Source: Corynebacterium sp. 74A
GTDB taxonomy: Bacteria; Actinomycetota; Actinomycetes; Mycobacteriales; Mycobacteriaceae
Direction of reading: 5' to 3'
DNA: 64,000 bases
Assembly (NCBI RefSeq): GCF_008930665.1
Contig: NZ_PQMG01000001.1
Location: 248,001 to 312,000, forward strand
The notes below the pieces were generated by a model. The model made no database searches. It was not told where the DNA came from and saw only the letters and a list, made by a program, of their open reading frames with translations. Positions within the stretch are counted from its first letter, which is position 1. Every line of letters starts with the position of its first letter. Shown in pieces: positions 1-64,000 of this stretch. The translations under genes were made by a program, and so were the position numbers.

Positions 1-764
1 TCGAAGTCGATGCCCATGTCCTCGAGCAGGCCGGTGACCGTCTCGAAGTGCTCCCGGCACTCGGCAGAGAGATAGTCCAGCATGAGCGGGGCGTCGGCGG
101 TCATCTCCTTGACCTCCTCGCGCTTATCGTCCAAGACGCGCAGCGGGTTCAGCTCGGCGCGCTGGCGGGTGGCCTCATCCAGCGGCAAGGCGAAGAGGAA
201 CTCCTGCAGCTTCTCCCTATAGGTGCCACGGCAGCTGGCATCGCCAAGAGAGGTCAGCTCCAGCCGGTAGCCGCGCAAGCCCAGGGCACGGAAAGAACGA
301 TCGGCGAGGGCCACCACCTCGGCGTCGAGGGCGGGATCATCGACCCCGATGGCCTCCACGCCCACCTGCTGCAGCTGGCGGTAGCGCCCGGCCTGGGGGC
401 GCTCATAGCGGAAGAAGGGGCCGGCATAGGCCAGCTTCACCGGCAGCTGGCCGCGATCGAGGTTGTGCTCGATCACCGAGCGCATCACCCCGGCCGTGCC
501 CTCCGGCCGCAGGGTCACCGAGCGCCCACCGCGGTCGGGGAAGGTATACATTTCCTTGCTCACCACGTCGGTGGATTCGCCGACGCCGCGCGCAAATAGG
601 CCGGTGTCTTCGAAGATCGGCAACTCAATGTGCTCATAGCCCGCCCGATGCGCCTCGGATACCAAGGTGTTCTGGACAGCCTTGAATTCAGCGGAGTGCG
701 CCGGAACATAATCCGGAACGCCCTTGGGAGCGGAAAATGCCTTGAGTTTCTTCGAATCAGTCAC
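1..764 (-). CDS. hisS: Histidyl-tRNA synthetase, N-terminal part (partial)
   Basis: This gene is cut by the left window edge, so only about 254 N-terminal residues are visible. It charges tRNA-His with histidine in the cytosol. The class II motif 2 is readable as [10 protein letters not shown], preceded by GGRSVTL, which is characteristic of HisRS. I place the start at a GTG (762-764), giving [19 protein letters not shown]. The family N-terminus normally reaches a K-A-x-G-x-x-D-Y motif within the first 20 residues, and this start does so. The next gene on the same strand lies only 15 bases upstream, suggesting co-transcription. The order hisS, MBL protein, cyclophilin, rel matches the mycobacterial chromosome. 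Confidence 0.93.
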
Positions 765-779
765 GGATGACAGTGTATA

Positions 780-1421
780 TCAGGCGAGGAAGGGGTTGGA
801 CTTCAACTCCGTGGCCATCGTGGTCTCCGGCCCATGCCCGGGCAGCACATGCAGCTCGGGCGGGAGCTGAGAGACGACATCTGCCAGGCTGCGCTTCATG
901 GCGGCAGGATCCGAGCCTGGCAGATCGGTGCGGCCAATCGAGCCGGCGAAGAGCACATCGCCGGAAAAGCACACCTGCCGCCCCACGAAGAGCACCGAGC
1001 CCGGGGAATGGCCCGGGGCATGACGCACCGTGAAGCGCTCCTTACAGATGTGGACCTCAGCGCCGTCATCGAGATAGTCCAGCGTGTCCGGAAAGGGCAT
1101 GGAGGCGGCGTCGAAAAGCTGCTGTGCCTGCTCAGACACCCCCGAGCCATCCTTGAGCATGCCCGCATCCTGGGGGTGAATAAACACGGCGCAGCCCAGC
1201 TCGTTGGCGAGGGCGGCCGCATCGCGAGTGTGATCAATGTGGCCGTGGGTCAGCAGCACCTGCTCCAAGGTGAGATTGTTCTGCCGCAGGTGCTGGGTGA
1301 TCGCGGCGGCCGCGCCGAGGCCGGGATCGATCACTGTCGCGCGCTCGCCATCGGAGATGACATAGCAGTTGGTCTGGAAAGGGCCGGTGACCATCATCGC
1401 AAGATTCATGCTCACCATCAT
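780..1421 (-). CDS. MBL-fold metallo-hydrolase, glyoxalase II-like
   Basis: A 213-residue metallo-beta-lactamase-fold hydrolase. The metal-binding motif THGHIDHT sits at residues 58-65 (H59, H61, D63, H64), with further histidines in HAPGHSPG and LPGHGPETTMA near the C-terminus. This is the dinuclear zinc/iron site of the glyoxalase II / YcbL group, which hydrolyses thioesters such as lactoylglutathione-like adducts. The true substrate here is not known; corynebacteria use mycothiol rather than glutathione. The genus-level neighbour order (hisS on one side, cyclophilin and rel on the other) is conserved in mycobacteria. The start is uncertain: ATGATG at 1421 or the internal ATG at 1409 are both possible, and neither has a strong Shine-Dalgarno sequence. 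Confidence 0.88.
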   Translation of the reverse strand: MMVSMNLAMMVTGPFQTNCYVISDGERATVIDPGLGAAAAITQHLRQNNLTLEQVLLTHGHIDHTRDAAALANELGCAVFIHPQDAGMLKDGSGVSEQAQQLFDAASMPFPDTLDYLDDGAEVHICKERFTVRHAPGHSPGSVLFVGRQVCFSGDVLFAGSIGRTDLPGSDPAAMKRSLADVVSQLPPELHVLPGHGPETTMATELKSNPFLA

Positions 1422-1518
1422 AGGTCGCGGGCGGTACCACCACTGCGCCCGCGATACTCTAAACTGTGTTCAGTTAGCACGGAATCTACGAGCACATGAG
1501 GCTAGGTGAGCACCCCTA

Positions 1519-2373
1519 ATGGAGAGCAATAAGAAGCGTCGCGAGGAGTCGATGCGCGCCCTCGAGCGCGAAATCAAGTCCCGTGATCGGAAGGAAAAGA
1601 CCCAGCCTCTCGGCGTGGCGCTGGCCTCGCTGGCGGTGATTGGTCTCGCTACCGCCGGTATCTACTGGGCTTCAACGCACGAAGGCGATGATGCGGTGGA
1701 GGCTGCCGAGGAGACCAGCACCACCGAGGCAGCGGAGCAGGACATCACTCCGCTAGCCACCGAGCGCACCACCCCCCTTGGGGAAACCGTCACCTGCTCC
1801 TATGAGGATTCCGGCCGTGAGGCCAGCCGCGAGGTCTCCCGCCCCAACCAAGAGGATGTGCCCGCCCGCGGCACCGTCACCGTCACCCTCAACACCAGCC
1901 AAGGCCCGATCGGCATGAAGCTAGATCGTTCCGTCTCGCCCTGCACCGTCAACGCGGTGGAACACCTCGCACAGGAGGGCTTTTACAACGATACGATCTG
2001 CCACCGCATCACCACTTCCGGTATTCACGTGCTGCAGTGCGGCGATCCGAGCGGCCAGGGATCGGGCGGCCCGGGCTTCCAATTCGCCAACGAGTTCCCC
2101 ACCGATGAGGCCTCGGATCAGGCCAAGCAGCAGCCCGTAAACTATGAGCGTGGCACCATCGCCATGGCTAATAGCGGCCCCGACACCAATGGCTCGCAGT
2201 TCTTCCTCAACTACGATGATTCCCCGCTGCCGCCGATGTACACCTACTTCGGCACCATCGATGACGCCGGACTGAAGACCCTCGACGCCATCGCCGAGAA
2301 GGGTGCCGCCGAGGGCGCCGGCGACGGCGCCCCTGCGGAGGAAGTAAAGATCACCACCGCCACGGTGAGCTAG
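1519..2373 (+). CDS. ppiB: Membrane-anchored cyclophilin-type peptidyl-prolyl isomerase
   Basis: A 284-residue protein with a short, highly charged cytoplasmic N-terminus (residues 1-28, many K/R/E), one membrane segment at about 30-52, an acidic Thr/Glu-rich linker, and a C-terminal cyclophilin domain from about residue 115. Cyclophilin signatures include FYNDTICHRI, FANEF, GTIAMANSGPDTNGSQFF and TYFGTID. These enzymes catalyse proline cis-trans isomerisation; the topology suggests the domain faces the cell wall side. It is the only plus-strand gene in this part and converges on rel, with a strong shared hairpin in between. A GTG thirteen bases upstream (1506) is out of frame and was not used. 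The same gene neighbours rel in mycobacteria. Confidence 0.9.
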   Translation: MESNKKRREESMRALEREIKSRDRKEKTQPLGVALASLAVIGLATAGIYWASTHEGDDAVEAAEETSTTEAAEQDITPLATERTTPLGETVTCSYEDSGREASREVSRPNQEDVPARGTVTVTLNTSQGPIGMKLDRSVSPCTVNAVEHLAQEGFYNDTICHRITTSGIHVLQCGDPSGQGSGGPGFQFANEFPTDEASDQAKQQPVNYERGTIAMANSGPDTNGSQFFLNYDDSPLPPMYTYFGTIDDAGLKTLDAIAEKGAAEGAGDGAPAEEVKITTATVS

Positions 2374-2414
2374 AACATACCCCGCGCGGCCGCTGCGGCC
2401 GACACGACCCAAAC

Positions 2415-2458
2415 AAGGCCCACACTCTTATTCCCCTAACGGGGAGAGTGTGGGCCTT
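2415..2458. terminator. Bidirectional hairpin terminator between ppiB and rel
   Basis: A 14 bp perfect inverted repeat (AAGGCCCACACTCT and its complement) with a 16-base loop lies between the convergent ppiB and rel stop codons. It can serve both strands. Confidence 0.85.
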
Positions 2459-2498
2459 CGTGCTGCGCTGACCAAGTGGGCACGGCGTAGATTGCGCT

Positions 2499-4784
2499 TT
2501 AGCCGCCCGAGGTGACGCGGTAGACGTCGAAGACGCCTTCGATACTGCGCAGATGGTGCATCAGGGATCCCAGCTGCTTGGAGTCCGAAACCTGGAAGGT
2601 AAAGCGCAGCATCGCCACCCGGTCATCGGCGACGCGGGTATTCATCGCAGTCACCGTCACCTTCTGCTCCGCGATCACCCGAGTGACCTCCAGCAATAGG
2701 CCATTGCGGTCAAGTGCCTCGACTTGCAGCGTGGCGGCGAATACCGTCCCCGAGGACTCCGAGGCCCACGAGACCTGAATCAGCCGCTCCGGCTCCTGCT
2801 GGAGTTTCTCGGCGTTGGTGCAGTCGGCGCGGTGCACGCTCACCCCGCCGCCGCGGGTGACGAAACCGAAGATGGTATCGCCGGGCACCGGGGTACAGCA
2901 CTTGGCCAGCTTCGCCATCACATCCGGGCTGCCCTCCACCAGGATGCCGGTGGAGGAATCCTGGTGAGCGCGCTGCTTGGAATTGACCAGCTCGTGGAAG
3001 GGGGTGCGCGCGGCGAGGGCGTCCTCGGCATCATCGGCATCGCCGAAGGTGGCCATGAGGCGATTCATCACATGCCGCGCCGAGACCGAACCATTACCGA
3101 TCGCGGCGTAGAGCGTCTCCACGTCCTGGTAGTGCAGCTCCTCGGCCACCGCCCGCATGGACTGCGAGGTGATCAGCCGGTGCAGGGGCAACCCGCCACG
3201 CTGCACTTCGGTGGCGAGGGCGTCGCGGCCGAGCTCCACATGCTCTTCGCGCCGCTCCTTGGCAAACCACTGCCGGATCTTCGCCTTGGCACGCGGCGAG
3301 GCCACGAACTTCTCCCAGTCCTGGCTGGGCCCTGCTGCCTGATCCTTAGAGGTAAATACCTCTACCCGATCGCCGGAGTTCAGCTTGGTCTCGAGCGCCA
3401 CCAACTTGCCGTTGATCTTCGCGCCGATACAGCGATGCCCCACCTCAGTGTGCACCGCATAGGCGAAGTCCACCGGGGTGGCATCCACCGGCAGGTTCAC
3501 CACATCGCCCTTAGGGGTGAACACGAAGATCTGCGTGCTGCTGAGGTCATAGCGCAGCGAATCGAGGAACTCATTCGGGTCGGCGGCTTCTTTTTGCCAA
3601 TCCAGCAGCTGGCGCAACCACGCCATCTGATCCAGATCGGCTTTATCGCCCTTGTGCGAGCCTTTGGTCTCCTTATAACGCCAGTGCGCGGCAATGCCGA
3701 ACTCGGCGTTGTAGTGCATCTCATGGGTGCGCACCTGCACCTCAAGCGGCTTGGTGCCCGGCCCCATCACGGTGGTGTGCAGGGACTGATACACCCCGAA
3801 GCGCGGCGCGGAAATATAGTCCTTGAAGCGCCCAGGCATGGCGGAGTAGAGCGAGTGCACCGCGCCGATGGCGGCGTAGCAGCTATTGATGTCATCGACG
3901 AGCACGCGGATGCCGATGAGGTCGAAGATCTCGTCGAAATCGCGGCCCCGCACGATCATCTTCTGATAGATGGACCAATAGTGTTTCGGCCGGCCCATCA
4001 CCTCGGCGTGGATGTTGTTGTCCTTGAGGGTGGTGCTGAGCTCGTCAATGATCTGGGTGATATAGCGGTCCCGCGAGGGGGCGCGATCCGCCACCAAGCG
4101 CACGATCTCTTGGTACTTCTTCGGATACAAAATGGCGAAGGAGAGATCCTCCAGCTCCCACTTCACCGAAGCCATGCCGAGCCGGTGCGCCAGCGGCGCA
4201 ATCACCTCAAGCGTTTCGCGCGCCTTTTTTGCCTGCTTCTCCGGGGGCAAAAAACGCATGGTGCGCATATTGTGCAGGCGATCGGCCACCTTGATCACCA
4301 ACACCCGCGGATCATTACTCATGGCCACGATCATTTTGCGGATCGTTTCCGCCTCCGCGGCCGCCCCGAGCGCCACCTTGTCCAGCTTGGTCACGCCATC
4401 AACCATGCGGGCGACTTCCTCGCCGAAGTCGCGGGTGAGATCCTCCAGGGTGTAGTCGGTGTCCTCCACCGTGTCGTGCAGCAGCGCCGCCAACAGAGTG
4501 GTGGTATCCATGCCGATCTCCGCGGCGATGGTGGCTACCGCCAAGGGATGGGTGATATAGGGATCACCGGACTTGCGATACACGCCATCGTGCAGCCGCT
4601 CGGCGGTCGAATACGCCCGCTCCAAGAGGGCGACATCGCACTTCGGGTGGATCTCGCGGTGAATGCTGATCAGCGGCTCGAGGACAGGATTAGCCTTGAC
4701 CTTGTTGCCGGTGAGGCTACGGGCGAGCCTGGCAGACATGCTGCGGACACTGACTTGGTTGCGTCCAGGTTTGTTTTCCGGCAT
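2499..4784 (-). CDS. rel: Bifunctional (p)ppGpp synthetase/hydrolase Rel
   Basis: A 761-residue RelA/SpoT homologue that makes and degrades the alarmone (p)ppGpp during the stringent response. The HD hydrolase domain carries LLHDTVED at residues 101-108 and looks intact. The synthetase domain shows GRFKDYIS and [11 protein letters not shown], followed by EVQVRT. A TGS domain ([15 protein letters not shown]) and a C-terminal ACT domain (residues about 680-755) complete the full-length architecture. Actinobacteria usually have one such long bifunctional enzyme. It lies 23 bases downstream of apt in the same orientation, the conserved apt-rel pairing that links purine salvage and alarmone metabolism. 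Start ATG gives [10 protein letters not shown]. Confidence 0.95.
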
Positions 4785-4807
4785 AGCGCTAAGTGTATTA
4801 GATAAAC

Positions 4808-5353
4808 CTAGGCGATATCCCCATTGTTGAGGACAACCAAGGGAACGTCCTCCAGCTTGTGCCGGCCGCCGAGGCCGCCGACCTCAAGCACGAGAGCATT
4901 GCCCACCACGATGGCCCCGGCCTTTTCCAGCAGGCTTCGTGCCGCGCAGAGAGTGCCGCCCGTGGCGAGGACGTCGTCGACAAGCGCAATCTTGCGCCCC
5001 TGTAGCTCCACACCACTACCCGGGATCTCGAGCGCTGCCGAGCCATATTCCAGGTCATATTCCGCGCTGAAGACCGGCGGCGGCAGCTTGCCCTTTTTCC
5101 GGATGGCCAGCACGCCCATGCCGAGCTTATAGGCCACCGCCGAGCCGAGCAGAAAGCCGCGGGCATCGAGGCCGCCGATCATCTCCGCCCCCATCTCTTT
5201 GACAGCCTCGGAGAGCTCATCGACGATCACCCGCAGCGCCTCCCCGTCAGCGAGCACCGGGGTGAGATCCTCAAAGATCACGCCTTCGGCGGGAAAATCG
5301 GGCACATAGCGGATGCGATCGGCAAGGGCGTCGCGGGCGGTTGCATACGACAT
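4808..5353 (-). CDS. apt: Adenine phosphoribosyltransferase
   Basis: A 181-residue type I phosphoribosyltransferase that converts adenine and PRPP to AMP. The PRPP-binding loop is [10 protein letters not shown] at about residues 124-133, and the family motif [10 protein letters not shown] is near residue 22. The length matches bacterial Apt. It is followed closely by rel on the same strand, a pairing conserved in actinobacteria and many firmicutes. A 176-base gap separates it from the upstream lipoprotein gene, so it may have its own promoter there, but I cannot define one. Confidence 0.94.
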
Positions 5354-5529
5354 GGCTATAGGTGTGGCCTTCCTGTCAGGTGCTGGGCGGGTACGGGTTC
5401 ACCCAGCGGGCACCAAAGGTGCACGGGATTCATCGAGCATGAAGTTGGAGCACTCCCCCACGAACGCGATCAACTGCCACGACCGCATCGCCGCGACACG
5501 GCGCCGACGCCGCGAGAGGCGAGCGCGGG

Positions 5530-7122
5530 CTAGTCGACCTGCCAGCGCGACATGTTCCAGCCGATCCCCGCTCGCGAGGTGTTAGGAACAACGTTACCCA
5601 CCGACTTGTTCACCACAAACGTGCGGGGTTGGGCAGCGAGCGGAATGGAGGGGATCTCATGCCACAGCCGCTCCTCCGCTTGGCGCAATAACTCGCTATT
5701 ATTCGCCGGCGCATTCACCGAGGCGTACTCGGTGCGGGTATCCACCGCTACCAGGATCGCGTCCGCCTGGCCCTCCAAATCGGCGGGGCCGCCCCACTCG
5801 TTCGTGGCGGTGCGGGAGAGATCACCGAGATCATTGGTGATATCCGAGACGTCCTTGATCGTGATCCCGGCTGTGGCGCAGCTTTCGCTGATGGCGTCCA
5901 CGATCGCCTTTTTCCGTGGATCGGGGGCGGTATAGCCGATACGGATCGTCGCGCCCTCCAGCTCGGCGCGGGCTTTGGCCATATCGGTGCCGAGGTTGCG
6001 ATCGGAGATATCGCGGGTGCTTTCGAAGGTCGGCGCGATCGCCGGGCTGAGGCGGGTGCCCACCGGCGGCACATCCACACCGGAGTAGCCGGACGATAAC
6101 TGGGCGATCTCGTTTTGATCTATGCAGGCGGCAAAGCCCTGCCGCTTCGCCGGGGTGGAGAGCACTCCCGAGTTGGCGAGATTGAGTTGTTCGATCAGCT
6201 GCCCCACCTCGCGGGTCACCTCATAGGGATTGGCGGTGTCATTGCGGTCCACCCAGTCGATCGAGGAAGCATTCACCAGATCCGCGATCTCCAAGGAGTT
6301 CTGCTCGGCCTTGGCCACCCGGTCCACCCCGGCGGGATAGACCACGATCTTATCGAGGGAGGGGGCGTCTCCTGCGTAATGCGGATTGGGCACGAGCACC
6401 ACCGAGCCATCGTCGAGGACCTCGGAGATCTTCATCGGGCCCGAGGAGGCGTGCAGTTCGGGGTCAAAGTTCTTCAGCAAGAAGGCATCGTTCCATGCGG
6501 TGCCGATCTTTTCCATCGGCTCGGCAGCACCGCTCGTCACCGCCTGCCACATCTCGTCTTCGCTCATTCCGGCGGCGCGGGCGATGATGTGGGCGGGCAG
6601 CACGGTGCCGGGGCCGAAAAGTTGCCGCCACCGGGAGCCGAAGGAGTCTTTGAACTGCACCGTGAAGTTCTTGGAACCGCGTTCACATTTCACATCGGCC
6701 ACCTGCTGCATCAGCGGGTTATAGGCCTTGAAATAGGCTTCCTGCGTCGCGGCGATGAAGGAGAGATAGAAATCATCGCAGGTCACCGGCACTTCATCGG
6801 AGAAGATGGCCCGCTTATTGATGGTGTAGATGATCTGCACGGTTTGTCCCGGCAGGGACTGGCCCTGCGCCAGATCCATATTGGGGATGGTCTGCCCCTG
6901 GGGGCCGTGCATGAATACCGGCGGATACAGCCGTGAGGCCAGCTGTTCCGCGTTGGTGCTCACCCCGATTGTGGAGGCCGCATTGGTCGTCACCAGCGGG
7001 GTGTCCACGGCATAGCCGAAGACTTCCTGCGGCGGCTGTTCTTCCTCCGCGCAGCCAGCCAGCCCGAGAACCCCCACAGCTAGCATCACGATTACGCGGC
7101 GCAGAGTCATTCCTGCACTCAT
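5530..7122 (-). CDS. Solute-binding lipoprotein of the peptide-binding (SBP_bac_5) type
   Basis: A secreted lipoprotein of about 530 residues. A signal peptide with two arginines (MTLRRVIVMLAVG) ends at the lipobox LAGC, followed by an acidic EEEQPP stretch. The body resembles DppA/OppA-type extracellular solute-binding proteins (family 5). No permease or ATPase gene is adjacent, so the transport partner is not evident. Its position between apt and secF matches the mycobacterial lipoprotein Rv2585c. I chose the ATG at 7122 (MSAGMTLRR), which has AAGGAAA at a good distance upstream, over a longer reading of 25 residues. One copy of the GCTTATCGACGCC repeat lies 25 bases before this start. Confidence 0.85.
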   Translation of the reverse strand: MSAGMTLRRVIVMLAVGVLGLAGCAEEEQPPQEVFGYAVDTPLVTTNAASTIGVSTNAEQLASRLYPPVFMHGPQGQTIPNMDLAQGQSLPGQTVQIIYTINKRAIFSDEVPVTCDDFYLSFIAATQEAYFKAYNPLMQQVADVKCERGSKNFTVQFKDSFGSRWRQLFGPGTVLPAHIIARAAGMSEDEMWQAVTSGAAEPMEKIGTAWNDAFLLKNFDPELHASSGPMKISEVLDDGSVVLVPNPHYAGDAPSLDKIVVYPAGVDRVAKAEQNSLEIADLVNASSIDWVDRNDTANPYEVTREVGQLIEQLNLANSGVLSTPAKRQGFAACIDQNEIAQLSSGYSGVDVPPVGTRLSPAIAPTFESTRDISDRNLGTDMAKARAELEGATIRIGYTAPDPRKKAIVDAISESCATAGITIKDVSDITNDLGDLSRTATNEWGGPADLEGQADAILVAVDTRTEYASVNAPANNSELLRQAEERLWHEIPSIPLAAQPRTFVVNKSVGNVVPNTSRAGIGWNMSRWQVD

Positions 7123-7146
7123 CAGGGTTTCCTTCATTCTTGCTGT

Positions 7147-7159
7147 GCTTATCGACGCC
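7147..7159 (+). repeat. GCTTATCGACGCC repeat, intergenic copy
   Basis: Exact copy of the 13-base word found repeatedly in this window. It lies between the lipoprotein gene and secF. Confidence 0.75.
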
Positions 7160-7243
7160 CACCTGCGCCACCGCAGCCGGCGTGCCCCATAAGACACCGC
7201 CGCTGCTGTGGCCGCGTGGCCCTCAGCGCCGCCAAGCAGATCG

Positions 7244-8350
7244 CTAATGGGTGGTAGGGCGCCAGCTGAGCGCCTCCGGCTGGCCGTGCTCCGCGGGCTG
7301 CGGGGTATGCACCGTGCGGCCGGTGTCCACCGGAGTCTCCTCCGGCTCCTCTGCCGCCCCGGAGCGGTAGCGCTCCACGGCGGCGTTGTGCTCCCGCACC
7401 TCCTTGGTGCGGTTCTTCATCGACACTAGGCAGGGGGCGGCGAGGAAGATCGAGGAGAGCGTACCCTGCACCACGCCGATGAGCTGCACCAGAGCGAGGT
7501 CCTTCAAGGTGCCCACACCGAGCATCCACACCGCGACCACCATCAGCGAGATGATCGGCAGTGCCGATAGCACCGTGGTGGAGATCGAGCGCATCACTGT
7601 CTGGTTGATGGCACGGTTGGCCAGCTCCGCATAGGTGCGCCGGCGCGAGGATTGAAAACCTGCGGTGAGCTCGGAGACTTTATCGAAGACCACCACGGTG
7701 TCATAGAGCGAGAAGGCCAGCACGGTCAGCAGACCGATCACGGTAGCGGGGGTGACCTCGAAACCGATGAGGGCATACACTCCGGAGATCACAATGGCGT
7801 CCACCGTGATACACGCGATCGCAGATACGCCCATGAGCTTCTCGAAGCGCAGGGCGATGAAGGCGAAGACGAGCGCCAGGAACACGCCCATGGCCAGCAG
7901 CATGCGTTCGGTAATGGTCGAGCCCCAGGATTCGGAGACGGTGGAGTCACCAATGGCATCCGGGGAAGGCACTCCCTGCGAGTCCTTGGGCTGGAAGGCA
8001 TCATAGAGCGCCGCGCGGGCGTCATTGATCTGATCCTCGCCGAGGCGCTCCGAGGTGATCTCCAGGATGCGGGCATCGCCCGAGCCAACAACCTGCACGG
8101 CGTGCGGGTCTACCCCGGTGGCCTCTTCAAAGACCTGTTCCACTCGGGTCTCGTCGAGATCCCCGGCGGGCATATTCATCTTGGTGCCGCCCTGGAAATC
8201 GATACCGAGGCTGAATCCCCGGATCGCGATCGACGCGAGGGCAATAAGGATGACGATGGCGGCGATGGTGTACCAGCGCTTGCGCTTGCCGATGAAATCG
8301 ACGCCGCCCTCACCGGTATAGAGCCGCTTGATCATAGAGGTATCACTCAT
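7244..8350 (-). CDS. secF: Protein translocase subunit SecF
   Basis: A 368-residue inner membrane protein that works with SecD to pull proteins through the SecYEG channel using the proton gradient. The N-terminal signature WYTIAAIVILIALASI, then GFSLGIDFQGGTKM, is the conserved first membrane helix and the FxxGIDFxGG motif of SecF. The periplasmic-side domain spans roughly 50-130, and five further membrane helices follow, with AFSLYDTVVVFDKV in the helix 4-5 region. The C-terminal tail of about 60 residues is hydrophilic and Pro/Glu-rich. It starts two bases after the secD stop, so the two are translationally linked. Confidence 0.95.
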   Translation of the reverse strand: MSDTSMIKRLYTGEGGVDFIGKRKRWYTIAAIVILIALASIAIRGFSLGIDFQGGTKMNMPAGDLDETRVEQVFEEATGVDPHAVQVVGSGDARILEITSERLGEDQINDARAALYDAFQPKDSQGVPSPDAIGDSTVSESWGSTITERMLLAMGVFLALVFAFIALRFEKLMGVSAIACITVDAIVISGVYALIGFEVTPATVIGLLTVLAFSLYDTVVVFDKVSELTAGFQSSRRRTYAELANRAINQTVMRSISTTVLSALPIISLMVVAVWMLGVGTLKDLALVQLIGVVQGTLSSIFLAAPCLVSMKNRTKEVREHNAAVERYRSGAAEEPEETPVDTGRTVHTPQPAEHGQPEALSWRPTTH

Positions 8351-8352
8351 GG

Positions 8353-10233
8353 TTACTTCTCTCCTGCCGCATCGTTCGAGCCGTTGCCGGCGATAACCTC
8401 ATTGGCATAGGGGGCCTCCGCAGCGGTGCCGGCGGCAGTGCGCTCATCGCGTACCTTCATCACCGCGCCAAAGCCATTGCGGGACGTCTTATTGAACCAC
8501 GTGCGGCGGCTGGCGAGCAGCACCAGTGGCGCGGTCACCAAGAAGGTGACGACCAAGTTGAAGATCGTGGTCAGACCCAAGGTAAAGGCAAAGCCCTTGA
8601 CCGATCCGACTGCGAGGACGTAGAGCACGATGGCCGCGATCAGCGACACCGTGTTACCGCTCAGAATGGTGCGCTTGGCGGATTGCCAGCCGCGCGGCAC
8701 CGCCGAGCGGAAGGTGCGGTTATTATCGCGGATCTCATCCTTGATCCGCTCGTAGAACACCACGAAGGAGTCGGCGGTGGTGCCCAGACCGATGATCAGA
8801 CCGGCGATACCGGCTAGGTCGAGGCTATAGCCGATCCATCGGCCCAGCAGCACCAAGGCGCCGTAGACCAAGGCATTGGCCGCCACGAGGGTAAAGATCG
8901 CGAGGGCGCCGAAGACGCGGTAGTAGCTGAAGGCAAAGATGGCGATGAGCACCAGGCCGACAATGCCCGCGATCAGGCCCGCCTGCAGCGAGGCGCTACC
9001 CAGCGAGGGCGGGATCGTGGTGGTGGTTCCGCCGAGCTCGCCATTTTCGCCGGCGAAGCTCAAGGGCAGCGCACCATAGCGCAGGTTATTGGCGAGCTCC
9101 GTGGCCTCCTGCTGCGAGAAGCTACCCGTGATCGAGGTACCTGATCCCACCGGGGTGGCGGATTGGATCACCGGGGCGGAGATAATCTGCGAGTCAAGGG
9201 TGATCGCGATCTGCCGCTGCAGGTACTCCTCGGTCAGCTTCGCCCACGTCGAGGACCCCTGCTCGCCACCGGAGGACTTAAAGGCAAAGTTGATCTCCAT
9301 GGTGTTGCGCTCGGGGTTGAAGCCACCGGTGATGGGCTGGGAGGTATCGATCTCATTACCGGTCAGGCGCGTGCCCCGCTCCTCATCGGTCTGGCCCACG
9401 AGCAGCGGGACGGCGTCGAGAAGCATTACTTGGCCAACGCTCGGATCACAGGCCACCAAGGGCTTTTTCGGATCATCGGTGCCGGCGAGCGGATCCAGTG
9501 GGGCCTGCTGGGAGCGGTCCTCTTGTTGCTCACACACCATGAGCTGGCGGGCCGCTACCTGCCGCGCCAGATCATCGGACTGGCGGTCCTCACGGAGCAC
9601 CTCCAGCTCCTTATCGCGCTGTTCGGCCTGCTCAAGCGAGTTCTTCGGCTCGGCCGGCGGGTTCTCGCTCACCTTGGGAGCGTCGTAGGTCTTCTTCTCC
9701 CCCACGAGCTGCTCGGAGTTATTCGACAAGGTGGTGGCGACCTCGTCGAGCACGCTTTGGGCGTGCTCCTTGGTGCTCGCGCCGACGCTAACCCAGCGGT
9801 TCGCCATGGTCTCCAGCGCCGCGAGGTTATCCTCCGGGGAGGGGATCTCGGTCGGGGTGAGCACTGGGCGGAACATCAGCTGCGAGGTCTGCGAGAGCGC
9901 CTTGGCCTGGGCGGTATCTTCACCCGGCACGGAAATCACGAGCGTATCGCCATCGGTGATCACTTCCGCGCCGCTGACGCCCATGCCGTTCACACGGTTC
10001 TCCAGAATGGTGCGCGCCTGCGCGAGCTGCTCCGAGGTGGGATCCTGGCCCTGTGGGACCAGGGTCACCCGGGTCCCGCCTTGAAGATCAATACCCAGCT
10101 TGGGGACGGGCCTGCGGTCTCCAGTGAACAAGACCAAGGCGTAAACCAGCACGAGGATCAGCGCAAACACACCGATCGCCCGCTTCGGCCACGCCGATGG
10201 TCCCAGCTGCGACCGCTTGCTGCGGGATGCCAC
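8353..10233 (-). CDS. secD: Protein translocase subunit SecD
   Basis: A SecD subunit of about 626 residues, partner of SecF in Sec-dependent export. Visible features are the first membrane helix (AIGVFALILVLVYALVLF), GIDLQGGTRVTLV, a long extracytoplasmic domain (about 60-400), and the C-terminal five-helix part with TADSFVVFYERIKDEI. The extracytoplasmic domain holds a charged, glutamine- and glutamate-rich insertion around residues 165-260, typical of actinobacterial SecD. I chose the GTG start at 10233, which has GGAGGAAA five bases upstream; an in-frame ATG 13 codons earlier has no ribosome site. The gene order yajC, secD, secF is preserved. Confidence 0.94.
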   Translation of the reverse strand: MASRSKRSQLGPSAWPKRAIGVFALILVLVYALVLFTGDRRPVPKLGIDLQGGTRVTLVPQGQDPTSEQLAQARTILENRVNGMGVSGAEVITDGDTLVISVPGEDTAQAKALSQTSQLMFRPVLTPTEIPSPEDNLAALETMANRWVSVGASTKEHAQSVLDEVATTLSNNSEQLVGEKKTYDAPKVSENPPAEPKNSLEQAEQRDKELEVLREDRQSDDLARQVAARQLMVCEQQEDRSQQAPLDPLAGTDDPKKPLVACDPSVGQVMLLDAVPLLVGQTDEERGTRLTGNEIDTSQPITGGFNPERNTMEINFAFKSSGGEQGSSTWAKLTEEYLQRQIAITLDSQIISAPVIQSATPVGSGTSITGSFSQQEATELANNLRYGALPLSFAGENGELGGTTTTIPPSLGSASLQAGLIAGIVGLVLIAIFAFSYYRVFGALAIFTLVAANALVYGALVLLGRWIGYSLDLAGIAGLIIGLGTTADSFVVFYERIKDEIRDNNRTFRSAVPRGWQSAKRTILSGNTVSLIAAIVLYVLAVGSVKGFAFTLGLTTIFNLVVTFLVTAPLVLLASRRTWFNKTSRNGFGAVMKVRDERTAAGTAAEAPYANEVIAGNGSNDAAGEK

Positions 10234-10452
10234 GAACGTTTCCTCCTCCAATGAACACATGAGGCTCACCACGGGCGCCGTGGCCCGCGTGCCTCATCAA
10301 CCGGCGTGAATCAGCCGCCACCACCACGATGTACCTGGGCGGCGGTTGCGCGCCGCATGCACAGCGCGCGCAGGTCATTCGACCATAGTACGGCATAGGA
10401 CACGCCCCCACTGAATCAGTAGCCAGTGGAGGCGGTGAATGAAATCAACAGC

Positions 10453-10902
10453 TTAGTCGCGGCGGTTCTCAGCCGAGCCTTGCCAACCTTCTGGGTGCTG
10501 CTCGGGAGCCGGTGCATCCTGCTGCTCCGGATGCGAGGGCTGCTCCAGGTTCTCGGGGTGCACCCCCTCGCCGGGCTGCTCGTAGGGCTGCGGCGCGAGG
10601 GGCTGCTCGCTCGCTTCCTCCACCACCGGGGCGGACTCGGCGCCCGGGGCCTCGAGTTTACGCACCACGGCGATCAGCTCGAAGGTGGACACCACGCCCG
10701 CGGCGATCTCGAGATCCACGGTGTTCTCGCTGCGATCGCGCACCGTGGCGTAGAGCCCAGCACTGGTGACCACACGGTCGCCAGGACGCAGGGATTCTTG
10801 AACCTTGCGGATCTCATTGAGCCGCTTGCGCTGAGTGCGCATCTGTAAAAAGGCGGGCAGCAAAAAGAGCGCCAGAATAATGAGCAGAAATACAGTCGAC
10901 AT
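10453..10902 (-). CDS. yajC: Preprotein translocase subunit YajC
   Basis: A small single-pass membrane protein, about 149 residues from the start I prefer. The N-terminal helix (TVFLLIILALFLLPAFL) is followed by a basic QMRTQRKR stretch and the YajC core VQESLRPGDRVVTSAGLYATV. The C-terminal half is Pro/Glu/Gln-rich and probably unstructured. YajC associates with SecD-SecF. The ATG at 10902 has a GGTAGG element just upstream; an in-frame ATG at 10953 would add 17 residues but has a weaker site. It lies upstream of secD on the same strand, with a 219-base gap between them. Confidence 0.9.
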   Translation of the reverse strand: MSTVFLLIILALFLLPAFLQMRTQRKRLNEIRKVQESLRPGDRVVTSAGLYATVRDRSENTVDLEIAAGVVSTFELIAVVRKLEAPGAESAPVVEEASEQPLAPQPYEQPGEGVHPENLEQPSHPEQQDAPAPEQHPEGWQGSAENRRD

Positions 10903-10977
10903 AGTGCCTACCAGTGTGCCAAACTCTAGCGCCGCGAACAACGGCATATACACCCGCCCGTGAGTTCTCGACCGTCC

Positions 10978-12045
10978 TTAGAACAGCCCCACGGTTCCCT
11001 CCGGCGGTTCCAGCCCGAGGTGGCGCCAGGCGGCGGCAGTAGCTACCCGGCCGCGACCGGTGCGGCTAATCATGCCCGCACGCACGAGATAGGGTTCGCA
11101 GACTTCTTCCACGGTCGACGGCTCCTCGCCCACCGCGATGGCGAGGGTGCTCACCCCCACCGGACCGCCGCCGTGGCCCTTGATCAGGGCGGTGAGCACC
11201 GCCCGATCCAGGCGGTCGAGGCCCATCTCATCGACGTCAAAGACCACGAGCGCGGCTTGCGCCGCAGCGAGGGTGATATGCCCATTGGAGTGCACATCGG
11301 CATAGTCGCGCACCCGCCGCAGCAGGCGATTGGCAATACGCGGGGTACCGCGGGAGCGGGAGGCGATCTCGTGGCCGGCCTCCTCATCGATACTCACCCC
11401 GAGGATCTTGGCGGCGCGCAGCACCACCCGGGTGAGATCAGCGGGACCATAGAACTCCATTTGGGCGGTGAAGCCGAAACGATCGCGGAGCGGACCGGTG
11501 AGCATACCCGAGCGCGTGGTCGCCCCCACCAGGGTGAAGGGAGCCAGCTCCAAGGGGATCGAGGTGGCACCGGGGCCTTTGCCGACGATCACATCAATAC
11601 GGAAATCCTCCATCGCCATGTAGAGCATTTCCTCCGCCGGCCGAGCCATGCGGTGGATCTCATCGATAAACAGCACATCGCCCTCGGTGAGATTGGACAG
11701 CATGGCCGCCAGATCGCCGGCACGTTCGAGCGCCGGACCTGAGGTCATGCGCAGATTCGAGTTGAGCTCGGCGGCGATGATCATCGCCATCGTGGTCTTG
11801 CCCAGCCCGGGCGGGCCGGATAGCAGCACATGGTCGGGCGCCACTCCCCTGCTCCTGGCGCCACCCAGCACCAGCTCGAGCTGCTCCCGCACTTTGGGCT
11901 GGCCAATGAACTCGCCCAGGCTTTTCGGGCGCAGATTCACCTCATCATCGTGCTCGCCCTCGTTGAGCTGCGGGCGCACAGCGGAATCCGGCGGGCGTAA
12001 TGCCCCCTCGGGGAGCTGAAACTCGGTCTTTTCTACATTCGACAT
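10978..12045 (-). CDS. ruvB: Holliday junction branch migration ATPase RuvB
   Basis: A 355-residue AAA+ motor that drives branch migration of Holliday junctions together with RuvA. Walker A is GPPGLGKTT at about residues 76-84, and Walker B is FIDEIHR. The arginine-rich sensor region [18 protein letters not shown] and the C-terminal winged helix (RTGRGRVAT) are intact. The length equals that of other RuvB proteins. It is the last gene of the ruvC-ruvA-ruvB group and is followed at once by yajC-secDF, the conserved actinobacterial arrangement. Confidence 0.97.
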
Positions 12046-12078
12046 AGCGCAGATGTCCTTCCCACTTGCTCCTCGAGC

Positions 12079-12684
12079 CTAGTTGCTGCTCAGCGTCGCG
12101 AGGCAGGCGCGCAGCGCAGCGGAGACGTCGAGATTCGGCTGGGCGGCCAACACGCTCGCCACGGCCGCATCGGCGTCCTTGCGGCTAAAACCCAGGTTTT
12201 CCAGTGCCTCTGCCACATCCTCGGCCACACCACCCGTGAGTGCGGGGGCAACGGCGCTGGGCTGCTGGGCGACGGCGCCGACGAAGGGCTCGACCTTCTG
12301 CTTCAAATCCACCACCATGCGCTCGGCGGTGCGCTTACCCACGCCGGGGATCTTCTCCAGCGCGGCGGCATCGCTGCGGCTGATATAGCCGGCCAGTTCG
12401 GTGGGGCTGGCCATGGCGAGCGCTGCTAGCGCCAACTTGGGCCCCACTTTGGAGACGGTGCACAGCAGATGGAAGAACTCCCTTTCCTCGCTATTGGCGA
12501 AGGCGAATAGCTCCATCGAGTCTTCCCGGACGATCTGCGCCACCACGACGAAGCACTCCTCCCCTGGGCGCATGGTACCGAGGGTGCGCGGGGTGGCGCT
12601 GATGCTATAGCCCACTCCGGCGCATTCGATGATCGCGCCGGAAAGGCCGAGATCAATACAGGTTCCGCGCAGGGATGCGATCAT
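12079..12684 (-). CDS. ruvA: Holliday junction DNA-binding protein RuvA
   Basis: A 201-residue protein that binds four-way DNA junctions as a tetramer and loads RuvB. The N-terminal OB domain starts MIASLRGTC. Helix-hairpin-helix motifs are seen at [15 protein letters not shown] and [15 protein letters not shown], and the small C-terminal RuvB-contacting domain includes [15 protein letters not shown] used the ATG at 12684, which overlaps the ruvC stop as ATGA, giving a normal RuvA length. A longer reading would run 25 residues into ruvC and was rejected. Confidence 0.96.
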
Positions 12685-13241
12685 GTGCTGCTGCTCCTTT
12701 GGTGTTGCTTGGCCAGCTCCGCTTGGTGCGCCAGGGCGGGGGCGCGCCAGCAGTGGCATACCCCCAACGCTAAGGCATCGGCAGCATCGGCCGGCTTGGG
12801 TGGTTCCGCCAGCCCCAGAATCCGGGTGATCATGGCGGTCATTTGTTTCTTATCGGCGCGGCCATTGCCCGAGATGGCCTTCTTCACTTCCGAGGGGGTG
12901 TACATGTGCACCGGGATGTGGCACTCGGCGGCGGCGAGCACCAGCACCCCTACGGCGTGGGCGGTGTGCATCACCGTAGAGACGTTACCGCGTTCGAAGA
13001 CGCGCTCGATGGCCACCACATCCGGATCATAGTCCCGGATCCATTCCTTCACCGCCTGGCTGAGCTGGAGCAGACGCGCCGTCAGCTCATCTTTCGCCGG
13101 GGTGCGCACTACCCCCACAGCCACGGGATATACGGCCCGGCCCCGCCCTGCCTGCACCACAGACAGCCCACAGCGGGTCAAGCCTGGGTCAATGCCCATC
13201 ACCCGCAGGCCCTCCATGGTGTTTGCAGCGCGCACCCGCAT
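12681..13241 (-). CDS. ruvC: Crossover junction endodeoxyribonuclease RuvC
   Basis: A Holliday junction resolvase of about 186 residues. The first catalytic acidic motif is [10 protein letters not shown] (D18 in this numbering). A second acidic residue is in VVAIERVF, and the C-terminal motif [12 protein letters not shown] carries the last acidic pair. It nicks junctions that RuvAB migrates. The ATG at 13241 lies only two bases after AGGAGG, so the GTG two codons later (13235) may be the real start; both give the same core. Its stop overlaps the ruvA start by four bases. Confidence 0.95.
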
Positions 13242-13312
13242 GTCCTCCTCGTTGTCTCAGACCATGTTTAGCACATTTTTTCGCACGATCCCGTATCAGC
13301 GGTGTGCGGGGC

Positions 13313-13358
13313 GCAGAAAACGCCCTCGCCGCCGCAGTGGCTGCAGGGAGAGGGCGTT
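13313..13358 (-). terminator. Intrinsic terminator after yebC
   Basis: Inverted repeat AACGCCCTC/GAGGGCGTT followed on the minus strand by TTTTCTG, 41 bases beyond the yebC stop. It separates yebC from ruvC transcription. Confidence 0.8.
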
Positions 13359-13398
13359 GATCGTGCCGCAGACGGGATGCGCCTGGCGGGCGGCGTCG

Positions 13399-14151
13399 CT
13401 AAGCGTCGAGCTGAGCGGCCACCTCATCGGAGATAGTGATATTGGAGTAGACGTTTTGCACGTCATCGGAATCCTCGAGCAGGTCCACCAAACGCAGGAT
13501 CTTGCGGGCAAGGTCTGCATCGGCCTCCACCTCGACGGAGGCGCGGAAATCTTGGTCGGCGTCATCGACCTTCATTTCGTTTTCCTCCAAGGCAGCGCGC
13601 ACACCGCGGGTATCAGAGGGAGAGCACACAACCTCGAACTTCTCGCCGAGATCATTCACCTCTTCGGCACCGGCGTCGAGCACAGCCATGAGCACGTCGT
13701 CCTCAGTCAGCTCGCCCTTGTCCACTACCACCACGCCGACGCGGGTAAAGAGGTAGCCCACTGCACCGGACTCGGCCATGTTGCCGTTGTTCTTCGACAT
13801 AATGCTGCGCACCTCGGAGGCCGCGCGGTTGCGGTTATCGGTGAGGCACTCGATAAGCATAGCCACGCCACCTGGGCCATAGCCTTCATACATGATGGAC
13901 TGCCAGTCGGCGCCGCCGGCCTCTTCGCCGGAGCCGCGCTTGCGGGCGCGCTCAATATTGTCATTGGGCACCGAGGCCTTCTTGGCCTTGCGGATCATGT
14001 CATCGAGGGTCGGATTCGCTGCCGGGTCGCCACCGCCAGTACGGGCCGCCACCTCGATATTCTTGATCAGCTTGGCAAACTCCTTGCCGCGCTTGGCGTC
14101 ATTAGCGGCCTTCTTGTGCTTGGTTGTTGCCCACTTTGAGTGGCCTGACAT
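13399..14151 (-). CDS. yebC: YebC/PmpR family regulatory protein
   Basis: A 250-residue YebC-family protein starting [18 protein letters not shown], the near-invariant family N-terminus. Further family blocks are [12 protein letters not shown] and [11 protein letters not shown]. Members bind DNA in some bacteria, and others act at the ribosome on proline-rich stalls; which applies here cannot be told from sequence. Genes ruvC, ruvA and ruvB lie immediately downstream, an association found in most actinobacteria, but a terminator separates them. Confidence 0.95.
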
Positions 14152-14186
14152 CAGCGTTCCTCTTCTCTCTTAAAAAAACTTCGCGT

Positions 14187-15050
14187 TCAACAGTCGTTAG
14201 TAAGCGGTTTATCAGTATAGCGTGAGTGCCTCAGGTGCCGAGTCAGGCCTTCCTGTGTGGCGATGGCAACGAGCTGCCCAGCGGCATCATAGATCCGGCC
14301 TTCGCAGAGGGAGCGGCCGCCGCCGGCCGCCGGCGAGGTCTGTACATAGGCCAGCCACTGATCCACCCGCACTGGGCGGAGAAACCACAGGGCATGATCC
14401 AACGAGGCCATCTGCAGCGGGGTGGTCGGGTGGCGTACCTGGGCGGCAGAGAGCAGGGTGGCATCCGAGATATAGGACAGCGCGCAGCTGTGCAGCAGCT
14501 CATCTGCCGGCAGCGCTGCGGTGGAGCGCATCCACGCCACCTGGGTGGCGGTCGCGGTGAGCGGGGCGCTTAAGCGCTCACGGGGAACAATGCGGATATC
14601 CCACTCCGGCCACTCGCGATCGAAAAACGCCGCCCGGGCTGAGTCGGCGTGGGAAATCTCCTCCGGCGCTGGCAGGACCGGAGAAGGCTCGTTGTGGCTC
14701 AGCCCGGCATCCCTGCCGTGGTGCATACTCACCTGCACGCTGCACAGTAGCTGCCCGGATTGGCAGAGGCTCAGCAGCCGCGAGTGAAAAGAGCGCCCCT
14801 CGCGCAGCCGCTGCACCCTCACCTGGGTGGGCTGGGCCGGATCACCGGGGGCGAGGAAATAGCAATGCAGCGAATGCGGAGAAAAGTCCGCATCGACGGT
14901 CCGCGCGGCCGCGGCCACAGCCTGAGCCACGAGCTGGCCGCCGAAGGTGCGCTCCAGCGAGGTGGGCACCACCGGTGCCTGGAACTCATCCGTGGCGATC
15001 TCGCGGAGCTCGCAGAGCTGCTCGATCTGGGAGGGCTGTGGCTGCTGCAT
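14187..15050 (-). CDS. tesB: Acyl-CoA thioesterase II
   Basis: A 287-residue TesB-type double hotdog thioesterase that hydrolyses acyl-CoA to free acid and CoA. The N-terminal repeat shows RTFGGQLVAQAVAAA, and SLHCYFLAPGDP is the typical TesB motif. The C-terminal repeat holds MASLDHALWFLRPV with the conserved aspartate of the active site region, and ends in LVAIATQEGLTR. The length and motifs match family norms. It lies 23 bases from pdxS and 35 bases from yebC on the same strand. In mycobacteria pdxT sits between yebC and tesB; here nothing does. Confidence 0.92.
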   Translation of the reverse strand: MQQPQPSQIEQLCELREIATDEFQAPVVPTSLERTFGGQLVAQAVAAAARTVDADFSPHSLHCYFLAPGDPAQPTQVRVQRLREGRSFHSRLLSLCQSGQLLCSVQVSMHHGRDAGLSHNEPSPVLPAPEEISHADSARAAFFDREWPEWDIRIVPRERLSAPLTATATQVAWMRSTAALPADELLHSCALSYISDATLLSAAQVRHPTTPLQMASLDHALWFLRPVRVDQWLAYVQTSPAAGGGRSLCEGRIYDAAGQLVAIATQEGLTRHLRHSRYTDKPLTNDC

Positions 15051-15073
15051 AGCGTGGACGGGGCCGGCGGGGC

Positions 15074-15952
15074 TTAGCAGCCGCGATCGGCCATGCGCTG
15101 CTGCTCGCTGAGGTCATCGCAATTGATGCCCACCATGGCCTCGCCGAGAGAGCGCGACACCTCGGCGATCACGCTGGGATCGTTGTAGTGGGCGGTGGCC
15201 TCGACGATGGCCCGTGCGCGCTTTTCCGGGTTACCGGACTTAAAGATGCCGGAGCCGACGAACACACCCTCGGCGCCGAGCTGCATCATCATGGCGGCAT
15301 CGGCCGGGGTGGCCACACCCCCGGCAACGAAGAGGGTCACGGGCAGCCGGCCGGTGGAGGCGGTCTGCCGCACCAGCTCATAGGGGGCCTGCAGCTCCTT
15401 GGCGGCATGGTAGAGGGCAGTCTCATCAAGGCTGGCCAGCGTCGCGATCTCGGCGCGAATGGTGCGGATATGCGTGACGGCATTGGAGACGTCACCGGTG
15501 CCGGCCTCGCCCTTGGAGCGAATCATGGCCGCGCCCTCGGCGATACGGCGCAGGGCCTCGCCCAAGCTGGTCGCACCGCAGACAAAAGGCACCTCGAAGC
15601 GATGCTTATCCACGTGATGGGAATGATCGGCGGGAGTAAGCACCTCGGACTCGTCGATCCAATCAATACCGAGGGTCTGCAAGACCTGTGCTTCCACAAA
15701 GTGGCCAATGCGCACCTTGGCCATCACCGGGATGTCCACGGCCTTCTGGATACCGGCGATCATGTCCGGATCGGACATCCGGGACACCCCGCCATCGCGG
15801 CGAATATCGGCGGGAACGCGCTCGAGGGCCATCACGGCCTTCGCGCCCGCTGCCTGGGCAATCTCTGCCTGTTCGGGAGTCACCACATCCATGATCACTC
15901 CGCCGAGCAGGCGATCAGTAACGCCTGCGTGTACTCCATTGGTGTCTGCCAC
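15074..15952 (-). CDS. pdxS: Pyridoxal 5'-phosphate synthase subunit PdxS
   Basis: A 292-residue (beta/alpha)8 enzyme that builds PLP from ribose 5-phosphate, glyceraldehyde 3-phosphate and ammonia. Both substrate-binding lysines are present: K79 in [10 protein letters not shown] and K146 in [10 protein letters not shown]. The phosphate-binding block [13 protein letters not shown] is also clear. The ammonia-supplying glutaminase PdxT is normally the neighbour, but no glutaminase gene is found here or elsewhere in the window. Start ATG gives [10 protein letters not shown]. It is flanked by tesB downstream and a LemA-like gene upstream. Confidence 0.96.
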
Positions 15953-16005
15953 TGGGAATAAACCAACCCTTCTTGAGCCGCTCAGACATCTTTAGCCACA
16001 CAATG

Positions 16006-16518
16006 CTAGCTTTTTTCTCCCGTATCGCGGGACGTTTTTTCCAAAAAGGGGGTAGCAAGCGGCAATTCCACGTATTGCGGCATGGGTGCTCGTCCCCCCA
16101 GGTGCAGCAGTCGCACCACGGGGCGGATCCGGAGCGCCCGGGTGTCTACCACCGCATCGTTGTAGAAGCGGTGGGTCAGCTGCACTCGCACCGCAGCATC
16201 GGTGATGGGTCTGGGCAAGGGCTCATCCGCATGGGCTTCGCTGTATTTCTTGAGCGCCTTGATGAGCTCTTTTTCTTTATCCACCCGCACGGACACATTG
16301 TGCAGGTCCAGTGGCTCATTCTGCGCGGCATAGGCCTGTGCGGCCACCTCTTCGATACTTGCCGCGATCACGGCGGCCCGCATATCGAGCGCCGCTTGGA
16401 GGTTCACCAACGCGGCATCGAGCCGAATATGCATCCGGTTCAGCCGCTGAGCGGTAAAGACCGCCCAGAGCACCACCGTGGTGAGGACAATGGCAACGAG
16501 TACATACACCGCGCTCAT
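16006..16518 (-). CDS. LemA-like single-pass membrane protein of unknown role
   Basis: A 170-residue protein with one N-terminal membrane helix (residues 3-22, YVLVAIVLTTVVLWAVF) and a helical domain. The block RLDAALVNLQAALDMRAAVI resembles LemA family proteins, which share a sequence around a bundle of helices after a membrane anchor. The C-terminal half contains ALRIRPVVRLLHLGGRAPMP and is not recognisable. It starts ten bases after the pimA stop and likely belongs to the phosphatidylinositol mannoside operon. In mycobacteria the same position is taken by a membrane protein with a Nudix domain, but no Nudix box is visible here. Function unknown. Confidence 0.75.
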   Translation of the reverse strand: MSAVYVLVAIVLTTVVLWAVFTAQRLNRMHIRLDAALVNLQAALDMRAAVIAASIEEVAAQAYAAQNEPLDLHNVSVRVDKEKELIKALKKYSEAHADEPLPRPITDAAVRVQLTHRFYNDAVVDTRALRIRPVVRLLHLGGRAPMPQYVELPLATPFLEKTSRDTGEKS

Positions 16519-16528
16519 GACGCACCTT

Positions 16529-17653
16529 TCACTTCAGTTTCACGCTGGTGCCATCGGCGACGGCCTCATACACCTGCAGGATCTGGGTGGTCACTGTATC
16601 CCAGTCATAGCTGGCGGCGCGGGCCGCACCGGCGGCGACGAGCCTGCGGCGTTGTGCGGGCGAGTCGATCAGCCGCCGCAGCTGTGCGGCTAAATCCGCG
16701 GCGCTGCCATTGGGAAACAGCAGCCCTGCAGGGCTATCGCTATAGGCGTTGGTCACCGCGGCGAAGGCTTCCAGATCACTGGCCAGCACCGCACAGCCGG
16801 CGGCCATGGCCTCAACGAGCACGATGCCGAAGCTCTCCCCGCCGGTATTGGGGGCCACATAAATATCGGCCCGGCCGAGAATCTCGGCCTTCTCCGCATC
16901 GGAGACCTTACCTGCGTAGTGCACCCCCGGCATCGGCCGCTGGGTCCCAGCCCCGATCACCGTGCAGCGGAAGGGGCGCTCCAGCTGTGCCAGGGCGCGC
17001 AGCAGAATATCCAGGCCCTTGCGGGGCTCATCGAGCCGCCCGAGAAAGACGATCTCGGGCACCTGCTTGTCGCTTGTCGACGCCTCTTCGCCCGCCGCCT
17101 CCTCCTCGCTGCGGCGCCGCGCCGCAGCGAACTGCCGCGTATCCACCCCATTGGGAATGAGCACAGGATCGCCGCCGAGTTGCTCCACCTGCCAGCGACG
17201 TGCCAGCTCAGAGACCGCGATCCCGCCACGGATCTTTTCCAGCAGCGGCCGCAGCACCGGGGTGGAGAGCTTGAGCAGTCGAGACCCAGAACTGGAGGCG
17301 TGATAGGTAGCCACGACCGGCCCGTGCGCTAGGCGCAGCGCCGCCATCGAAAAGCTGGGCGAGTTGGGCTCGTGAATATGCAGAATGTCAAAGTTGTTCT
17401 CGGCGATAAAGCGCTTCAACCCGCTATCGACGTGTGGGCCGACGGAGATGCGCGCCACCGAGCCGTTATAGGGAATGGGCATCGCTCTGCCGCCGCGCAC
17501 CACCCAGTCGGGCACCTCCGCAGCGCTCGTAGCGGGGCCGATGGCGCGCACATAGTGTCCGCGTTCGCGCAGGGCGTGACCAAGATCCAGGATATGGGCC
17601 TGAACGCCGCCGGGTTCATCGAAGGAATAGGGGCAGACGATACCAATACGCAT
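16529..17653 (-). CDS. pimA: Phosphatidylinositol alpha-mannosyltransferase PimA
   Basis: A 374-residue GT4 family (GT-B fold) glycosyltransferase that adds the first mannose from GDP-mannose to phosphatidylinositol, the entry step to PIMs and lipoglycans. The start MRIGIVCPYSFDEPGGVQAH is the standard PimA N-terminus. The donor-binding region PNTGGESFGIVLVEAMAAG carries the conserved E-x7-E motif of GT4. The gene overlaps the patA stop by one base (TAATG), and the two act in the same pathway. An upstream reading of 41 residues lies within patA and was discarded. Confidence 0.95.
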   Translation of the reverse strand: MRIGIVCPYSFDEPGGVQAHILDLGHALRERGHYVRAIGPATSAAEVPDWVVRGGRAMPIPYNGSVARISVGPHVDSGLKRFIAENNFDILHIHEPNSPSFSMAALRLAHGPVVATYHASSSGSRLLKLSTPVLRPLLEKIRGGIAVSELARRWQVEQLGGDPVLIPNGVDTRQFAAARRRSEEEAAGEEASTSDKQVPEIVFLGRLDEPRKGLDILLRALAQLERPFRCTVIGAGTQRPMPGVHYAGKVSDAEKAEILGRADIYVAPNTGGESFGIVLVEAMAAGCAVLASDLEAFAAVTNAYSDSPAGLLFPNGSAADLAAQLRRLIDSPAQRRRLVAAGAARAASYDWDTVTTQILQVYEAVADGTSVKLK

Positions 17654-18636
17654 TAGTGGCCCTCCGTGGTGTCTCCGGTACCCGGTGCAGGCGGGTTCTC
17701 CTGCTGCTGGCCGCGGCCACGGGCGAGGCGCGCCGGATCGAGATCCGCGAGCCATAGGGGTTGCAGCATGTGCCAATCGGCGGGGTGGGCGGCGATATTG
17801 GCCTCGAATCCTGCGGCGATGCGCTGGGTGGTGGACTGCAGATCATCCACCTCAATCTCCGCGGAGACATCGAGCCCCCAGGTATCGGCGCTCGGATAGA
17901 AGCTATGTACTACGTGCAGGCTGGCGCCGGTGTCCAGGGCGAGCTGGGCGGGGCCTGCTGGGAAGAGGGCGGGCTGGCCAAAGAAGTCCACCTCTACCCC
18001 GCTGGCGCGTAAGTCGCGTTCGCCGAGCAGGCACACCACCCCGCCATGATCGAGGATCTGCTTGAGCTTCTGGTAGGGGCCATTGCCGTGCTCATCGCGG
18101 TGCGGCAGGACCCGAAAACCGAGGGAGCTGCGATAATCAACGAAGGCGTCGTAGAGCTCGGCGGGTTCGAGGCGTTCGGCCACGGTGCTAAAGCTGCCGT
18201 GACGATGCACCAAAAACACCCCGGCCATGTCCCAGTTGCCACTATGCGGCAGAGTGAGAATCACCCCGCGCCCGGAGGCGAGGGGCTCGTCTAAGTGATC
18301 GAAGCCGCGCACCGTGGAATTAAGCGAGTCCAGCAGCCGTGGATCGGTGGCGATGTGCGGCAGCCGGAAGGCCTCCATCCAATAGCGGGTATAGGAGCGC
18401 ATGGATGCCCGCATCAACGCTGGGGTCACCGCGGCGGGTCCTACGACGCGCTCGAGGTTGCGGCGCAGCTGAGCGGGACCACGACCGCGCTTGCTCGCAA
18501 TATCGGCGCCGATGGTTGCTAAGGCGGTGGCGGCCGGGCGGGGCAGCTGGGACAGCGCCGCCCAGCCGAACATATAGCCGGCGGCGGCCCAGTGTCGCTC
18601 ACTCAGGGCGTAGCGTAGGCGGCTCCAGGGGGTCAT
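17653..18636 (-). CDS. patA: Phosphatidylinositol mannoside acyltransferase
   Basis: A 327-residue LpxL/HtrB-type acyltransferase. In this genomic context it corresponds to PatA, which transfers a palmitoyl chain to the mannose on PIM1/PIM2 at the cytoplasmic face of the membrane. The HxxxxD-type motif is LTLPHSGNWDMAG. The block VVCLLGERDLRASG, followed by VDFFGQPALFPAGPA, is typical of the family. It overlaps pimA by one base and follows pgsA after 99 bases. Start ATG at 18636 gives MTPWSRLRYA; a GAGGAG element is somewhat far (12 bases). Confidence 0.92.
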   Translation of the reverse strand: MTPWSRLRYALSERHWAAAGYMFGWAALSQLPRPAATALATIGADIASKRGRGPAQLRRNLERVVGPAAVTPALMRASMRSYTRYWMEAFRLPHIATDPRLLDSLNSTVRGFDHLDEPLASGRGVILTLPHSGNWDMAGVFLVHRHGSFSTVAERLEPAELYDAFVDYRSSLGFRVLPHRDEHGNGPYQKLKQILDHGGVVCLLGERDLRASGVEVDFFGQPALFPAGPAQLALDTGASLHVVHSFYPSADTWGLDVSAEIEVDDLQSTTQRIAAGFEANIAAHPADWHMLQPLWLADLDPARLARGRGQQQENPPAPGTGDTTEGH

Positions 18637-18735
18637 CGTAGGGCGAGCTCCTCACGCAGCATGGGCAGCGCCGCGCCCACGCGGTTGGGCGACGACGCCG
18701 CCCAGTCGATGCACAGTGTCGTGGGCGGATAGGGT

Positions 18736-19389
18736 CTAGCGGGTCCTCGGGTTACGCGCCCCCGCGGGAGGGGCGATCCTGTCCTGGCCGTGAGTGGAGT
18801 TGGCGGCCATGGCGAGTCGTTGGACCACGGTGAACACCGATCCTACCGCCAATACCCAGATGGCCACGTCCACCGCATAGGGCACACCGAAGCCCTGCAG
18901 GCCAATGCCCAATAGGCCGATGATGAGCCTTTCGGGGCGCTCGATGAGACCGCCGACCATCTTCAGGCCGCTGGCTTCGCCACGGGCTTTGACATAGGAG
19001 ATCACTTGGGAGCACACCAGCACGACTAAGGAGGCCACCACCAGCGGCTGGGATGCCTCGTAGCTATAGATCAGCCACCAGGTAATCGCCGCGAAGAGGG
19101 CACCATCGGTGAGCCGATCGCAGGTGGCATCGAGGGTGGCGCCGTATTTGGTGCCGCCGCCGCGCAACCGTGCCATGGTGCCGTCGACCATGTCGAAGGC
19201 TACGAATAGCCCGGAGAGCACGGCCGCCGCCACCAGATGGCCGGTGGGGATAAGGACCACGGCGAGCAGGATGGACACCACTGCCCCGAACACGGTGACC
19301 ACATTGGGGGTGAGATTCCACTTCACCAAACGCTTCGCGATTGGCTCCACCACCACAGCTGCGGGTTTGCGTCCATGCACGCTAAGCAT
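18736..19389 (-). CDS. pgsA: Phosphatidylinositol phosphate synthase (CDP-alcohol phosphatidyltransferase)
   Basis: A membrane enzyme of about 217 residues that joins CDP-diacylglycerol and inositol 3-phosphate to make PI phosphate. The CDP-alcohol motif D-x2-D-G-x2-A-R-x8-G-x3-D-x3-D is complete in DMVDGTMARLRGG, continuing to YGATLDATCDR. Around six membrane segments are seen. I use the ATG at 19389 ([13 protein letters not shown]), which overlaps the HIT gene stop by eight bases. An earlier in-frame ATG would run 15 residues into the HIT gene. It begins the phosphatidylinositol series pgsA, patA, pimA. Confidence 0.92.
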   Translation of the reverse strand: MLSVHGRKPAAVVVEPIAKRLVKWNLTPNVVTVFGAVVSILLAVVLIPTGHLVAAAVLSGLFVAFDMVDGTMARLRGGGTKYGATLDATCDRLTDGALFAAITWWLIYSYEASQPLVVASLVVLVCSQVISYVKARGEASGLKMVGGLIERPERLIIGLLGIGLQGFGVPYAVDVAIWVLAVGSVFTVVQRLAMAANSTHGQDRIAPPAGARNPRTR

Positions 19390-19972
19390 CGCTATCAGCC
19401 TCCCACGCATCGGCGAGGAGCTGGCGGGTATCACGTAGCAGCTGCGGCAGCACCTTCACGCCATCGATCACCGTCATGAAGTTGGAATCGCCGCTCCACC
19501 TGGGCACCACATGCAGGTGCAGATGCTCCCCCACCGAGCCGCCGGAGGCGCGACCCAGATTGAAGCCGACGTTGAAGGCATCGGGTGCAGAGACGGATTT
19601 GATTACGCGCACCAGCTTTTGGGCGAAAGCCATGAGCTCGGCGGTCTCGTCCACGCGGAGATCTTCCAGGTTGGCAACCTGCCGGTAGGGCACCACCATG
19701 GCGTGGCCAGAGTTATACGGATAGAGGTTCAGCACGCAGTAGACGAGCTCGCCGCGGGCCACGATCAGCCCTTCCTCATCGCTCATCTCAGGGATAGCGA
19801 GGAAGGGATTACGCGGCCGCGCATCCGCACTGCCCGCGCCGCCCGCGCTGGCGTCGCGAATATAGTTCATCCGATAAGGCGCCCACAGCCGCTCGAGGCG
19901 GTCGGGGATCCCCAACCCAGAATCCTTATAGGACTCTGCGGGCTGCGTCTCGGGTTTAGCTTGCCGTTCCAC
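19382..19972 (-). CDS. HIT family Ap4A phosphorylase-type protein
   Basis: A HIT (histidine triad) protein of about 196 residues. The triad [10 protein letters not shown] is present with the typical upstream [13 protein letters not shown]. The N-terminal part [17 protein letters not shown] matches the actinobacterial group related to mycobacterial Rv2613c, which degrades diadenosine tetraphosphate. It sits directly between thrS and pgsA, as in mycobacteria. I favour the GTG start at 19972, which has AGGAG four bases upstream and overlaps thrS by 17 bases. The ATG at 20008 is possible and would overlap by 53 bases. Confidence 0.9.
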
Positions 19973-22028
19973 GGAACTCCTCAACGAGTTCTTTATTCGG
20001 TTGGGCATTGATGCGCTGGGCCACCCAGTTACGGATCAGCGTCTGCGCCTGATCAACCGGCACCCCATTGACCTGGGAGCCATCCAAGAAACGGAAGCTG
20101 ACGGCGTTGGCCTCCACATCGCGGCCACCGGCCAGCAGCATGAAGGGAACCTTGCCGGTGGTGTGGTTGCGGATCTTCTTCTGCATACGATCATCCGAGG
20201 TGTCCACCTCAGCGCGGATGCCGGACTGGCGCAAACCGGCGCAGACATTCTCGAGGTAACCGGAGAACTCATCGGCCACCGGAATGCCCATCACTTGGTG
20301 CGGGGCCAACCACGCGGGGAAGGCGCCGGCATAGTGCTCGAGCAGCACACCGAAGAAGCGCTCAATCGAGCCGAAGAGCGCGCGGTGAATCATGATCGGA
20401 CGCTGCTTGGAGCCGTCGGGGGCCGTGTACTCCAGGTTGAAGCGCTCGGGCAGGTTAAAGTCCAGCTGCACGGTGGACATCTGCCAAGTACGGCCGATGG
20501 CGTCGCGGGCCTGCACGGAGATCTTTGGACCATAGAACGCGGCACCGGCCGGATCGGGCACCAGCTCCAAGCCGGAGCGGGTGGCAACGTTTTCGAGGAT
20601 CTCGGTGGAACGCTCCCAGATCTCGTCCGAGCCGACGAACTTCTGGGGGTCCTTGGTGGACAGCTCCAGGTAGAAATCATCCAGGCCGTAGTCCTTGAGC
20701 AGCGAGATGATGAAGTCGAGTACCCGGGTGAGCTCGTCTTCTAGCTGTGCCTCGGTGCAGTAAATATGCGCATCATCCTGGGTGAAGCCGCGGGCACGGG
20801 TCAGTCCGTGGATCACACCGGACTTCTCGTAGCGATAGACGGTACCGAACTCGAAAAGCCGCAGCGGCAGCTCGCGATAGGACCGACCCCGAGAGGCGAA
20901 GATCAGGTTATGCATCGGGCAGTTCATGGGCTTGGCGTAGTAGTCCTGCGGGGGCTTGACCACCGCGCCATCATCGTCGTACTCGCCATCGAGCTGCATG
21001 GGCGGGAACATGCCGTCCGAGTAGAAGTCCAAGTGCCCAGACTTCTTAAAGAGATCCCCCTTGGTCAAGTGAGGAGTGTTGACAAAGGAGTAGCCGGCGC
21101 TGATGTGGCGGCGGCGGGAGTGCTCCTCCATCTCCAGACGGACAATTCCGCCGGCGGGATGGAACACCGGAAAGCCCGAACCGATCTCATCGGGGAAGCT
21201 GAACAGATCCAGCTCCGCGCCGAGGCGACGGTGATCGCGCTTCTCGGCTTCGGCGAGCATCGTCTGATACTCCGCGAGCTTTTCCTTGGACTCCCACGCC
21301 GTGCCGTAGATGCGCTGCAGGCCGGCGTTGTTCTGATCGCCGCGCCAATAAGCGGCCGAGGAGCGGGTGAGCGCAAACGCCGGAATATATTTGGTGGTGG
21401 GCACGTGCGGGCCGCGGCACAGGTCGTACCATTCCACGTCGCCGGTGCGCGGATTGCAGTTGGCGTAGCTGGTGAGCTCGCCGGCGCCCACCTCGGTGGC
21501 CTCGTCCGAGTCGGGATCCACATTGCCCTTATCCTCGATCAGCTCGAGCTTATAAGGCTCGTGAGACAGCTCGGCGCGGGCCTCATCCGGGGTGGCGTAG
21601 ACCCGGCGCTCGAACTTCTGCCCCTGCTTGATGATTTTCTTCATACGCTTTTCAATGCGCTTGAGGTCCTCTGGGGTAAAAGGCTCGGCGGCATCGAAAT
21701 CATAGTAAAAGCCATTGTCGATGGCCGGGCCGATGCCGAGCTTAGTGCCGGGAAACTCAGCCTGGACCGCCTGAGCGAGCACGTGGGTACAGGAGTGACG
21801 GATAACTCCGCGCCCCTCTTCGGTGCACGCAGGAACGGGGGTGAACTCGGTGTCCTCAGTGGGGACAAAGGACAAATCGCGCAATGTTCCCTCGGGATCC
21901 TTCGCCACCACGATGGCTTCGGGGCCCTTATTGGGCAACTCGAGCTCGCGCATGGCCTGGCCCACAGCCTGGCCGGCGGGGACAAGGAAAGGATCCACAC
22001 TGCAGTAGACCGGGTCTGACATACTCAC
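19956..22028 (-). CDS. thrS: Threonyl-tRNA synthetase
   Basis: A 690-residue class II synthetase charging tRNA-Thr. The N-terminal TGS-like domain is followed by the editing domain, with [11 protein letters not shown] (zinc-type editing motif) around residues 98-110. The catalytic core has class II motifs including MNCPMHN (zinc cysteine) and [13 protein letters not shown], with motif 3 [17 protein letters not shown]. The anticodon-binding domain occupies the last 110 residues. The start is either GTG at 22028 or ATG two codons later. It heads the long minus-strand series that continues into HIT, pgsA, patA and pimA. I looked for a T-box leader and found none. Confidence 0.96.
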
Positions 22029-22157
22029 GTTTCTTCGTGCTCCTCACACATCTTGTGCCCCGGCGACATACCTGGTCGCCAGGGCGTTTCCTAGGCGGGG
22101 GTCGCCCACCCAGACGTCGTCTCTCTGGTTAGGGAGTTGCAGATGCCACCGAGGGCA

Positions 22158-22169
22158 GCGTCGATAAGC
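22158..22169 (-). repeat. GCTTATCGACGC repeat (12 of 13 bases), intergenic copy
   Basis: Minus-strand copy of the window-wide repeat word, between the DyP peroxidase stop and thrS. Confidence 0.65.
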
Positions 22170-22201
22170 GCTGCTCCCATGGACGTCTGCACACACGTCT
22201 G

Positions 22202-22218
22202 CGGGGTATCTTACCCCG
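22202..22218. terminator. Hairpin after the DyP peroxidase gene
   Basis: Perfect 7 bp stem CGGGGTA/TACCCCG with a three-base loop, just after the peroxidase stop. There is no T-run, so termination is only plausible. Confidence 0.4.
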
Positions 22219-22223
22219 TGGCG

Positions 22224-23528
22224 CTAGGATTCCAGCAGCCCCCTGCCCCAATAGTCGTCCTCGGTGGTGCCGGGGAAGATGAAAAAGACGGAGGAGCCGA
22301 TGTGAGTGATCCACTGGTTCAGCCGGTCGCCCTCATCGAGACGCCGTTGAATCGGGGTGAATTGCTCATCGGGATTCTTCTGGAAACAGATGAACAATAG
22401 ACCCGAATTAGATAGCTGCTCCGAGCCAGGTTCCGGCTGCAGATCATAGCTATAGGGTCGACGCAGAATCTTCTGCTGCGGCTTATCGGCCGGCGGATGC
22501 GAGCGCGCCATGTGACTCATCGGGTCGATCACCGGCAGCCCGAACTTATCCGTGGCCTCGAAATCGGCGGGGCTGTGCTCATCGCCGCCAGTCAGCGGGG
22601 CCCCAGTATCGAGAGTCCGCCCCACGGACAGCTCGCGGGAGCCGCGATCCAGAATCTCCCAAGTGTCAATATTCATGGCGATACGGCGCAGCACCATGCA
22701 GCTACCGCCGCGCATCCACTCGGGGCCCTCATCGATCCACACCTGCTCCTCATACTCTTCCTCCGTGTGCGGATTAACGGTGCCGTCGATCTGGCCGAAA
22801 AGATTGCGCTGCGTGGTATCGGCCGTCACCGTGCCATCGGCATTGGAAAAGCCCTGTTGAATCCACTTGACCGTGACATAGCGGTCGCCGGAGCGAACCA
22901 TGTGCCGCATCGCGTGCGCCAGCGTCAACCCATCATCGGCACAGATCTGCAGCACAATATCGGCCTCGCCCCACTTCGGATCCAGCTGATCGCGAGAAAA
23001 GGCGGGAATGGGGTGCAGCCACTCGGGGCGCAAATCGGGCCGGCCGATGATATCGAAGAAACGCTCGCCCACCCCAGCGGTGATGGTGAGGTTCGCGGGA
23101 ATCTCCGAAAGCTCCTCCTCGAGATCACCCAGCGGAGGCACGCCCTGGGTCAGGCGGCGGGCATCCATGGTCCACAGCCGGAAGAGACGCTGCATGTCCT
23201 CGATGGTGCTATTTGGGCGCACCGTAAAGGCGCAGACCGCTACCCGGGCCTGCTTGGATGTGGCGATACCCGCTTGGTGCGGGCCATCGAAATCGACGGT
23301 GGCATGGCGAAGCCGGGTGGATACGTCCTTATTCGCTGCTGCGGCGCCGGCCTCGGGATTGTCTTGGCCGCGCGCGCAGGACGCCAGTCCCGCCCCAGCG
23401 GCCAAGGTGGTAGCGCCGCTGAGGAAGGCACGGCGATTGACTCCGCCAGAGTGGCCCGGGCTCGCCGATCCGTGCGGTTGGGGGTTCTCGTCCACGGGTT
23501 TGCCATGGGACATCTTAGAAGACACCAT
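22224..23528 (-). CDS. Tat-exported DyP-type haem peroxidase (EfeB-like)
   Basis: A 434-residue dye-decolorising peroxidase. The N-terminus has a twin-arginine motif NRRAFLSG at about residues 31-38 followed by a hydrophobic stretch ending in LASC, so it is exported folded and perhaps lipid-anchored. The family's GxxDG motif appears as FGQIDGTVNP, and the C-terminal block MARSHPPADKPQQ contains the likely proximal haem histidine. It is the third gene of a same-strand group with copC and a PCuAC lipoprotein, not with efeU/efeO iron genes, although a 353-base gap with a structured element precedes it. The start is uncertain among ATG 23528, the adjacent GTG and ATG 23513; AAGGAGG lies just upstream. 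Confidence 0.9.
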   Translation of the reverse strand: MVSSKMSHGKPVDENPQPHGSASPGHSGGVNRRAFLSGATTLAAGAGLASCARGQDNPEAGAAAANKDVSTRLRHATVDFDGPHQAGIATSKQARVAVCAFTVRPNSTIEDMQRLFRLWTMDARRLTQGVPPLGDLEEELSEIPANLTITAGVGERFFDIIGRPDLRPEWLHPIPAFSRDQLDPKWGEADIVLQICADDGLTLAHAMRHMVRSGDRYVTVKWIQQGFSNADGTVTADTTQRNLFGQIDGTVNPHTEEEYEEQVWIDEGPEWMRGGSCMVLRRIAMNIDTWEILDRGSRELSVGRTLDTGAPLTGGDEHSPADFEATDKFGLPVIDPMSHMARSHPPADKPQQKILRRPYSYDLQPEPGSEQLSNSGLLFICFQKNPDEQFTPIQRRLDEGDRLNQWITHIGSSVFFIFPGTTEDDYWGRGLLES

Positions 23529-23705
23529 CCTCCTTTATAAGTTTCCGCTCCCGCTCTTGCGCCTCAGGAATAACACACACAACGAGGCCCCAGATGCGGG
23601 CACGCTGGGCACTATGTATGAAGTTGTAGACACGCGTAGAGGTGCAAGCTTATCGACGCCGCCCTCTCGCCCACTCCACTCATGGAGAGGCGGTGGCAAC
23701 GTGAA
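23529..23705. other. Intergenic leader of the DyP gene
   Basis: No gene seen. It holds one repeat copy (23648-23660) and a second inverted repeat built of CCGCC and CTCTC with GAGAGGCGG (about 23659-23693), readable as a hairpin on either strand. Confidence 0.5.
23648..23660 (+). repeat. GCTTATCGACGCC repeat, intergenic copy
   Basis: Exact 13-base copy, 120 bases upstream of the DyP peroxidase start. Confidence 0.75.
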
Positions 23706-23782
23706 GGGCGCCTGCCGGCGGCCACGCCGCGAGCTAGACACACGATCTAGCGCACTTCTGGTCGGAGCAGGCGCCCTCTTTT
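23706..23782 (+). terminator. Long GC-rich hairpin with a plus-strand T-run
   Basis: Stem GGGCGCCTGC/GCAGGCGCCC (10 bp) encloses about 50 bases that contain a second inverted pair, CTAGA/TCTAG. It is followed on the plus strand by TCTTTT. Both flanking genes read on the minus strand, so the T-run points the wrong way for them. It could end an unannotated plus-strand RNA. Confidence 0.5.
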
Positions 23783-23881
23783 AGCTAGCGACGTCCGTCT
23801 CCTCCTAGCGGCGAGCGCTGCTGGAGCCGCCGGCGCGGCCCCGACAGAGCTTCGCCGCTGATGAGATGACGACGCCGATGC

Positions 23882-24517
23882 TTAGGAGTTGTCGTGGTTC
23901 ATGCCCTCGTGGTCCATGCCGTTGTGGCCCTGGACGCCACCATCGGCGTCGTAGCTCTCCTCGCCGGCGGCGATATCGCGAACCTCGACATCGTCGAAGG
24001 TGTAGGAAGTGCCGTCCTCGAGAGTGATGGTGATGGAGACTGTGTCACCGGGTTCGATGGCCTTGTCATAATCCATGATCATGAAGTGATTAGCGCCCGG
24101 CTGCAGGGGGGCCTGTCCATTAGCGGGGATCGGCAGGCCGCCCTCGAGCTCGCGCATAGCACCATCACGCACCTCGTGGATCTCGTTCTTCGGCGCGCCC
24201 AAGGAGGTGGTGAAGGAGGTGACCAAGATGTCCTGATCAGTGTTATTCACCAAGGTACCGAAAGCAGCGGTCATATTCTTATCGGCCGGCTTTGCCTTCA
24301 CGTAGGCGTTTCGGAACTCGACGTCCTTGGAGGAGGCCTCGGTAGAGGTTTCGGTGCTCTCGGTGCTTGCCGGAGCGGAGGAGCTCATCGAGGGGTTATC
24401 GGTGGGATCCTTGGGCATGTCGGAGTCTTTTTCCATCTCCGGGGAACATGCAGCGAGGGTCAGGGAGCCGGTTGCGAGTAGAGCTGCAGCAACTGTAGCG
24501 AATTTACGGGTAATCAT
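23882..24517 (-). CDS. PCuAC-type periplasmic copper chaperone lipoprotein
   Basis: A 211-residue lipoprotein. The signal peptide ends at the lipobox LAAC (residues 21-24), followed by a Ser/Thr-rich linker to about residue 62. The PCuAC (DUF461) copper site is complete: H114, M121, H144 and M146, in the family spacing H-x6-M-x22-H-x-M. The C-terminal tail is His/Met-rich (GHNGMDHEGMNHDN), probably an additional copper-binding tail. Such proteins carry Cu(I) to the CuA centre of cytochrome oxidase. Its start overlaps the copC stop by four bases (ATGA), so the two are translationally coupled. Confidence 0.93.
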   Translation of the reverse strand: MITRKFATVAAALLATGSLTLAACSPEMEKDSDMPKDPTDNPSMSSSAPASTESTETSTEASSKDVEFRNAYVKAKPADKNMTAAFGTLVNNTDQDILVTSFTTSLGAPKNEIHEVRDGAMRELEGGLPIPANGQAPLQPGANHFMIMDYDKAIEPGDTVSITITLEDGTSYTFDDVEVRDIAAGEESYDADGGVQGHNGMDHEGMNHDNS

Positions 24518-25116
24518 TTCTGTGATTCCTTTCTTTTGGCGAACATCAGGATTGCGCCAACGATGGCGACCAGTAGCACTATGCCACCGGCGATAATTAT
24601 CATCGGAGCTAATCGTTCTCCCTCCGAGCCTAGCGTGTCTGTCTCGGAAGACTCGGATTTTTCCGAGCTAGCATCAGTGGCTGGGGCGACTGCGCCCTCA
24701 CCAGAATCGACGCTAAAGGTGGTGCCACCACGGGTGGCATGGCCGTCGGAGGAGGTAATTTGAAATCCGACGAGATAATTTCCATCACCGGGATCCATCC
24801 CTTCGGGCAGATCGATGATGACTAGTTGCTGATCCAGCTCGGGCTCTCCTTGGTAGAGGATCTCGCCGGAATCGCTATTACTCACTGCCACTCGATTAAA
24901 GGTATCGAGCGGAATGGCAGAGAACTCTAGCACGATTTTCTGCGGAAATTCTTTCACCGTGGAGCCATCCTGCGGCGTGGAGTTGATTACCACGTCATGC
25001 GCCGCGGCCAGCGGAGCGCTCAGCACCGTGAACACAGTGGCAATCGCGATACCCACTGAGGTCAGTACCGCCATGGCCCACGAGGGCTGGGCTGTGCGTC
25101 CCCAGGTTCTGCGCAT
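24514..25116 (-). CDS. copC: CopC-domain copper-binding membrane protein
   Basis: A protein of about 200 residues with a signal peptide ending PLAAA at residue 39. The mature protein starts with His40 (HDVVINSTPQDG), which matches the N-terminal Cu(II) ligand of CopC. The second site is in SSDGHATRGG. A linker rich in Ser/Glu leads to a C-terminal membrane helix (PMIIIAGGIVLLVAIVGAIL) and a basic tail. It handles copper outside the membrane. I use the ATG at 25116 with AAGGAG nine bases upstream; an earlier in-frame start lacks support. It is coupled to the PCuAC gene. Confidence 0.92.
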   Translation of the reverse strand: MRRTWGRTAQPSWAMAVLTSVGIAIATVFTVLSAPLAAAHDVVINSTPQDGSTVKEFPQKIVLEFSAIPLDTFNRVAVSNSDSGEILYQGEPELDQQLVIIDLPEGMDPGDGNYLVGFQITSSDGHATRGGTTFSVDSGEGAVAPATDASSEKSESSETDTLGSEGERLAPMIIIAGGIVLLVAIVGAILMFAKRKESQK

Positions 25117-25484
25117 ACACCATTCTCCTTCAAGCCGACACTGCATTGTTGTGCTTCCACGACAAGTATGGCGCACCAGCCGTGCCGCCTAACCACCACC
25201 CACAAGTGAGGACGTGAATCAGACTAAGCCTGCACCTCCATTCGGTATCACCCACGTTCCCGCCACCAACGGCAGAAACTCTGCAATACCCCAAGGCATC
25301 AGGCTCTATGACAACAGTCGGAGATTCCTGCACGATAGTTCCCCGTCGATCCATCACGTGACATATGCCACAGCTAGGGCGGTATTGAATTGCGTCGCCC
25401 ATCCCGCCGCCACACCTGCCACACCCCGCGTGGCGCGAGCCCACCGCGCCCGCACTGTTCCCGCGCACGAGCCAAGAAGGCTGA
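25117..25484. other. Intergenic region between copC and tRNA-Val
   Basis: No credible gene. It should hold the copC promoter: on the minus strand TTAGGC, 16 bases, then CATACT is a possible -35/-10 pair near 25167-25194. The open reading frame on the plus strand here runs through antisense tRNA and is not real. Confidence 0.5.
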
Positions 25485-25524
25485 AGAAAAGAAAACTGGG
25501 GGCCTCCGCGATGGAGACCCCCAG
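25485..25524 (-). terminator. Terminator of tRNA-Val(CAC)
   Basis: Stem CTGGGGG/CCCCCAG with inner TCC/GGA pairing, followed on the minus strand by TTTTCTTTTC, eleven bases past the tRNA 3' end. It is a clean intrinsic terminator. Confidence 0.88.
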
Positions 25525-25534
25525 AAACACAAAG

Positions 25535-25606
25535 TGGTCCCAGCTGGGATCGAACCAGCGACCTTCCCGGTGTGAACGGGACGCTCTTCCACTGAGCCAT
25601 GGGACC
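25535..25606 (-). tRNA. tRNA-Val, anticodon CAC
   Basis: A 72-base tRNA. The acceptor stem GGTCCCA pairs with TGGGACC, the anticodon loop is TTCACAC (anticodon CAC) and the T arm is GCTGG-TTCGATC-CCAGC. CCA is not encoded. Confidence 0.96.
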
Positions 25607-25921
25607 AGAAATGACGAGAACTGAAACGAATCAGCTTGTCGCTTCCGAGAAGATAACCTAGCACGAGATTCACTGCGAGGACTAATCACCAGTTCAGGAC
25701 CTTAAATGCCGCCCCGAGAACGCGGCCACACCCACCCCAAGGCGGCAGGAGCCCCGAATACGACATGCCCGCGCCTCTCCCGCGCGCGCCGTACACCCTG
25801 CGCGCAAGTCGCTATAGCTACACCCCGCCCCCACCTGGGCGTAAATTACAGTGCTGTCACTTTCATTGCGCTGCGGCCTATCCGCCTTCACACCACGGCA
25901 AATGCGGTGCCACATGCAGAT
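25607..25921. other. Intergenic region between divergent tRNA genes
   Basis: No gene is supported. The left end must hold the promoter of tRNA-Val(CAC) on the minus strand; a TAGGTTATCT block near 25650-25660 is a candidate -10. The rest is GC-rich with no recognisable feature. Confidence 0.45.
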
Positions 25922-25951
25922 TTGTCATTTCGCTTGCTCTCACGCTATTGT
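25922..25951 (+). promoter_or_regulatory. Promoter of the tRNA island
   Basis: TTGTCA (-35) and TATTGT (-10) with an 18-base spacer, 61 bases upstream of the first tRNA-Gly. It is the best sigma-70-like match in the gap. Confidence 0.65.
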
Positions 25952-26012
25952 TTTCAACGCACCACAGCTCACGGAACTGTTGATACAGAACCAAGCGAGC
26001 AGGTGATGCAAT

Positions 26013-26085
26013 GCGGATGTAGCGCAGCTGGTAGCGCATAACCTTGCCAAGGTTAGGGTCGCGGGTTCGAGTCCCGTCATCCGCT
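26013..26085 (+). tRNA. tRNA-Gly, anticodon GCC (copy 1)
   Basis: A 73-base tRNA with acceptor GCGGATG/CATCCGC, anticodon loop in CCTTGCCAAGG and T arm CGGGTTCGAGTCCCG. Identical to copies 2 and 3. Confidence 0.97.
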
Positions 26086-26141
26086 CTGGTTCATTTATGG
26101 GCACTGATCACGATCATGTGCTTGGTATTTGAACAGCGCAC

Positions 26142-26213
26142 GCGCGTTTAGCTCAGCGGGAGAGCGCTTCCCTGACACGGAAGAGGTCACTGGTTCAATC
26201 CCAGTATCGCGCA
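26142..26213 (+). tRNA. tRNA-Val, anticodon GAC (copy 1)
   Basis: A 72-base tRNA: anticodon stem-loop CTTCC-CTGACAC-GGAAG and T arm ACTGG-TTCAATC-CCAGT. The acceptor stem has a T-T mismatch at pair 6-67, present in both copies. Confidence 0.96.
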
Positions 26214-26250
26214 CGCAGAACAAGGCATTGTTCTTTAAAACAACATGCAT

Positions 26251-26323
26251 GCGGATGTAGCGCAGCTGGTAGCGCATAACCTTGCCAAGGTTAGGGTCGC
26301 GGGTTCGAGTCCCGTCATCCGCT
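26251..26323 (+). tRNA. tRNA-Gly, anticodon GCC (copy 2)
   Basis: Identical to the copy at 26013. It lies 37 bases after tRNA-Val copy 1, inside the duplicated unit. Confidence 0.97.
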
Positions 26324-26332
26324 CTGATACAC

Positions 26333-26348
26333 CACCCCTTCGGGGGTG
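26333..26348 (+). terminator. Small CACCCC-TTCG-GGGGTG hairpin
   Basis: Stable 6 bp UUCG tetraloop hairpin nine bases after tRNA-Gly copy 2. Without a T-run it may be a processing signal or weak terminator. Confidence 0.45.
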
Positions 26349-26395
26349 TCCTCCTTACACTTAAGGCGTGTATCGTTGTAAATACTAAGTGACAC

Positions 26396-26466
26396 GGTGG
26401 AATGGCCGAGTGGTGAGGCAAAGGTCTGCAAAACCTTGTACACGGGTTCGATTCCCGTTTCCACCT
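26396..26466 (+). tRNA. tRNA-Cys, anticodon GCA
   Basis: A 71-base tRNA with acceptor GGTGGAA/TTCCACC, anticodon loop CTGCAAA (GCA) and T discriminator base as usual for Cys. It sits between the two copies of the duplicated Val-Gly pair. Confidence 0.96.
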
Positions 26467-26474
26467 CCACTTAA

Positions 26475-26546
26475 GCGCGTTTAGCTCAGCGGGAGAGCGC
26501 TTCCCTGACACGGAAGAGGTCACTGGTTCAATCCCAGTATCGCGCA
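26475..26546 (+). tRNA. tRNA-Val, anticodon GAC (copy 2)
   Basis: Identical to the copy at 26142, including the T-T acceptor mismatch. Eight bases follow tRNA-Cys, so the set is one transcript. Confidence 0.96.
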
Positions 26547-26583
26547 CGCAGAACAAGGCATTGTTCTTTAAAACAACATGCAT

Positions 26584-26656
26584 GCGGATGTAGCGCAGCT
26601 GGTAGCGCATAACCTTGCCAAGGTTAGGGTCGCGGGTTCGAGTCCCGTCATCCGCT
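26584..26656 (+). tRNA. tRNA-Gly, anticodon GCC (copy 3)
   Basis: Identical to copies 1 and 2. It is the last gene of the tRNA island, directly before a terminator. Confidence 0.97.
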
Positions 26657-26663
26657 CTCTTAG

Positions 26664-26704
26664 AACTCCCGTCTTCTCCTTCTCGGAGAGGGCGGGAGTT
26701 TTCT
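26664..26704 (+). terminator. Intrinsic terminator of the tRNA island
   Basis: Stem AACTCCCG/CGGGAGTT with an inner CTCC/GGAG pair, followed by TTCTCT. It separates the tRNA transcript from ribD. Confidence 0.8.
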
Positions 26705-26712
26705 CTGCGTGG

Positions 26713-26718
26713 CACAAT
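26713..26718 (+). promoter_or_regulatory. Candidate -10 box of ribD
   Basis: CACAAT, ending seven bases before the ATG at 26726, as for a leaderless transcript. Confidence 0.45.
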
Positions 26719-26725
26719 GACCGTT

Positions 26726-27432
26726 ATGGCCCCACTCCCCTCACCCGCAGTGAGATCCTCGGCGCCGAGTGCCCGCCCTCGCAGCCCGAGATCCGCGCTG
26801 TCTGCGTCTCCTCGCTCAATGGCTCCGCCACGCTCGAGGGAACCTCCGGCTCCCTGGGCAATGCTAATGACACCCGAGTGCTCAGCACGCTGCGTGCATG
26901 GGCCGACGTGGTACTCGTTGGCGCCGGCACCGTCCGCGCCGAAAACTACGGCGGGGTGCAGCTTAATCCCCAACAGCGCCAGCACCGCCGCGCCTTAGGG
27001 CAGGCGGAAGCTCCCCCGCTGGCTGTACTCACCGGCTCGGCGGAGATGGACACCACCTCTCGCTTCTTTCGCGACAGCACCACCGGACCGATCGTGATCA
27101 CTGGCGCAGACAATGCGGAAAGAGCAGCCGAATTCGCGGCCGCCGGCGCGGAGCTGGTGCTGCTTGAGGAGCTCTCCATCGACCACGCCATAACAGCACT
27201 GCGGGAGCGTGGCTATCACCGCATCAGTATTGAGGGCGGCCCCAGCGTCTACGGCCATGTGCTTGCCCAAGGGCTGATCGATTATCTCCACTTAAGCCTC
27301 GCCCCGGTGATCACCCCCATGGATCAGCCGCTGTTTAGCTATCCTGCTGCGCCCACCCAGCTGCAGCTTGATGCCGTCCACCACGATGAAGAGGGCTATC
27401 TTTTCACCCGCTACCGCCTGCCACGCACCTAG
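26726..27432 (+). CDS. ribD: RibD C-terminal-type (dihydrofolate reductase-like) reductase, with a 5' frame problem
   Basis: A reductase of the RibD C-terminal / DHFR-like fold, about 235 residues, probably acting on a pyrimidine intermediate of riboflavin synthesis. Motifs: VSSLNGSATLEGTSG, WADVVLVGAGTVRAENYGG, and ISIEGGPSVYGHVL near residue 165. It lies just before aftC, as Rv2671 does in mycobacteria. Oddity: the conserved body frame has no ATG, GTG or TTG start between the tRNA and the first conserved block. The ATG at 26726 is one frame off. Adding one C to the CCCC run at 26730-26733 would give M-A-P-T-P-L-T-R-S-E-I-L-G, a convincing N-terminus. The other in-frame start is an ATG at 26578, inside the spacer next to tRNA-Gly, and would translate through that tRNA. 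Confidence 0.75.
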
Positions 27433-27510
27433 CCCGGCATGATTTGGTGTTATGACCACAGTGTCTCAGCCACTGGGTGTGCCGCAGCGAATAACGCGAG
27501 GCTAAGCGAT

Positions 27511-27516
27511 TACACT
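27511..27516 (+). promoter_or_regulatory. Candidate -10 box of aftC
   Basis: TACACT, ending seven bases before the GTG at 27524. Confidence 0.5.
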
Positions 27517-27523
27517 CACTGGA

Positions 27524-28825
27524 GTGATCACACCCAATTCCCTCCAGCATCGTGGCCTGATGATCGCGCTGTGGCCGATCGCGCTCGTGATCATCGCCTA
27601 CCGCGTGGCCATTCAAGCCGCTGCCGGCGGCCGCGCCGATGATTTTTCCACTGTCTATTTCGCTATTCGACGCCACCTCGACGGAGTGAACGTCTATAGC
27701 GAGGATTACTCCACCGTGGACCCGCACTACCTCTATAACCCTGGGGCCACGCTCATTCTCTCCCCGCTCGGCTGGTCCACGGACTGGACCACCGCACGCA
27801 TGCTCTTTATCTGCGCCAATGCCGTGGCCATTATCGCCGCGATCGTGCTGCTTTTCCGCCTCACTGGGCGCTCTATCCGCACCCCGTGGCTGCCATTGGC
27901 CATCTCCCTGGCTTTGTGTACCGAGTCCGTGATCAACACCCTGTTGTTCTCCAATATCAACGGGCTACTACTGCTGGCGCTGGTGAGCTTCTACGCCCTC
28001 ACCCACGCCACCAAGCCCTGGGCGGCGGGGCTGGTTCTCGGCCTGGCCATCGTGATTAAACCCCTCTTCGCGCCCCTGATCTTCATTCCTGTGGTGCTGC
28101 TGCGTAGTCACTGGCCGAGTCTTATCGGCGCGATCGGGGTACCGGTGATCGCGAATCTCATCGCCATGCGCATTGTGACGGGGGCCGGCGAGTATTTCTC
28201 CGTGGTCGTGCCCTATCTCAGCCAGGTGCGCGACTACGCCAACGCCTCCCTGCGCGGGCTCACCCTCTACTTCGGGGTGCACCCTGTCGTGGCCATGGCG
28301 CTGTGGCTACTGCTCGCCGCCTTTGTGGGCGCCGGATTGATCGCCCTGCTTTCCATCCGCACCAGCAATCGGGTGGTGTGGCTGCTCACCACCGGCTCAC
28401 TGCTGCTCGTCGGGGTGTTCGTGCTGTCCTCGCTGGGGCAGATGTATTACTCGATCCTGCTGCTGCCGCTCGTCGCCACCGCCGGCATGCACCGCAGCAT
28501 GCTGCACAATCCACTGAGTATCCTGGCGATGTTCCTGTTCTACTTCCACTTCCGCACCGATGATCTCGGTGTCTCCCTCTGGGGTTATCTGGTCGGCACC
28601 ACCATCGGCTACGCCGGCTGGGTGCTGCTCATTGTGGTCATTGCCACCACCGCGGTGAGCTGGCTATTCTGGGAGCCCGATCGGGCCACGGCATGTGCCG
28701 GCCGGCTGGGAGACCCCACCTTCGTCCCCGCAGCGCGAAGCGCCCACGCCAGCAGCCACGCCGCGAACCACACCCATACACAGCCCGGGCCGAGTATCGC
28801 CCACCGAGAGGAACAGACACAATGA
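27524..28825 (+). CDS. aftC: GT87-type alpha-(1->3)-arabinofuranosyltransferase AftC
   Basis: A 433-residue polytopic membrane glycosyltransferase of the GT-C fold with about ten membrane helices. The first extracytoplasmic loop carries GRADDFSTVYFAIR, with acidic residues at the expected catalytic position of GT87. AftC uses decaprenyl-phospho-arabinose to make the 3,5 branches in arabinogalactan. The hydrophilic C-terminus (from about 385) is His/Pro-rich and probably disordered. Identification rests on family type and on synteny with Rv2673-Rv2674 (aftC-msrB). GTG at 27524 is chosen because of the -10 element seven bases before it. Its stop overlaps the msrB start (ATGA). Confidence 0.8.
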   Translation: MITPNSLQHRGLMIALWPIALVIIAYRVAIQAAAGGRADDFSTVYFAIRRHLDGVNVYSEDYSTVDPHYLYNPGATLILSPLGWSTDWTTARMLFICANAVAIIAAIVLLFRLTGRSIRTPWLPLAISLALCTESVINTLLFSNINGLLLLALVSFYALTHATKPWAAGLVLGLAIVIKPLFAPLIFIPVVLLRSHWPSLIGAIGVPVIANLIAMRIVTGAGEYFSVVVPYLSQVRDYANASLRGLTLYFGVHPVVAMALWLLLAAFVGAGLIALLSIRTSNRVVWLLTTGSLLLVGVFVLSSLGQMYYSILLLPLVATAGMHRSMLHNPLSILAMFLFYFHFRTDDLGVSLWGYLVGTTIGYAGWVLLIVVIATTAVSWLFWEPDRATACAGRLGDPTFVPAARSAHASSHAANHTHTQPGPSIAHREEQTQ

Positions 28826-29232
28826 CGGATTATCGCGAACTCAGCGACAGCGAATGGAAGCGCCGCCTCAACCCAGAGGAGTTCCGCGTGCTGCGCATGG
28901 CCGGCACCGAAGCTCCCCATGTGGGCGAATACACCGACACCACCACGGCCGGGGTGTATTCCTGTAAGGCCTGCGGCACCGAGCTGTTTCGCTCGACGGA
29001 GAAATTCCAGTCGCACTGTGGTTGGCCCTCCTTCTTCTCCCCGCTCGCCGGGGAGCGCATCATCGAACGCGAGGACCATAGCCTCGGCCGGGTGCGCACC
29101 GAGGTGCTGTGCGCCAACTGCCATTCCCATCTCGGCCACGTCTTTGCCGGCGAGGGCTATGACACACCGACCGATCTGCGCTACTGCATCAACTCCATCT
29201 GCCTCACCCTCGAAAGCGACCCCGAGGCCTAG
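28822..29232 (+). CDS. msrB: Peptide-methionine (R)-S-oxide reductase MsrB
   Basis: A 136-residue enzyme that repairs methionine-R-sulfoxide in proteins. Four zinc cysteines are visible (C48, C51 and C97, C100), together with the core HCGWPSFF and the catalytic cysteine C122 in RYCINSICL. The start ATG at 28822 has GAGAGGAA about nine bases upstream and overlaps aftC by four bases. A longer in-frame reading starting at 28693 lies inside aftC and was rejected. Confidence 0.96.
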   Translation: MTDYRELSDSEWKRRLNPEEFRVLRMAGTEAPHVGEYTDTTTAGVYSCKACGTELFRSTEKFQSHCGWPSFFSPLAGERIIEREDHSLGRVRTEVLCANCHSHLGHVFAGEGYDTPTDLRYCINSICLTLESDPEA

Positions 29233-29253
29233 CATAGGTACGGCAGAATAGAC

Positions 29254-29298
29254 ACCGGCGCCCAGCGGCGAATAGTTTTCGCACCGCTGGGCGCCGGT
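29254..29298. terminator. Bidirectional terminator between msrB and hemQ
   Basis: Perfect 15 bp inverted repeat (ACCGGCGCCCAGCGG and its complement), 15-base loop, between convergent genes. Confidence 0.88.
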
Positions 29299-29330
29299 TA
29301 TGTATGCGTGCACGGCCGCATCGCTGCGTT

Positions 29331-30035
29331 TTAGGGCAGCATGCTCACGATCTCTTCGATATCGGCAACGCGACGGCCGGTGAAGAAGGGAGTTTCTTCC
29401 CGCACGTGCAGGCGGGCCTGGGTGTAACGCATGCGATGCATGAGGTCCACCAGACGGTGCAGCTCGGGGCCTTCGAAGGCGAGCACCCACTCATAATCGC
29501 CGAGGGCGAAGGCCGGCATGGTGTTTGCCCGCACATCCGGGTAGTTGCGCCCCGCCATGCCGTGCTCGGCGAGGATCTTGCGCCGCTTGGACTCATCCAT
29601 GATGTACCAGTCATAGGAACGCACGAAGGGATAGACGGTGATCCAGTCGCCTGGCTCCTCGCCCATGATGAAGCTGGGCAGGTGCGACTTATTGAACTCC
29701 GCGGGGCGGTGCATGCCGTTGCCGGTCCACACCACCTCAGTGAGCTGACCCAGCGTGGTCTCGCGGCGGAAGCGGTTGTACACCTCCTGCAGCTGGCGGT
29801 ATTCCTCGGCGTGCCACCAAATCATGAAATCCGCATCGGCCTGAATACCGCTGATGTCATAGATACCACGCACGACCAGCTGATCGCCGTCGTCAATGCT
29901 GGCGAAGAACTGGCGGGCTTCGGCGATCACTTCCTCGCGCTCGGAACCGAGGGCGCCCGGAATGGCCCGGAATACCGCCCACTGGGTGTAGCGCTGGATG
30001 GAGTTGAGCTTGGCGTAATCTGGCCGTTCACTCAC
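29331..30035 (-). CDS. hemQ: Coproheme decarboxylase HemQ
   Basis: A 234-residue chlorite-dismutase-family protein that converts coprohaem III to haem b, the last step of the coproporphyrin-dependent haem pathway. Family signatures: SYDWYIMDESKRRKIL, with the tyrosine in the expected active-site area; then EHGMAGRNYPDVRANTM, with the probable haem histidine; and GDYEWVLAFE near the C-terminus. The other haem genes (hemY, hemE) that neighbour it in mycobacteria are absent here. The start MSERPDYAKL is preceded by AAAGAGG. Two inverted repeats lie upstream in its promoter region. Confidence 0.95.
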   Translation of the reverse strand: MSERPDYAKLNSIQRYTQWAVFRAIPGALGSEREEVIAEARQFFASIDDGDQLVVRGIYDISGIQADADFMIWWHAEEYRQLQEVYNRFRRETTLGQLTEVVWTGNGMHRPAEFNKSHLPSFIMGEEPGDWITVYPFVRSYDWYIMDESKRRKILAEHGMAGRNYPDVRANTMPAFALGDYEWVLAFEGPELHRLVDLMHRMRYTQARLHVREETPFFTGRRVADIEEIVSMLP

Positions 30036-30310
30036 GAAAAAGACCTCTTTTCACTCTGTTGAGAAAAGTACTGGTCGCGTGGGGAGAAACCACGGGATTT
30101 CCTGCGTATCTAACAGTGGACTATCCACGCGATTGCTGACTGTGCAAAGTCTAGCTAACCTCCACGCAGTTTAGCCATACCCACCCCGCGTTCAGTGCCC
30201 AGCGGCGGCACAGATGTGGTGGCGAGATGGCGTCGATAAGCCTACATAGCGGCCGTAGACAGCGATGACGAGGCTCGGCGCGCCTCCCGCGCGGCCGCAT
30301 GTGCAGAAGC
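30036..30310. other. Divergent promoter region of hemQ and the DUF3000 gene
   Basis: No gene. It contains CGTGG/CCACG (30078-30094) and the near palindrome GTGGACTATCCAC (30116-30128), both possible operators for hemQ, plus one repeat copy at 30229-30241. Confidence 0.5.
30229..30241 (-). repeat. GCTTATCGACGCC repeat, intergenic copy
   Basis: Exact 13-base copy on the minus strand, 83 bases before the DUF3000 start. Confidence 0.75.
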
Positions 30311-30316
30311 TAGCTT
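30311..30316 (+). promoter_or_regulatory. Candidate -10 box of the DUF3000 gene
   Basis: TAGCTT, ending seven bases before the GTG at 30324. Confidence 0.4.
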
Positions 30317-30323
30317 GGATCAC

Positions 30324-30941
30324 GTGAAGGAATCTGACGCAACCCTGGCATCCGCACCGAATAGGACGTCCTCGCAGGGCTACCCGCAGGAATTTGCTGC
30401 GGCTGTGGAGTCGCTGCATACCGTGTCGCTGCGGCCGGAGATTTCTCTGGGCACGATTCGCCCACCACAAAAGCTCGCGCCGTATTCCCACGCGATCGGG
30501 CTGGAGGTCGAACATCCCCTTCGCGAGAACGAGCCTATTCCCACCGAGTCCGAGGGCGACGCCTTTGGCCGCTTGATCGTGCTCTACGATCCCAACTCGG
30601 AGGATGGCTGGAACGGCAATATGCGCCTCGTGGCCTATATTCAGGCCGATATGGACGATGCCGTGGCCAACGATCCGCTTCTTCCCGAGGTGGCGTGGCA
30701 GTGGCTATCCGAGGGGCTCGACGACTCCGGCGCCTCCATCACCGATGTGGGCGGCACGGTGACTTCCACCGCCTCTGTGCGTTTCGGTGATATCGGCGGC
30801 TCTCCCCGCTCCTTCCAGCTGGAGATGCGCGCCTCGTGGACGGCACTGGATCAGGACCTCAGCGATCACGTGCGGGCCTTTGCCAATGTGCTCGCCCTCG
30901 TGGCTGGACTGCCACCCGAGGGAGTCCGCACGCTGCGCTAG
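30324..30941 (+). CDS. DUF3000 family protein
   Basis: About 205 residues, soluble, without signal peptide or membrane helix. It matches the actinobacterial DUF3000 group by position (immediately before RNase D, as Rv2680-Rv2681) and by blocks such as GRLIVLYDPNSEDGWNGNMRL and WLSEGLDDSGA. No catalytic motif is recognisable, and the function is unknown. The GTG at 30324 fits a leaderless start; a TTG three codons earlier is possible. The distance to rnd is 83 bases, with one copy of the 13-base repeat between them. Confidence 0.82.
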   Translation: MKESDATLASAPNRTSSQGYPQEFAAAVESLHTVSLRPEISLGTIRPPQKLAPYSHAIGLEVEHPLRENEPIPTESEGDAFGRLIVLYDPNSEDGWNGNMRLVAYIQADMDDAVANDPLLPEVAWQWLSEGLDDSGASITDVGGTVTSTASVRFGDIGGSPRSFQLEMRASWTALDQDLSDHVRAFANVLALVAGLPPEGVRTLR

Positions 30942-30995
30942 CACTAGAATGCTTCTGGAGCCAGCCATGCCTTAGCCGCTGGTGCGGCTCATTTT

Positions 30996-31008
30996 GCTTA
31001 TCGACGCC
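30996..31008 (+). repeat. GCTTATCGACGCC repeat, intergenic copy
   Basis: Exact copy, 16 bases before the rnd start codon and directly upstream of its ribosome-binding site. Confidence 0.75.
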
Positions 31009-31024
31009 AACCTCAGGAAGCACA

Positions 31025-32251
31025 GTGCAGCTTGACGAGCCCCGAGACGGCCTGCCCCCTGTTCTCTCCACGCCCACCGAATTTCAGCACGCCGCGACTG
31101 CCTTGGCTGCCGGTTCCGGCCCCATCGCTGTAGACACCGAGCGGGCCCAAACCTATCGCTTCGACGATCGTATTTTTCTGCTGCAGCTCCGCCGCGCGGG
31201 GGCGGGAACGTTTCTCATCGCACCCGAGCGCCATCGCCGCGAGGTCGCGCGCATCCTTGGCCGCGTGCTCAATCCAGAAACGTGGATTCTGCACGCCGCC
31301 CACAATGATCTGCCCATGCTGCGCGAATTGGGGGTATATCCCAGCGGGCTCATCGACACCGAGATCGCCTCGCGTTTGCTCGGCTTGGACAAACCTAATC
31401 TCTCCTCCTCTCTCGAGCACTTCCTCGGCATTTCTCTTGCTAAGGGGCATGGTCGAGAAAATTGGTCGCGCTGGCCCCTACCCTCCTCGTGGCGTAACTA
31501 CGCAGCACTCGATGTCGAGCTGCTCATTGAGCTTGCGCAGGCCCAAGCGCTGCAGCTTAAGGAGGCCGGAAAGAGCGAGTGGATGGCCCAAGAGTGCGCC
31601 CACACGCTCGAGCTATGCGATGTCGACGCCCCTTCCCCCAGCTGGACCGAGGTCAAGGGCGTGGGCAAGGTCCGCAGCCGCAAACAACTCGCCTATGTTC
31701 GCGAAATCTGGCTGGCGCGGCGCACCGTTGCGAAAAAGCACGATCTACCGCCCTTTAAGGTGCTCGCCAATCAGCTCGTGCTGGATGTGGCACGGCGCCA
31801 ACCGCGCAGCAAGAAAGAACTCAAAGAGGCGGTGCAGCCGCAGCGGCGACTCAAAGATCTGCCCCAGCGGGCACGCATGGAGTTACTCGATGAGCTCAGC
31901 ATGGCGCTCGGCCGTGCCCGCTCCCTGAAAAAGGACAGCTGGCCGCAGCGCCCCAGCGATGGCCCCCGCCCTCCCGAGTATTGGGTGAAAAAAAGTGACC
32001 CCCTCTACAGGGCGAGCCTGCAGGCCGTGCGCGAGGATCTCGACGATCTGGGCCACGAGTTGCACCTCGATCGGAGTCTGCTTATCGACGCCCGCGCGAT
32101 GAAGAAGATCGTCGCGCACAGCGTGAATATCGGTCCCCTCGATGATTTCACCCTTGCCGCCGACTATCAGCGCTTCGGGGTGCGCCCCTGGCAGCAGGAG
32201 CTCACCCGCACCGTCTTCCACCGGCACCTCCAGGCCTCCAGCAACTACTAG
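31025..32251 (+). CDS. rnd: Ribonuclease D-type 3'-5' exonuclease
   Basis: A 408-residue DEDD exonuclease that trims tRNA and other stable RNA 3' ends. DEDDy motifs: AVDTER (Exo I), HAAHNDLPML (Exo II) and RNYAALDVELL (Exo III, Y and D). The HRDC domain follows at about residues 205-285 (EVKGVGKVRSRKQLAYV). The last 120 residues form the actinobacterial C-terminal extension. The start is GTG at 31025, with AGGAAG five bases upstream. An earlier start would overlap the DUF3000 gene out of register. It carries one copy of the 13-base repeat (32080) in frame as Leu-Ile-Asp-Ala. Confidence 0.92.
   Translation: MQLDEPRDGLPPVLSTPTEFQHAATALAAGSGPIAVDTERAQTYRFDDRIFLLQLRRAGAGTFLIAPERHRREVARILGRVLNPETWILHAAHNDLPMLRELGVYPSGLIDTEIASRLLGLDKPNLSSSLEHFLGISLAKGHGRENWSRWPLPSSWRNYAALDVELLIELAQAQALQLKEAGKSEWMAQECAHTLELCDVDAPSPSWTEVKGVGKVRSRKQLAYVREIWLARRTVAKKHDLPPFKVLANQLVLDVARRQPRSKKELKEAVQPQRRLKDLPQRARMELLDELSMALGRARSLKKDSWPQRPSDGPRPPEYWVKKSDPLYRASLQAVREDLDDLGHELHLDRSLLIDARAMKKIVAHSVNIGPLDDFTLAADYQRFGVRPWQQELTRTVFHRHLQASSNY
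32080..32092 (+). repeat. GCTTATCGACGCC repeat, copy inside rnd
   Basis: Exact copy inside the coding sequence, read as L-I-D-A. Confidence 0.6.
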
Positions 32252-32267
32252 TTAAGGTCCGCCCAGC

Positions 32268-33110
32268 TTAGAATTGATCGGCTGCGCCAGCGCACCAGCC
32301 GCGCAGGACGCGCGGCAAGGTGGTAAGCATGAGGCCGCCGAGCACATTGAGCGGGATCACCCACCACACCCAGCCGATCCAGGCGAGGAAGCTCACCTCC
32401 GGTGCGCCGGAGAAGATCGCGCCAAAGATGATGATCGAATCTAGGACCGAGTGAAATAGCGGCGGACCGGCGAGGAGGAAAGCGCCGGCGACAGCGGCGG
32501 CAATGGTGGTGGCGCCGTCTTGGGAACCCACCTGCATGCGCGTCATCAAGGTGATAGCCCCGCCGGCAAGAAATGCCAAGGCTACTCCCTGCACACTCAG
32601 CCCAGTTTCAAGGAAGCTATGCGCGCTGTCCGCTATGGTGCCGTGCAATTCCGGCAGGGCCAGCTGCACCAACCATATGGAGAAGGCACCGCCTAGGAAG
32701 TTGGTCACCAGGGTGATCGACCACATGCGCAGCACCTCCCACCAGCTGCCCTTGCCGGCGGCGACGGCCACGACGGGATAGTAGAAGCCTTCGGTAAACA
32801 GATCAGAGTGGGCCAAGAGCAACGCCACAAAACCGATGGAGAAGGCCAAGGCCGCCAATAAGTGACTGCCCGTTTCATGCAAGGTCAGCAGATAGGCCAG
32901 CACACCGAAGGTGATCTCGACACCACCCAATAAACCCGTGGCTGTCATCACCCGCCAAGAGCGCTGCAGGCGTTCCGCGCCTGTGGCGGCGGCATCGACA
33001 TAGGCGTCGATGATCTCTTCTTCGAGACTTTCCCCGCCGCGGGCGTGCTCCGCCTGATTATGCTCTTTGAGCTGCCGTTTTTTTAATTCAGAGTTTTCTT
33101 TCTCAGCCAC
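32268..33110 (-). CDS. Formate/nitrite transporter (FNT) family channel
   Basis: A 280-residue membrane protein with six helices from about residue 55, preceded by a charged N-terminus of about 45 residues (many K/E/R). The FNT pattern is visible: GLLGGVEITFGVLAYLL, AHSDLFTEGFYY and FLAGGAITLMTRM (helix 5 area). Such channels carry small monovalent anions such as formate, nitrite or lactate. The extended cytoplasmic N-terminus is like the YfdC branch rather than FocA/NirC. The substrate is not deducible. It lies between rnd and dxs, in convergent orientation with rnd (16-base gap). Confidence 0.85.
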   Translation of the reverse strand: MAEKENSELKKRQLKEHNQAEHARGGESLEEEIIDAYVDAAATGAERLQRSWRVMTATGLLGGVEITFGVLAYLLTLHETGSHLLAALAFSIGFVALLLAHSDLFTEGFYYPVVAVAAGKGSWWEVLRMWSITLVTNFLGGAFSIWLVQLALPELHGTIADSAHSFLETGLSVQGVALAFLAGGAITLMTRMQVGSQDGATTIAAAVAGAFLLAGPPLFHSVLDSIIIFGAIFSGAPEVSFLAWIGWVWWVIPLNVLGGLMLTTLPRVLRGWCAGAADQF

Positions 33111-33168
33111 GAGCTCACAGTATAGGTGGCGTGGGGAGAAAGTGATAAGCGCCCCGCGTGGGGGTGAG

Positions 33169-35139
33169 CTAGCTGTCGGCGGAATCAGCGTCTGCTACGG
33201 GGTCCGCTTCGATGCCCGATTCGGGGCTCTCCGCGCCGCTCACGGTGGCGCCAATGCCGTCGAGCCAGCCGCGGGTGGAAGCGGCGATGCCGTTGGCATC
33301 GAGGCCGATCTCCTCCATAATTTCGTTACGGGAGGCGTGCAGCAAGAAGCGCTGCGGTACGGCCGCATGCCGGGTGGGCACATCCACCTCGGCGGCGTTG
33401 AGGGCTTGGGCGATGCTGGAGCCCACTCCACCGTGGGCCACACCGTCTTCGATAGTGACCACTAGGTCGTGATCGGCGGCCAGCCCGATGAGCGAGGCCG
33501 GCACGGGGATCACCCAGCGCGGGTCGACCACCATGGTCGATACCCCCTCCTCCTCGAGGGCACGGGCGGCGTCGAGGGCCGCATGGGCCATCGGGCCCAC
33601 GGCGATGAACAGCACCTTGGGGGCGTCGTTGTGCTCATCGTCGTGATAGCGCAGCACATCTACCCCATCGCTGAGCGTGCCGACAGCGTCGAGCTGCGGT
33701 GGGCGCGCCCCCTTGGGGAAACGCACCACGGTGGGCCCATCACTGATGTCAAGGGCCTCGCGGAATTGCTCGCGCAGCTGCTGCGCATCGCGGGGCGCGG
33801 CGAGCCTCAGCCCTGGGACGATGCCGGTGACTGCCATGTCCCACACGCCATTGTGGCTGGGCCCGTCCGAGCCGGTCACACCCGCCCGGTCGAGCACAAA
33901 GGTGGCGGGCTGCTTCAGCAGCGCCACATCCATCAAGAGCTGATCGAACGCACGGTTGAGGAAGGTGGAATAGATGGCCACCACCGGGTGTGTCCCACCG
34001 AGCGCCAGCCCCGCTGCGGAGGTGGTGGCATGCTGCTCGGCGATACCCACATCGAAGAAACGATCGGGGAACATCTCGCCGAATTCGGCTAGGCCGGTGG
34101 GCCCCGCCATGGCGGCGGTGATGGCCACAATATCGGTGCGTTCTTGGCCGGCTTTGATCAATTCTTCGCTGAAGATCTTGGTCCAGCCCGGCGCGGACTT
34201 GGCCAATGGCTCGCCCGTGGTGGGGTCGATGGCGCCGGTGGAGTGCATGAGATCGGCCACGTTGGCTTCGGCGGGCGCATAGCCGCGGCCCTTTTCCGTG
34301 ACCATGTGCACGATCACCGGCTTGTCGTACTCCTTGGCGTATTTCAGCGCGGAGTTCACCTGCTCTTGATCGTGGCCGTCCACAGGACCCACATATTTGA
34401 TTCCCATTTCGGGGAAGAGCACGGTGGGCAGCACAGCGTCCTTGAGCCCCTCCTTGACGGCGTGCATGGTGGTAAAGGCGCGGCGGCCCACCCAGCCCAT
34501 GTTCTTCAGGGTGGATTTGCCCTGTTCCATGACGCGATCATAGAAGGGCTGCATGCGCAGTTCGGCGAGATTATTGGCGAAGCCGCCGATGGTGGGTGAA
34601 TAGCTGCGGCCGTTGTCATTGACCACAATCACTAGGTTGCGGTCATTATCCGCAGCCACGTTGTTCAATGCCTCCCAGCACATGCCGCCGGTAAGCGCGC
34701 CATCGCCAACGACGGCGACCACACAGCGGTCCGTGTCTCCCTGCAGGGTGAAGGCCTTGGAGAGGCCATCGGCCACGGAGATCGATGCCGAGGCGTGGGA
34801 GGATTCGGTCCAGTCGTGCTCGGATTCTCCGCGATCGGTGTAGCCGGAGAGACCACCCTTTTGGCGCAGGGTGTCGAAATCATCGCGGCGCCCGGTGAGC
34901 ATCTTGTGCACATAGGACTGGTGCGAAGTATCGAAGATGAGCGGGTCGTGCGGCGAGTTGAATACGTAGTGCAAACCGATGGTCAGCTCCACCACGCCGA
35001 GATTGGGGCCGAGATGGCCGCCGGTTTGGGAGACGTGCTGAATCAGGAATTCCCGAATCTCGCGCGCCAGCGCCTTTTGGCCGGCGATGGTTAATGCCTT
35101 GACGTCATCCGGAGTCGAGATGTGTTCCAAGAACCCCAT
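33169..35139 (-). CDS. dxs: 1-deoxy-D-xylulose-5-phosphate synthase
   Basis: A 656-residue thiamine-diphosphate enzyme condensing pyruvate and glyceraldehyde 3-phosphate, the first step of the MEP isoprenoid pathway. The N-terminal histidine motif is [15 protein letters not shown]. The ThDP motif is [18 protein letters not shown]. The central domain includes [12 protein letters not shown] with the catalytic glutamate, and the transketolase C-terminal domain ends in an acidic tail. The start ATG has AAAGGAAG about eight bases upstream. The leader of roughly 170 bases contains three short overlapping reading frames (see 35155-35269). Confidence 0.96.
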
Positions 35140-35154
35140 GGATCGGTCTTCCTT

Positions 35155-35232
35155 TCAAAAGATCTCGGCGCCGTGTTCGGCCGTGGCACAGCGAAGGTGC
35201 CCACAGTGTGCTTCCACGTCCGCGAGGCTCAC
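35155..35232 (-). CDS. Putative 25-residue leader peptide upstream of dxs
   Basis: A short GTG-initiated frame ends 15 bases before the dxs start. It is the third of three overlapping mini-frames: ATG at 35269 (MFTAP), then ATG at 35255 (MSPAEGTM), then this one. Each stop overlaps the next start (CCATGAGC, ATGTGAG). The peptide contains HCGHLRC, two cysteines and three histidines in a short stretch. No homologue is recognised. It could be a real coupled leader or chance; there is no separate ribosome-binding site. Support is the tight tandem overlap alone. Confidence 0.3.
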   Translation of the reverse strand: MSLADVEAHCGHLRCATAEHGAEIF

Positions 35233-35316
35233 ATGGTGCCCTCGGCGGGGCTCATGGTGCGGTGAACATACGCGAACTCACGCGCGGGCCGCAAGGCCGC
35301 AGTTTCATTCCTGTCT

Positions 35317-35322
35317 ATTGTA
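35317..35322 (-). promoter_or_regulatory. Candidate -10 box of dxs
   Basis: TACAAT on the minus strand, within AGTACAATAG. The -35 is weak. It implies a leader of about 170 bases for dxs. Confidence 0.5.
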
Positions 35323-35365
35323 CTAGGCAGCTCCGCTCGGGTTGCCGAGCGGTAGCCGCACGCCT

Positions 35366-36592
35366 TTAACGTGCGTAGTCACGCTCGCTGGTGTCGGCCT
35401 CCGCTGGGGCGGGGCGCAGCAGTGCGATGCTCTCGCAATGGTGGGAGCCGGGGAAGGCATCCACCACGCTGAGCTGCTCCACGCTATAGCCGTGCTCGGC
35501 CCATCGCGCGAGGTCACGGGCAAAGGTGGCGGGGTCACAGCCGATGTGCACCACGGCTCGGGGGCGGCGGGCGGCCGTGCCGGTGATCACTGCCTCTGCC
35601 GCGCCGATGCGGGGCGGATCAAGCACGACCACATCGGGATCGGGCAGCACACCCGCGGTGGTGACGGCCTCGGCGCAATCACGATGGTGAAAGTGCACGC
35701 CTGTGTCTTGGGCGAAGGCACGGCGGCCGCACTCGGCGGCGTGCTCGGCGAGCTCGACCGAGTGCACCTCGCGCCCGGAGCCACCGCGCAGTGGATCCAC
35801 GAAGAGACCCACACCGCCGTAGAGGTCCCAGGCGATGTCTCCGCCGATATCAGCGAGGGTCTCGGCGATAAGGCGCTGATAGGTCTCTGGCGCGCGCCGG
35901 TGGGCTTGCCAGAAAGCATCGGCGGGGAGAATGAATGTCCTCCCGCCGATGGTTTCTTGAGCCTGGCCGCTGCCCAGCAGCACCCGCCCTTTCGCCATCG
36001 CGTGCACCTGCCCCGCGCTATCGAGGCAGACACTGAGCTCCCTGGCTCGGGGCGGGGTGAGCGCGGAGATGGCGTCGTGAAGCTGCGGCGCAAAAGCCGA
36101 GCAGCGGTGATCGTGCACCACCTCGTGGGAGCCGCGGCAGCGCACGCCGATGCGGCCGTGGCCGTCCACGCCGAGCCGGGCGCGGGTACGCCAGCCAGTA
36201 TCCATCCCCAGATCGATGGTGGTGACCTGATCTGGGGCGTCGAGCTTCGCCAGCCGGCGCAGCTGCTCAAGCACAATGCCGGTTTTGGTCTCCGCCTCCA
36301 CGGCGGGGTCGAGATAGGCGAAGTCACAGCAACCGCCGCCCTGAGCGGCTGCGGGGCAGCGGGCCTCCACCCGGTCCGGCCCAGAGCTAAGCACCTGCAG
36401 CACGCGCGCCCGCAGGAAGCGTTTTTTCGCCTGGGTGATCTCTACCTCGAGCTCATCGCCGATCACGCTATCGCGGACGAAGACGATGCGGTGATCATCG
36501 TCTGCGTCGCAGAGCTGAGCGATCGCTTCGCCGCCATGGGCCATGCGCATCACCTGCACGCGCACGCGGGAGCCTATAAGCACGTCGAGCAC
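35366..36592 (-). CDS. Class I SAM-dependent RNA methyltransferase with TRAM domain (RlmC/RlmD/TrmA family)
   Basis: A 408-residue RNA uracil-5-methyltransferase type enzyme. An N-terminal TRAM domain (residues 1-65, RVRVQVMRMAHGGEAIAQL) binds RNA. A cysteine cluster, CPAAAQGGGCCDF, follows at about residue 78. The SAM-binding part is AWDLYGGVGLF, the motif IV is VLDPPR, and the nucleophile region is HIGCDPATFARDL. The usual S-C-N-P is G-C-D-P here, keeping the catalytic cysteine. Family Rv2689c is the mycobacterial counterpart. Whether it acts on 23S rRNA or tRNA cannot be read from sequence. It starts ten bases after the DUF3710 gene stop. Confidence 0.88.
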   Translation of the reverse strand: MLDVLIGSRVRVQVMRMAHGGEAIAQLCDADDDHRIVFVRDSVIGDELEVEITQAKKRFLRARVLQVLSSGPDRVEARCPAAAQGGGCCDFAYLDPAVEAETKTGIVLEQLRRLAKLDAPDQVTTIDLGMDTGWRTRARLGVDGHGRIGVRCRGSHEVVHDHRCSAFAPQLHDAISALTPPRARELSVCLDSAGQVHAMAKGRVLLGSGQAQETIGGRTFILPADAFWQAHRRAPETYQRLIAETLADIGGDIAWDLYGGVGLFVDPLRGGSGREVHSVELAEHAAECGRRAFAQDTGVHFHHRDCAEAVTTAGVLPDPDVVVLDPPRIGAAEAVITGTAARRPRAVVHIGCDPATFARDLARWAEHGYSVEQLSVVDAFPGSHHCESIALLRPAPAEADTSERDYAR

Positions 36593-36601
36593 TATAAGAA
36601 C

Positions 36602-37519
36602 CTAGTTATCCTTGTTCAGCTCTTTGATCTGCTGCACACCGCTGCCGGGCTCAGACTCCTCGGGGGAGGGCACCTGCGGCTCGCCGCCCGCTACGGGTTG
36701 CTGCGGCTGCTGGGCTTGCTGTCCGGCACCGCTGTTCTGCTGGGCCATGTTGTACTGCGCCAGCGCCTGGGCTGCCTGCCGCTGCTGGTTCTGCTGCTGC
36801 GCCTGCTGGGCGTCATTCTTACGCTTGACCATGGCCTCTTGTACCTGGGCGACGAGCTGCTCCGGCAGCACGACGGGCAACGAGGTGCCGGCCATCATCG
36901 GCTGATCGCCGCGATAAACGAAGGTGCGGGCGAGCACATCGCGGGCGAGATCTCGCAGATCATCGGCCCGATCCTTGGGGCCGACGAGCGTGGTACGCAG
37001 CATCCAGCGGGGGCCATCGCAGCCGATCATGCGGATCTGGGCCTGGTCGGTCACACCGACGAGCTCGGTGCCCCACGGGCCGTCCTCGGTGTGCACCGCG
37101 AGTCCATCGTTTTCCATTCCGGCGCGGATCTCATCGATCACGGTGGGCCACTGGGGCTGGGATGCGGCGGCAGCAAAGCCCACCGGGGTGATGCGGCCGT
37201 GCTCGGTAACGATGTGAAGCATGCGGGGGCCGTTCTCCCCCATCTCCACCTGCACTTGGCTGGGCTTGGGCAGGGCGATCTTCATCGAACCCAGATCCAA
37301 GGTGCCCACAGAGAAATCAGAGAAGTCGAATTCCTCGATATCGACACTCTGGCCATCGAAGGGGCCATACTCCTCGCCGGCGGCACTGCTATCGGAATCA
37401 ACCGCGGAGTCACCGTAGGCGGCGTCGGGCTGCTCGGTGGCGGTGGCGTGGGCCCCCGTCTCCTCAGCTGCTGCGTGCTTCTCTTCGTTCTTCTTGCCAA
37501 ATGGCCACATGGGCGTCAC
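36602..37519 (-). CDS. DUF3710 family protein with Gln-rich C-terminus
   Basis: A 305-residue protein matching the actinobacterial DUF3710 group (position next to dut, as Rv2696c-Rv2697c). The N-terminus is WPFGKKNEEK, then a low-complexity acidic stretch (residues 15-55). The DUF3710 core spans about 60-225 (DFSDFSVGTLDLGS near its start). From residue 228 the protein is strongly Gln/Ala-rich. Possibly a scaffold or envelope-related protein; no enzymatic motif is seen. Start GTG 37519 or ATG 37510. It is followed closely by the methyltransferase gene, so they are probably co-transcribed. Confidence 0.8.
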   Translation of the reverse strand: MTPMWPFGKKNEEKHAAAEETGAHATATEQPDAAYGDSAVDSDSSAAGEEYGPFDGQSVDIEEFDFSDFSVGTLDLGSMKIALPKPSQVQVEMGENGPRMLHIVTEHGRITPVGFAAAASQPQWPTVIDEIRAGMENDGLAVHTEDGPWGTELVGVTDQAQIRMIGCDGPRWMLRTTLVGPKDRADDLRDLARDVLARTFVYRGDQPMMAGTSLPVVLPEQLVAQVQEAMVKRKNDAQQAQQQNQQRQAAQALAQYNMAQQNSGAGQQAQQPQQPVAGGEPQVPSPEESEPGSGVQQIKELNKDN

Positions 37520-37578
37520 TACCTAACGTTTATTCGGGTCTCTTGCTATAGGGGTACTACTTTTGCCGAGCCTACTAT

Positions 37579-38010
37579 TTAATTCAGCCCTGTCGAACCA
37601 TAGCCGCCGGTGCCACGAACGGTGTCGTCGAGTTCCTCCACTTCCTCGAAATCCACCAGCTCGACCTTTTGAATCACCAGCTGGGCGATGCGCATCCCGC
37701 GGGTGACGGAAAAACTCTCGTGGGGATCGTGGTTAATCAGGCATACCTTGATTTCGCCGCGATAGTCCGCGTCGATAGTGCCTGGGGTATTGACCACGGA
37801 GATGCCATGTTTCGCACCGAGTCCAGAGCGCGGATGAATCAGCCCCACATATCCCAGCGGCAGCGCCAGAGCGATGCCAGTGGCGATGAGCGCGCGCTCC
37901 CCTGGCTCCAGGGTGAGAGAGTCTGCTGCATAGAGATCCACCCCGGCGTCGCCGCGGTGGGCTCGAGTGGGCAAGGGCAAGTCGGGATCGAGTCGCTTGA
38001 TCTTAAACAC
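37579..38010 (-). CDS. dut: Deoxyuridine 5'-triphosphate nucleotidohydrolase
   Basis: A 143-residue trimeric dUTPase that hydrolyses dUTP to dUMP and keeps uracil out of DNA. Motif 1 is [12 protein letters not shown], motif 2 [11 protein letters not shown], motif 3 [16 protein letters not shown], motif 4 RIAQLVI and motif 5 [12 protein letters not shown]. All five are present and the length is normal. It lies divergently from the DUF3093 gene with 233 bases between starts. Confidence 0.97.
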
Positions 38011-38229
38011 AGCACACAGCCTAGTCCTTCCGCCCCTGAACCCCCGAAGAGACAGCGGGTCGATGGACCGCAGCTCTGGCGCCTAGCCGCGGACGTTAAG
38101 GACCGTGATCAGCGGCGCAGCGTGAGCCTTGGGCGCAGCTCAGCACCACCGCAGCGTAGGAAATACTGAGTACATACTGAGAGGAAATTATGAGTGGTGA
38201 GGCTAAGTTGGACGTGGTGATAACTGCAC

Positions 38230-38235
38230 TACACT
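38230..38235 (+). promoter_or_regulatory. Candidate -10 box of the DUF3093 gene
   Basis: TACACT, ending eight bases before the GTG at 38244. Confidence 0.5.
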
Positions 38236-38243
38236 CTAGGGAT

Positions 38244-38768
38244 GTGACTACGTCTACGGAGAAGCGCGCCGCGACCCTCTACCGCGAACGGCAATGGGTT
38301 CCGTGGTATTGGTGGGTCCTGGCACTCACGATGGTGACAGTGTTCTGCCTGCAGTTGATGTTCAACCGCAATGTCTGGTGGTTCATTATTCCCGAGATCA
38401 TTCTGGGTGCTGCAGTGATCTGGTACCTGTGGTGGATTTCCTCGACCACCGTGGTGGTGGAAGAAGACGCCGACGGGGTGCGGTGGCTCAGCACTGATGG
38501 CGCTTCCCTGCCACACACTGTGGTGGATCGCTCCTTGGCCGTGCCCGCCTCCGCGAAGCAAAACGCCATGGGCCGCCAGCTGGATCCGGCAGCCTATTTG
38601 GTCTCCCACGGCTGGGTGCCCCAAATGGTGATGTTGGTGCTGGATGATAGCGACGATCCCACCCCCTACTGGCTCGTTAGCTCCAAGGACCCGGCCGCCG
38701 TTCTCGAAGCCTTTGTTCCGGACCAGGCCGACACCGCCACCGCGCCGCTACGCCGCGGCCAGCGCTAG
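38244..38768 (+). CDS. DUF3093 family membrane protein
   Basis: A 174-residue protein with two membrane helices (about residues 19-40 and 44-63), rich in aromatic residues (WVPWYWWVLALTMVTVF), and a soluble C-terminal domain of about 110 residues. It matches the DUF3093 family, whose position beside dut and DUF4193 is conserved in mycobacteria (Rv2698). Function unknown. The GTG at 38244 is preferred because of its -10 element; an in-frame ATG 18 codons earlier lies upstream of the predicted transcript start. It faces the DUF4193 gene with a terminator between. Confidence 0.82.
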   Translation: MTTSTEKRAATLYRERQWVPWYWWVLALTMVTVFCLQLMFNRNVWWFIIPEIILGAAVIWYLWWISSTTVVVEEDADGVRWLSTDGASLPHTVVDRSLAVPASAKQNAMGRQLDPAAYLVSHGWVPQMVMLVLDDSDDPTPYWLVSSKDPAAVLEAFVPDQADTATAPLRRGQR

Positions 38769-38792
38769 CACCGTCAGTTCCGCAGCACGCAT

Positions 38793-38828
38793 AACGCCGA
38801 CGATGAAACATTCTCATCGCCGGCGTTT
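38793..38828. terminator. Terminator after the DUF3093 gene
   Basis: Stem AACGCCG-A-CGATGA / TCATCG-C-CGGCGTT, followed by TGTTGT on the plus strand. Confidence 0.7.
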
Positions 38829-38847
38829 GTTGTCTGCACAGGGCTGT

Positions 38848-38859
38848 GCTTATCGACGC
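38848..38859 (+). repeat. GCTTATCGACGC repeat (12 of 13 bases), intergenic copy
   Basis: Lies 22 bases from the DUF4193 stop, between convergent genes. The flank CTGTGCTTATCG is also shared with the copy at 7147. Confidence 0.65.
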
Positions 38860-38881
38860 ATCCCCGTTGGATCTCTCCGTA

Positions 38882-39178
38882 CTAGGCGCAGTCGAGGCAG
38901 ATTTCGGAGCCATCAGACTCCACGTGAGACATACGGTTGCGCTTCTGCACGAGAAAGCAGCTCCCGCAGGTGAACTCGTTCTCCTGACGAGGCTTGACGT
39001 CCACGTTGAGCTCTTCGCCGGACAGATCCAGCGCCGGAAGCTCAAAGGGCTCCACGATCTCGCCATCATCATCAATATTCGAGGAGCTGGTATCAGCGGC
39101 GGCCTTCAGGCTCTCCAAAGAATCCGCGTCAAGCTCGTCTTCAACTCGGCCGCGTGGAGCGTCGTAATCAGTAGCCAT
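38882..39178 (-). CDS. DUF4193 family small zinc-ribbon protein
   Basis: A 98-residue acidic protein starting MATDYDAPRGRVEDE. The C-terminal half has two cysteine pairs, CGSC and CLDC, separated by about 24 residues with a basic KRNRMSH segment, suggesting a zinc ribbon. It matches DUF4193, which is widespread in actinobacteria; RbpA-like transcription roles have been considered for small zinc proteins of this kind, but no function can be assigned here. The next gene (suhB) is on the same strand, 202 bases away. Confidence 0.88.
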   Translation of the reverse strand: MATDYDAPRGRVEDELDADSLESLKAAADTSSSNIDDDGEIVEPFELPALDLSGEELNVDVKPRQENEFTCGSCFLVQKRNRMSHVESDGSEICLDCA

Positions 39179-39380
39179 GGGGAAACTTCCTTGTGTGTCT
39201 CGGGCTAGACGGTCAGGTCACACTTCTGGCGAGTTCCATACGCGTTTGAAGGGGTGAACAGGTGGTGAACTCGCTATCGACGCGCATACTAAAACACATA
39301 CTGAGCTTTGTCACCTTCCCACTCGGACACACTCGGCACACCCCACCCCCGTTTCCGTGGCTGAGCACAGATTCAGCAGC

Positions 39381-40238
39381 TCACCGCTCATTCGTAGCGG
39401 TGCCGACCACCCCCGCTAATTGAGCCGCAACGCCCGGCTGGGCGACAAGAACCAGTGCATTATCGGCGCTGGACGTAGACAACGGCGGACAATCCACCGT
39501 GGCGCCAGCCTCCCGCGCGATGAGCATGCCGGCCGCATAGTCCCATGCATTCAAACCGCGCTCATAATAGGCATCAACCATGCCTGCGGCGACGGCCACC
39601 AGGTCCAAGGCGGCCGAGCCCATGCGCCGAATATCGCGCACCTGCGGCAGCAGTGTGGCCAACACCGCGGCCTGTTCGGCACGGCGCTCGGCGGAATAGG
39701 AAAACCCAGTGGCTACCAGCGCGGTGGCCAGATGGGCACTATCCCCGCACTGTAGCGGGCGAGGGTGCTGCGAGGTGGCGTCGTCACGCATATCAGCCCC
39801 TAGCCCCACCCCGGCGCTCGCGCACGCCCCAGTCGCCACGTTGAGCACGGCCCCAGCCACCACCTCACCATCGATGGCGGCGGCAATGGAGACCGCGTAC
39901 TGCGGCAGGTTGTAGAGGAAGTTCACAGTGCCGTCGATGGGATCGACAATCCACACCACCCCCGTGGCGCTGCGTTTCTGGGCGCCTTCCTCACCGATGA
40001 GACCATCGCCCGGGCGCAACTGCTCCAAGCGGGTGGCGATGAACTCTTCGCTTGTCTCATCCACGATCGTCACCGGATCTACGGCCGATGACTTGGTGCG
40101 GGTAACCGCCCGGAGATCACCACCGAACTCGGCGCGGGTGCGCATAATCACCTCGCGGGCCTCATAGGCCACGGTGATCGCGGTGCGGCGCAGCTCGTGA
40201 ACAGTATCAGTACTCAGGGTGTGCGATGTGGCAGTCAT
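39381..40238 (-). CDS. suhB: Inositol monophosphatase family protein
   Basis: A 285-residue magnesium-dependent phosphatase. Metal motifs: IGEEG at residues 81-85, then WIVDPIDGTVNFLYNLP (D99, D102) and the C-terminal WDYAAGMLIAREAGA. The likely substrate is inositol 1-phosphate, consistent with the PI-based lipids made by the pgsA-pimA group. The start is the ATG at 40238: a CACAAT box ends seven bases upstream, pointing to a leaderless mRNA. Longer in-frame readings up to 40637 overlap ppgK antisense and are false. Divergent from ppgK. Confidence 0.93.
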   Translation of the reverse strand: MTATSHTLSTDTVHELRRTAITVAYEAREVIMRTRAEFGGDLRAVTRTKSSAVDPVTIVDETSEEFIATRLEQLRPGDGLIGEEGAQKRSATGVVWIVDPIDGTVNFLYNLPQYAVSIAAAIDGEVVAGAVLNVATGACASAGVGLGADMRDDATSQHPRPLQCGDSAHLATALVATGFSYSAERRAEQAAVLATLLPQVRDIRRMGSAALDLVAVAAGMVDAYYERGLNAWDYAAGMLIAREAGATVDCPPLSTSSADNALVLVAQPGVAAQLAGVVGTATNER

Positions 40239-40245
40239 GGTCTCT

Positions 40246-40251
40246 ATTGTG
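40246..40251 (-). promoter_or_regulatory. Candidate -10 box of suhB
   Basis: CACAAT on the minus strand, seven bases before the suhB ATG. Confidence 0.5.
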
Positions 40252-40418
40252 CACCTCGGACGCCCTGCTGGCTCAGGCCATGATCGACCGCCACCGCGAC
40301 AAAGAGAATCGCTCGCCGCCCTGCTCCGCCGTGGACGTCCGGCGCGCGGCGCGCAGAAACGCTGGCAGAGCGGCCGCGATAGAAGGGCGACCACCGCTGC
40401 AGCACGGGAGTCGTTTTG

Positions 40419-40424
40419 TAAGAT
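40419..40424 (+). promoter_or_regulatory. Candidate -10 box of ppgK
   Basis: TAAGAT, seven bases before the ATG at 40432. Confidence 0.55.
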
Positions 40425-40431
40425 GGGGGCT

Positions 40432-41184
40432 ATGACGCGCACAGGTTTTGGTATTGACATCGGCGGCTCGGGCGTGAAAGGCGCCAAGGTTGACCTTGAC
40501 ACGGGTGAATTTATTGGCGAACGCCTCAAAATATCGACTCCGCAGCCAGCAACTCCAGAGGCAGTAGCCGAGGTTGTCGCCGAGATCATCGCCCACTTCG
40601 AATGGACCGGCCCGGTGGGCATTACGGTTCCCGCCATCGTGAAAAATCAGGTGGCGCTGTCCGCCGCCAATATCGATCCCTCGTGGATCAACACGGACGT
40701 TTCGGATCTTTTCTCCCGCCACATCGATAACGAGCAGATCGTGGTGCTCAATGACGCCGACGCCGCCGGGCTGGCCGAGGTGCGTTACGGCGATGAGCGC
40801 GCCCGCGAAGGTGCAGCCATCCTGCTGACCATCGGCACCGGCATTGGCTCCGCCATGCTTGTCGATGGCATCCTCTTCCCCAACACCGAGCTGGGGCACA
40901 TGAATGTGGGCAAGAAAGAAGCCGAGCAGCTCGCCTCCTCTGCGGCGAAGGACCGGGAGGAATTGTCCTATAAGAAGTGGAGCAAGCGCGTGAGCAAGGT
41001 GCTCAACGAGTATGAGCGCCTGCTCAACCCGTCCATCTTCATCGTCGGCGGCGGCATTTCCCGCAAGGCCGATAAATGGGTACCGCTGTTGACCGTCAAT
41101 ACCCCCGTGATCCCCGCCCAGCTGCGCAACCGAGCCGGTATCGTGGGCGCGGCACTCGCGGCCGAGGACAACATCACTCCTTAA
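40432..41184 (+). CDS. ppgK: Polyphosphate glucokinase
   Basis: A 250-residue ROK-type kinase that phosphorylates glucose with polyphosphate (or ATP). The phosphate motif is GIDIGGSGVKGAK at residues 6-18, and the sugar/catalytic segment VLNDADAAGLAEVRYG has the catalytic aspartate. The ROK-like LTIGTGIGSAMLVDG and ELGHMNV blocks are clear. I use the ATG at 40432 (MTRTGFGIDIGG). An ATG nine bases upstream overlaps the -10 box and was not used. Position between suhB and sigA is conserved with mycobacteria (Rv2702). Confidence 0.95.
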   Translation: MTRTGFGIDIGGSGVKGAKVDLDTGEFIGERLKISTPQPATPEAVAEVVAEIIAHFEWTGPVGITVPAIVKNQVALSAANIDPSWINTDVSDLFSRHIDNEQIVVLNDADAAGLAEVRYGDERAREGAAILLTIGTGIGSAMLVDGILFPNTELGHMNVGKKEAEQLASSAAKDREELSYKKWSKRVSKVLNEYERLLNPSIFIVGGGISRKADKWVPLLTVNTPVIPAQLRNRAGIVGAALAAEDNITP

Positions 41185-41260
41185 ACGTAGCTCCCCACGC
41201 TGCCCCGCCAGTACCACGCTTAGGGGGTGGGGCTAGTGGCAGTACATGGGGATACTTCTA

Positions 41261-41266
41261 TATACT
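41261..41266 (+). promoter_or_regulatory. Candidate sigA -10 box
   Basis: TATACT in CTATATACT; the -35 is not clear. Transcripts starting near 41272 would have a leader of about 240 bases and include the GAGGCCG hairpin. Confidence 0.45.
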
Positions 41267-41284
41267 GGGCGGTTGTTCTTAACC

Positions 41285-41308
41285 GAGGCCGAATGACGGC
41301 CTCTCTTT
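41285..41308 (+). terminator. Hairpin GAGGCCG/CGGCCTC followed by TCTTTG
   Basis: A 7 bp perfect stem with five-base loop. It may end ppgK transcription; because it lies after the TATACT box it could alternatively attenuate sigA. Confidence 0.5.
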
Positions 41309-41515
41309 GCGCCGCTGGTACGCACTACCGGCTAGCGTTTTCGCTGGCCATTAGGGCGAAACCGGCGGTTGCGTTGGTTAGTGATTCAGCGACACCACCC
41401 CGTGGCGTCGCCGGCACCGCACAACCGCACACGAAGACACAGCGCTCGACACACCGCACACTTCGGGGAGATCCCCGAGGGGAAAGACGAGCGAGACAGA
41501 CGAGAAAGGGCGTAC

Positions 41516-43180
41516 GTGGCAGCCACTGATCCTTCGGACACCGGCACTCCGGCCGAGGCTGGTTCCAAAGCAACAACTGGGCGTGATAATGCCACGGGAG
41601 GCACGACTGTGAAGAAGGCAACCGCTAAGAAGGTCGCACGCAAGGCAGCACGCAAGGCAGCCCCGCGCGCGGCCCGCACCGCTGACACCTCGACCCCGGC
41701 AGACACCACAGCCGCACGCAGCGAGGCAACCGCCCCCGCATCGAGTTCGACCGCCGGCGAGACCACGGACGCCGCCACCGCCGCGAAAGCGACGAAGAAA
41801 GCAGCCAAGAAGACGGCGAAGAAGACCGCCAAGAAGAGCGCCAAAAAGACCGCTCGCAAGGCTGCGAAGAAGACCGCTAAGAAAACGGCTAAGAAGACCG
41901 CGAAAAAGACGGCCAAGAAGACAACTAAAAAGACAACCAAGACAACAGCGAAGAAGTCGACGCGCAAGGCCACCGCTGCGGAAAAGGTTGTGGTGGATGA
42001 GGATCTCGAGGAGGATCAGCTCCACGAGCAAGACGTAGACACCGATCTCGATGATGCCGATGTGGACTACGATCCGGATAGCCCCAGCGAGGACGACGAA
42101 CCCTTCGCCGACGGTGACGCTGATACCGACTCCGAGGACGACAGTGCCGAGGACGAGGAAGAAGAAGATGACGGCTCCTCGGTCTGGGATGAGGACGAGT
42201 CTGCCGCCCTGCGCCAGGCCCGCAAGGACGCCGAGCTCACCGCCTCGGCTGACTCGGTGCGCGCCTATCTGAAGCAGATCGGCAAGGTGGCGCTGCTCAA
42301 CGCCGAGCAGGAGGTCTCCCTCGCCAAGCGCATCGAGGCCGGGCTCTATGCCACCCACCGTCTTGAGCAGCTGACTGAGGCCTATGCCCAGGGCGATAAG
42401 GACGCCAAGCTCACCCCGGCTATGAAGCGCGACCTGCGCTCCATTGCCCGCGATGGCCGCAAGGCCAAGAACCACCTGCTGGAGGCCAACCTCCGCCTGG
42501 TGGTGTCTTTGGCGAAGCGCTATACCGGCCGCGGCATGGCCTTCTTGGACCTCATCCAGGAAGGCAACTTGGGTCTGATTCGCGCCGTCGAGAAATTCGA
42601 CTACACCAAGGGCTACAAGTTCTCCACCTACGCCACGTGGTGGATCCGCCAAGCCATTACCCGCGCCATGGCCGATCAGGCCCGCACCATCCGTATCCCG
42701 GTGCACATGGTGGAAGTGATTAACAAGCTGGGCCGCATCCAGCGTGAGCTGCTGCAGGATCTGGGTCGCGAACCCACCCCGCAGGAGCTGGCGAAGGAAA
42801 TGGACATCACCGAGGACAAGGTGATGGAGATCCAGCAGTACGCCCGCGAGCCGATCTCGCTGGATCAGACCATTGGTGATGAGGGCGATAGCCAGCTCGG
42901 TGACTTCATCGAGGATTCCGAGGCCGTCGTGGCCGTGGATGCGGTGTCCTTCACCTTGCTGCAAGACCAGCTGCAGGACGTGCTGCACACGCTCTCCGAG
43001 CGTGAGGCCGGCGTGGTGCGCTTGCGCTTCGGGCTGACCGATGGCATGCCGCGCACCCTCGACGAGATCGGCCAGGTCTATGGCGTGACCCGCGAACGCA
43101 TCCGGCAGATCGAGTCCAAGACCATGTCGAAGCTGCGCCACCCCTCTCGCTCTCAGGTACTGCGCGACTACCTCGACTAG
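41516..43180 (+). CDS. sigA: Primary sigma factor SigA with a histone-like tail
   Basis: The 554-residue principal sigma factor. Regions 1.2 to 4.2 occupy about 245-554: [19 protein letters not shown] (2.2), [19 protein letters not shown] (2.3-2.4, -10 reading) and [19 protein letters not shown] (4.2, -35 reading). The N-terminus is unusual. Residues 91-151 are an almost pure Lys/Ala/Thr stretch built on KKTA units, like histone H1 tails, directly followed by an acidic stretch (160-229, mostly D and E). Start GTG at 41516 with AAAGGG upstream. An in-frame ATG 49 codons earlier lacks support. Lys-Ala-Thr tails are known in actinobacterial SigA; here the repeat is long. Confidence 0.96.
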
Positions 43181-43198
43181 ACGCTCGCCTAAGATCAA

Positions 43199-43242
43199 CG
43201 ACTACGGCCCCTGCTGCTACTACGCAGCGAGGGCCGTAGTCG
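43199..43242. terminator. Bidirectional terminator after sigA
   Basis: Stem CGACTACGGCCC/GGGCCGTAGTCG with an internal small hairpin in the loop, between convergent genes. Confidence 0.85.
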
Positions 43243-43263
43243 TATGTCCGAGGCTTGTAACAC

Positions 43264-44769
43264 CTAGGGCGCAGCTGGCCCCGAATCGCGCTGCTCTGGA
43301 TGCGCAGCAGCGGTGCGGGGCTGCTCCGGCTGCGTCTGGGACTGGTGGCTGAAACGTGGCGGCAGCACCGGTGGCGCCGGTGGCTGCTGCCCGGGCGCTG
43401 CTGGGCTACCAGCGGCCATCGCCCCCTGCGGCGGGACGCCGGGGTGCGGCTGCGGGTGGCGGGCCCAATAGTCTGCAGCCAACCCCTGCTTGCCATAAGC
43501 CATGCGGCGGTGCAGCGTTTCGAGCGGGCCACGGCGCCCCATGAGCTGCAGCGCATAGGCTCCAAGGACCGTCACCGCCCAGATCGCCGCCGCCAAGCCG
43601 GTGGCCACGGCGGCGCCGGAGCTCTGCCCCCAGCCCAGCCCATAAGAGGCGACGAAGATGGTAGCGAGGAGGGACTGGGCCACATATCCGGACATCGAAC
43701 GCTGCCCCAGTGCCGCCACTGGCGCGATCCACACCGGTAGTGCGCGCTCATAGCTCGTGCCCTGCGCCGTCTTTTCCGTGATCCGGCGCTGCATCGGGGC
43801 GCAGGCGAGAACGATAATCGCCACGATGCCTGGGCCGGTGGCCACACCAAAGCCAGTGTTGAGCACCATCCACGTCGCGAGGCTATCCTCGTTGCCGAAT
43901 ACGCCGATCGCGTTGAGCCCCATGGGAAGCCCCACCGCGACCATCACCACAATGCCGGCAGCCGCCGCGATCCAGAGCGTGCGCCGATGCTCCTCTGGGT
44001 GGGTGAGCACCCCGCGGCGCGCCCAGACGAATCCGAGCAGCATCAGGGGAAAGAGCATGGGGATCTCGGTACCCAAGTTCAGCGGCTGCAGCACCAGGAA
44101 TAGCGCGCCACCGACGAGCTGAGAAAGATAGCTGTCGAGGAAGTTCGAGGCGAGCGGCATCCCACCCGATGCCGTGGTCTCGGGACCGAAGAGATCAAAC
44201 TGGGAATCGGCAATCATCAAGACAATGGCGATAATCAGATTGCCTATCATCCACATTGCCGATAACACCCCGGCGATAATGAGCAGGGTTTTATCCCGGA
44301 AGTTAATCATCAGCGCCAGCACTGCCCCAGCTATGCCATAAAAGACCATGATGTCGCCAAAGTAGAGAAACACCATATGCACGGCGCCGAAGATAGCGAG
44401 CCACAGATAGCGCATCGCGATGGTTCTGCGCGCTGCGCCGAGTGGGTAGCGTCGTCGAGCCAAAGACATGGCGATCAGGCCCACGCCGAATCCCAGCATG
44501 GTGGAAAACATCGGCAATCCGCGCACGTGCGCCAGCATGGATCCGGCAACCACAGCGACCTTATCCGCCGTAGAGCCATCCACCACTCCCCCGAGTTCTT
44601 GGACGCTGGCCCCAGCGGGTCCGGCAAGCCACGTTGTGGTGAGATTCGCGATCGCAATGCCGAGCAGGGTGAATCCGCGGGCGAGATCGGGGGCGAGCAT
44701 GCGCACTGTCGCCGCGCTGCGCAGGGGTGGATCTGTCGGAGAGGACGCCGCAGTAGTCGGGGCACTCAT
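43264..44769 (-). CDS. DUF418 family membrane protein
   Basis: A polytopic membrane protein of about 501 residues. The N-terminal DUF418 hallmark is APDLARGFTLLGIAIANL. About ten membrane helices follow, and the C-terminal DUF418 domain includes ALGQRSMSGYVAQSLL and RRGPLETLHRRMAYG. The final 75 residues are Pro/Gln-rich and probably disordered. The family is of unknown role in the cell envelope; some members sit in transporter or lipid contexts. I start at ATG 44769 (MSAPTTAASS). A longer reading to 44844 would begin inside the neighbouring terminator hairpin and is rejected. Confidence 0.85.
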   Translation of the reverse strand: MSAPTTAASSPTDPPLRSAATVRMLAPDLARGFTLLGIAIANLTTTWLAGPAGASVQELGGVVDGSTADKVAVVAGSMLAHVRGLPMFSTMLGFGVGLIAMSLARRRYPLGAARRTIAMRYLWLAIFGAVHMVFLYFGDIMVFYGIAGAVLALMINFRDKTLLIIAGVLSAMWMIGNLIIAIVLMIADSQFDLFGPETTASGGMPLASNFLDSYLSQLVGGALFLVLQPLNLGTEIPMLFPLMLLGFVWARRGVLTHPEEHRRTLWIAAAAGIVVMVAVGLPMGLNAIGVFGNEDSLATWMVLNTGFGVATGPGIVAIIVLACAPMQRRITEKTAQGTSYERALPVWIAPVAALGQRSMSGYVAQSLLATIFVASYGLGWGQSSGAAVATGLAAAIWAVTVLGAYALQLMGRRGPLETLHRRMAYGKQGLAADYWARHPQPHPGVPPQGAMAAGSPAAPGQQPPAPPVLPPRFSHQSQTQPEQPRTAAAHPEQRDSGPAAP

Positions 44770-44816
44770 CGCTGGTGACGCTCTTTCTACTTCCTCGAAG
44801 GTGGGGGGGCAGGAAA

Positions 44817-44850
44817 CAAGAAAAGCCGCGTGAGACATACTCACGCGGCT
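44817..44850 (-). terminator. Intrinsic terminator of the DUF4190 gene
   Basis: Stem AGCCGCGTGAG/CTCACGCGGCT with a five-base loop, followed on the minus strand by TTTCTTG. It is an almost ideal rho-independent terminator, twelve bases after the gene's stop. Confidence 0.92.
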
Positions 44851-44861
44851 GCTTCACGTGC

Positions 44862-45473
44862 TTATTGATTCATGTAGTTCTCGATACAGGTTTCCATCTG
44901 ATCCTCGGGAACATTCTGGCATTCTTCAACAACACCGCTGACGAGGGAACCGAAAACGATCGTGATCACGGCGACAATGACCAATAGCAGCACGGAGATG
45001 ACCACCGAAATGATGGACATGGTCACGCGGCGCTTCGGCCCCTGCATCTTACGGCCCTTCACCCACGCGATAATGCCCAGCACAATGCCGGCAATTGCGA
45101 GGAATGGGGCTACCACCAGACCAACAACGGTGGCCGCGAGAACCACGGCCGCGATGGACACGCCCAGTGCCCACGGAGCAATCTTGTTCACCTGCTCCAC
45201 GGGATAGCCATAGTGGCCGCCGGGGTGAGCGCCCAGGTCAGAGTAGCCACCCTGATTGGGATACGCGCCCTGATTGGGGTAGCCGCCCGGACCGGGATAA
45301 CTGCCCTGCGTGGGATAGCCACTGGGATAGCCACTCTGGTCCGTCTGGCCGGAGTTCTGCACATCCCCAGAGAAGGAGTCACTCGAATTCGGCATCCGGT
45401 GCTGTGGCTGGCTATTCGGCCACTCGCCATCCTGCCAAGCGTTGTTGGAGTTGCGATCGTTGTTGTCTGTCAT
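44862..45473 (-). CDS. DUF4190-type membrane protein
   Basis: A 203-residue protein with a hydrophilic N-terminus of about 90 residues made of Gly-Tyr-Pro-Asn-Gln repeats (units like GGYPNQGAYPNQ), then two membrane segments: about 98-130 (WALGVSIAAVVLAATVVGL) and 145-180. The pattern matches DUF4190 (Gly/Pro-rich leader plus a two-helix domain), common and uncharacterised in actinobacteria. The C-terminus holds two cysteines (EECQNVPEDQMETC) that could form a disulfide outside the cell. It is a single-gene transcript with its own terminator. Confidence 0.8.
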   Translation of the reverse strand: MTDNNDRNSNNAWQDGEWPNSQPQHRMPNSSDSFSGDVQNSGQTDQSGYPSGYPTQGSYPGPGGYPNQGAYPNQGGYSDLGAHPGGHYGYPVEQVNKIAPWALGVSIAAVVLAATVVGLVVAPFLAIAGIVLGIIAWVKGRKMQGPKRRVTMSIISVVISVLLLVIVAVITIVFGSLVSGVVEECQNVPEDQMETCIENYMNQ

Positions 45474-45650
45474 GTGAGTGTTGTCCTTCCAGACTGTATG
45501 CGGCCCGAGCGACGGGAGTACTTCTGAGAAACTATTCCGTCTAGGGCAGTGTTATCTACAAAAGTTTATCATTACCTCAGTATCGCGACGTCATATGCGC
45601 TGTATTCGCAGTGCTACATTCCAGCCCCACGGGCTCCAGCTGAGCGGGGT

Positions 45651-47375
45651 TTACCACTGGCGCAAGAAATTAATACGCGCCCGCAGTTGTTCCGCCGAAC
45701 ACAATGCCGTGGGAGGGCCGCCGCAGGCTCGCCGCGCTTCATTATGAATAGCGCCGTGCGGCCGGCCCGTGCGCGAACTCGTAATGGAGACCACCGCATT
45801 GAGCTGCTTGCGGAGCTCGGGGATTAGAGCGGCGTCCTCATCCGAGTTTTCTGTGCCGCGTGTCGACGTCTGCTCGCTGCCCTGCATTCTCTCTGCCGAC
45901 GAGGACGATCTCACCGGATGAGCGGCGGACTGCGCGGACTGGGACATCTCCTCGGCTTGGCGTTTTTTCAGCAGCTGCCGCATTTGCTCGGCATCGAGCA
46001 GCCCTGGGAGGCCGAGATAGTCTTGCTCCGCCTCGCCGATGCTGGCGGTGCCATAGGTGGAGCCATCGAAGATGAGCGAGTCCAACTCGGCCTCGGCGCC
46101 AAGAGACTGATAGGAGGGATCCTCTTCGCCGGGCTCGTTCTTTTCTTTATTGGCCTCGGCGAGCAGCTCATCATCCCAGCCCTCCTTGGGCCGGTCGGGC
46201 TTGCCCAGCACGTGATCGCGGGAGACCTCGAGCTTTGCGGCCAGGTCGAGCAGCACGGGCACAGAGGGCAAAAACACCGAGGCGTTTTCGCCCGGCATGC
46301 GCGAACGCACGAAACGCCCGATGGCCTGAGCGAAGAACAGCGGCGTGGAGGCCGAGGTGGCATAGACACCCACCGCGAGGCGGGGCACGTCCACGCCCTC
46401 GGAGACCATACGCACTGCCACCATCCACTCATCGGTGGAGTTGGAAAATTCCTCAATGCGTTCGGAGGCCCCTGCTTCATCAGAGAGCACCACCGTCACC
46501 GGCGTGGAGGAGAGTTTTTCCAGGGCGCGGGCATAGGCGCGCGCCGCAGTTTTATTGGAGGCGATCACCAGCCCGCCGGCGTCCGGCATGTTCTGGCGCA
46601 GCTGACCTAACCGGGTGTGCGCCGCCTGCAGCACCGCGGGGATCCAATCCCCCTTCGGATCGAGGGCGGTACGCCAGGCGCGGGCGGTCTGCTCCGCGTT
46701 CAGTGGCTCGCCGAGCCGGGCGGCATATTCCTCGCCGGCACTATCGCGCCAGCGGGCCTCGCCCGAATAGGCCAAAAACACCACCGGGCGCACCACGCCA
46801 TCACGCAGCGCATTGGAGTAGCCATAGGTGTAATCCGCCGCCGATTTCAGATTTCCTTCGCCATCGTCTTCGTAGCGCACGAAGGGGATGGCGGCATCGT
46901 CGGAGCGGAAGGGGGTACCCGTGAGGCATAGTCGCCGCTCCGCGTCGCGGTAGGCGGTGGCGATGCCATCGCCCCAGCTTTTCGCGTCGCCACCGTGGTG
47001 CACCTCGTCCAGAATCACCAAGGTGCGCTTGTTGGTAGCGAGTTGATAGTGCTTATAGGGGTGCATGGCCACCTGGGCATAGGTGACCACGATCCCCTGA
47101 TAGGACGGGTTAATCGCACCGCTATTGGAGAAGGCGGGGTCTAAGGTGATGCCATTACGTTGCGCCGAGCCCGCCCACTGCACCTTGAGGTGTTCGGTAG
47201 GAACAACCACGATCACGCGATCTACCGTGCGCTTGTCGAGCAGCTCTGAGGCGAGCCGCAGCGCGAAGGTGGTCTTACCGGCACCCGGAGTTGCGACCGC
47301 AAGGAAGTCCTTGGGCTGAGTGCGCTCATATTTGGTGAGGGCGGCCTGCTGCCAGGCGCGAAGGTTAGCACTCAC
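45651..47375 (-). CDS. Superfamily II DEAD/DEAH-type helicase
   Basis: A 574-residue SF2 helicase. Walker A is ATPGAGKTTFA at about residue 30. Motif II is VILDEVHHGGD (DEVH), and motif VI is QAIGRFVRSR. The C-terminal region (about 430-574) is acidic and Gln/Glu-rich, then ends in a basic segment with RTGRPHGAIHNEARR. Whether it acts on DNA or RNA is not evident. Start GTG 47375 overlaps the DUF3039 stop as GTGA. A reading that extends to 47753 lies inside the DUF3039 gene in another frame and is false. Coupling to DUF3039 suggests joint function. Confidence 0.88.
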   Translation of the reverse strand: MSANLRAWQQAALTKYERTQPKDFLAVATPGAGKTTFALRLASELLDKRTVDRVIVVVPTEHLKVQWAGSAQRNGITLDPAFSNSGAINPSYQGIVVTYAQVAMHPYKHYQLATNKRTLVILDEVHHGGDAKSWGDGIATAYRDAERRLCLTGTPFRSDDAAIPFVRYEDDGEGNLKSAADYTYGYSNALRDGVVRPVVFLAYSGEARWRDSAGEEYAARLGEPLNAEQTARAWRTALDPKGDWIPAVLQAAHTRLGQLRQNMPDAGGLVIASNKTAARAYARALEKLSSTPVTVVLSDEAGASERIEEFSNSTDEWMVAVRMVSEGVDVPRLAVGVYATSASTPLFFAQAIGRFVRSRMPGENASVFLPSVPVLLDLAAKLEVSRDHVLGKPDRPKEGWDDELLAEANKEKNEPGEEDPSYQSLGAEAELDSLIFDGSTYGTASIGEAEQDYLGLPGLLDAEQMRQLLKKRQAEEMSQSAQSAAHPVRSSSSAERMQGSEQTSTRGTENSDEDAALIPELRKQLNAVVSITSSRTGRPHGAIHNEARRACGGPPTALCSAEQLRARINFLRQW

Positions 47376-47623
47376 TTGCGACGCAGACCTCGGAAAATCT
47401 GCTCGCAGTCGGGGCACACGGGAGAACCCGGCTTGGCTTGCTTGGTCACGGGAAAGGTTTCCCCGCACAGGGCCACAACCATTTTGCCGCTCACGGCGGA
47501 GTCGACAATCTGATCCTTCTTCACGTAGTGGAAGAACTTCGGCGTGTCGTCGTCGGTGCCGGTGTTCTCCCTGATGTCGGGACGCTCGATGGTAGTTGTC
47601 TGAGTACTCACCTGAACCATCAT
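47372..47623 (-). CDS. DUF3039 family small protein
   Basis: About 83 residues. Features: KFFHYVKKDQIVDSAVSGK, then VALCGETFPVTKQAKPGSPVCPDCEQIF. Three cysteines (C-x~19-C-x2-C) suggest a zinc-binding site. It matches the actinobacterial DUF3039 family, function unknown. The double ATG at 47620/47623 is preferred; a GACACT element eight bases upstream resembles a leaderless start, while a GTG nearer the core (VSTQTTT) is also possible. Its stop overlaps the helicase start, and it diverges from the DUF3099 gene. Confidence 0.8.
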   Translation of the reverse strand: MMVQVSTQTTTIERPDIRENTGTDDDTPKFFHYVKKDQIVDSAVSGKMVVALCGETFPVTKQAKPGSPVCPDCEQIFRGLRRK

Positions 47624-47669
47624 GCCCGAAAAGTGTCGTCTTCTCATCCTCCCCCGTAAGAGGAAGGGC

Positions 47670-47675
47670 TAGGCT
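47670..47675 (+). promoter_or_regulatory. Candidate -10 box of the DUF3099 gene
   Basis: TAGGCT, eight bases before the ATG at 47684. Confidence 0.4.
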
Positions 47676-47683
47676 TGAACACG

Positions 47684-48160
47684 ATGACTGAAGATGAGGA
47701 CAACGTTGCTCAACCGGCCGAGGATCGCTCGGCCGAGGAGACGGCGTCGACACGCGGCCGCCTCAGCGCTCTGCGACGCCGCATGCGCAAAGCAGAGCTC
47801 ATCACTGATGCCCGCCGCACCCCAGCGCAAAACTATCGCCACCGTAAGACCGTGTACGCGATTTTGCAGGGCTCCCGTATTCCTTTTTTGTTCCTCAGCG
47901 CCGCCACCTATTTCTTTTGGGAGAATATGGTGGTCTCCGGTGTGCTCTTTGTGATCTCTACCCTGCTGCCGTGGGTGGCGGTGGTGATTGCCAATGGCGC
48001 CGGCGAGCCGGAAGATAAGCGGCATCCACGCCAGTACAAACCGGAGGTGCGCCGCGCCCAGCGCGCCGCCGAACATCACGCCCTGAACCAGCACTCGCTG
48101 CGCCGCGAGCTGGGCCCGGGCACCGGCGAGTACATCATTATTGACGCAGACGACGACTAG
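47684..48160 (+). CDS. DUF3099 family membrane protein
   Basis: A 158-residue protein with a charged N-terminus (35-50: many R), a membrane-helix pair at about 68-108 (IPFLFLSAATYFFWENMVVSG, then VLFVISTLLPWVAVVIA) and a basic, then acidic C-terminal tail. The motif ITDARRTPAQNYRHRKTVY precedes the helices. This fits DUF3099, found in most actinobacteria next to DUF3039 and sigma factor genes, with unknown function. The ATG at 47684 (MTEDEDN) fits a -10 box eight bases upstream. Confidence 0.82.
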   Translation: MTEDEDNVAQPAEDRSAEETASTRGRLSALRRRMRKAELITDARRTPAQNYRHRKTVYAILQGSRIPFLFLSAATYFFWENMVVSGVLFVISTLLPWVAVVIANGAGEPEDKRHPRQYKPEVRRAQRAAEHHALNQHSLRRELGPGTGEYIIIDADDD

Positions 48161-48175
48161 ACAAGGCCTTATGTA

Positions 48176-49687
48176 GTGACTACCTCTCTCGCCGCGCGCG
48201 TGGGTGCCGATCTGGGCGATATATGCGCCCGCATCGGCTATAGCCACGCCGGTATTGCCAGCTCCCTCGGCCCCGCCGCCTACGCCGCCCTTGGCCGCGG
48301 CGAACCTGCCGCGGTGCGCCGCGTATTAGCCTCCACAGCGCTGCACGACGCCATCCGACTCTTTGTTCTGCACGATCCCCTTCCCCGCGCGCGCTGCGAG
48401 ACTCTCCTGGGCAGGGCGCTTATCGACGCCCTCCTCGAGCTGTCCTGGGCCGAGGAGGACACCACTGGCCTGCGGGTGCTCATTGATATCCGCCCCATCG
48501 ATCGCGGCACACGTAGCGGTTTGGTGTTCTCCGATATGGATGCCTCCATGGTGGAGCACATTCCCGGCAAGGAGCATGTGCTCGGTGTGGGTGCCGCATC
48601 CCTGTCCTTGGCTGAAGCCGTGCCCCACTCCCCGGTGTCCAGCGTGCTCGATCTTGGTTGCGGCTCGGGGGTGCAACTGGTGCTGCAGGCCGACTATGCC
48701 GAGACGCTCACCGGTAGCGATATATCGGAGCGGGCGCTGCGCTTTGCCCATGCCACTCTGGCGGCATCGGGGGTGGATGCGGAGCTGCTCCAGGGGCCGT
48801 GGTTCGAGCCGGTGCACCAGCGTCGCTTCGAGCGCATCGTGGCCAATCCCCCCTTCGTAGTGGGGCCCGCGGCCATCGAACACGTCTACCGGGACTCTGG
48901 CACCGATCTCGACGGCGCCACTGAGCTCGTGGTTCGCCAGGCCTGCGAGCATCTCGAGGAAGAAGGCAGCGCCCACCTAGTGGGGGCGTGGGTGTTGAAC
49001 GCAGACAGCTGGGCGCAGCGCGTGAGCTCGTGGGTTCCCCCGACCGGCTATGCCGTGTGGGTGCTCGAGCGCGATCGCGTGGACGCCCCGCGCTACGTCT
49101 CCACCTGGTTGAAGGATGAATCCATCGACCCGCGCAGCGAGGAGGGGCAGCGCCGCACCGAGCAGTGGCTCTCCCACTTCGATGCCCACGGCGTCACGGG
49201 GGTGGGCTTCGGGTTCATTCACATCCAACGGCTCGCGGTGGACACCCCGAGCGAGGTGATGTGTGAGGATTTCTCGACAGCCTCCACTACCGGTTTGGGT
49301 GAGGAGGTCGAGGAGTATTTCCTCCGCACCTCGTGGCTGCGCGAGCAAGACGCCACCTCCATGCTGTCCAGCCGCTATCAGCTGCGCCCTGGGGTCTGCA
49401 TTGACCGCATCAGTCGCGCCGACACCGAATCCGGTATCGGGATGAAGGCCGAGAGCATCCATATCGCCCGCACCGAGGGCCCCCGCTTTAGCCACGAAAT
49501 CGACGAGGCCGTCGCCTCCCTCGTGGCCGGGTTGCACCCGCAGGGGCTTCCCTTGGCAGAGATCGTGGAGCTCTACGCGGTCACCGAAGAGATCGATCCC
49601 GCGGAGATCGTGCAGCAGGTCATCGCCGTGATGGTGGATCTCATCCGCCATGGCTTGGTGCTTCCCGCCGAGCTGCTCGCCGATTAA
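48176..49687 (+). CDS. Class I SAM-dependent methyltransferase (HemK/PrmC-like core)
   Basis: A 503-residue protein. A central Rossmann-like methyltransferase domain has motif I VLDLGCGSGVQLVLQ and catalytic motif IV ANPPF, the N-P-P-[FY] signature of N-methyltransferases acting on Gln or adenine amino groups. The N-terminal part (1-150) and the C-terminal part (330-503) are actinobacterial extensions with no recognised motif. Its target is unknown. GTG at 48176, with AAGGCC upstream. It is followed by dtd after 35 bases. One repeat copy (48418-48430) is in frame as Leu-Ile-Asp-Ala. Confidence 0.85.
   Translation: MTTSLAARVGADLGDICARIGYSHAGIASSLGPAAYAALGRGEPAAVRRVLASTALHDAIRLFVLHDPLPRARCETLLGRALIDALLELSWAEEDTTGLRVLIDIRPIDRGTRSGLVFSDMDASMVEHIPGKEHVLGVGAASLSLAEAVPHSPVSSVLDLGCGSGVQLVLQADYAETLTGSDISERALRFAHATLAASGVDAELLQGPWFEPVHQRRFERIVANPPFVVGPAAIEHVYRDSGTDLDGATELVVRQACEHLEEEGSAHLVGAWVLNADSWAQRVSSWVPPTGYAVWVLERDRVDAPRYVSTWLKDESIDPRSEEGQRRTEQWLSHFDAHGVTGVGFGFIHIQRLAVDTPSEVMCEDFSTASTTGLGEEVEEYFLRTSWLREQDATSMLSSRYQLRPGVCIDRISRADTESGIGMKAESIHIARTEGPRFSHEIDEAVASLVAGLHPQGLPLAEIVELYAVTEEIDPAEIVQQVIAVMVDLIRHGLVLPAELLAD
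48418..48430 (+). repeat. GCTTATCGACGCC repeat, copy inside methyltransferase gene
   Basis: Exact copy in the coding sequence, read as L-I-D-A. Confidence 0.6.
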
Positions 49688-49722
49688 CCCCGCCCCCTTA
49701 TGTCTGAAGGAGTTATAGCGCC

Positions 49723-50163
49723 GTGAAAGCAGTATTGACCCGCGTCACCGAGGCCGCCGTCACCGTCGAGGGCCGCACCGTTGGGGCTATCGACTGCCCC
49801 GACACCGGCGGGCTTTTAGCCCTAGTAGGAGTCGCTCGCGAGGACACCGAGGCCGATGTGGAACTCATGGCCCGCAAGATCGCTGAACTCCGGATTCTCG
49901 ACGGCGAGCGCAGCGTGGAGTCCTGCTCCGCCCCAGTGTTGCTCGTTAGCCAATTCACCCTCATGGGGCGGACGAAAAAGGGGCGACGTCCCTCGTGGTC
50001 CGATGCGGCGGGTGGCGCCGAGGCCGAGCCGCGTATCGCGGCGATTGCCGTTCTCCTCCAGCAGCGGGGCATCCCAGTAGAAACCGGACAATTCGGTGCC
50101 TATATGAAAGTGTCCTCCGTTAATGATGGCCCGTTTACGGTGTTGGTGGACACCACATCATAG
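49723..50163 (+). CDS. dtd: D-aminoacyl-tRNA deacylase
   Basis: A 146-residue Dtd that hydrolyses D-aminoacyl-tRNAs (D-Tyr and others). The conserved block [17 protein letters not shown] contains the SQFTL catalytic motif. The second, [18 protein letters not shown], gives the NxxPF-type signature. Length is typical. GTG start at 49723 with AAGGAG about 11 bases upstream. It ends about 81 bases before the predicted sigB promoter. Confidence 0.95.
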
Positions 50164-50243
50164 GCAACTAACCACAAATAGGGGGAGCGTGGTGAACGCA
50201 TCACCCCAGCTCGCGGCGTAGGGGCAGCAGTTTTGCTAGTGGT

Positions 50244-50269
50244 GGAACTAATTCGGAAGTCGTGGCGTT
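50244..50269 (+). promoter_or_regulatory. SigH-type (ECF) promoter of sigB
   Basis: GGAA at 50244-50247, exactly 19 bases, then GTT at 50267-50269. This is the GGAA-N18-21-GTT pattern known for SigH in Corynebacterium. It lies about 38 bases upstream of the sigB ATG and its ribosome site. Confidence 0.65.
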
Positions 50270-50306
50270 AAACAAAATGACATTCTCGATGGAGCAGGAG
50301 GCGCCA

Positions 50307-51299
50307 ATGAGCTCTGCAGCTGAAGCCGCACGAGCGAACGATAACGAAGCCGGTGATACCCGAGGACGACGCAATCAGACGAACGACAATCCTGCCGCCG
50401 ATCTCGTCCGCGTATATCTCAATGGTATTGGCAAAACCGCGCTGCTCACCGCCGAAGACGAAGTAGAACTGGCCAAGGCGATCGAGGTTGGTCTTTATGC
50501 CGATTATTTGCTGAAAAACAGCACGGATCTCACCCGCGCTAAAAAACGCGATCTGAAGATCTTGGCCAAGGAAGGGCGCAAGTCGCGCGCCCACCTGCTC
50601 GAGGCGAATCTCCGCCTCGTGGTCTCTTTGGCTAAGCGCTACACCGGTCGCGGCATGCCGCTTCTGGATCTCATCCAAGAGGGCAACCTCGGATTGATCC
50701 GTGCCATGGAAAAGTTCGACTACGCCAAAGGCTTTAAATTCTCCACCTATGCCACCTGGTGGATTCGCCAAGCCATTACTCGTGGCATGGCGGATCAGTC
50801 CCGCACCATCCGGCTGCCCGTGCACTTAGTGGAACAGGTAAACAAGCTCTCTCGCATCAAGCGCGAGCTCTACCAGCACCTCGGCCGCGAGGCCACCAAT
50901 GAGGAACTGGCCGAAGAGTCCGGCATTGATGAGGCCAAAATCGAGCTGTTGCTGCGCCAGTCGCGCGACCCGGTGAGCCTCGACATGCCGGTGGGCGCCG
51001 ATGAAGAAGCCCCTTTGGGAGACTTCATTGAAGACTATGACGCGACCGATGCCGAGACCGCCGTGGTGGCCTCCTTGCGGCACTCCGATATTCGCGCGGT
51101 GCTCGGCACTCTCGAGCAGCGCGAGCAGGATGTGATCAAGCTGCGCTATGGCTTGGACGATGGCGTGCCTCGCACCCTCGATCAGATCGGCCGCCGCTTC
51201 GGGCTCTCCCGAGAGCGCGTCCGCCAGATCGAGCGGGAAGTCATGTCGAAGCTGCGTGACGGCGACCGCGCCGACAAGCTACGCGCCTACGCGCTCTAG
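50307..51299 (+). CDS. sigB: Stress-responsive sigma factor SigB (group 2)
   Basis: A 330-residue primary-like sigma factor, the length of C. glutamicum SigB. Regions 1.2 to 4.2: [42 protein letters not shown] (2.2), [16 protein letters not shown] (2.3-2.4) and [19 protein letters not shown] (4.2). Unlike SigA it lacks a long N-terminal tail. The start ATG at 50307 follows AGGAGG by five bases, which rules out the upstream GTG at 50262 that lies inside the predicted promoter. In this genus SigB governs stationary-phase and stress genes and its promoter is SigH-dependent, which agrees with the site seen here. Confidence 0.96.
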
Positions 51300-51314
51300 A
51301 CAGGCGGAGCCGCA

Positions 51315-51339
51315 CGCTGGGCCGCACTCGGCCCCAGCG
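51315..51339 (+). terminator. Terminator hairpin after sigB
   Basis: CGCTGGG/CCCAGCG stem with inner CCG/CGG pairing, 15 bases after the stop. There is no U-tract, so strength is uncertain. Confidence 0.55.
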
Positions 51340-51469
51340 CGCGTCTCTGCACCGGATAGGTGCACGCAGTAAGCTAGATTAAATTACAGGGACTAACAAT
51401 TGTGATGTCTCCTTATTGCCGCAGACCGTATGGCTATAAGGGGAGCGAACAGAGAAGGGCTATAGCTTC

Positions 51470-52150
51470 GTGAAGGATCTTGTCGATACCACCGAGATGT
51501 ATTTGCGGACGATCTACGAACTCGAAGAAGAGGGCATTATTCCCCTTCGAGCACGTATCGCCGAGCGTTTGGAGCAGTCCGGCCCCACCGTGAGTCAGAC
51601 GGTAGCCCGCATGGAGCGCGACGGGCTGGTGGTGGTCGCCAATGACCGCAGCCTCCATTTGACCTCGGATGGCCGCCAGCGGGCGATCGCGGTGATGCGC
51701 AAGCACCGCCTCGCTGAGTGCCTTCTTACTGACGTCATTGGCTACGACATCGAGAAGGTTCACGATGAGGCCTGTCGCTGGGAGCATGTGATGAGCGACG
51801 AGGTCGAACGTCGCCTACTCGATGTGCTGCCCAATGTGGACCGCTCCCCCTTCGGCAATCCGATCCCAGGTCTTGATCGCCTAGGACGCCGCGATCACGT
51901 CGAACCGGATCACGGCACCCGCATCGTGGACTTGGCAGAAAACACCGATCACAAGGTGCGGATCGTGCAAGTCAATGAGATCCTCCAAGTCAATGATGAC
52001 GAGATGAAGCGCCTGATCGCCGCGGGAATTTGCACCGGAAGCACGGTCACGGTCTATCACGACCGCAATGGCGTCACCTTCAAGACCGAGGATAAAGAGG
52101 TACGCCTCTCCCCTGCCTTGAGCCACGCCGTGCGTGTCGAAAAGGCCTAG
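51470..52150 (+). CDS. dtxR: Iron-dependent repressor DtxR
   Basis: A 226-residue Fe(II)-dependent repressor, identical in length to C. diphtheriae DtxR. The N-terminal winged-helix includes [20 protein letters not shown]. Metal ligands are all in register: M10, C102, E105 and H106 for site 2, and H79, E83, H98 for site 1. The C-terminal SH3-like domain is present from about residue 145. It represses iron uptake and toxin-type genes when iron is high. GTG start at 51470, giving [10 protein letters not shown]. It follows sigB and precedes galE, as in other corynebacteria. Confidence 0.97.
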
Positions 52151-52177
52151 TTCCCCTTGTAGTTTTATTCCTTATTT

Positions 52178-52222
52178 CTCCGCCCCTCGCCGGTACCACC
52201 TCAGTGCCTGCGAGGGGCGGAG
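52178..52222 (+). terminator. Hairpin after dtxR
   Basis: Perfect 12 bp stem CTCCGCCCCTCG/CGAGGGGCGGAG with a 21-base loop, 28 bases past the stop. No T-run after it. Confidence 0.6.
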
Positions 52223-52298
52223 AGCTATGTGTATAGCTCCGCTGCGTAGTGTGAGCAGCACCCTATCGGCAGACGTCCGACGTGTAACTAAAAATGAG

Positions 52299-52304
52299 TA
52301 GGCT
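52299..52304 (+). promoter_or_regulatory. Candidate -10 box of galE
   Basis: TAGGCT, seven bases before the ATG at 52312. Confidence 0.4.
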
Positions 52305-52311
52305 GGAGGCT

Positions 52312-53292
52312 ATGAACATTCTGGTCACTGGAGGCGCCGGCTATGTAGGTAGCGTGTGCGCTCAGGTTTTCATTGAACAAGGACATTCCGTCACCGTCAT
52401 CGACAACTTCTCCACCGGAAACCGCGAGGCTGTGCCCGCCGAGGCCACGCTCGTGGAAGGCGATGTTCGCAATGTCGCCGCCACTGTGCTCCGCGAGCAC
52501 AAGATCGACGCCGTGGCCCACTTTGCGGCCCGCTCGCTCGTGGGCGAGTCTGTGGAGAAGCCCGAGGAGTACTGGCAGCACAACCTCGTCACCACCCTCG
52601 CGCTTCTCGACGCCATGCGCGAAAACGGGGTGAACAATCTGGTGTTCTCCTCGACCGCCGCCACCTATGGCGAGCCGAAGACAGTGCCCATCACCGAGGA
52701 CATGCCCACTGCCCCCACCAATCCCTATGGCGCGACCAAGCTGTCCATCGACTACGCGATCACCAGCTACTGCCACGCCTATGGCTTGGGAGCAACCAGC
52801 CTGCGCTATTTCAATGTGGCGGGGGCCTATGGCACGATCGGCGAAAACCGCGAGGTGGAAACCCACCTCATCCCGCTGGTACTGCAGGTGGCGCTGGGCC
52901 ACCGTGACAAGATCATGATCTTCGGCGATGACTGGCCCACCGAGGATGGCACCTGCGTGCGCGACTATATTCATATCCGCGACCTCGCGGACGCCCACCT
53001 TTTGGCCCTAGAGTCCAATACGTCCGGCGAGCACCGCATCTTCAACCTGGGCTCGGGTGAGGGCTACTCGGTGGCCCAGGTGATCGACGCTTGCCGCGAG
53101 GTGACCGGCCATCCGATCCCCGCCGAAGTCGCGCCCCGGCGCGCCGGCGATCCCGCCACACTCATCGCCTCCTCGGCCAAGGCGATGGAGCAGCTCGGCT
53201 GGAGCCCCACCCGCACCGATCTGCACACCATTGTCCAGGATGCGTGGTCGTTTACCTCTCAGCTGGGAGATCGGGCCTATAGCGCGCGGTGA
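52312..53292 (+). CDS. galE: UDP-glucose 4-epimerase
   Basis: A 326-residue short-chain dehydrogenase/reductase enzyme interconverting UDP-glucose and UDP-galactose. NAD motif [14 protein letters not shown] at residues 5-18, catalytic SSTAATYG, and the Y-x3-K pair in NPYGATKLS. The length is typical. It supplies galactose for arabinogalactan. The ATG at 52312 gives [10 protein letters not shown]; an in-frame ATG six codons upstream (52294) lies within the predicted promoter. The dtxR-galE pair is typical of corynebacteria. Confidence 0.95.
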
Positions 53293-53437
53293 TAACGACC
53301 GTGTCTGCGCCGAGGCACAGCCCATAGTGCACAGTGATAGCGGGAGGCGGCAGCCCAGTGTGGTTGTCGCCTCTCGCGCTGTCGGGGCACTACTCGGCCG
53401 CCCCGGTTCGAGCCAGCTTGGGGTATTGCCTCTGCGG

Positions 53438-54520
53438 CTAGCTGCATCGGGCGCGGTGAATGCCGACGTTGGAGCACAGCTGCTCGGCGGCCTCGGTGCA
53501 GGCGGTCACCGAGTCTGTGATGAGCCCATGCATATAGGCGTTAAAGAGTAGTTGGGCTAGGGTGTGTCCCTGCTCTTCTTCTTGTGCACAGCTCAATGCG
53601 GCGGGCACCACTGTCATCCACTGCCGGGCCGCTGCTTCGAGGGCGAGCAGGCTGAGTGCATTGGCCCGAATCGAGCCAGAAAAAACGTGCGCGGCCGCTT
53701 GGAGGGCGCGGTAGAGCACCATGGAGGTGGCGTTGCCTACCGCGACGATGGCCATATCCCGCAGGGTGCGATCGGCGAGACAGGATCCCAGCAACTCGAG
53801 GAAGGCGAGATCCTCTTTGATCTCCTCCACCGTGGTCTCGGCTGGCAAGCGATCGAGCGCGGCGAAGAAGTCTTCCACGAGCGCATAGGGGGCGCTGTCT
53901 TTCTCCGCGCTGTCGTAGAGATCCATCACTTTGTTCTCCAGTGCCCAGGACCAAAGGCGGGACTGCTCCTCGGAGATGGTCTCGGTATCTCGCCGGAATT
54001 GCTCGAGGAAGCTCTCGCGATCCAGCTCGGGGAGCTCTTCGCCGCGGGCGATGAGTTCCCGCATCGATGAAGTGCGCTCCAGCGGTGGGATCACATCATC
54101 GCGCAGGTGGCGCTTCCAGGAGGAGATCGCTGCGACAGAATCGGAGACGAACTCCAACCGCACCTGCTCGCCCGCGGCTATCTCATAGGTGGACCATACT
54201 GCCCCGAGCGGGATCTGAGCGTCGCGGCAGTGCTCGTCCACCCGCTGCGCGATCTCCTGGCTGGAGCCTTGGCGGACGATGAAACCGAGGAAGAAATCAC
54301 TATCGAGGGCGCCGAGGGTCTCAGAGATGGCGTCGATACGCTCGAGATCGCTGAGGCTTAAGCGCGCGATGGGACCGGAGGTGACCGTAGCTGTCGTCTG
54401 GCCGGGCTGCGGGGCGCTGACATGGAAGCCGGCCAGTACTAAGGAGTCGTGCGGGAAGAAGCCGAGGGTGGCGGGGATGGAGGCGAGAAAGGAACCGGGA
54501 GTGAAATGCTGTGTGCTCAT
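53438..54520 (-). CDS. DUF4192 family protein
   Basis: A 360-residue soluble protein. The N-terminus FTPGSFLASIPATLGFFPHDSLVLAGF matches the DUF4192 family signature (x-I-P-x-L-G-F-x-P-x-x-S-L-V). The remainder is largely helical with many acidic residues and no catalytic motif recognisable. Family members are widespread in actinobacteria with no known function. Convergent with galE; 145 bases between the stops hold no clear terminator. Confidence 0.85.
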   Translation of the reverse strand: MSTQHFTPGSFLASIPATLGFFPHDSLVLAGFHVSAPQPGQTTATVTSGPIARLSLSDLERIDAISETLGALDSDFFLGFIVRQGSSQEIAQRVDEHCRDAQIPLGAVWSTYEIAAGEQVRLEFVSDSVAAISSWKRHLRDDVIPPLERTSSMRELIARGEELPELDRESFLEQFRRDTETISEEQSRLWSWALENKVMDLYDSAEKDSAPYALVEDFFAALDRLPAETTVEEIKEDLAFLELLGSCLADRTLRDMAIVAVGNATSMVLYRALQAAAHVFSGSIRANALSLLALEAAARQWMTVVPAALSCAQEEEQGHTLAQLLFNAYMHGLITDSVTACTEAAEQLCSNVGIHRARCS

Positions 54521-54881
54521 GGCAGGTATCGTTGCCGAGGATCACGGTCAGCACGGCCCAGTGCACGTTTTTCGGCGCCGCGTTGTGGATGGGGCCGAGT
54601 TATCCACAGCCTTCCGCTGAGCGACAGCCCTGCCAGTGGGGAGAGATGCGCTATGGTTATCCGGCTATGCGGTATGCGAAAATAGCGCCACAGAACCACA
54701 CTGCGTTGGCCCGCACTGGGAATAGCAGGGGCGTCTGTGGCGTTGTTGCTCACATCAGGCCAGCATCCGCACGGTGCTGGACGCCGATGCGGGAGAGACA
54801 CAGACACTAAGCTAATAACACAGGCGTAACTAGCGCGCCGGCAGGTGTGTTCCGCCCGCTCTATGACCTTAAGGAGACACG
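54521..54881. other. Divergent intergenic region with a DnaA-box-like pair
   Basis: No gene is convincing. It includes TGTGGAT (54584-54590) and TTATCCACA (54600-54608) in inverted arrangement, then promoter space for the PAC2 gene. Confidence 0.5.
54584..54608. promoter_or_regulatory. Inverted DnaA-box-like pair
   Basis: TTATCCACA at 54600-54608 is a perfect consensus DnaA box; the opposing TGTGGAT at 54584-54590 forms a 7 bp inverted pair with it. It is not near any visible origin. It could bind DnaA or be a hairpin. Confidence 0.4.
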
Positions 54882-56063
54882 ATGGCACGAGACGATTTCT
54901 CGATGTACGAACTGGAGTACCCTTCTCCAGAGCTGTCTTCCTCCGCCGAGCGAGACAGCGAGGGCAATAGCACTCCGGGGCTAACGATGTTGATTGCTTT
55001 GGAGGGCTACGCCGATGCCGGCCGCGCCGTGGAGATGGTATCGCGGCATTTGCTCTCCGCATTGGATCACCGCCTCATTGCCTCGTTTAACAACGATGAA
55101 CTCATTGACTATCGCTCCCGCCGCCCGCCGGTGGCGATCGATCAGCAGCGCGTAGTCGAGATCGACGATCTCAAGCTCACGCTCAATGTAGTGCGCGATA
55201 CTAACGGGCGCTCCTTCCTGCTGCTCTCCGGCCCGGAGCCGGATCTGCGCTGGCAGGCGTTTAGCAAGGCTGTGGCCGATCTGGTGGAGCGCTATAATGT
55301 CGAACAAACTATTGCGCTCTACGCGGCCCCTATGTCGGTGCCGCATACCCGCCCGCTGATCGTCTCGGCGCACGGCAATGATCCGCAGCTGGTTCAGCCG
55401 CTCTACACCATGGATTCTCAGATCATCGTGCCCGGCGCGGCGGCGCTGCATATCGAGCGGCTGCTTAATAAGCGGGGCCGTAATGTTGCCGGCTATACCG
55501 CACATGTGCCGCACTATGTCTCCGCCTCGGAGTACCCAGAGGCGGCGTTGAGCCTCTTGCACGCCATTGGTGATGTCGGCGAGCTGGTGCTGCCGCTGAA
55601 GTCCTTGCAGGCCGATGCCGAGCGGGTCAAGCGCGATTTGGCGGAGCAGACTTTTAACTCGCAGGAGATTCAGCAGGTGGTCTCCTCCCTGGAGGAGCAG
55701 TACGACGAGCAGCTGGCGCGCTTCCGCGAAGCCAACCCCCAAGCGCTTATCCCCCGCAACGTGGAGATCCCCTCCTCCGAGGAGCTGGGCGCGGAGTTTG
55801 AGGAGTTTCTTGCCTCCGTTGCCAGCGAGACCTCAGCTGCCGCCGACGGCGAGGAGCATGCGTCAGACGCCGCCGAGGATGGCCAGCCCCGCACCCGCTG
55901 GCAGGCCATGCTGGAGCGTCTCGGTGGCGAGGAGCACAGTATGTATCACGCCGAGCCCCAGCAGGATCAGCCCCAGCAGGAGGAGCATCAGGCGGGTGAG
56001 AAGGACTCCGCTGCGGAGGATGCCAGCGAAGACGCCGACGGCGGCGAGGGCAATTCCCACTAA
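54882..56063 (+). CDS. PAC2 family protein
   Basis: A 393-residue protein of the PAC2 (proteasome assembly chaperone 2-like) family. The core LIALEGYADAGRAVEMVSRHLL to APMSVPHTRPLIVSAHGNDP is the actinobacterial PAC2 signature, and an ATP-grasp-like structural relation is known for the family. The last 110 residues are Glu/Gln/Asp-rich and probably disordered. Its job in corynebacteria, which lack the proteasome core, is unclear. Start ATG with AAGGAG seven bases upstream. The next helicase gene follows 89 bases later on the same strand. Confidence 0.88.
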   Translation: MARDDFSMYELEYPSPELSSSAERDSEGNSTPGLTMLIALEGYADAGRAVEMVSRHLLSALDHRLIASFNNDELIDYRSRRPPVAIDQQRVVEIDDLKLTLNVVRDTNGRSFLLLSGPEPDLRWQAFSKAVADLVERYNVEQTIALYAAPMSVPHTRPLIVSAHGNDPQLVQPLYTMDSQIIVPGAAALHIERLLNKRGRNVAGYTAHVPHYVSASEYPEAALSLLHAIGDVGELVLPLKSLQADAERVKRDLAEQTFNSQEIQQVVSSLEEQYDEQLARFREANPQALIPRNVEIPSSEELGAEFEEFLASVASETSAAADGEEHASDAAEDGQPRTRWQAMLERLGGEEHSMYHAEPQQDQPQQEEHQAGEKDSAAEDASEDADGGEGNSH

Positions 56064-56152
56064 GCGGGCGCACGCCCCGCTGCGGCTGCTCCTCACGCGG
56101 CTGCGAGGGGCCTCCCGCGCCGCAGCAGCGGGGCTAGGTAGTCTGAGTAAGT

Positions 56153-58696
56153 GTGAAAACGACGCTAACTCAGTTCCTGCCGGATCTCGCCGAAGTACCC
56201 GAGTCGCTGCTCGATGAATCAGTATTCGATTCCTATCTGCGCTGGGTAGACGATAGCGGGATGAGCCTCTACCCCGCCCAAGAGGAAGCGTCACTGGGGA
56301 TTCTCGCTGGCGATAATGTTATTCTCGCCACCCCCACGGGCTCGGGTAAGTCCATGGTGGCGATTGCCGCGGCCTTCATCGCGATGGCGCGCGGCCAGCG
56401 TTCCTACTACACCGCCCCCATCAAGGCGCTGGTGAGCGAGAAGTTCTTCGCCCTCTGCGATATTTTCGGCCCCGAGCAGGTGGGGATGATGACCGGCGAT
56501 GCCACCGTCAATGGCTCGGCCCCCATCATCTGCGCGACCGCGGAGATCGTGGCCAATATTGCCCTCCGCGATGGCAAGGATGCCGCCATCGACCAGGTGA
56601 TCATGGACGAGTTCCACTACTACTCCGATCCCCAACGGGGCTGGGCGTGGCAAGTGCCGCTGCTCGAGCTGCCCAAAGCGCAGTTCCTGTTGATGTCCGC
56701 CACCCTGGGCGATACCACGCACCTAGAAAAGGACCTCAGCGAGCGCACGGGGCGAGATACCACCTTGGTCGCGGGGGCGACTCGACCCGTTCCGCTGGAG
56801 TTTTCCTATGTTTATACCCCGGTGCACGAGACCATCGAGAAGCTGATCTCGCAGGACAAAGCCCCCATCTATGTGGTGCACTTCACCCAACGCGAGGCCA
56901 CCGAGCGCGCCCAGGCGCTGACCTCGCTGAAGGTTATTAACGATGAGGAAAAGAAGAAGATCGCCGAGGAGATCGGCTCCTTCCGCTTCTCTACTCGTTT
57001 CGGCACCACCTTGTCCTCGCTACTGCGCAAGGGCATCGGCATCCACCATGCCGGCATGCTGCCGAAGTATCGCCGCCTCGTCGAACGCCTCTCCCAGACC
57101 GGACTATTGAAGGTCATTTGTGGCACCGACACCCTGGGTGTGGGTATCAACGTGCCCATTCGCACTGTATTGATGACGGGGCTAGTGAAATTCGACGGCC
57201 AGCGCCAACGCCTCGTGAAATCGCGGGAGTTCCACCAGATCGCCGGGCGCGCAGGCCGGGCCGGCTTCGACACGGTGGGCACCGTGGTTATTGAAGCGCC
57301 GGAGCATGAGATCGAAAACTATAAGCTGCGCAAGCGCGCCGGCCAGGATGAGGCGAAGCTGAAGAAGCTCCGCAAAAAGGCCGCCCCGAAGGGCGAGGTG
57401 ACGTGGACGGATACCACCTATGAGCGGCTTATCGACGCCGAGCCAGAGAACATGCAATCCCAATTTAGGGTGTCGCACTCCATGCTGCTCAACCTGCTCG
57501 CCCGCGAGGGCGATGGGCTCCACCACATCACGGAGCTGATCCGACGCACCCACGACCCGCGCGCTAAACAGAACACCGAGCTACTCACTTCTATCGACTT
57601 GATTAAGGGCTTGGTGGCGACAGGTATCGTCGATAAGCATGCTGGGAGTGACCCGCATGAGGAGCGCTATCAGCTCACCGCCGAGCTGCAGCGAGACTTT
57701 GCCCTCAACCAGCCACTGGCGCCCTTTGCCATCGCCGCACTCGAAGTATTGGACCCAGAGTCGGAGACCTTCGCGCTCGATGTGATCTCGGTATTTGAGG
57801 CGATTCTGGAAAATCCCCGACAGCTGCTGGTCGGCCAGGAACGCGCCGCGCGAGGGGCGGAAATTCAGGCGCTCAAAGCGGAGGGCTACGACTATCACGA
57901 TCGCATGGCGATGATCGAGGGGATCACCTATCCGCAGCCGCTGAAGGAGCTGCTGGAGCAGACCTACGACACCTATGCCGAAACCCAGCCCTGGGTGAAA
58001 GAGTTTGAGTTAAAGCCGAAATCAGTGGTGCGGGAAATGATCGAAAAGGCCATGACCTTCTCCGATCTCGTCTCCACCTATCAGCTGGCCCGCTCGGAGG
58101 GGGTGGTATTGCGGTATCTCACCGATGCGTGGCGCACCCTCGAGCACTCGGTGCCGCCGGAGTATCGCAACGAGCAGGTCGACGACATCATTGTGTGGCT
58201 GGGCGAGCTGGTGCGCCAGGTCGATTCCTCGCTCTTGGATGAGTGGGCGCATATGGCCGATCCCGACCAGCCCATCGATCAGGACACCGTGGATCAGCAG
58301 GTGGCCTTTGGGGTGGAGGATCCGAGCGCGCTCAGCGCCAATCGCCGCGCCTTCACCATCATGGTGCGCAACTACTTCTTCCGCCTCACCCAGCTCTTCG
58401 CCTATGAGGAGGAGGACGCCCTCGCGCAGATGGTGGCCTATCTCGACGATGCCCCAGACTTCCCCACTGCCATGGACGCCTATTTCGACGAATACGCGGA
58501 CATGGATGTGGGACCTGAGGCGCGCGGCCCCGAATACTTCCACCTCACTCAGAATGGGCGCAGCTGGTCGGTACGGCAAATATTCAAAGACCCCGAGGGC
58601 GATAACTCCTTCGCGCTCCAGGGCGTCGTGGATCTCGATGCCTCGGATGCAGCCGGCGAGGTGCAGCTCAGCGCCCTGCAGCTCGATTATCACTAG
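56153..58696 (+). CDS. Ski2/Mtr4-like SF2 helicase with DUF3516 domain
   Basis: An 847-residue helicase. Motif I is ATPTGSGKSMVA at about residue 63, motif II is MDEFHYYSDPQRGWAW (DEFH), motif III MSATLGD and motif VI QIAGRAGRAGFD. The C-terminal 350 residues match DUF3516, typical of actinobacterial helicases of this family (RNA-directed type like HelY/Mtr4). GTG start at 56153 follows a TAGTCT box by eight bases, so it may be leaderless. Two copies of the repeat word are within it (57427 and 57628), the first read as Leu-Ile-Asp-Ala. Confidence 0.9.
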   Translation: MKTTLTQFLPDLAEVPESLLDESVFDSYLRWVDDSGMSLYPAQEEASLGILAGDNVILATPTGSGKSMVAIAAAFIAMARGQRSYYTAPIKALVSEKFFALCDIFGPEQVGMMTGDATVNGSAPIICATAEIVANIALRDGKDAAIDQVIMDEFHYYSDPQRGWAWQVPLLELPKAQFLLMSATLGDTTHLEKDLSERTGRDTTLVAGATRPVPLEFSYVYTPVHETIEKLISQDKAPIYVVHFTQREATERAQALTSLKVINDEEKKKIAEEIGSFRFSTRFGTTLSSLLRKGIGIHHAGMLPKYRRLVERLSQTGLLKVICGTDTLGVGINVPIRTVLMTGLVKFDGQRQRLVKSREFHQIAGRAGRAGFDTVGTVVIEAPEHEIENYKLRKRAGQDEAKLKKLRKKAAPKGEVTWTDTTYERLIDAEPENMQSQFRVSHSMLLNLLAREGDGLHHITELIRRTHDPRAKQNTELLTSIDLIKGLVATGIVDKHAGSDPHEERYQLTAELQRDFALNQPLAPFAIAALEVLDPESETFALDVISVFEAILENPRQLLVGQERAARGAEIQALKAEGYDYHDRMAMIEGITYPQPLKELLEQTYDTYAETQPWVKEFELKPKSVVREMIEKAMTFSDLVSTYQLARSEGVVLRYLTDAWRTLEHSVPPEYRNEQVDDIIVWLGELVRQVDSSLLDEWAHMADPDQPIDQDTVDQQVAFGVEDPSALSANRRAFTIMVRNYFFRLTQLFAYEEEDALAQMVAYLDDAPDFPTAMDAYFDEYADMDVGPEARGPEYFHLTQNGRSWSVRQIFKDPEGDNSFALQGVVDLDASDAAGEVQLSALQLDYH
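57427..57439 (+). repeat. GCTTATCGACGCC repeat, copy inside helicase gene
   Basis: Exact 13-base copy in frame as L-I-D-A. Confidence 0.6.
57628..57638 (-). repeat. GCTTATCGACG repeat (11 of 13 bases), inside helicase gene
   Basis: Shorter minus-strand copy, 190 bases from the previous one. Confidence 0.4.
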
Positions 58697-58715
58697 GCAG
58701 CACCCACCTGAGACA

Positions 58716-58759
58716 TCACCGCGCTGCCTATGACCAGGATCGGTACTGGGCAGCGCGGT
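58716..58759 (+). terminator. Hairpin after the helicase gene
   Basis: Stem CACCGCGCTGCC/GGCAGCGCGGTG (12 bp), 19 bases past the stop. Confidence 0.75.
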
Positions 58760-58774
58760 GTCGTGTGTAGACAT

Positions 58775-58813
58775 ACAAAAGACGACGCTCCATCGATGTT
58801 GATGGGCGTCGTC
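58775..58813 (-). terminator. Intrinsic terminator of ahpC-ahpD
   Basis: Stem AGACGACGC/GCGTCGTCT followed on the minus strand by TTTTGTATG, 20 bases past the ahpD stop. Confidence 0.85.
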
Positions 58814-58832
58814 TAGGTGCGAGACTCGGCTC

Positions 58833-59357
58833 TTAGCGAGCAGCCTCAATCTCTACAGCTTGGGCAACAGCCTGGACGGTGGCGGCGACCTTCACGGCCT
58901 CCCACACCTGCTCCTTGGTGAGCCCCTCTTCGCGCACGGTCTTATCGTGGGCGACCGAGCAGTGCTCGCAGCCGTTGATGGTGGACACGGCGAGGGAGTA
59001 CAGCTCGAAGTCGGCCTTATCGATGCCCGGCTTGGCGATGATGTTCATGCGCAGACCGAACTTCACCTTGGCGTAGTCATCGCCCAGCCAGCCCTTGGCG
59101 CGGTAGGCAACGTTGTTCATCGCCATGATGGTGGCGGAACCCAAGGCGGCGTCGAAAGCCTCCTCGGAGAGGTGCTCCTTGGCCTCGTCGGCGATCTCGG
59201 AGAACACGGTCTCGTTGCGGGTAGCGGCGGCGGAGGCCACGAGGGCGCCCCACAGCTGCTGCTCGTTGAGCTCAGAGGTGCGGGTCAAAGAACCCAGGTT
59301 GAGCTTGACGTCCTTGGCGTAATCGGGCAGGGACGAACGCAGGTTATCAATCGACAT
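58833..59357 (-). CDS. ahpD: Alkyl hydroperoxide reductase AhpD (CMD family)
   Basis: A 174-residue carboxymuconolactone decarboxylase-fold thiol reductase. The redox CxxC is at C130-C133 ([13 protein letters not shown]) with the proton-relay H137. AhpD recharges AhpC using lipoamide-linked electrons, as in mycobacteria. Length and spacing are normal. It starts three bases after the ahpC stop, so ahpC-ahpD form one operon under oxyR control. Confidence 0.96.
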
Positions 59358-59360
59358 CTA

Positions 59361-59957
59361 TTACTTCAGACCTTCCTGGAGCACGTCCATCTTGTTGATG
59401 TTCTTGGTGGGGTCATTAGCTTCCCAGTTGCAGGCGCAGACCTCTTCGGACTGGAGAGCGTCGAGGGCGCGCAGCACCTCGTCGACGTTACGGCCCACAG
59501 CGTCCGGGGTCACGGACACGAACTGGATCACGCCATCGGGATCGATGATGAAGGTGGCGCGGTCAGCAACACCGTCGGCGTTCTCCACACCGAGGGTGCG
59601 GATAAGCTCGTGCTTGACGTCGGAGAACATCGGGAAAGGAACGCCCTTGAGCTCCGGGTGGGTGGCACGCCAGTTGAAGTGAGCGAACTCGTTATCGGTG
59701 GAGCCGCCGAGCACCTGGGTGTCGCGATCCAAGAACTCCTCGTTCAGCTTGCCGAAGGCAGCGATCTCGGTCGGGCACACGAAGGTGAAGTCCTTGGGGT
59801 AGAAGAACACAACCTTCCACTGACCCTCGTACTTGTCGAGGGAGACAGTCTCGAAATAATCCTCGGGAGAGGTGGCGTTGGCCTCGTGCAGGTCGCCGCC
59901 CTTAAGAGCAGTGAGCTCGAACTCAGGGAACTTTTCTCCAACGGTCATGATAGCCAT
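59361..59957 (-). CDS. ahpC: Alkyl hydroperoxide reductase AhpC (peroxiredoxin)
   Basis: A 198-residue 2-Cys peroxiredoxin that reduces peroxides. The peroxidatic cysteine is C61 in FTFVCPTEI, and the resolving pair is C174/C176 in EEVCACNWE, giving three cysteines as in mycobacterial AhpC. The start is ATG 59957 with GGAGGAAA upstream. A reading 29 residues longer enters the promoter region. It is transcribed divergently from oxyR, with a 372-base gap containing repeated elements. Confidence 0.97.
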   Translation of the reverse strand: MAIMTVGEKFPEFELTALKGGDLHEANATSPEDYFETVSLDKYEGQWKVVFFYPKDFTFVCPTEIAAFGKLNEEFLDRDTQVLGGSTDNEFAHFNWRATHPELKGVPFPMFSDVKHELIRTLGVENADGVADRATFIIDPDGVIQFVSVTPDAVGRNVDEVLRALDALQSEEVCACNWEANDPTKNINKMDVLQEGLK

Positions 59958-60329
59958 GTGTTTTCCTCCAAATATCGCTGATGCGATGTAGCAATGTACA
60001 AGCGGTGCAGACAGCTGTGCTGATGTCCGCAGTGCAGACAACAACTGTCCGCGGGCTTAGTGTGCAACACCGATGGGCGCGGCGGGCGACTGTGCACCAT
60101 AACGTGAGGCATCTCACCTCTGTCTGGCTGTGGTCGCTGCCGCATCGTGGCGAAAGAGCCGCAATCTGGGCTTTTAGCCCTCCCATTTCTGGGAAAAGCA
60201 GCTCATCCTCACGGGATGCAGTGGGCTTATAAGCTCCTGCCCCGCCATCTGCGTTGCTGCCATAAGTATGCCACATATTCCGCTGACGTCAAGAGGTAAA
60301 ACTTTTTGTCTTGTTATAGAGTAATAAGT
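59958..60329. other. ahpC-oxyR divergent control region
   Basis: No gene. Two GTGCAGACA direct repeats (60005-60013 and 60032-60040) and two TGTCCGC repeats (60024-60030 and 60046-60052) are interleaved near the ahpC side; they are candidate OxyR sites. Confidence 0.55.
60317..60322 (+). promoter_or_regulatory. Candidate -10 box of oxyR
   Basis: TAGAGT, seven bases before the ATG at 60330. TATAGA two bases upstream is an alternative. Confidence 0.5.
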
Positions 60330-61301
60330 ATGAACAATAAAGACTACCGCCCGACTCTTGCGCAGCTGCGCACCTTCGTCACCATCGCGGAAAAACGGCA
60401 CTTCGGCATCGCCGCCGCCAAACTCAACATCTCTCAGCCTTCGCTCTCCCAGGCGCTCGCCGCCCTCGAATCCGGGCTCGGAGTACAGCTGATCGAACGC
60501 TCCACCCGTAAGGTCATCGTCACCCCGATAGGCGCGAAACTGCTCCCCTTCGCCAAGGCCACCCTGGAGCAGGCCAATTCCTTCCTCTCCCAAGCACGCG
60601 GCGCCGATGGACCACTCCAAGGCCCCTTAACGATTGGCATTATTCCCACCGCCGCGCCCTATCTCTTGCCTGAGCTGCTCACCTTGCTCTATCAGGACTA
60701 TCCCGAGCTGGAACCGCGCATCGTCGAAGATCAAACCCACTATCTTGAGACCATGCTCCGTGATGGCCAAATCGACTGCGCCCTACTGGCCACCCCCGTA
60801 AGCCGCAGCGGTCTCGAGAGCTATTCCCTCTACGACGAGAACTTCGTTATCGCCGTCAACGACAAAGATCCACTGGCCGGCCGCACTGACGTCACGCTGT
60901 CGTCGTTAAAGCAACTCCAACTGCTCTTGCTTGACGACGGCCACTGCTTGCGCGATCAGATCATTGATCTCTGCCGCGTGGCCAAGACTGATCCAGAAGA
61001 TCAATCCTCCACCTTCACCCGCGCCACCAGCCTCACCACGGTGCTGCAGTGCGTGGGCGCCGGCTTCGGCTCGACTCTCATCCCCGCCTCCGCCCTGAAA
61101 GCCGAGGGCAGCCGGCAAGGCGTGGCCATCGCCCACTTCGCCCCCTCGGTGACAGCCCAGCGCACCATGCGCTTGGTCTATCGGGCCTCCTCCTTCCGCA
61201 GCGAGGACTTCGCCGCGCTCGGCAAGGAGATCACCCGCGCCTACCAGGCCACGATCAGCGCCACCGCCGAGGATCGCCGCGAGGACTCGCCCAGCGCCTA
61301 A
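60330..61301 (+). CDS. oxyR: Peroxide-sensing LysR-type regulator OxyR
   Basis: A 323-residue LysR-family regulator. The helix-turn-helix is at about residues 22-42 (GIAAAKLNISQPSLSQALAAL). The sensing cysteines are C206 and C215 (DGHCLRDQIIDLC), nine residues apart as in E. coli OxyR. It faces ahpC-ahpD, the classical target operon, and probably controls it. The ATG at 60330 fits a -10 box seven bases upstream. An earlier in-frame ATG eight codons upstream lies in the promoter. Confidence 0.95.
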   Translation: MNNKDYRPTLAQLRTFVTIAEKRHFGIAAAKLNISQPSLSQALAALESGLGVQLIERSTRKVIVTPIGAKLLPFAKATLEQANSFLSQARGADGPLQGPLTIGIIPTAAPYLLPELLTLLYQDYPELEPRIVEDQTHYLETMLRDGQIDCALLATPVSRSGLESYSLYDENFVIAVNDKDPLAGRTDVTLSSLKQLQLLLLDDGHCLRDQIIDLCRVAKTDPEDQSSTFTRATSLTTVLQCVGAGFGSTLIPASALKAEGSRQGVAIAHFAPSVTAQRTMRLVYRASSFRSEDFAALGKEITRAYQATISATAEDRREDSPSA

Positions 61302-61364
61302 GACGATCACAGGGTGCGGGCTACTCGCCCTTGGATGCTGCTAGTGGCTAGAATCTAAGTTCTT

Positions 61365-64000
61365 ATGCCTCGCTCTGAACACGGATCCCCTGCAGCATCG
61401 TCTTCCGCACCGAGTAAGAAGGACCTGCTCGCGCGGCTTGAGAACGTATCGCTTGCCGCCGAGCGCTCTTTCCGGCGGCGACTGCGCAAGGCCCGCTCCC
61501 CACGAGCGTTGAACGCGATTGCCGCCGATATCGACTCCGCTGAGCTTTCTGTGCTTGCCATCGACGAGCGGGTACCAACGCTGAGCTATCCCGAGAGCCT
61601 GCCCGTCTCTGCCCGGCGCGAGGACATCAAGGAGGCCATCCGCGATCACCAGGTGGTGATCATCGCGGGTGAAACGGGCTCGGGTAAAACCACCCAGATC
61701 CCGAAGATGTGTCTCGAGCTCGGCCGGGGTCGGCGCGGACTAATCGGCCACACCCAGCCCCGCCGTTTGGCCGCCCGCACCGTGGCTGAGCGCATCGCCT
61801 CCGAGCTCGATCAGCAGATCGGCGACTCGGTAGGCTATGCCATTCGTTTCGATGATCGCGTCTCGGAGACCACTGCGGTCAAGCTGATGACCGACGGTAT
61901 CCTGCTGGCCGAGATGCAGCGCGATCGTTATCTCAACGCCTATGACACGATCATCATCGATGAGGCCCATGAGCGCTCGCTGAATATCGATTTTCTTCTC
62001 GGCTATCTCAAACGCCTGCTCCCGAAGCGCCCCGATTTGAAGGTGATCATCACCTCCGCCACGATCGACCCCGAGCGTTTCGCCACGCACTTTGGCAGCG
62101 AATCCACCCCGGCACCCATCATTGAGGTCTCGGGGCGCACCTACCCGGTGGAGATTCGCTACCGCCCCTTGGAGATCACCCAAGGGGAGAAAACCATTGA
62201 TATTGATCCCCTCGATGGGTTGCTCGAGGCGATTGAGGAATTAATGCAGGAGGGGCCGGGCGATATCCTGTGCTTCTTCCCCTCCGAGCGCGATATTCGC
62301 GACGCCATGGAGGCCATCGAGGCCAAGCGCTATCGCGGCGTAGAGGTCACTCCCCTCTTCGGCCGGCTATCGAATGCCGAGCAGCATCGCGTCTTCTCCC
62401 CGCATGCGGGACGACGCATCGTCCTTGCCACCAACATCGCCGAGACCTCCCTGACCGTGCCCGGTATTCACTATGTGATCGATACCGGCACGGCTCGTAT
62501 TTCTCGCTATTCCACCCGCACCAAGGTGCAGCGGCTTCCCATCGAGGAGATCTCCCAGGCGAGCGCCCGCCAACGTTCTGGCCGCTGTGGCCGTGTGGCT
62601 GAAGGTATTGCGATTCGCCTCTACTCGGAGCAGAATTTCCTCTCCCGCCCCGAGTTCACTGACCCGGAGATATTGCGCACCAACCTCGCCAGCGTCATCT
62701 TGCAGATGGCGTCGTTAAGGCTGGGCGCGATCACGGAGTTTCCCTTCGTGCAAGCACCGGAGTACAAGGCGATTCGCGATGGTTTGATGCTGCTGCACGA
62801 GCTCGGGGCGCTGGAGCAGGGGGAAAAGGACGGCAACCCGATCCTCACCCCGATCGGTCGGCAGCTGGCGCGTATCCCGTTGGATCCCCGTTTGGCGCGC
62901 ATGCTCATTGCGGGCAATGAGCGCGGAGTCGCCCGCGATGTCATGGTGCTCACGGCCGCGCTGACTATTCAGGATGTGCGGGAACGCCCCCTCGAAAAGC
63001 AGGCCCAAGCCGATCAGGCCCACGCCCGCTTCAAGAACACCAGCAGCGATTTTCTCAGCCTGCTCAACCTGTGGGACTACATCCAGGCCTCGCGGGCGGA
63101 ACTCTCGGGCAATAAGTTCCGCAAGAAAATGCAGAGCGAGTATCTGCACTATATGCGTATCCGCGAGTGGTGGGATCTGGTGCGACAGCTGGAGCAGGTG
63201 GCCCGCCAGCTGGGCTGGAAGCGCCACGACGCCCCCACCGAGCCCGAGGCCACGCCCGAGGAGGTGATCGCCCGGAATCAGGACACAGAGCATCGCGATG
63301 TCACGGGTATTCACATGAGCATGCTCGCCGGTTTGCTCTCTCATATCGGTGTGCGCGAGGAAAAAACCAAGGAGTATCTGGGCACCCGCACCACCCGCTT
63401 TAGGATTTTCCCCGGCTCACATGTAGCGAAAAAGCAGCCGGCCTATGTGATGGCCGCCGAGCTGGTGGAGACCTCCCGCCTCTGGGGGCGCACCGTGTCC
63501 GAGATTGATCCGCGCTGGGTGGAAAAGCTAGCCAAAGATCTCCTGCGCCATCAGTATTCCGAGCCGCATTGGTCCTCGAAGCGGGCCGCCGCGATGGTCT
63601 ATCAGCGCTCCACGCTGTGGGGCGTGCCCGTGGTGGTTGATCGGCTGACGGCCTATCACACGGTTGATCGGGCCGCGGCGCGGGATATGTTTATCCGCCA
63701 CGCCCTGATCGAGGGCGATTGGAACACCCACCACGAGTTCTTCCACTCGAATGCCGCCAAGCTCGACGAGGCCTCCCACCTCGAGGCCAAGGCCCGCCGC
63801 CGTGACATCGTGGTGGACGAGGACACTCTCTTTCGCTTCTATGATGAGCGACTGCCCGAGGATGTGACCACGGGCCCGAGCTTTGATGGCTGGTGGAAGC
63901 GCAAGCGGCGGGCCGCCGCCGACTATTTGGACTTCGATCCGGCGAAGCTGGTGAACCCTGACGCCGAGGATGTGGCCGAGGAGGCCTTCCCCGATAAATG
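61365..64000 (+). CDS. hrpA: ATP-dependent RNA helicase HrpA (partial, 3' end beyond the window)
   Basis: The window ends inside this gene; about 878 residues are visible of the roughly 1300 expected. Walker A is GETGSGKTTQ at residues 102-111, motif II is IIDEAHERSLNIDF (DEAH), and the downstream motif VI region SARQRSGRCGRVAEG is clear. The frame is open to the last base. HrpA-type helicases act on structured mRNA and on stalled ribosomes. The ATG at 61365 follows a TAGAAT box by ten bases. It lies on the plus strand after oxyR, 63 bases apart. Confidence 0.93.
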   Translation, partial: MPRSEHGSPAASSSAPSKKDLLARLENVSLAAERSFRRRLRKARSPRALNAIAADIDSAELSVLAIDERVPTLSYPESLPVSARREDIKEAIRDHQVVIIAGETGSGKTTQIPKMCLELGRGRRGLIGHTQPRRLAARTVAERIASELDQQIGDSVGYAIRFDDRVSETTAVKLMTDGILLAEMQRDRYLNAYDTIIIDEAHERSLNIDFLLGYLKRLLPKRPDLKVIITSATIDPERFATHFGSESTPAPIIEVSGRTYPVEIRYRPLEITQGEKTIDIDPLDGLLEAIEELMQEGPGDILCFFPSERDIRDAMEAIEAKRYRGVEVTPLFGRLSNAEQHRVFSPHAGRRIVLATNIAETSLTVPGIHYVIDTGTARISRYSTRTKVQRLPIEEISQASARQRSGRCGRVAEGIAIRLYSEQNFLSRPEFTDPEILRTNLASVILQMASLRLGAITEFPFVQAPEYKAIRDGLMLLHELGALEQGEKDGNPILTPIGRQLARIPLDPRLARMLIAGNERGVARDVMVLTAALTIQDVRERPLEKQAQADQAHARFKNTSSDFLSLLNLWDYIQASRAELSGNKFRKKMQSEYLHYMRIREWWDLVRQLEQVARQLGWKRHDAPTEPEATPEEVIARNQDTEHRDVTGIHMSMLAGLLSHIGVREEKTKEYLGTRTTRFRIFPGSHVAKKQPAYVMAAELVETSRLWGRTVSEIDPRWVEKLAKDLLRHQYSEPHWSSKRAAAMVYQRSTLWGVPVVVDRLTAYHTVDRAAARDMFIRHALIEGDWNTHHEFFHSNAAKLDEASHLEAKARRRDIVVDEDTLFRFYDERLPEDVTTGPSFDGWWKRKRRAAADYLDFDPAKLVNPDAEDVAEEAFPDK

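Follow-up and report, generated by a model that had tools for sequence, protein, structure and literature searches.

In Mycobacterium tuberculosis, upregulation of the reductase Rv2671 can compensate for the loss of dihydrofolate reductase (PMC8262987). In Corynebacterium glutamicum, 707 out of 2,147 mRNAs (about 33%) are leaderless, and the study that describes them reports an AUG or GUG start for all of these mRNAs and a TAnnnT motif 3–11 bases before the start site (PMC3890552). An Rv2671-like gene with a defect at its start was analyzed in a stretch of 64,000 nucleotides from Corynebacterium sp. 74A, referred to as the window (G000:C1:248001-312000, in a genome of 11 contigs and 2.46 Mb). 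Most likely, the strain has recently lost one base through an unremarkable deletion or the sequencing has slipped; a novel mode of translation initiation is the less likely reading.

The body of the gene is an intact frame of 234 codons (26728-27432; coordinates are positions in the window and all window features described lie on its + strand) that is bounded by stop codons at 26569 and 27430. The body matches the Pfam domain RibD_C (PF01872) with an E-value of 1.5e-24 over profile positions 4-196 of 197, and its best NCBIfam model is NF010663 (PRK14059, "pyrimidine reductase family protein") with 246.8 bits at a cut-off of 184. The closest solved structures are PDB 2p4g (E-value 6.9e-39), a hypothetical protein, and Rv2671 (4xrb, E-value 5.6e-36, plus six further entries), and nearly the whole body matches Rv2671, 2p4g, and NF010663. 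The preliminary description had named the gene ribD, which is wrong. The models TIGR00326 and TIGR00227 score far under their cut-offs, with TIGR00326 reaching 47.9 out of the required 156.35 bits over profile positions 149-309 of 343 only, and a full bifunctional RibD is encoded by a separate gene (G000:C1:170400-171350, 258.1 bits), which rules out an assignment to the riboflavin gene ribD. The reductase domain PF01872 is common to the bifunctional RibD (TIGR00326) and the window gene, whereas the deaminase part of RibD is absent from the latter. Judged by these profile matches, the gene is a stand-alone member of the pyrimidine reductase family (Rv2671-like) with a putative role in NADPH-dependent dihydrofolate or pyrimidine reduction. 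Across 74 other homologues, 25 columns reach a conservation of 90% or more; the window gene keeps 23 of them and has S in place of T and E in place of D at the other two. The genome also contains a dihydrofolate reductase gene (C1:664839-665324). A literature search on "pyrimidine reductase family protein" returned no paper, and 12 stretches of viral contigs that matched a pattern included no relative of the gene.

Start codons in the frame of the body are found as an ATG at 26578, six bases ahead of a tRNA-Gly gene, and then as GTG codons at 26878 (codon 51) and 26908 and at later positions. No ATG, GTG, or TTG lies in this frame between 26578 and 26878, so that the absence of an in-frame start from the end of the tRNA to the first conserved block, pointed out in the preliminary description, is borne out by the frame check. 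The same check agrees with that description in the remaining coordinates and frames, including an ATG at 26726-26728 that is out of frame with the body and lies seven bases behind a -10-like box, and a run of four Cs at 26730-26733. The ATG at 26726 shares its frame with a second ATG at 26717, and this frame is open until a stop codon at 26996. The resulting out-of-frame reading of 90 codons (26726-26998) is the peptide that would be expected if ATG 26726 is used and no shift occurs. Based on base composition, the chance of finding no start codon over the 41 codons between the end of the tRNA and the conserved block is approximately 21%, about one in five, and the absence by itself therefore proves little. 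The missing start is notable because all of the other 75 homologues examined start in frame near the N-terminus.

The tRNA gene upstream, tRNA-Gly(GCC), was identified by ARAGORN at 26584-26657 (Rfam RF00005, 26584-26656) and closes a tRNA array. The frame of the body stays open backward across this gene to the spurious ATG at 26578. A start at this position is ruled out because a strong terminator-like hairpin lies between it and the body and because the first part of the protein would be a translated tRNA gene. The hairpin resembles an intrinsic terminator and occupies 26663-26705, behind the tRNA array and ahead of the reductase gene; the fold of 26662-26712 has an energy of −30.7 kcal/mol (z = −5.06, 0 out of 200 shuffles as low) and a pattern scan gave a match at 26680-26698 (one found and 0.6 expected). 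The array itself is duplicated (26011-26670) and contains three near-identical tRNA-Gly(GCC) genes, whose 83-nt copies are 95–98% like the reference, and two copies of tRNA-Val(GAC) in a 196-base repeat (26142-26337 and 26475-26670, 97% identity), with a tRNA-Cys gene in between. The repeat ends 60 bases upstream of the defect. Matching tRNA repeats are present at the collinear place in genome G188.

G188 is the closest relative found (73% protein identity). It is collinear with the window, with blocks that are mostly 71–87% identical outside the tRNA genes, and in a DNA search of 242 genomes it provided, besides the window's own match, the only match over the greater part of the query (73% DNA identity). 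The G188 gene carries the stretch GGCACAAT, seven bases, and then an in-frame ATG beginning MSPTPLSRSQILG. The window carries the same GGCACAAT stretch and seven bases before ATG 26726, followed by one base fewer before the shared CCCACTCCCCTC; the nucleotide alignment places the missing base within 26729-26740 and shows that the four-C run is not kept by G188 at that spot. The loss of one base just behind the ATG, suggested in the preliminary description, is thus supported by a collinear relative whose ATG is in frame and follows an identical box at an identical distance.

The 76 loci examined combine that of the window with 69 others from the genus and six named records (five from Rhodococcus and one from Corynebacterium sp. 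MSK297), and only the window locus lacks an in-frame start nearby. Counted gap-free from the start of the alignment, an in-frame ATG is located at about residues −15 to +12 in 73 of the 75 other homologues and at −25 (L028) and −21 (L039, Rhodococcus) in the remaining two. The presence of a near-N-terminal in-frame start among the NF010663 homologues and its absence from the window gene set the latter apart from its family, and relative to these intact homologues its frame is interrupted by a one-base indel, as in a pseudogene. Within the genus, 160 out of 201 genomes, including that of the window, have a match at an E-value of at most 0.001; 15 of these matches are weaker than 1e-10 and may represent true RibD, as does the second match of the window genome itself (3.2e-4 at C1:170505-170645). 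At an E-value of at most 1e-10, 145 of the 201 genomes have a match and 56 have none, although a few of these genomes are incomplete. The reductase gene looks dispensable, based on the presence of RibD and dihydrofolate reductase elsewhere in the genome and on these 56 genomes without a match.

The position of ATG 26726 is conserved, and it is probably the start codon of a leaderless mRNA. A TANNNT motif is present 4–8 bases before the corresponding ATG in 49 of 73 homologues and before none of 138 in-frame ATGs inside the genes; the latter are a rough control, given the bias of coding sequence against TA. This placement resembles the leaderless arrangement of C. glutamicum. In the window, a -10-like box (CACAAT, 26713-26718) precedes the ATG by the seven bases that are common to G188, and a promoter role is proposed for it from this comparison, but the box is not a full TANNNT in either genome and a sigma-70 promoter scan found no promoter at this position. 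Overall, the gene probably has a promoter of its own, from which a leaderless mRNA starting at ATG 26726 would be made.

Apart from its start, the body is intact. The comparison with G188 gave a dN of 0.19 and a dS of 1.09 (NG86), with 40, 31, and 120 differences at codon positions 1, 2, and 3, respectively. An analysis with outgroups revealed no excess of change on the window branch (a mean of 9.4 unique changes, vs. 10.9 in G188), and there is no sign of decay in the body beyond the one base. The substitution pattern indicates that the body has evolved under purifying selection until very recently. Its intactness, together with this selection, means that the frame break is either recent or an error in the record.

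To judge the reliability of the record, 366 gene pairs with a total of 133,647 aligned residues, drawn from 464 kb of the assembly, were checked against G188 for frame breaks, and no second clear case of a small frameshift in coding sequence was recognised. In the window, a first run flagged four of 60 G188 ORFs, three of which are 5′ extensions or an antisense ORF and one of which is the reductase gene, and a looser run flagged five of 62, the fifth (1498408) being a 5′ extension. Overall, the G188 ORFs flagged against the window genome numbered eight out of 152 to the right, seven out of 160 to the left, and five out of 62 in the window; the reverse direction gave four out of 152, seven out of 159, and one out of 61, of which only 177464 was aligned because these flags concern breaks in G188. 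Fifteen of the 366 pairs lacked a near start: the reductase gene, 13 pairs that were judged by eye to be mechanical 5′ extensions, antisense ORFs, or non-genes, and 1392951, which was aligned and judged no clear gene. In the pair 1269073, the codons from −45 to +60 include no start; this pair contains in-frame stop codons in the window genome and looks like an antisense ORF. Ten early-ending matches were listed, three of them at the edge of the fetched sequence and six (1367635, 1458586, 1439288, 1346025, 1392951, and 1490225) explained by eye as differing ends or non-coding stretches; the tenth (1413044) is a permease ORF of G188. Matches in a second frame numbered 20 in 18 ORFs, consisting of the reductase gene, 15 ORFs that were aligned and read by eye as 5′ or non-coding extensions, 1265446, and 1413044.

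The latter two ORFs were considered further. G188:C1:1265446-1265703 is highly similar to the window genome at about C1:58023 with a one-base difference in a G-run, but this 85-codon ORF has no Pfam match and is probably not a gene; the stretch may be conserved non-coding sequence. The ORF 1413044-1414480 encodes a whole amino-acid permease of 478 amino acids in G188 (PF13520) that was matched only in pieces and in three frames outside the window (G000:C1:203155-203779, within L146); for its first 261 residues, the window genome gave no match with an identity of 50% or higher. This broken permease points to gene decay in the window genome. It is flanked, as read by eye, by a putA-like gene and a long helicase-methyltransferase-like gene; the latter is a frame of 1689 residues (L146:9876-14945, G000:C1:197876-202945, also outside the window) that appears to fuse a helicase and a methyltransferase and is possibly a restriction or phage-defence protein. 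The lack of any other clear small frameshift in the survey speaks against an assembly with many indels overall and is compatible with a single error.

The observation of a missing in-frame start is correct, and in-frame copies are present in relatives. The likely readings are reduced to a recent frameshift of the ordinary kind and a faulty record. A real and recent one-base deletion behind ATG 26726 with loss of the reductase is the favoured reading, to which we assign a probability of about 0.55; both the presence of the deletion in the cell and the loss of the enzyme are inferred. The leaderless mRNA would begin at 26726 and the ribosome would initiate at its AUG, and the deletion directly behind this codon would shift it into the wrong frame up to the stop codon at 26996. 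The product would be a nonsense peptide of 90 residues, so that the reductase is probably lost, not being made or being made only in traces, and the rest of the gene would not yet have decayed. Several points count against such a deletion: a body without further decay fits a record error or continued use of the gene equally well, the difference in the G-run of the 85-codon ORF was only provisionally taken as non-coding, and the incomplete box and the empty promoter scan weaken the leaderless start. An error in sequencing or assembly, with the base missing from the record and the living gene in frame, is the less probable of these two readings and the main rival of the deletion. It would account for a single defect in an otherwise intact gene under purifying selection when all of the other homologues examined are in frame, and the defect lies in a C-rich stretch shortly behind a repeat that can disturb the placement of reads. 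However, the C-run is only four bases long, and the survey recognised no comparable frameshift elsewhere.

Continued production of the enzyme from the sequence as recorded, either by a −1 slip in the C-rich first codons after ATG 26726 or from a rare start codon in the frame of the body, is improbable. The intact body under purifying selection would agree with it, and by eye the sequence offers a proline codon at 26738 where re-pairing shifted back by one base could lead into the frame of the body ahead of the conserved block. Against this, no classical −1 slippery heptamer was seen by eye and the relative G188 needs no shift. An unusual start codon had been among the options of the preliminary description and, like slippage, gained no specific support. 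A search for CTG, ATT, ATC, ATA, and ACG in the frame of the body (26658-26790) found only ATC at 26755, and the leaderless mRNAs of C. glutamicum all start with AUG or GUG (PMC3890552). A stronger version, in which the whole species carries a genuine frame break and still makes the enzyme through an efficient −1 slip over the initial five codons of the leaderless mRNA, is very improbable. Least credible of all is a phase-variable switch in the C-run, which the preliminary description had also raised. The defect does sit in a run of identical bases, but known slippage tracts comprise about seven or more bases and the run here comprises four; the run is missing at that spot in G188, and the product would be a metabolic enzyme of the reductase type.

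The locus matters mainly for annotation. A gene caller would probably misplace the start, either by extending the gene through the tRNA-Gly to ATG 26578, as in the mechanical ORF list, or by beginning 50 codons too late. A real deletion would mean that the strain lacks an Rv2671-type reductase. The locus would bear on the decoding of leaderless mRNAs only if production of the protein continues. The locus shares with known single-base frameshift pseudogenes a one-base difference in length, homologues that are in frame, and the absence of the gene from part of the genus. In contrast to the usual frameshift pseudogenes, the break in the window affects codon 2 of a gene that is probably leaderless, and as a result the body stays wholly open and resembles an ORF without a start codon.
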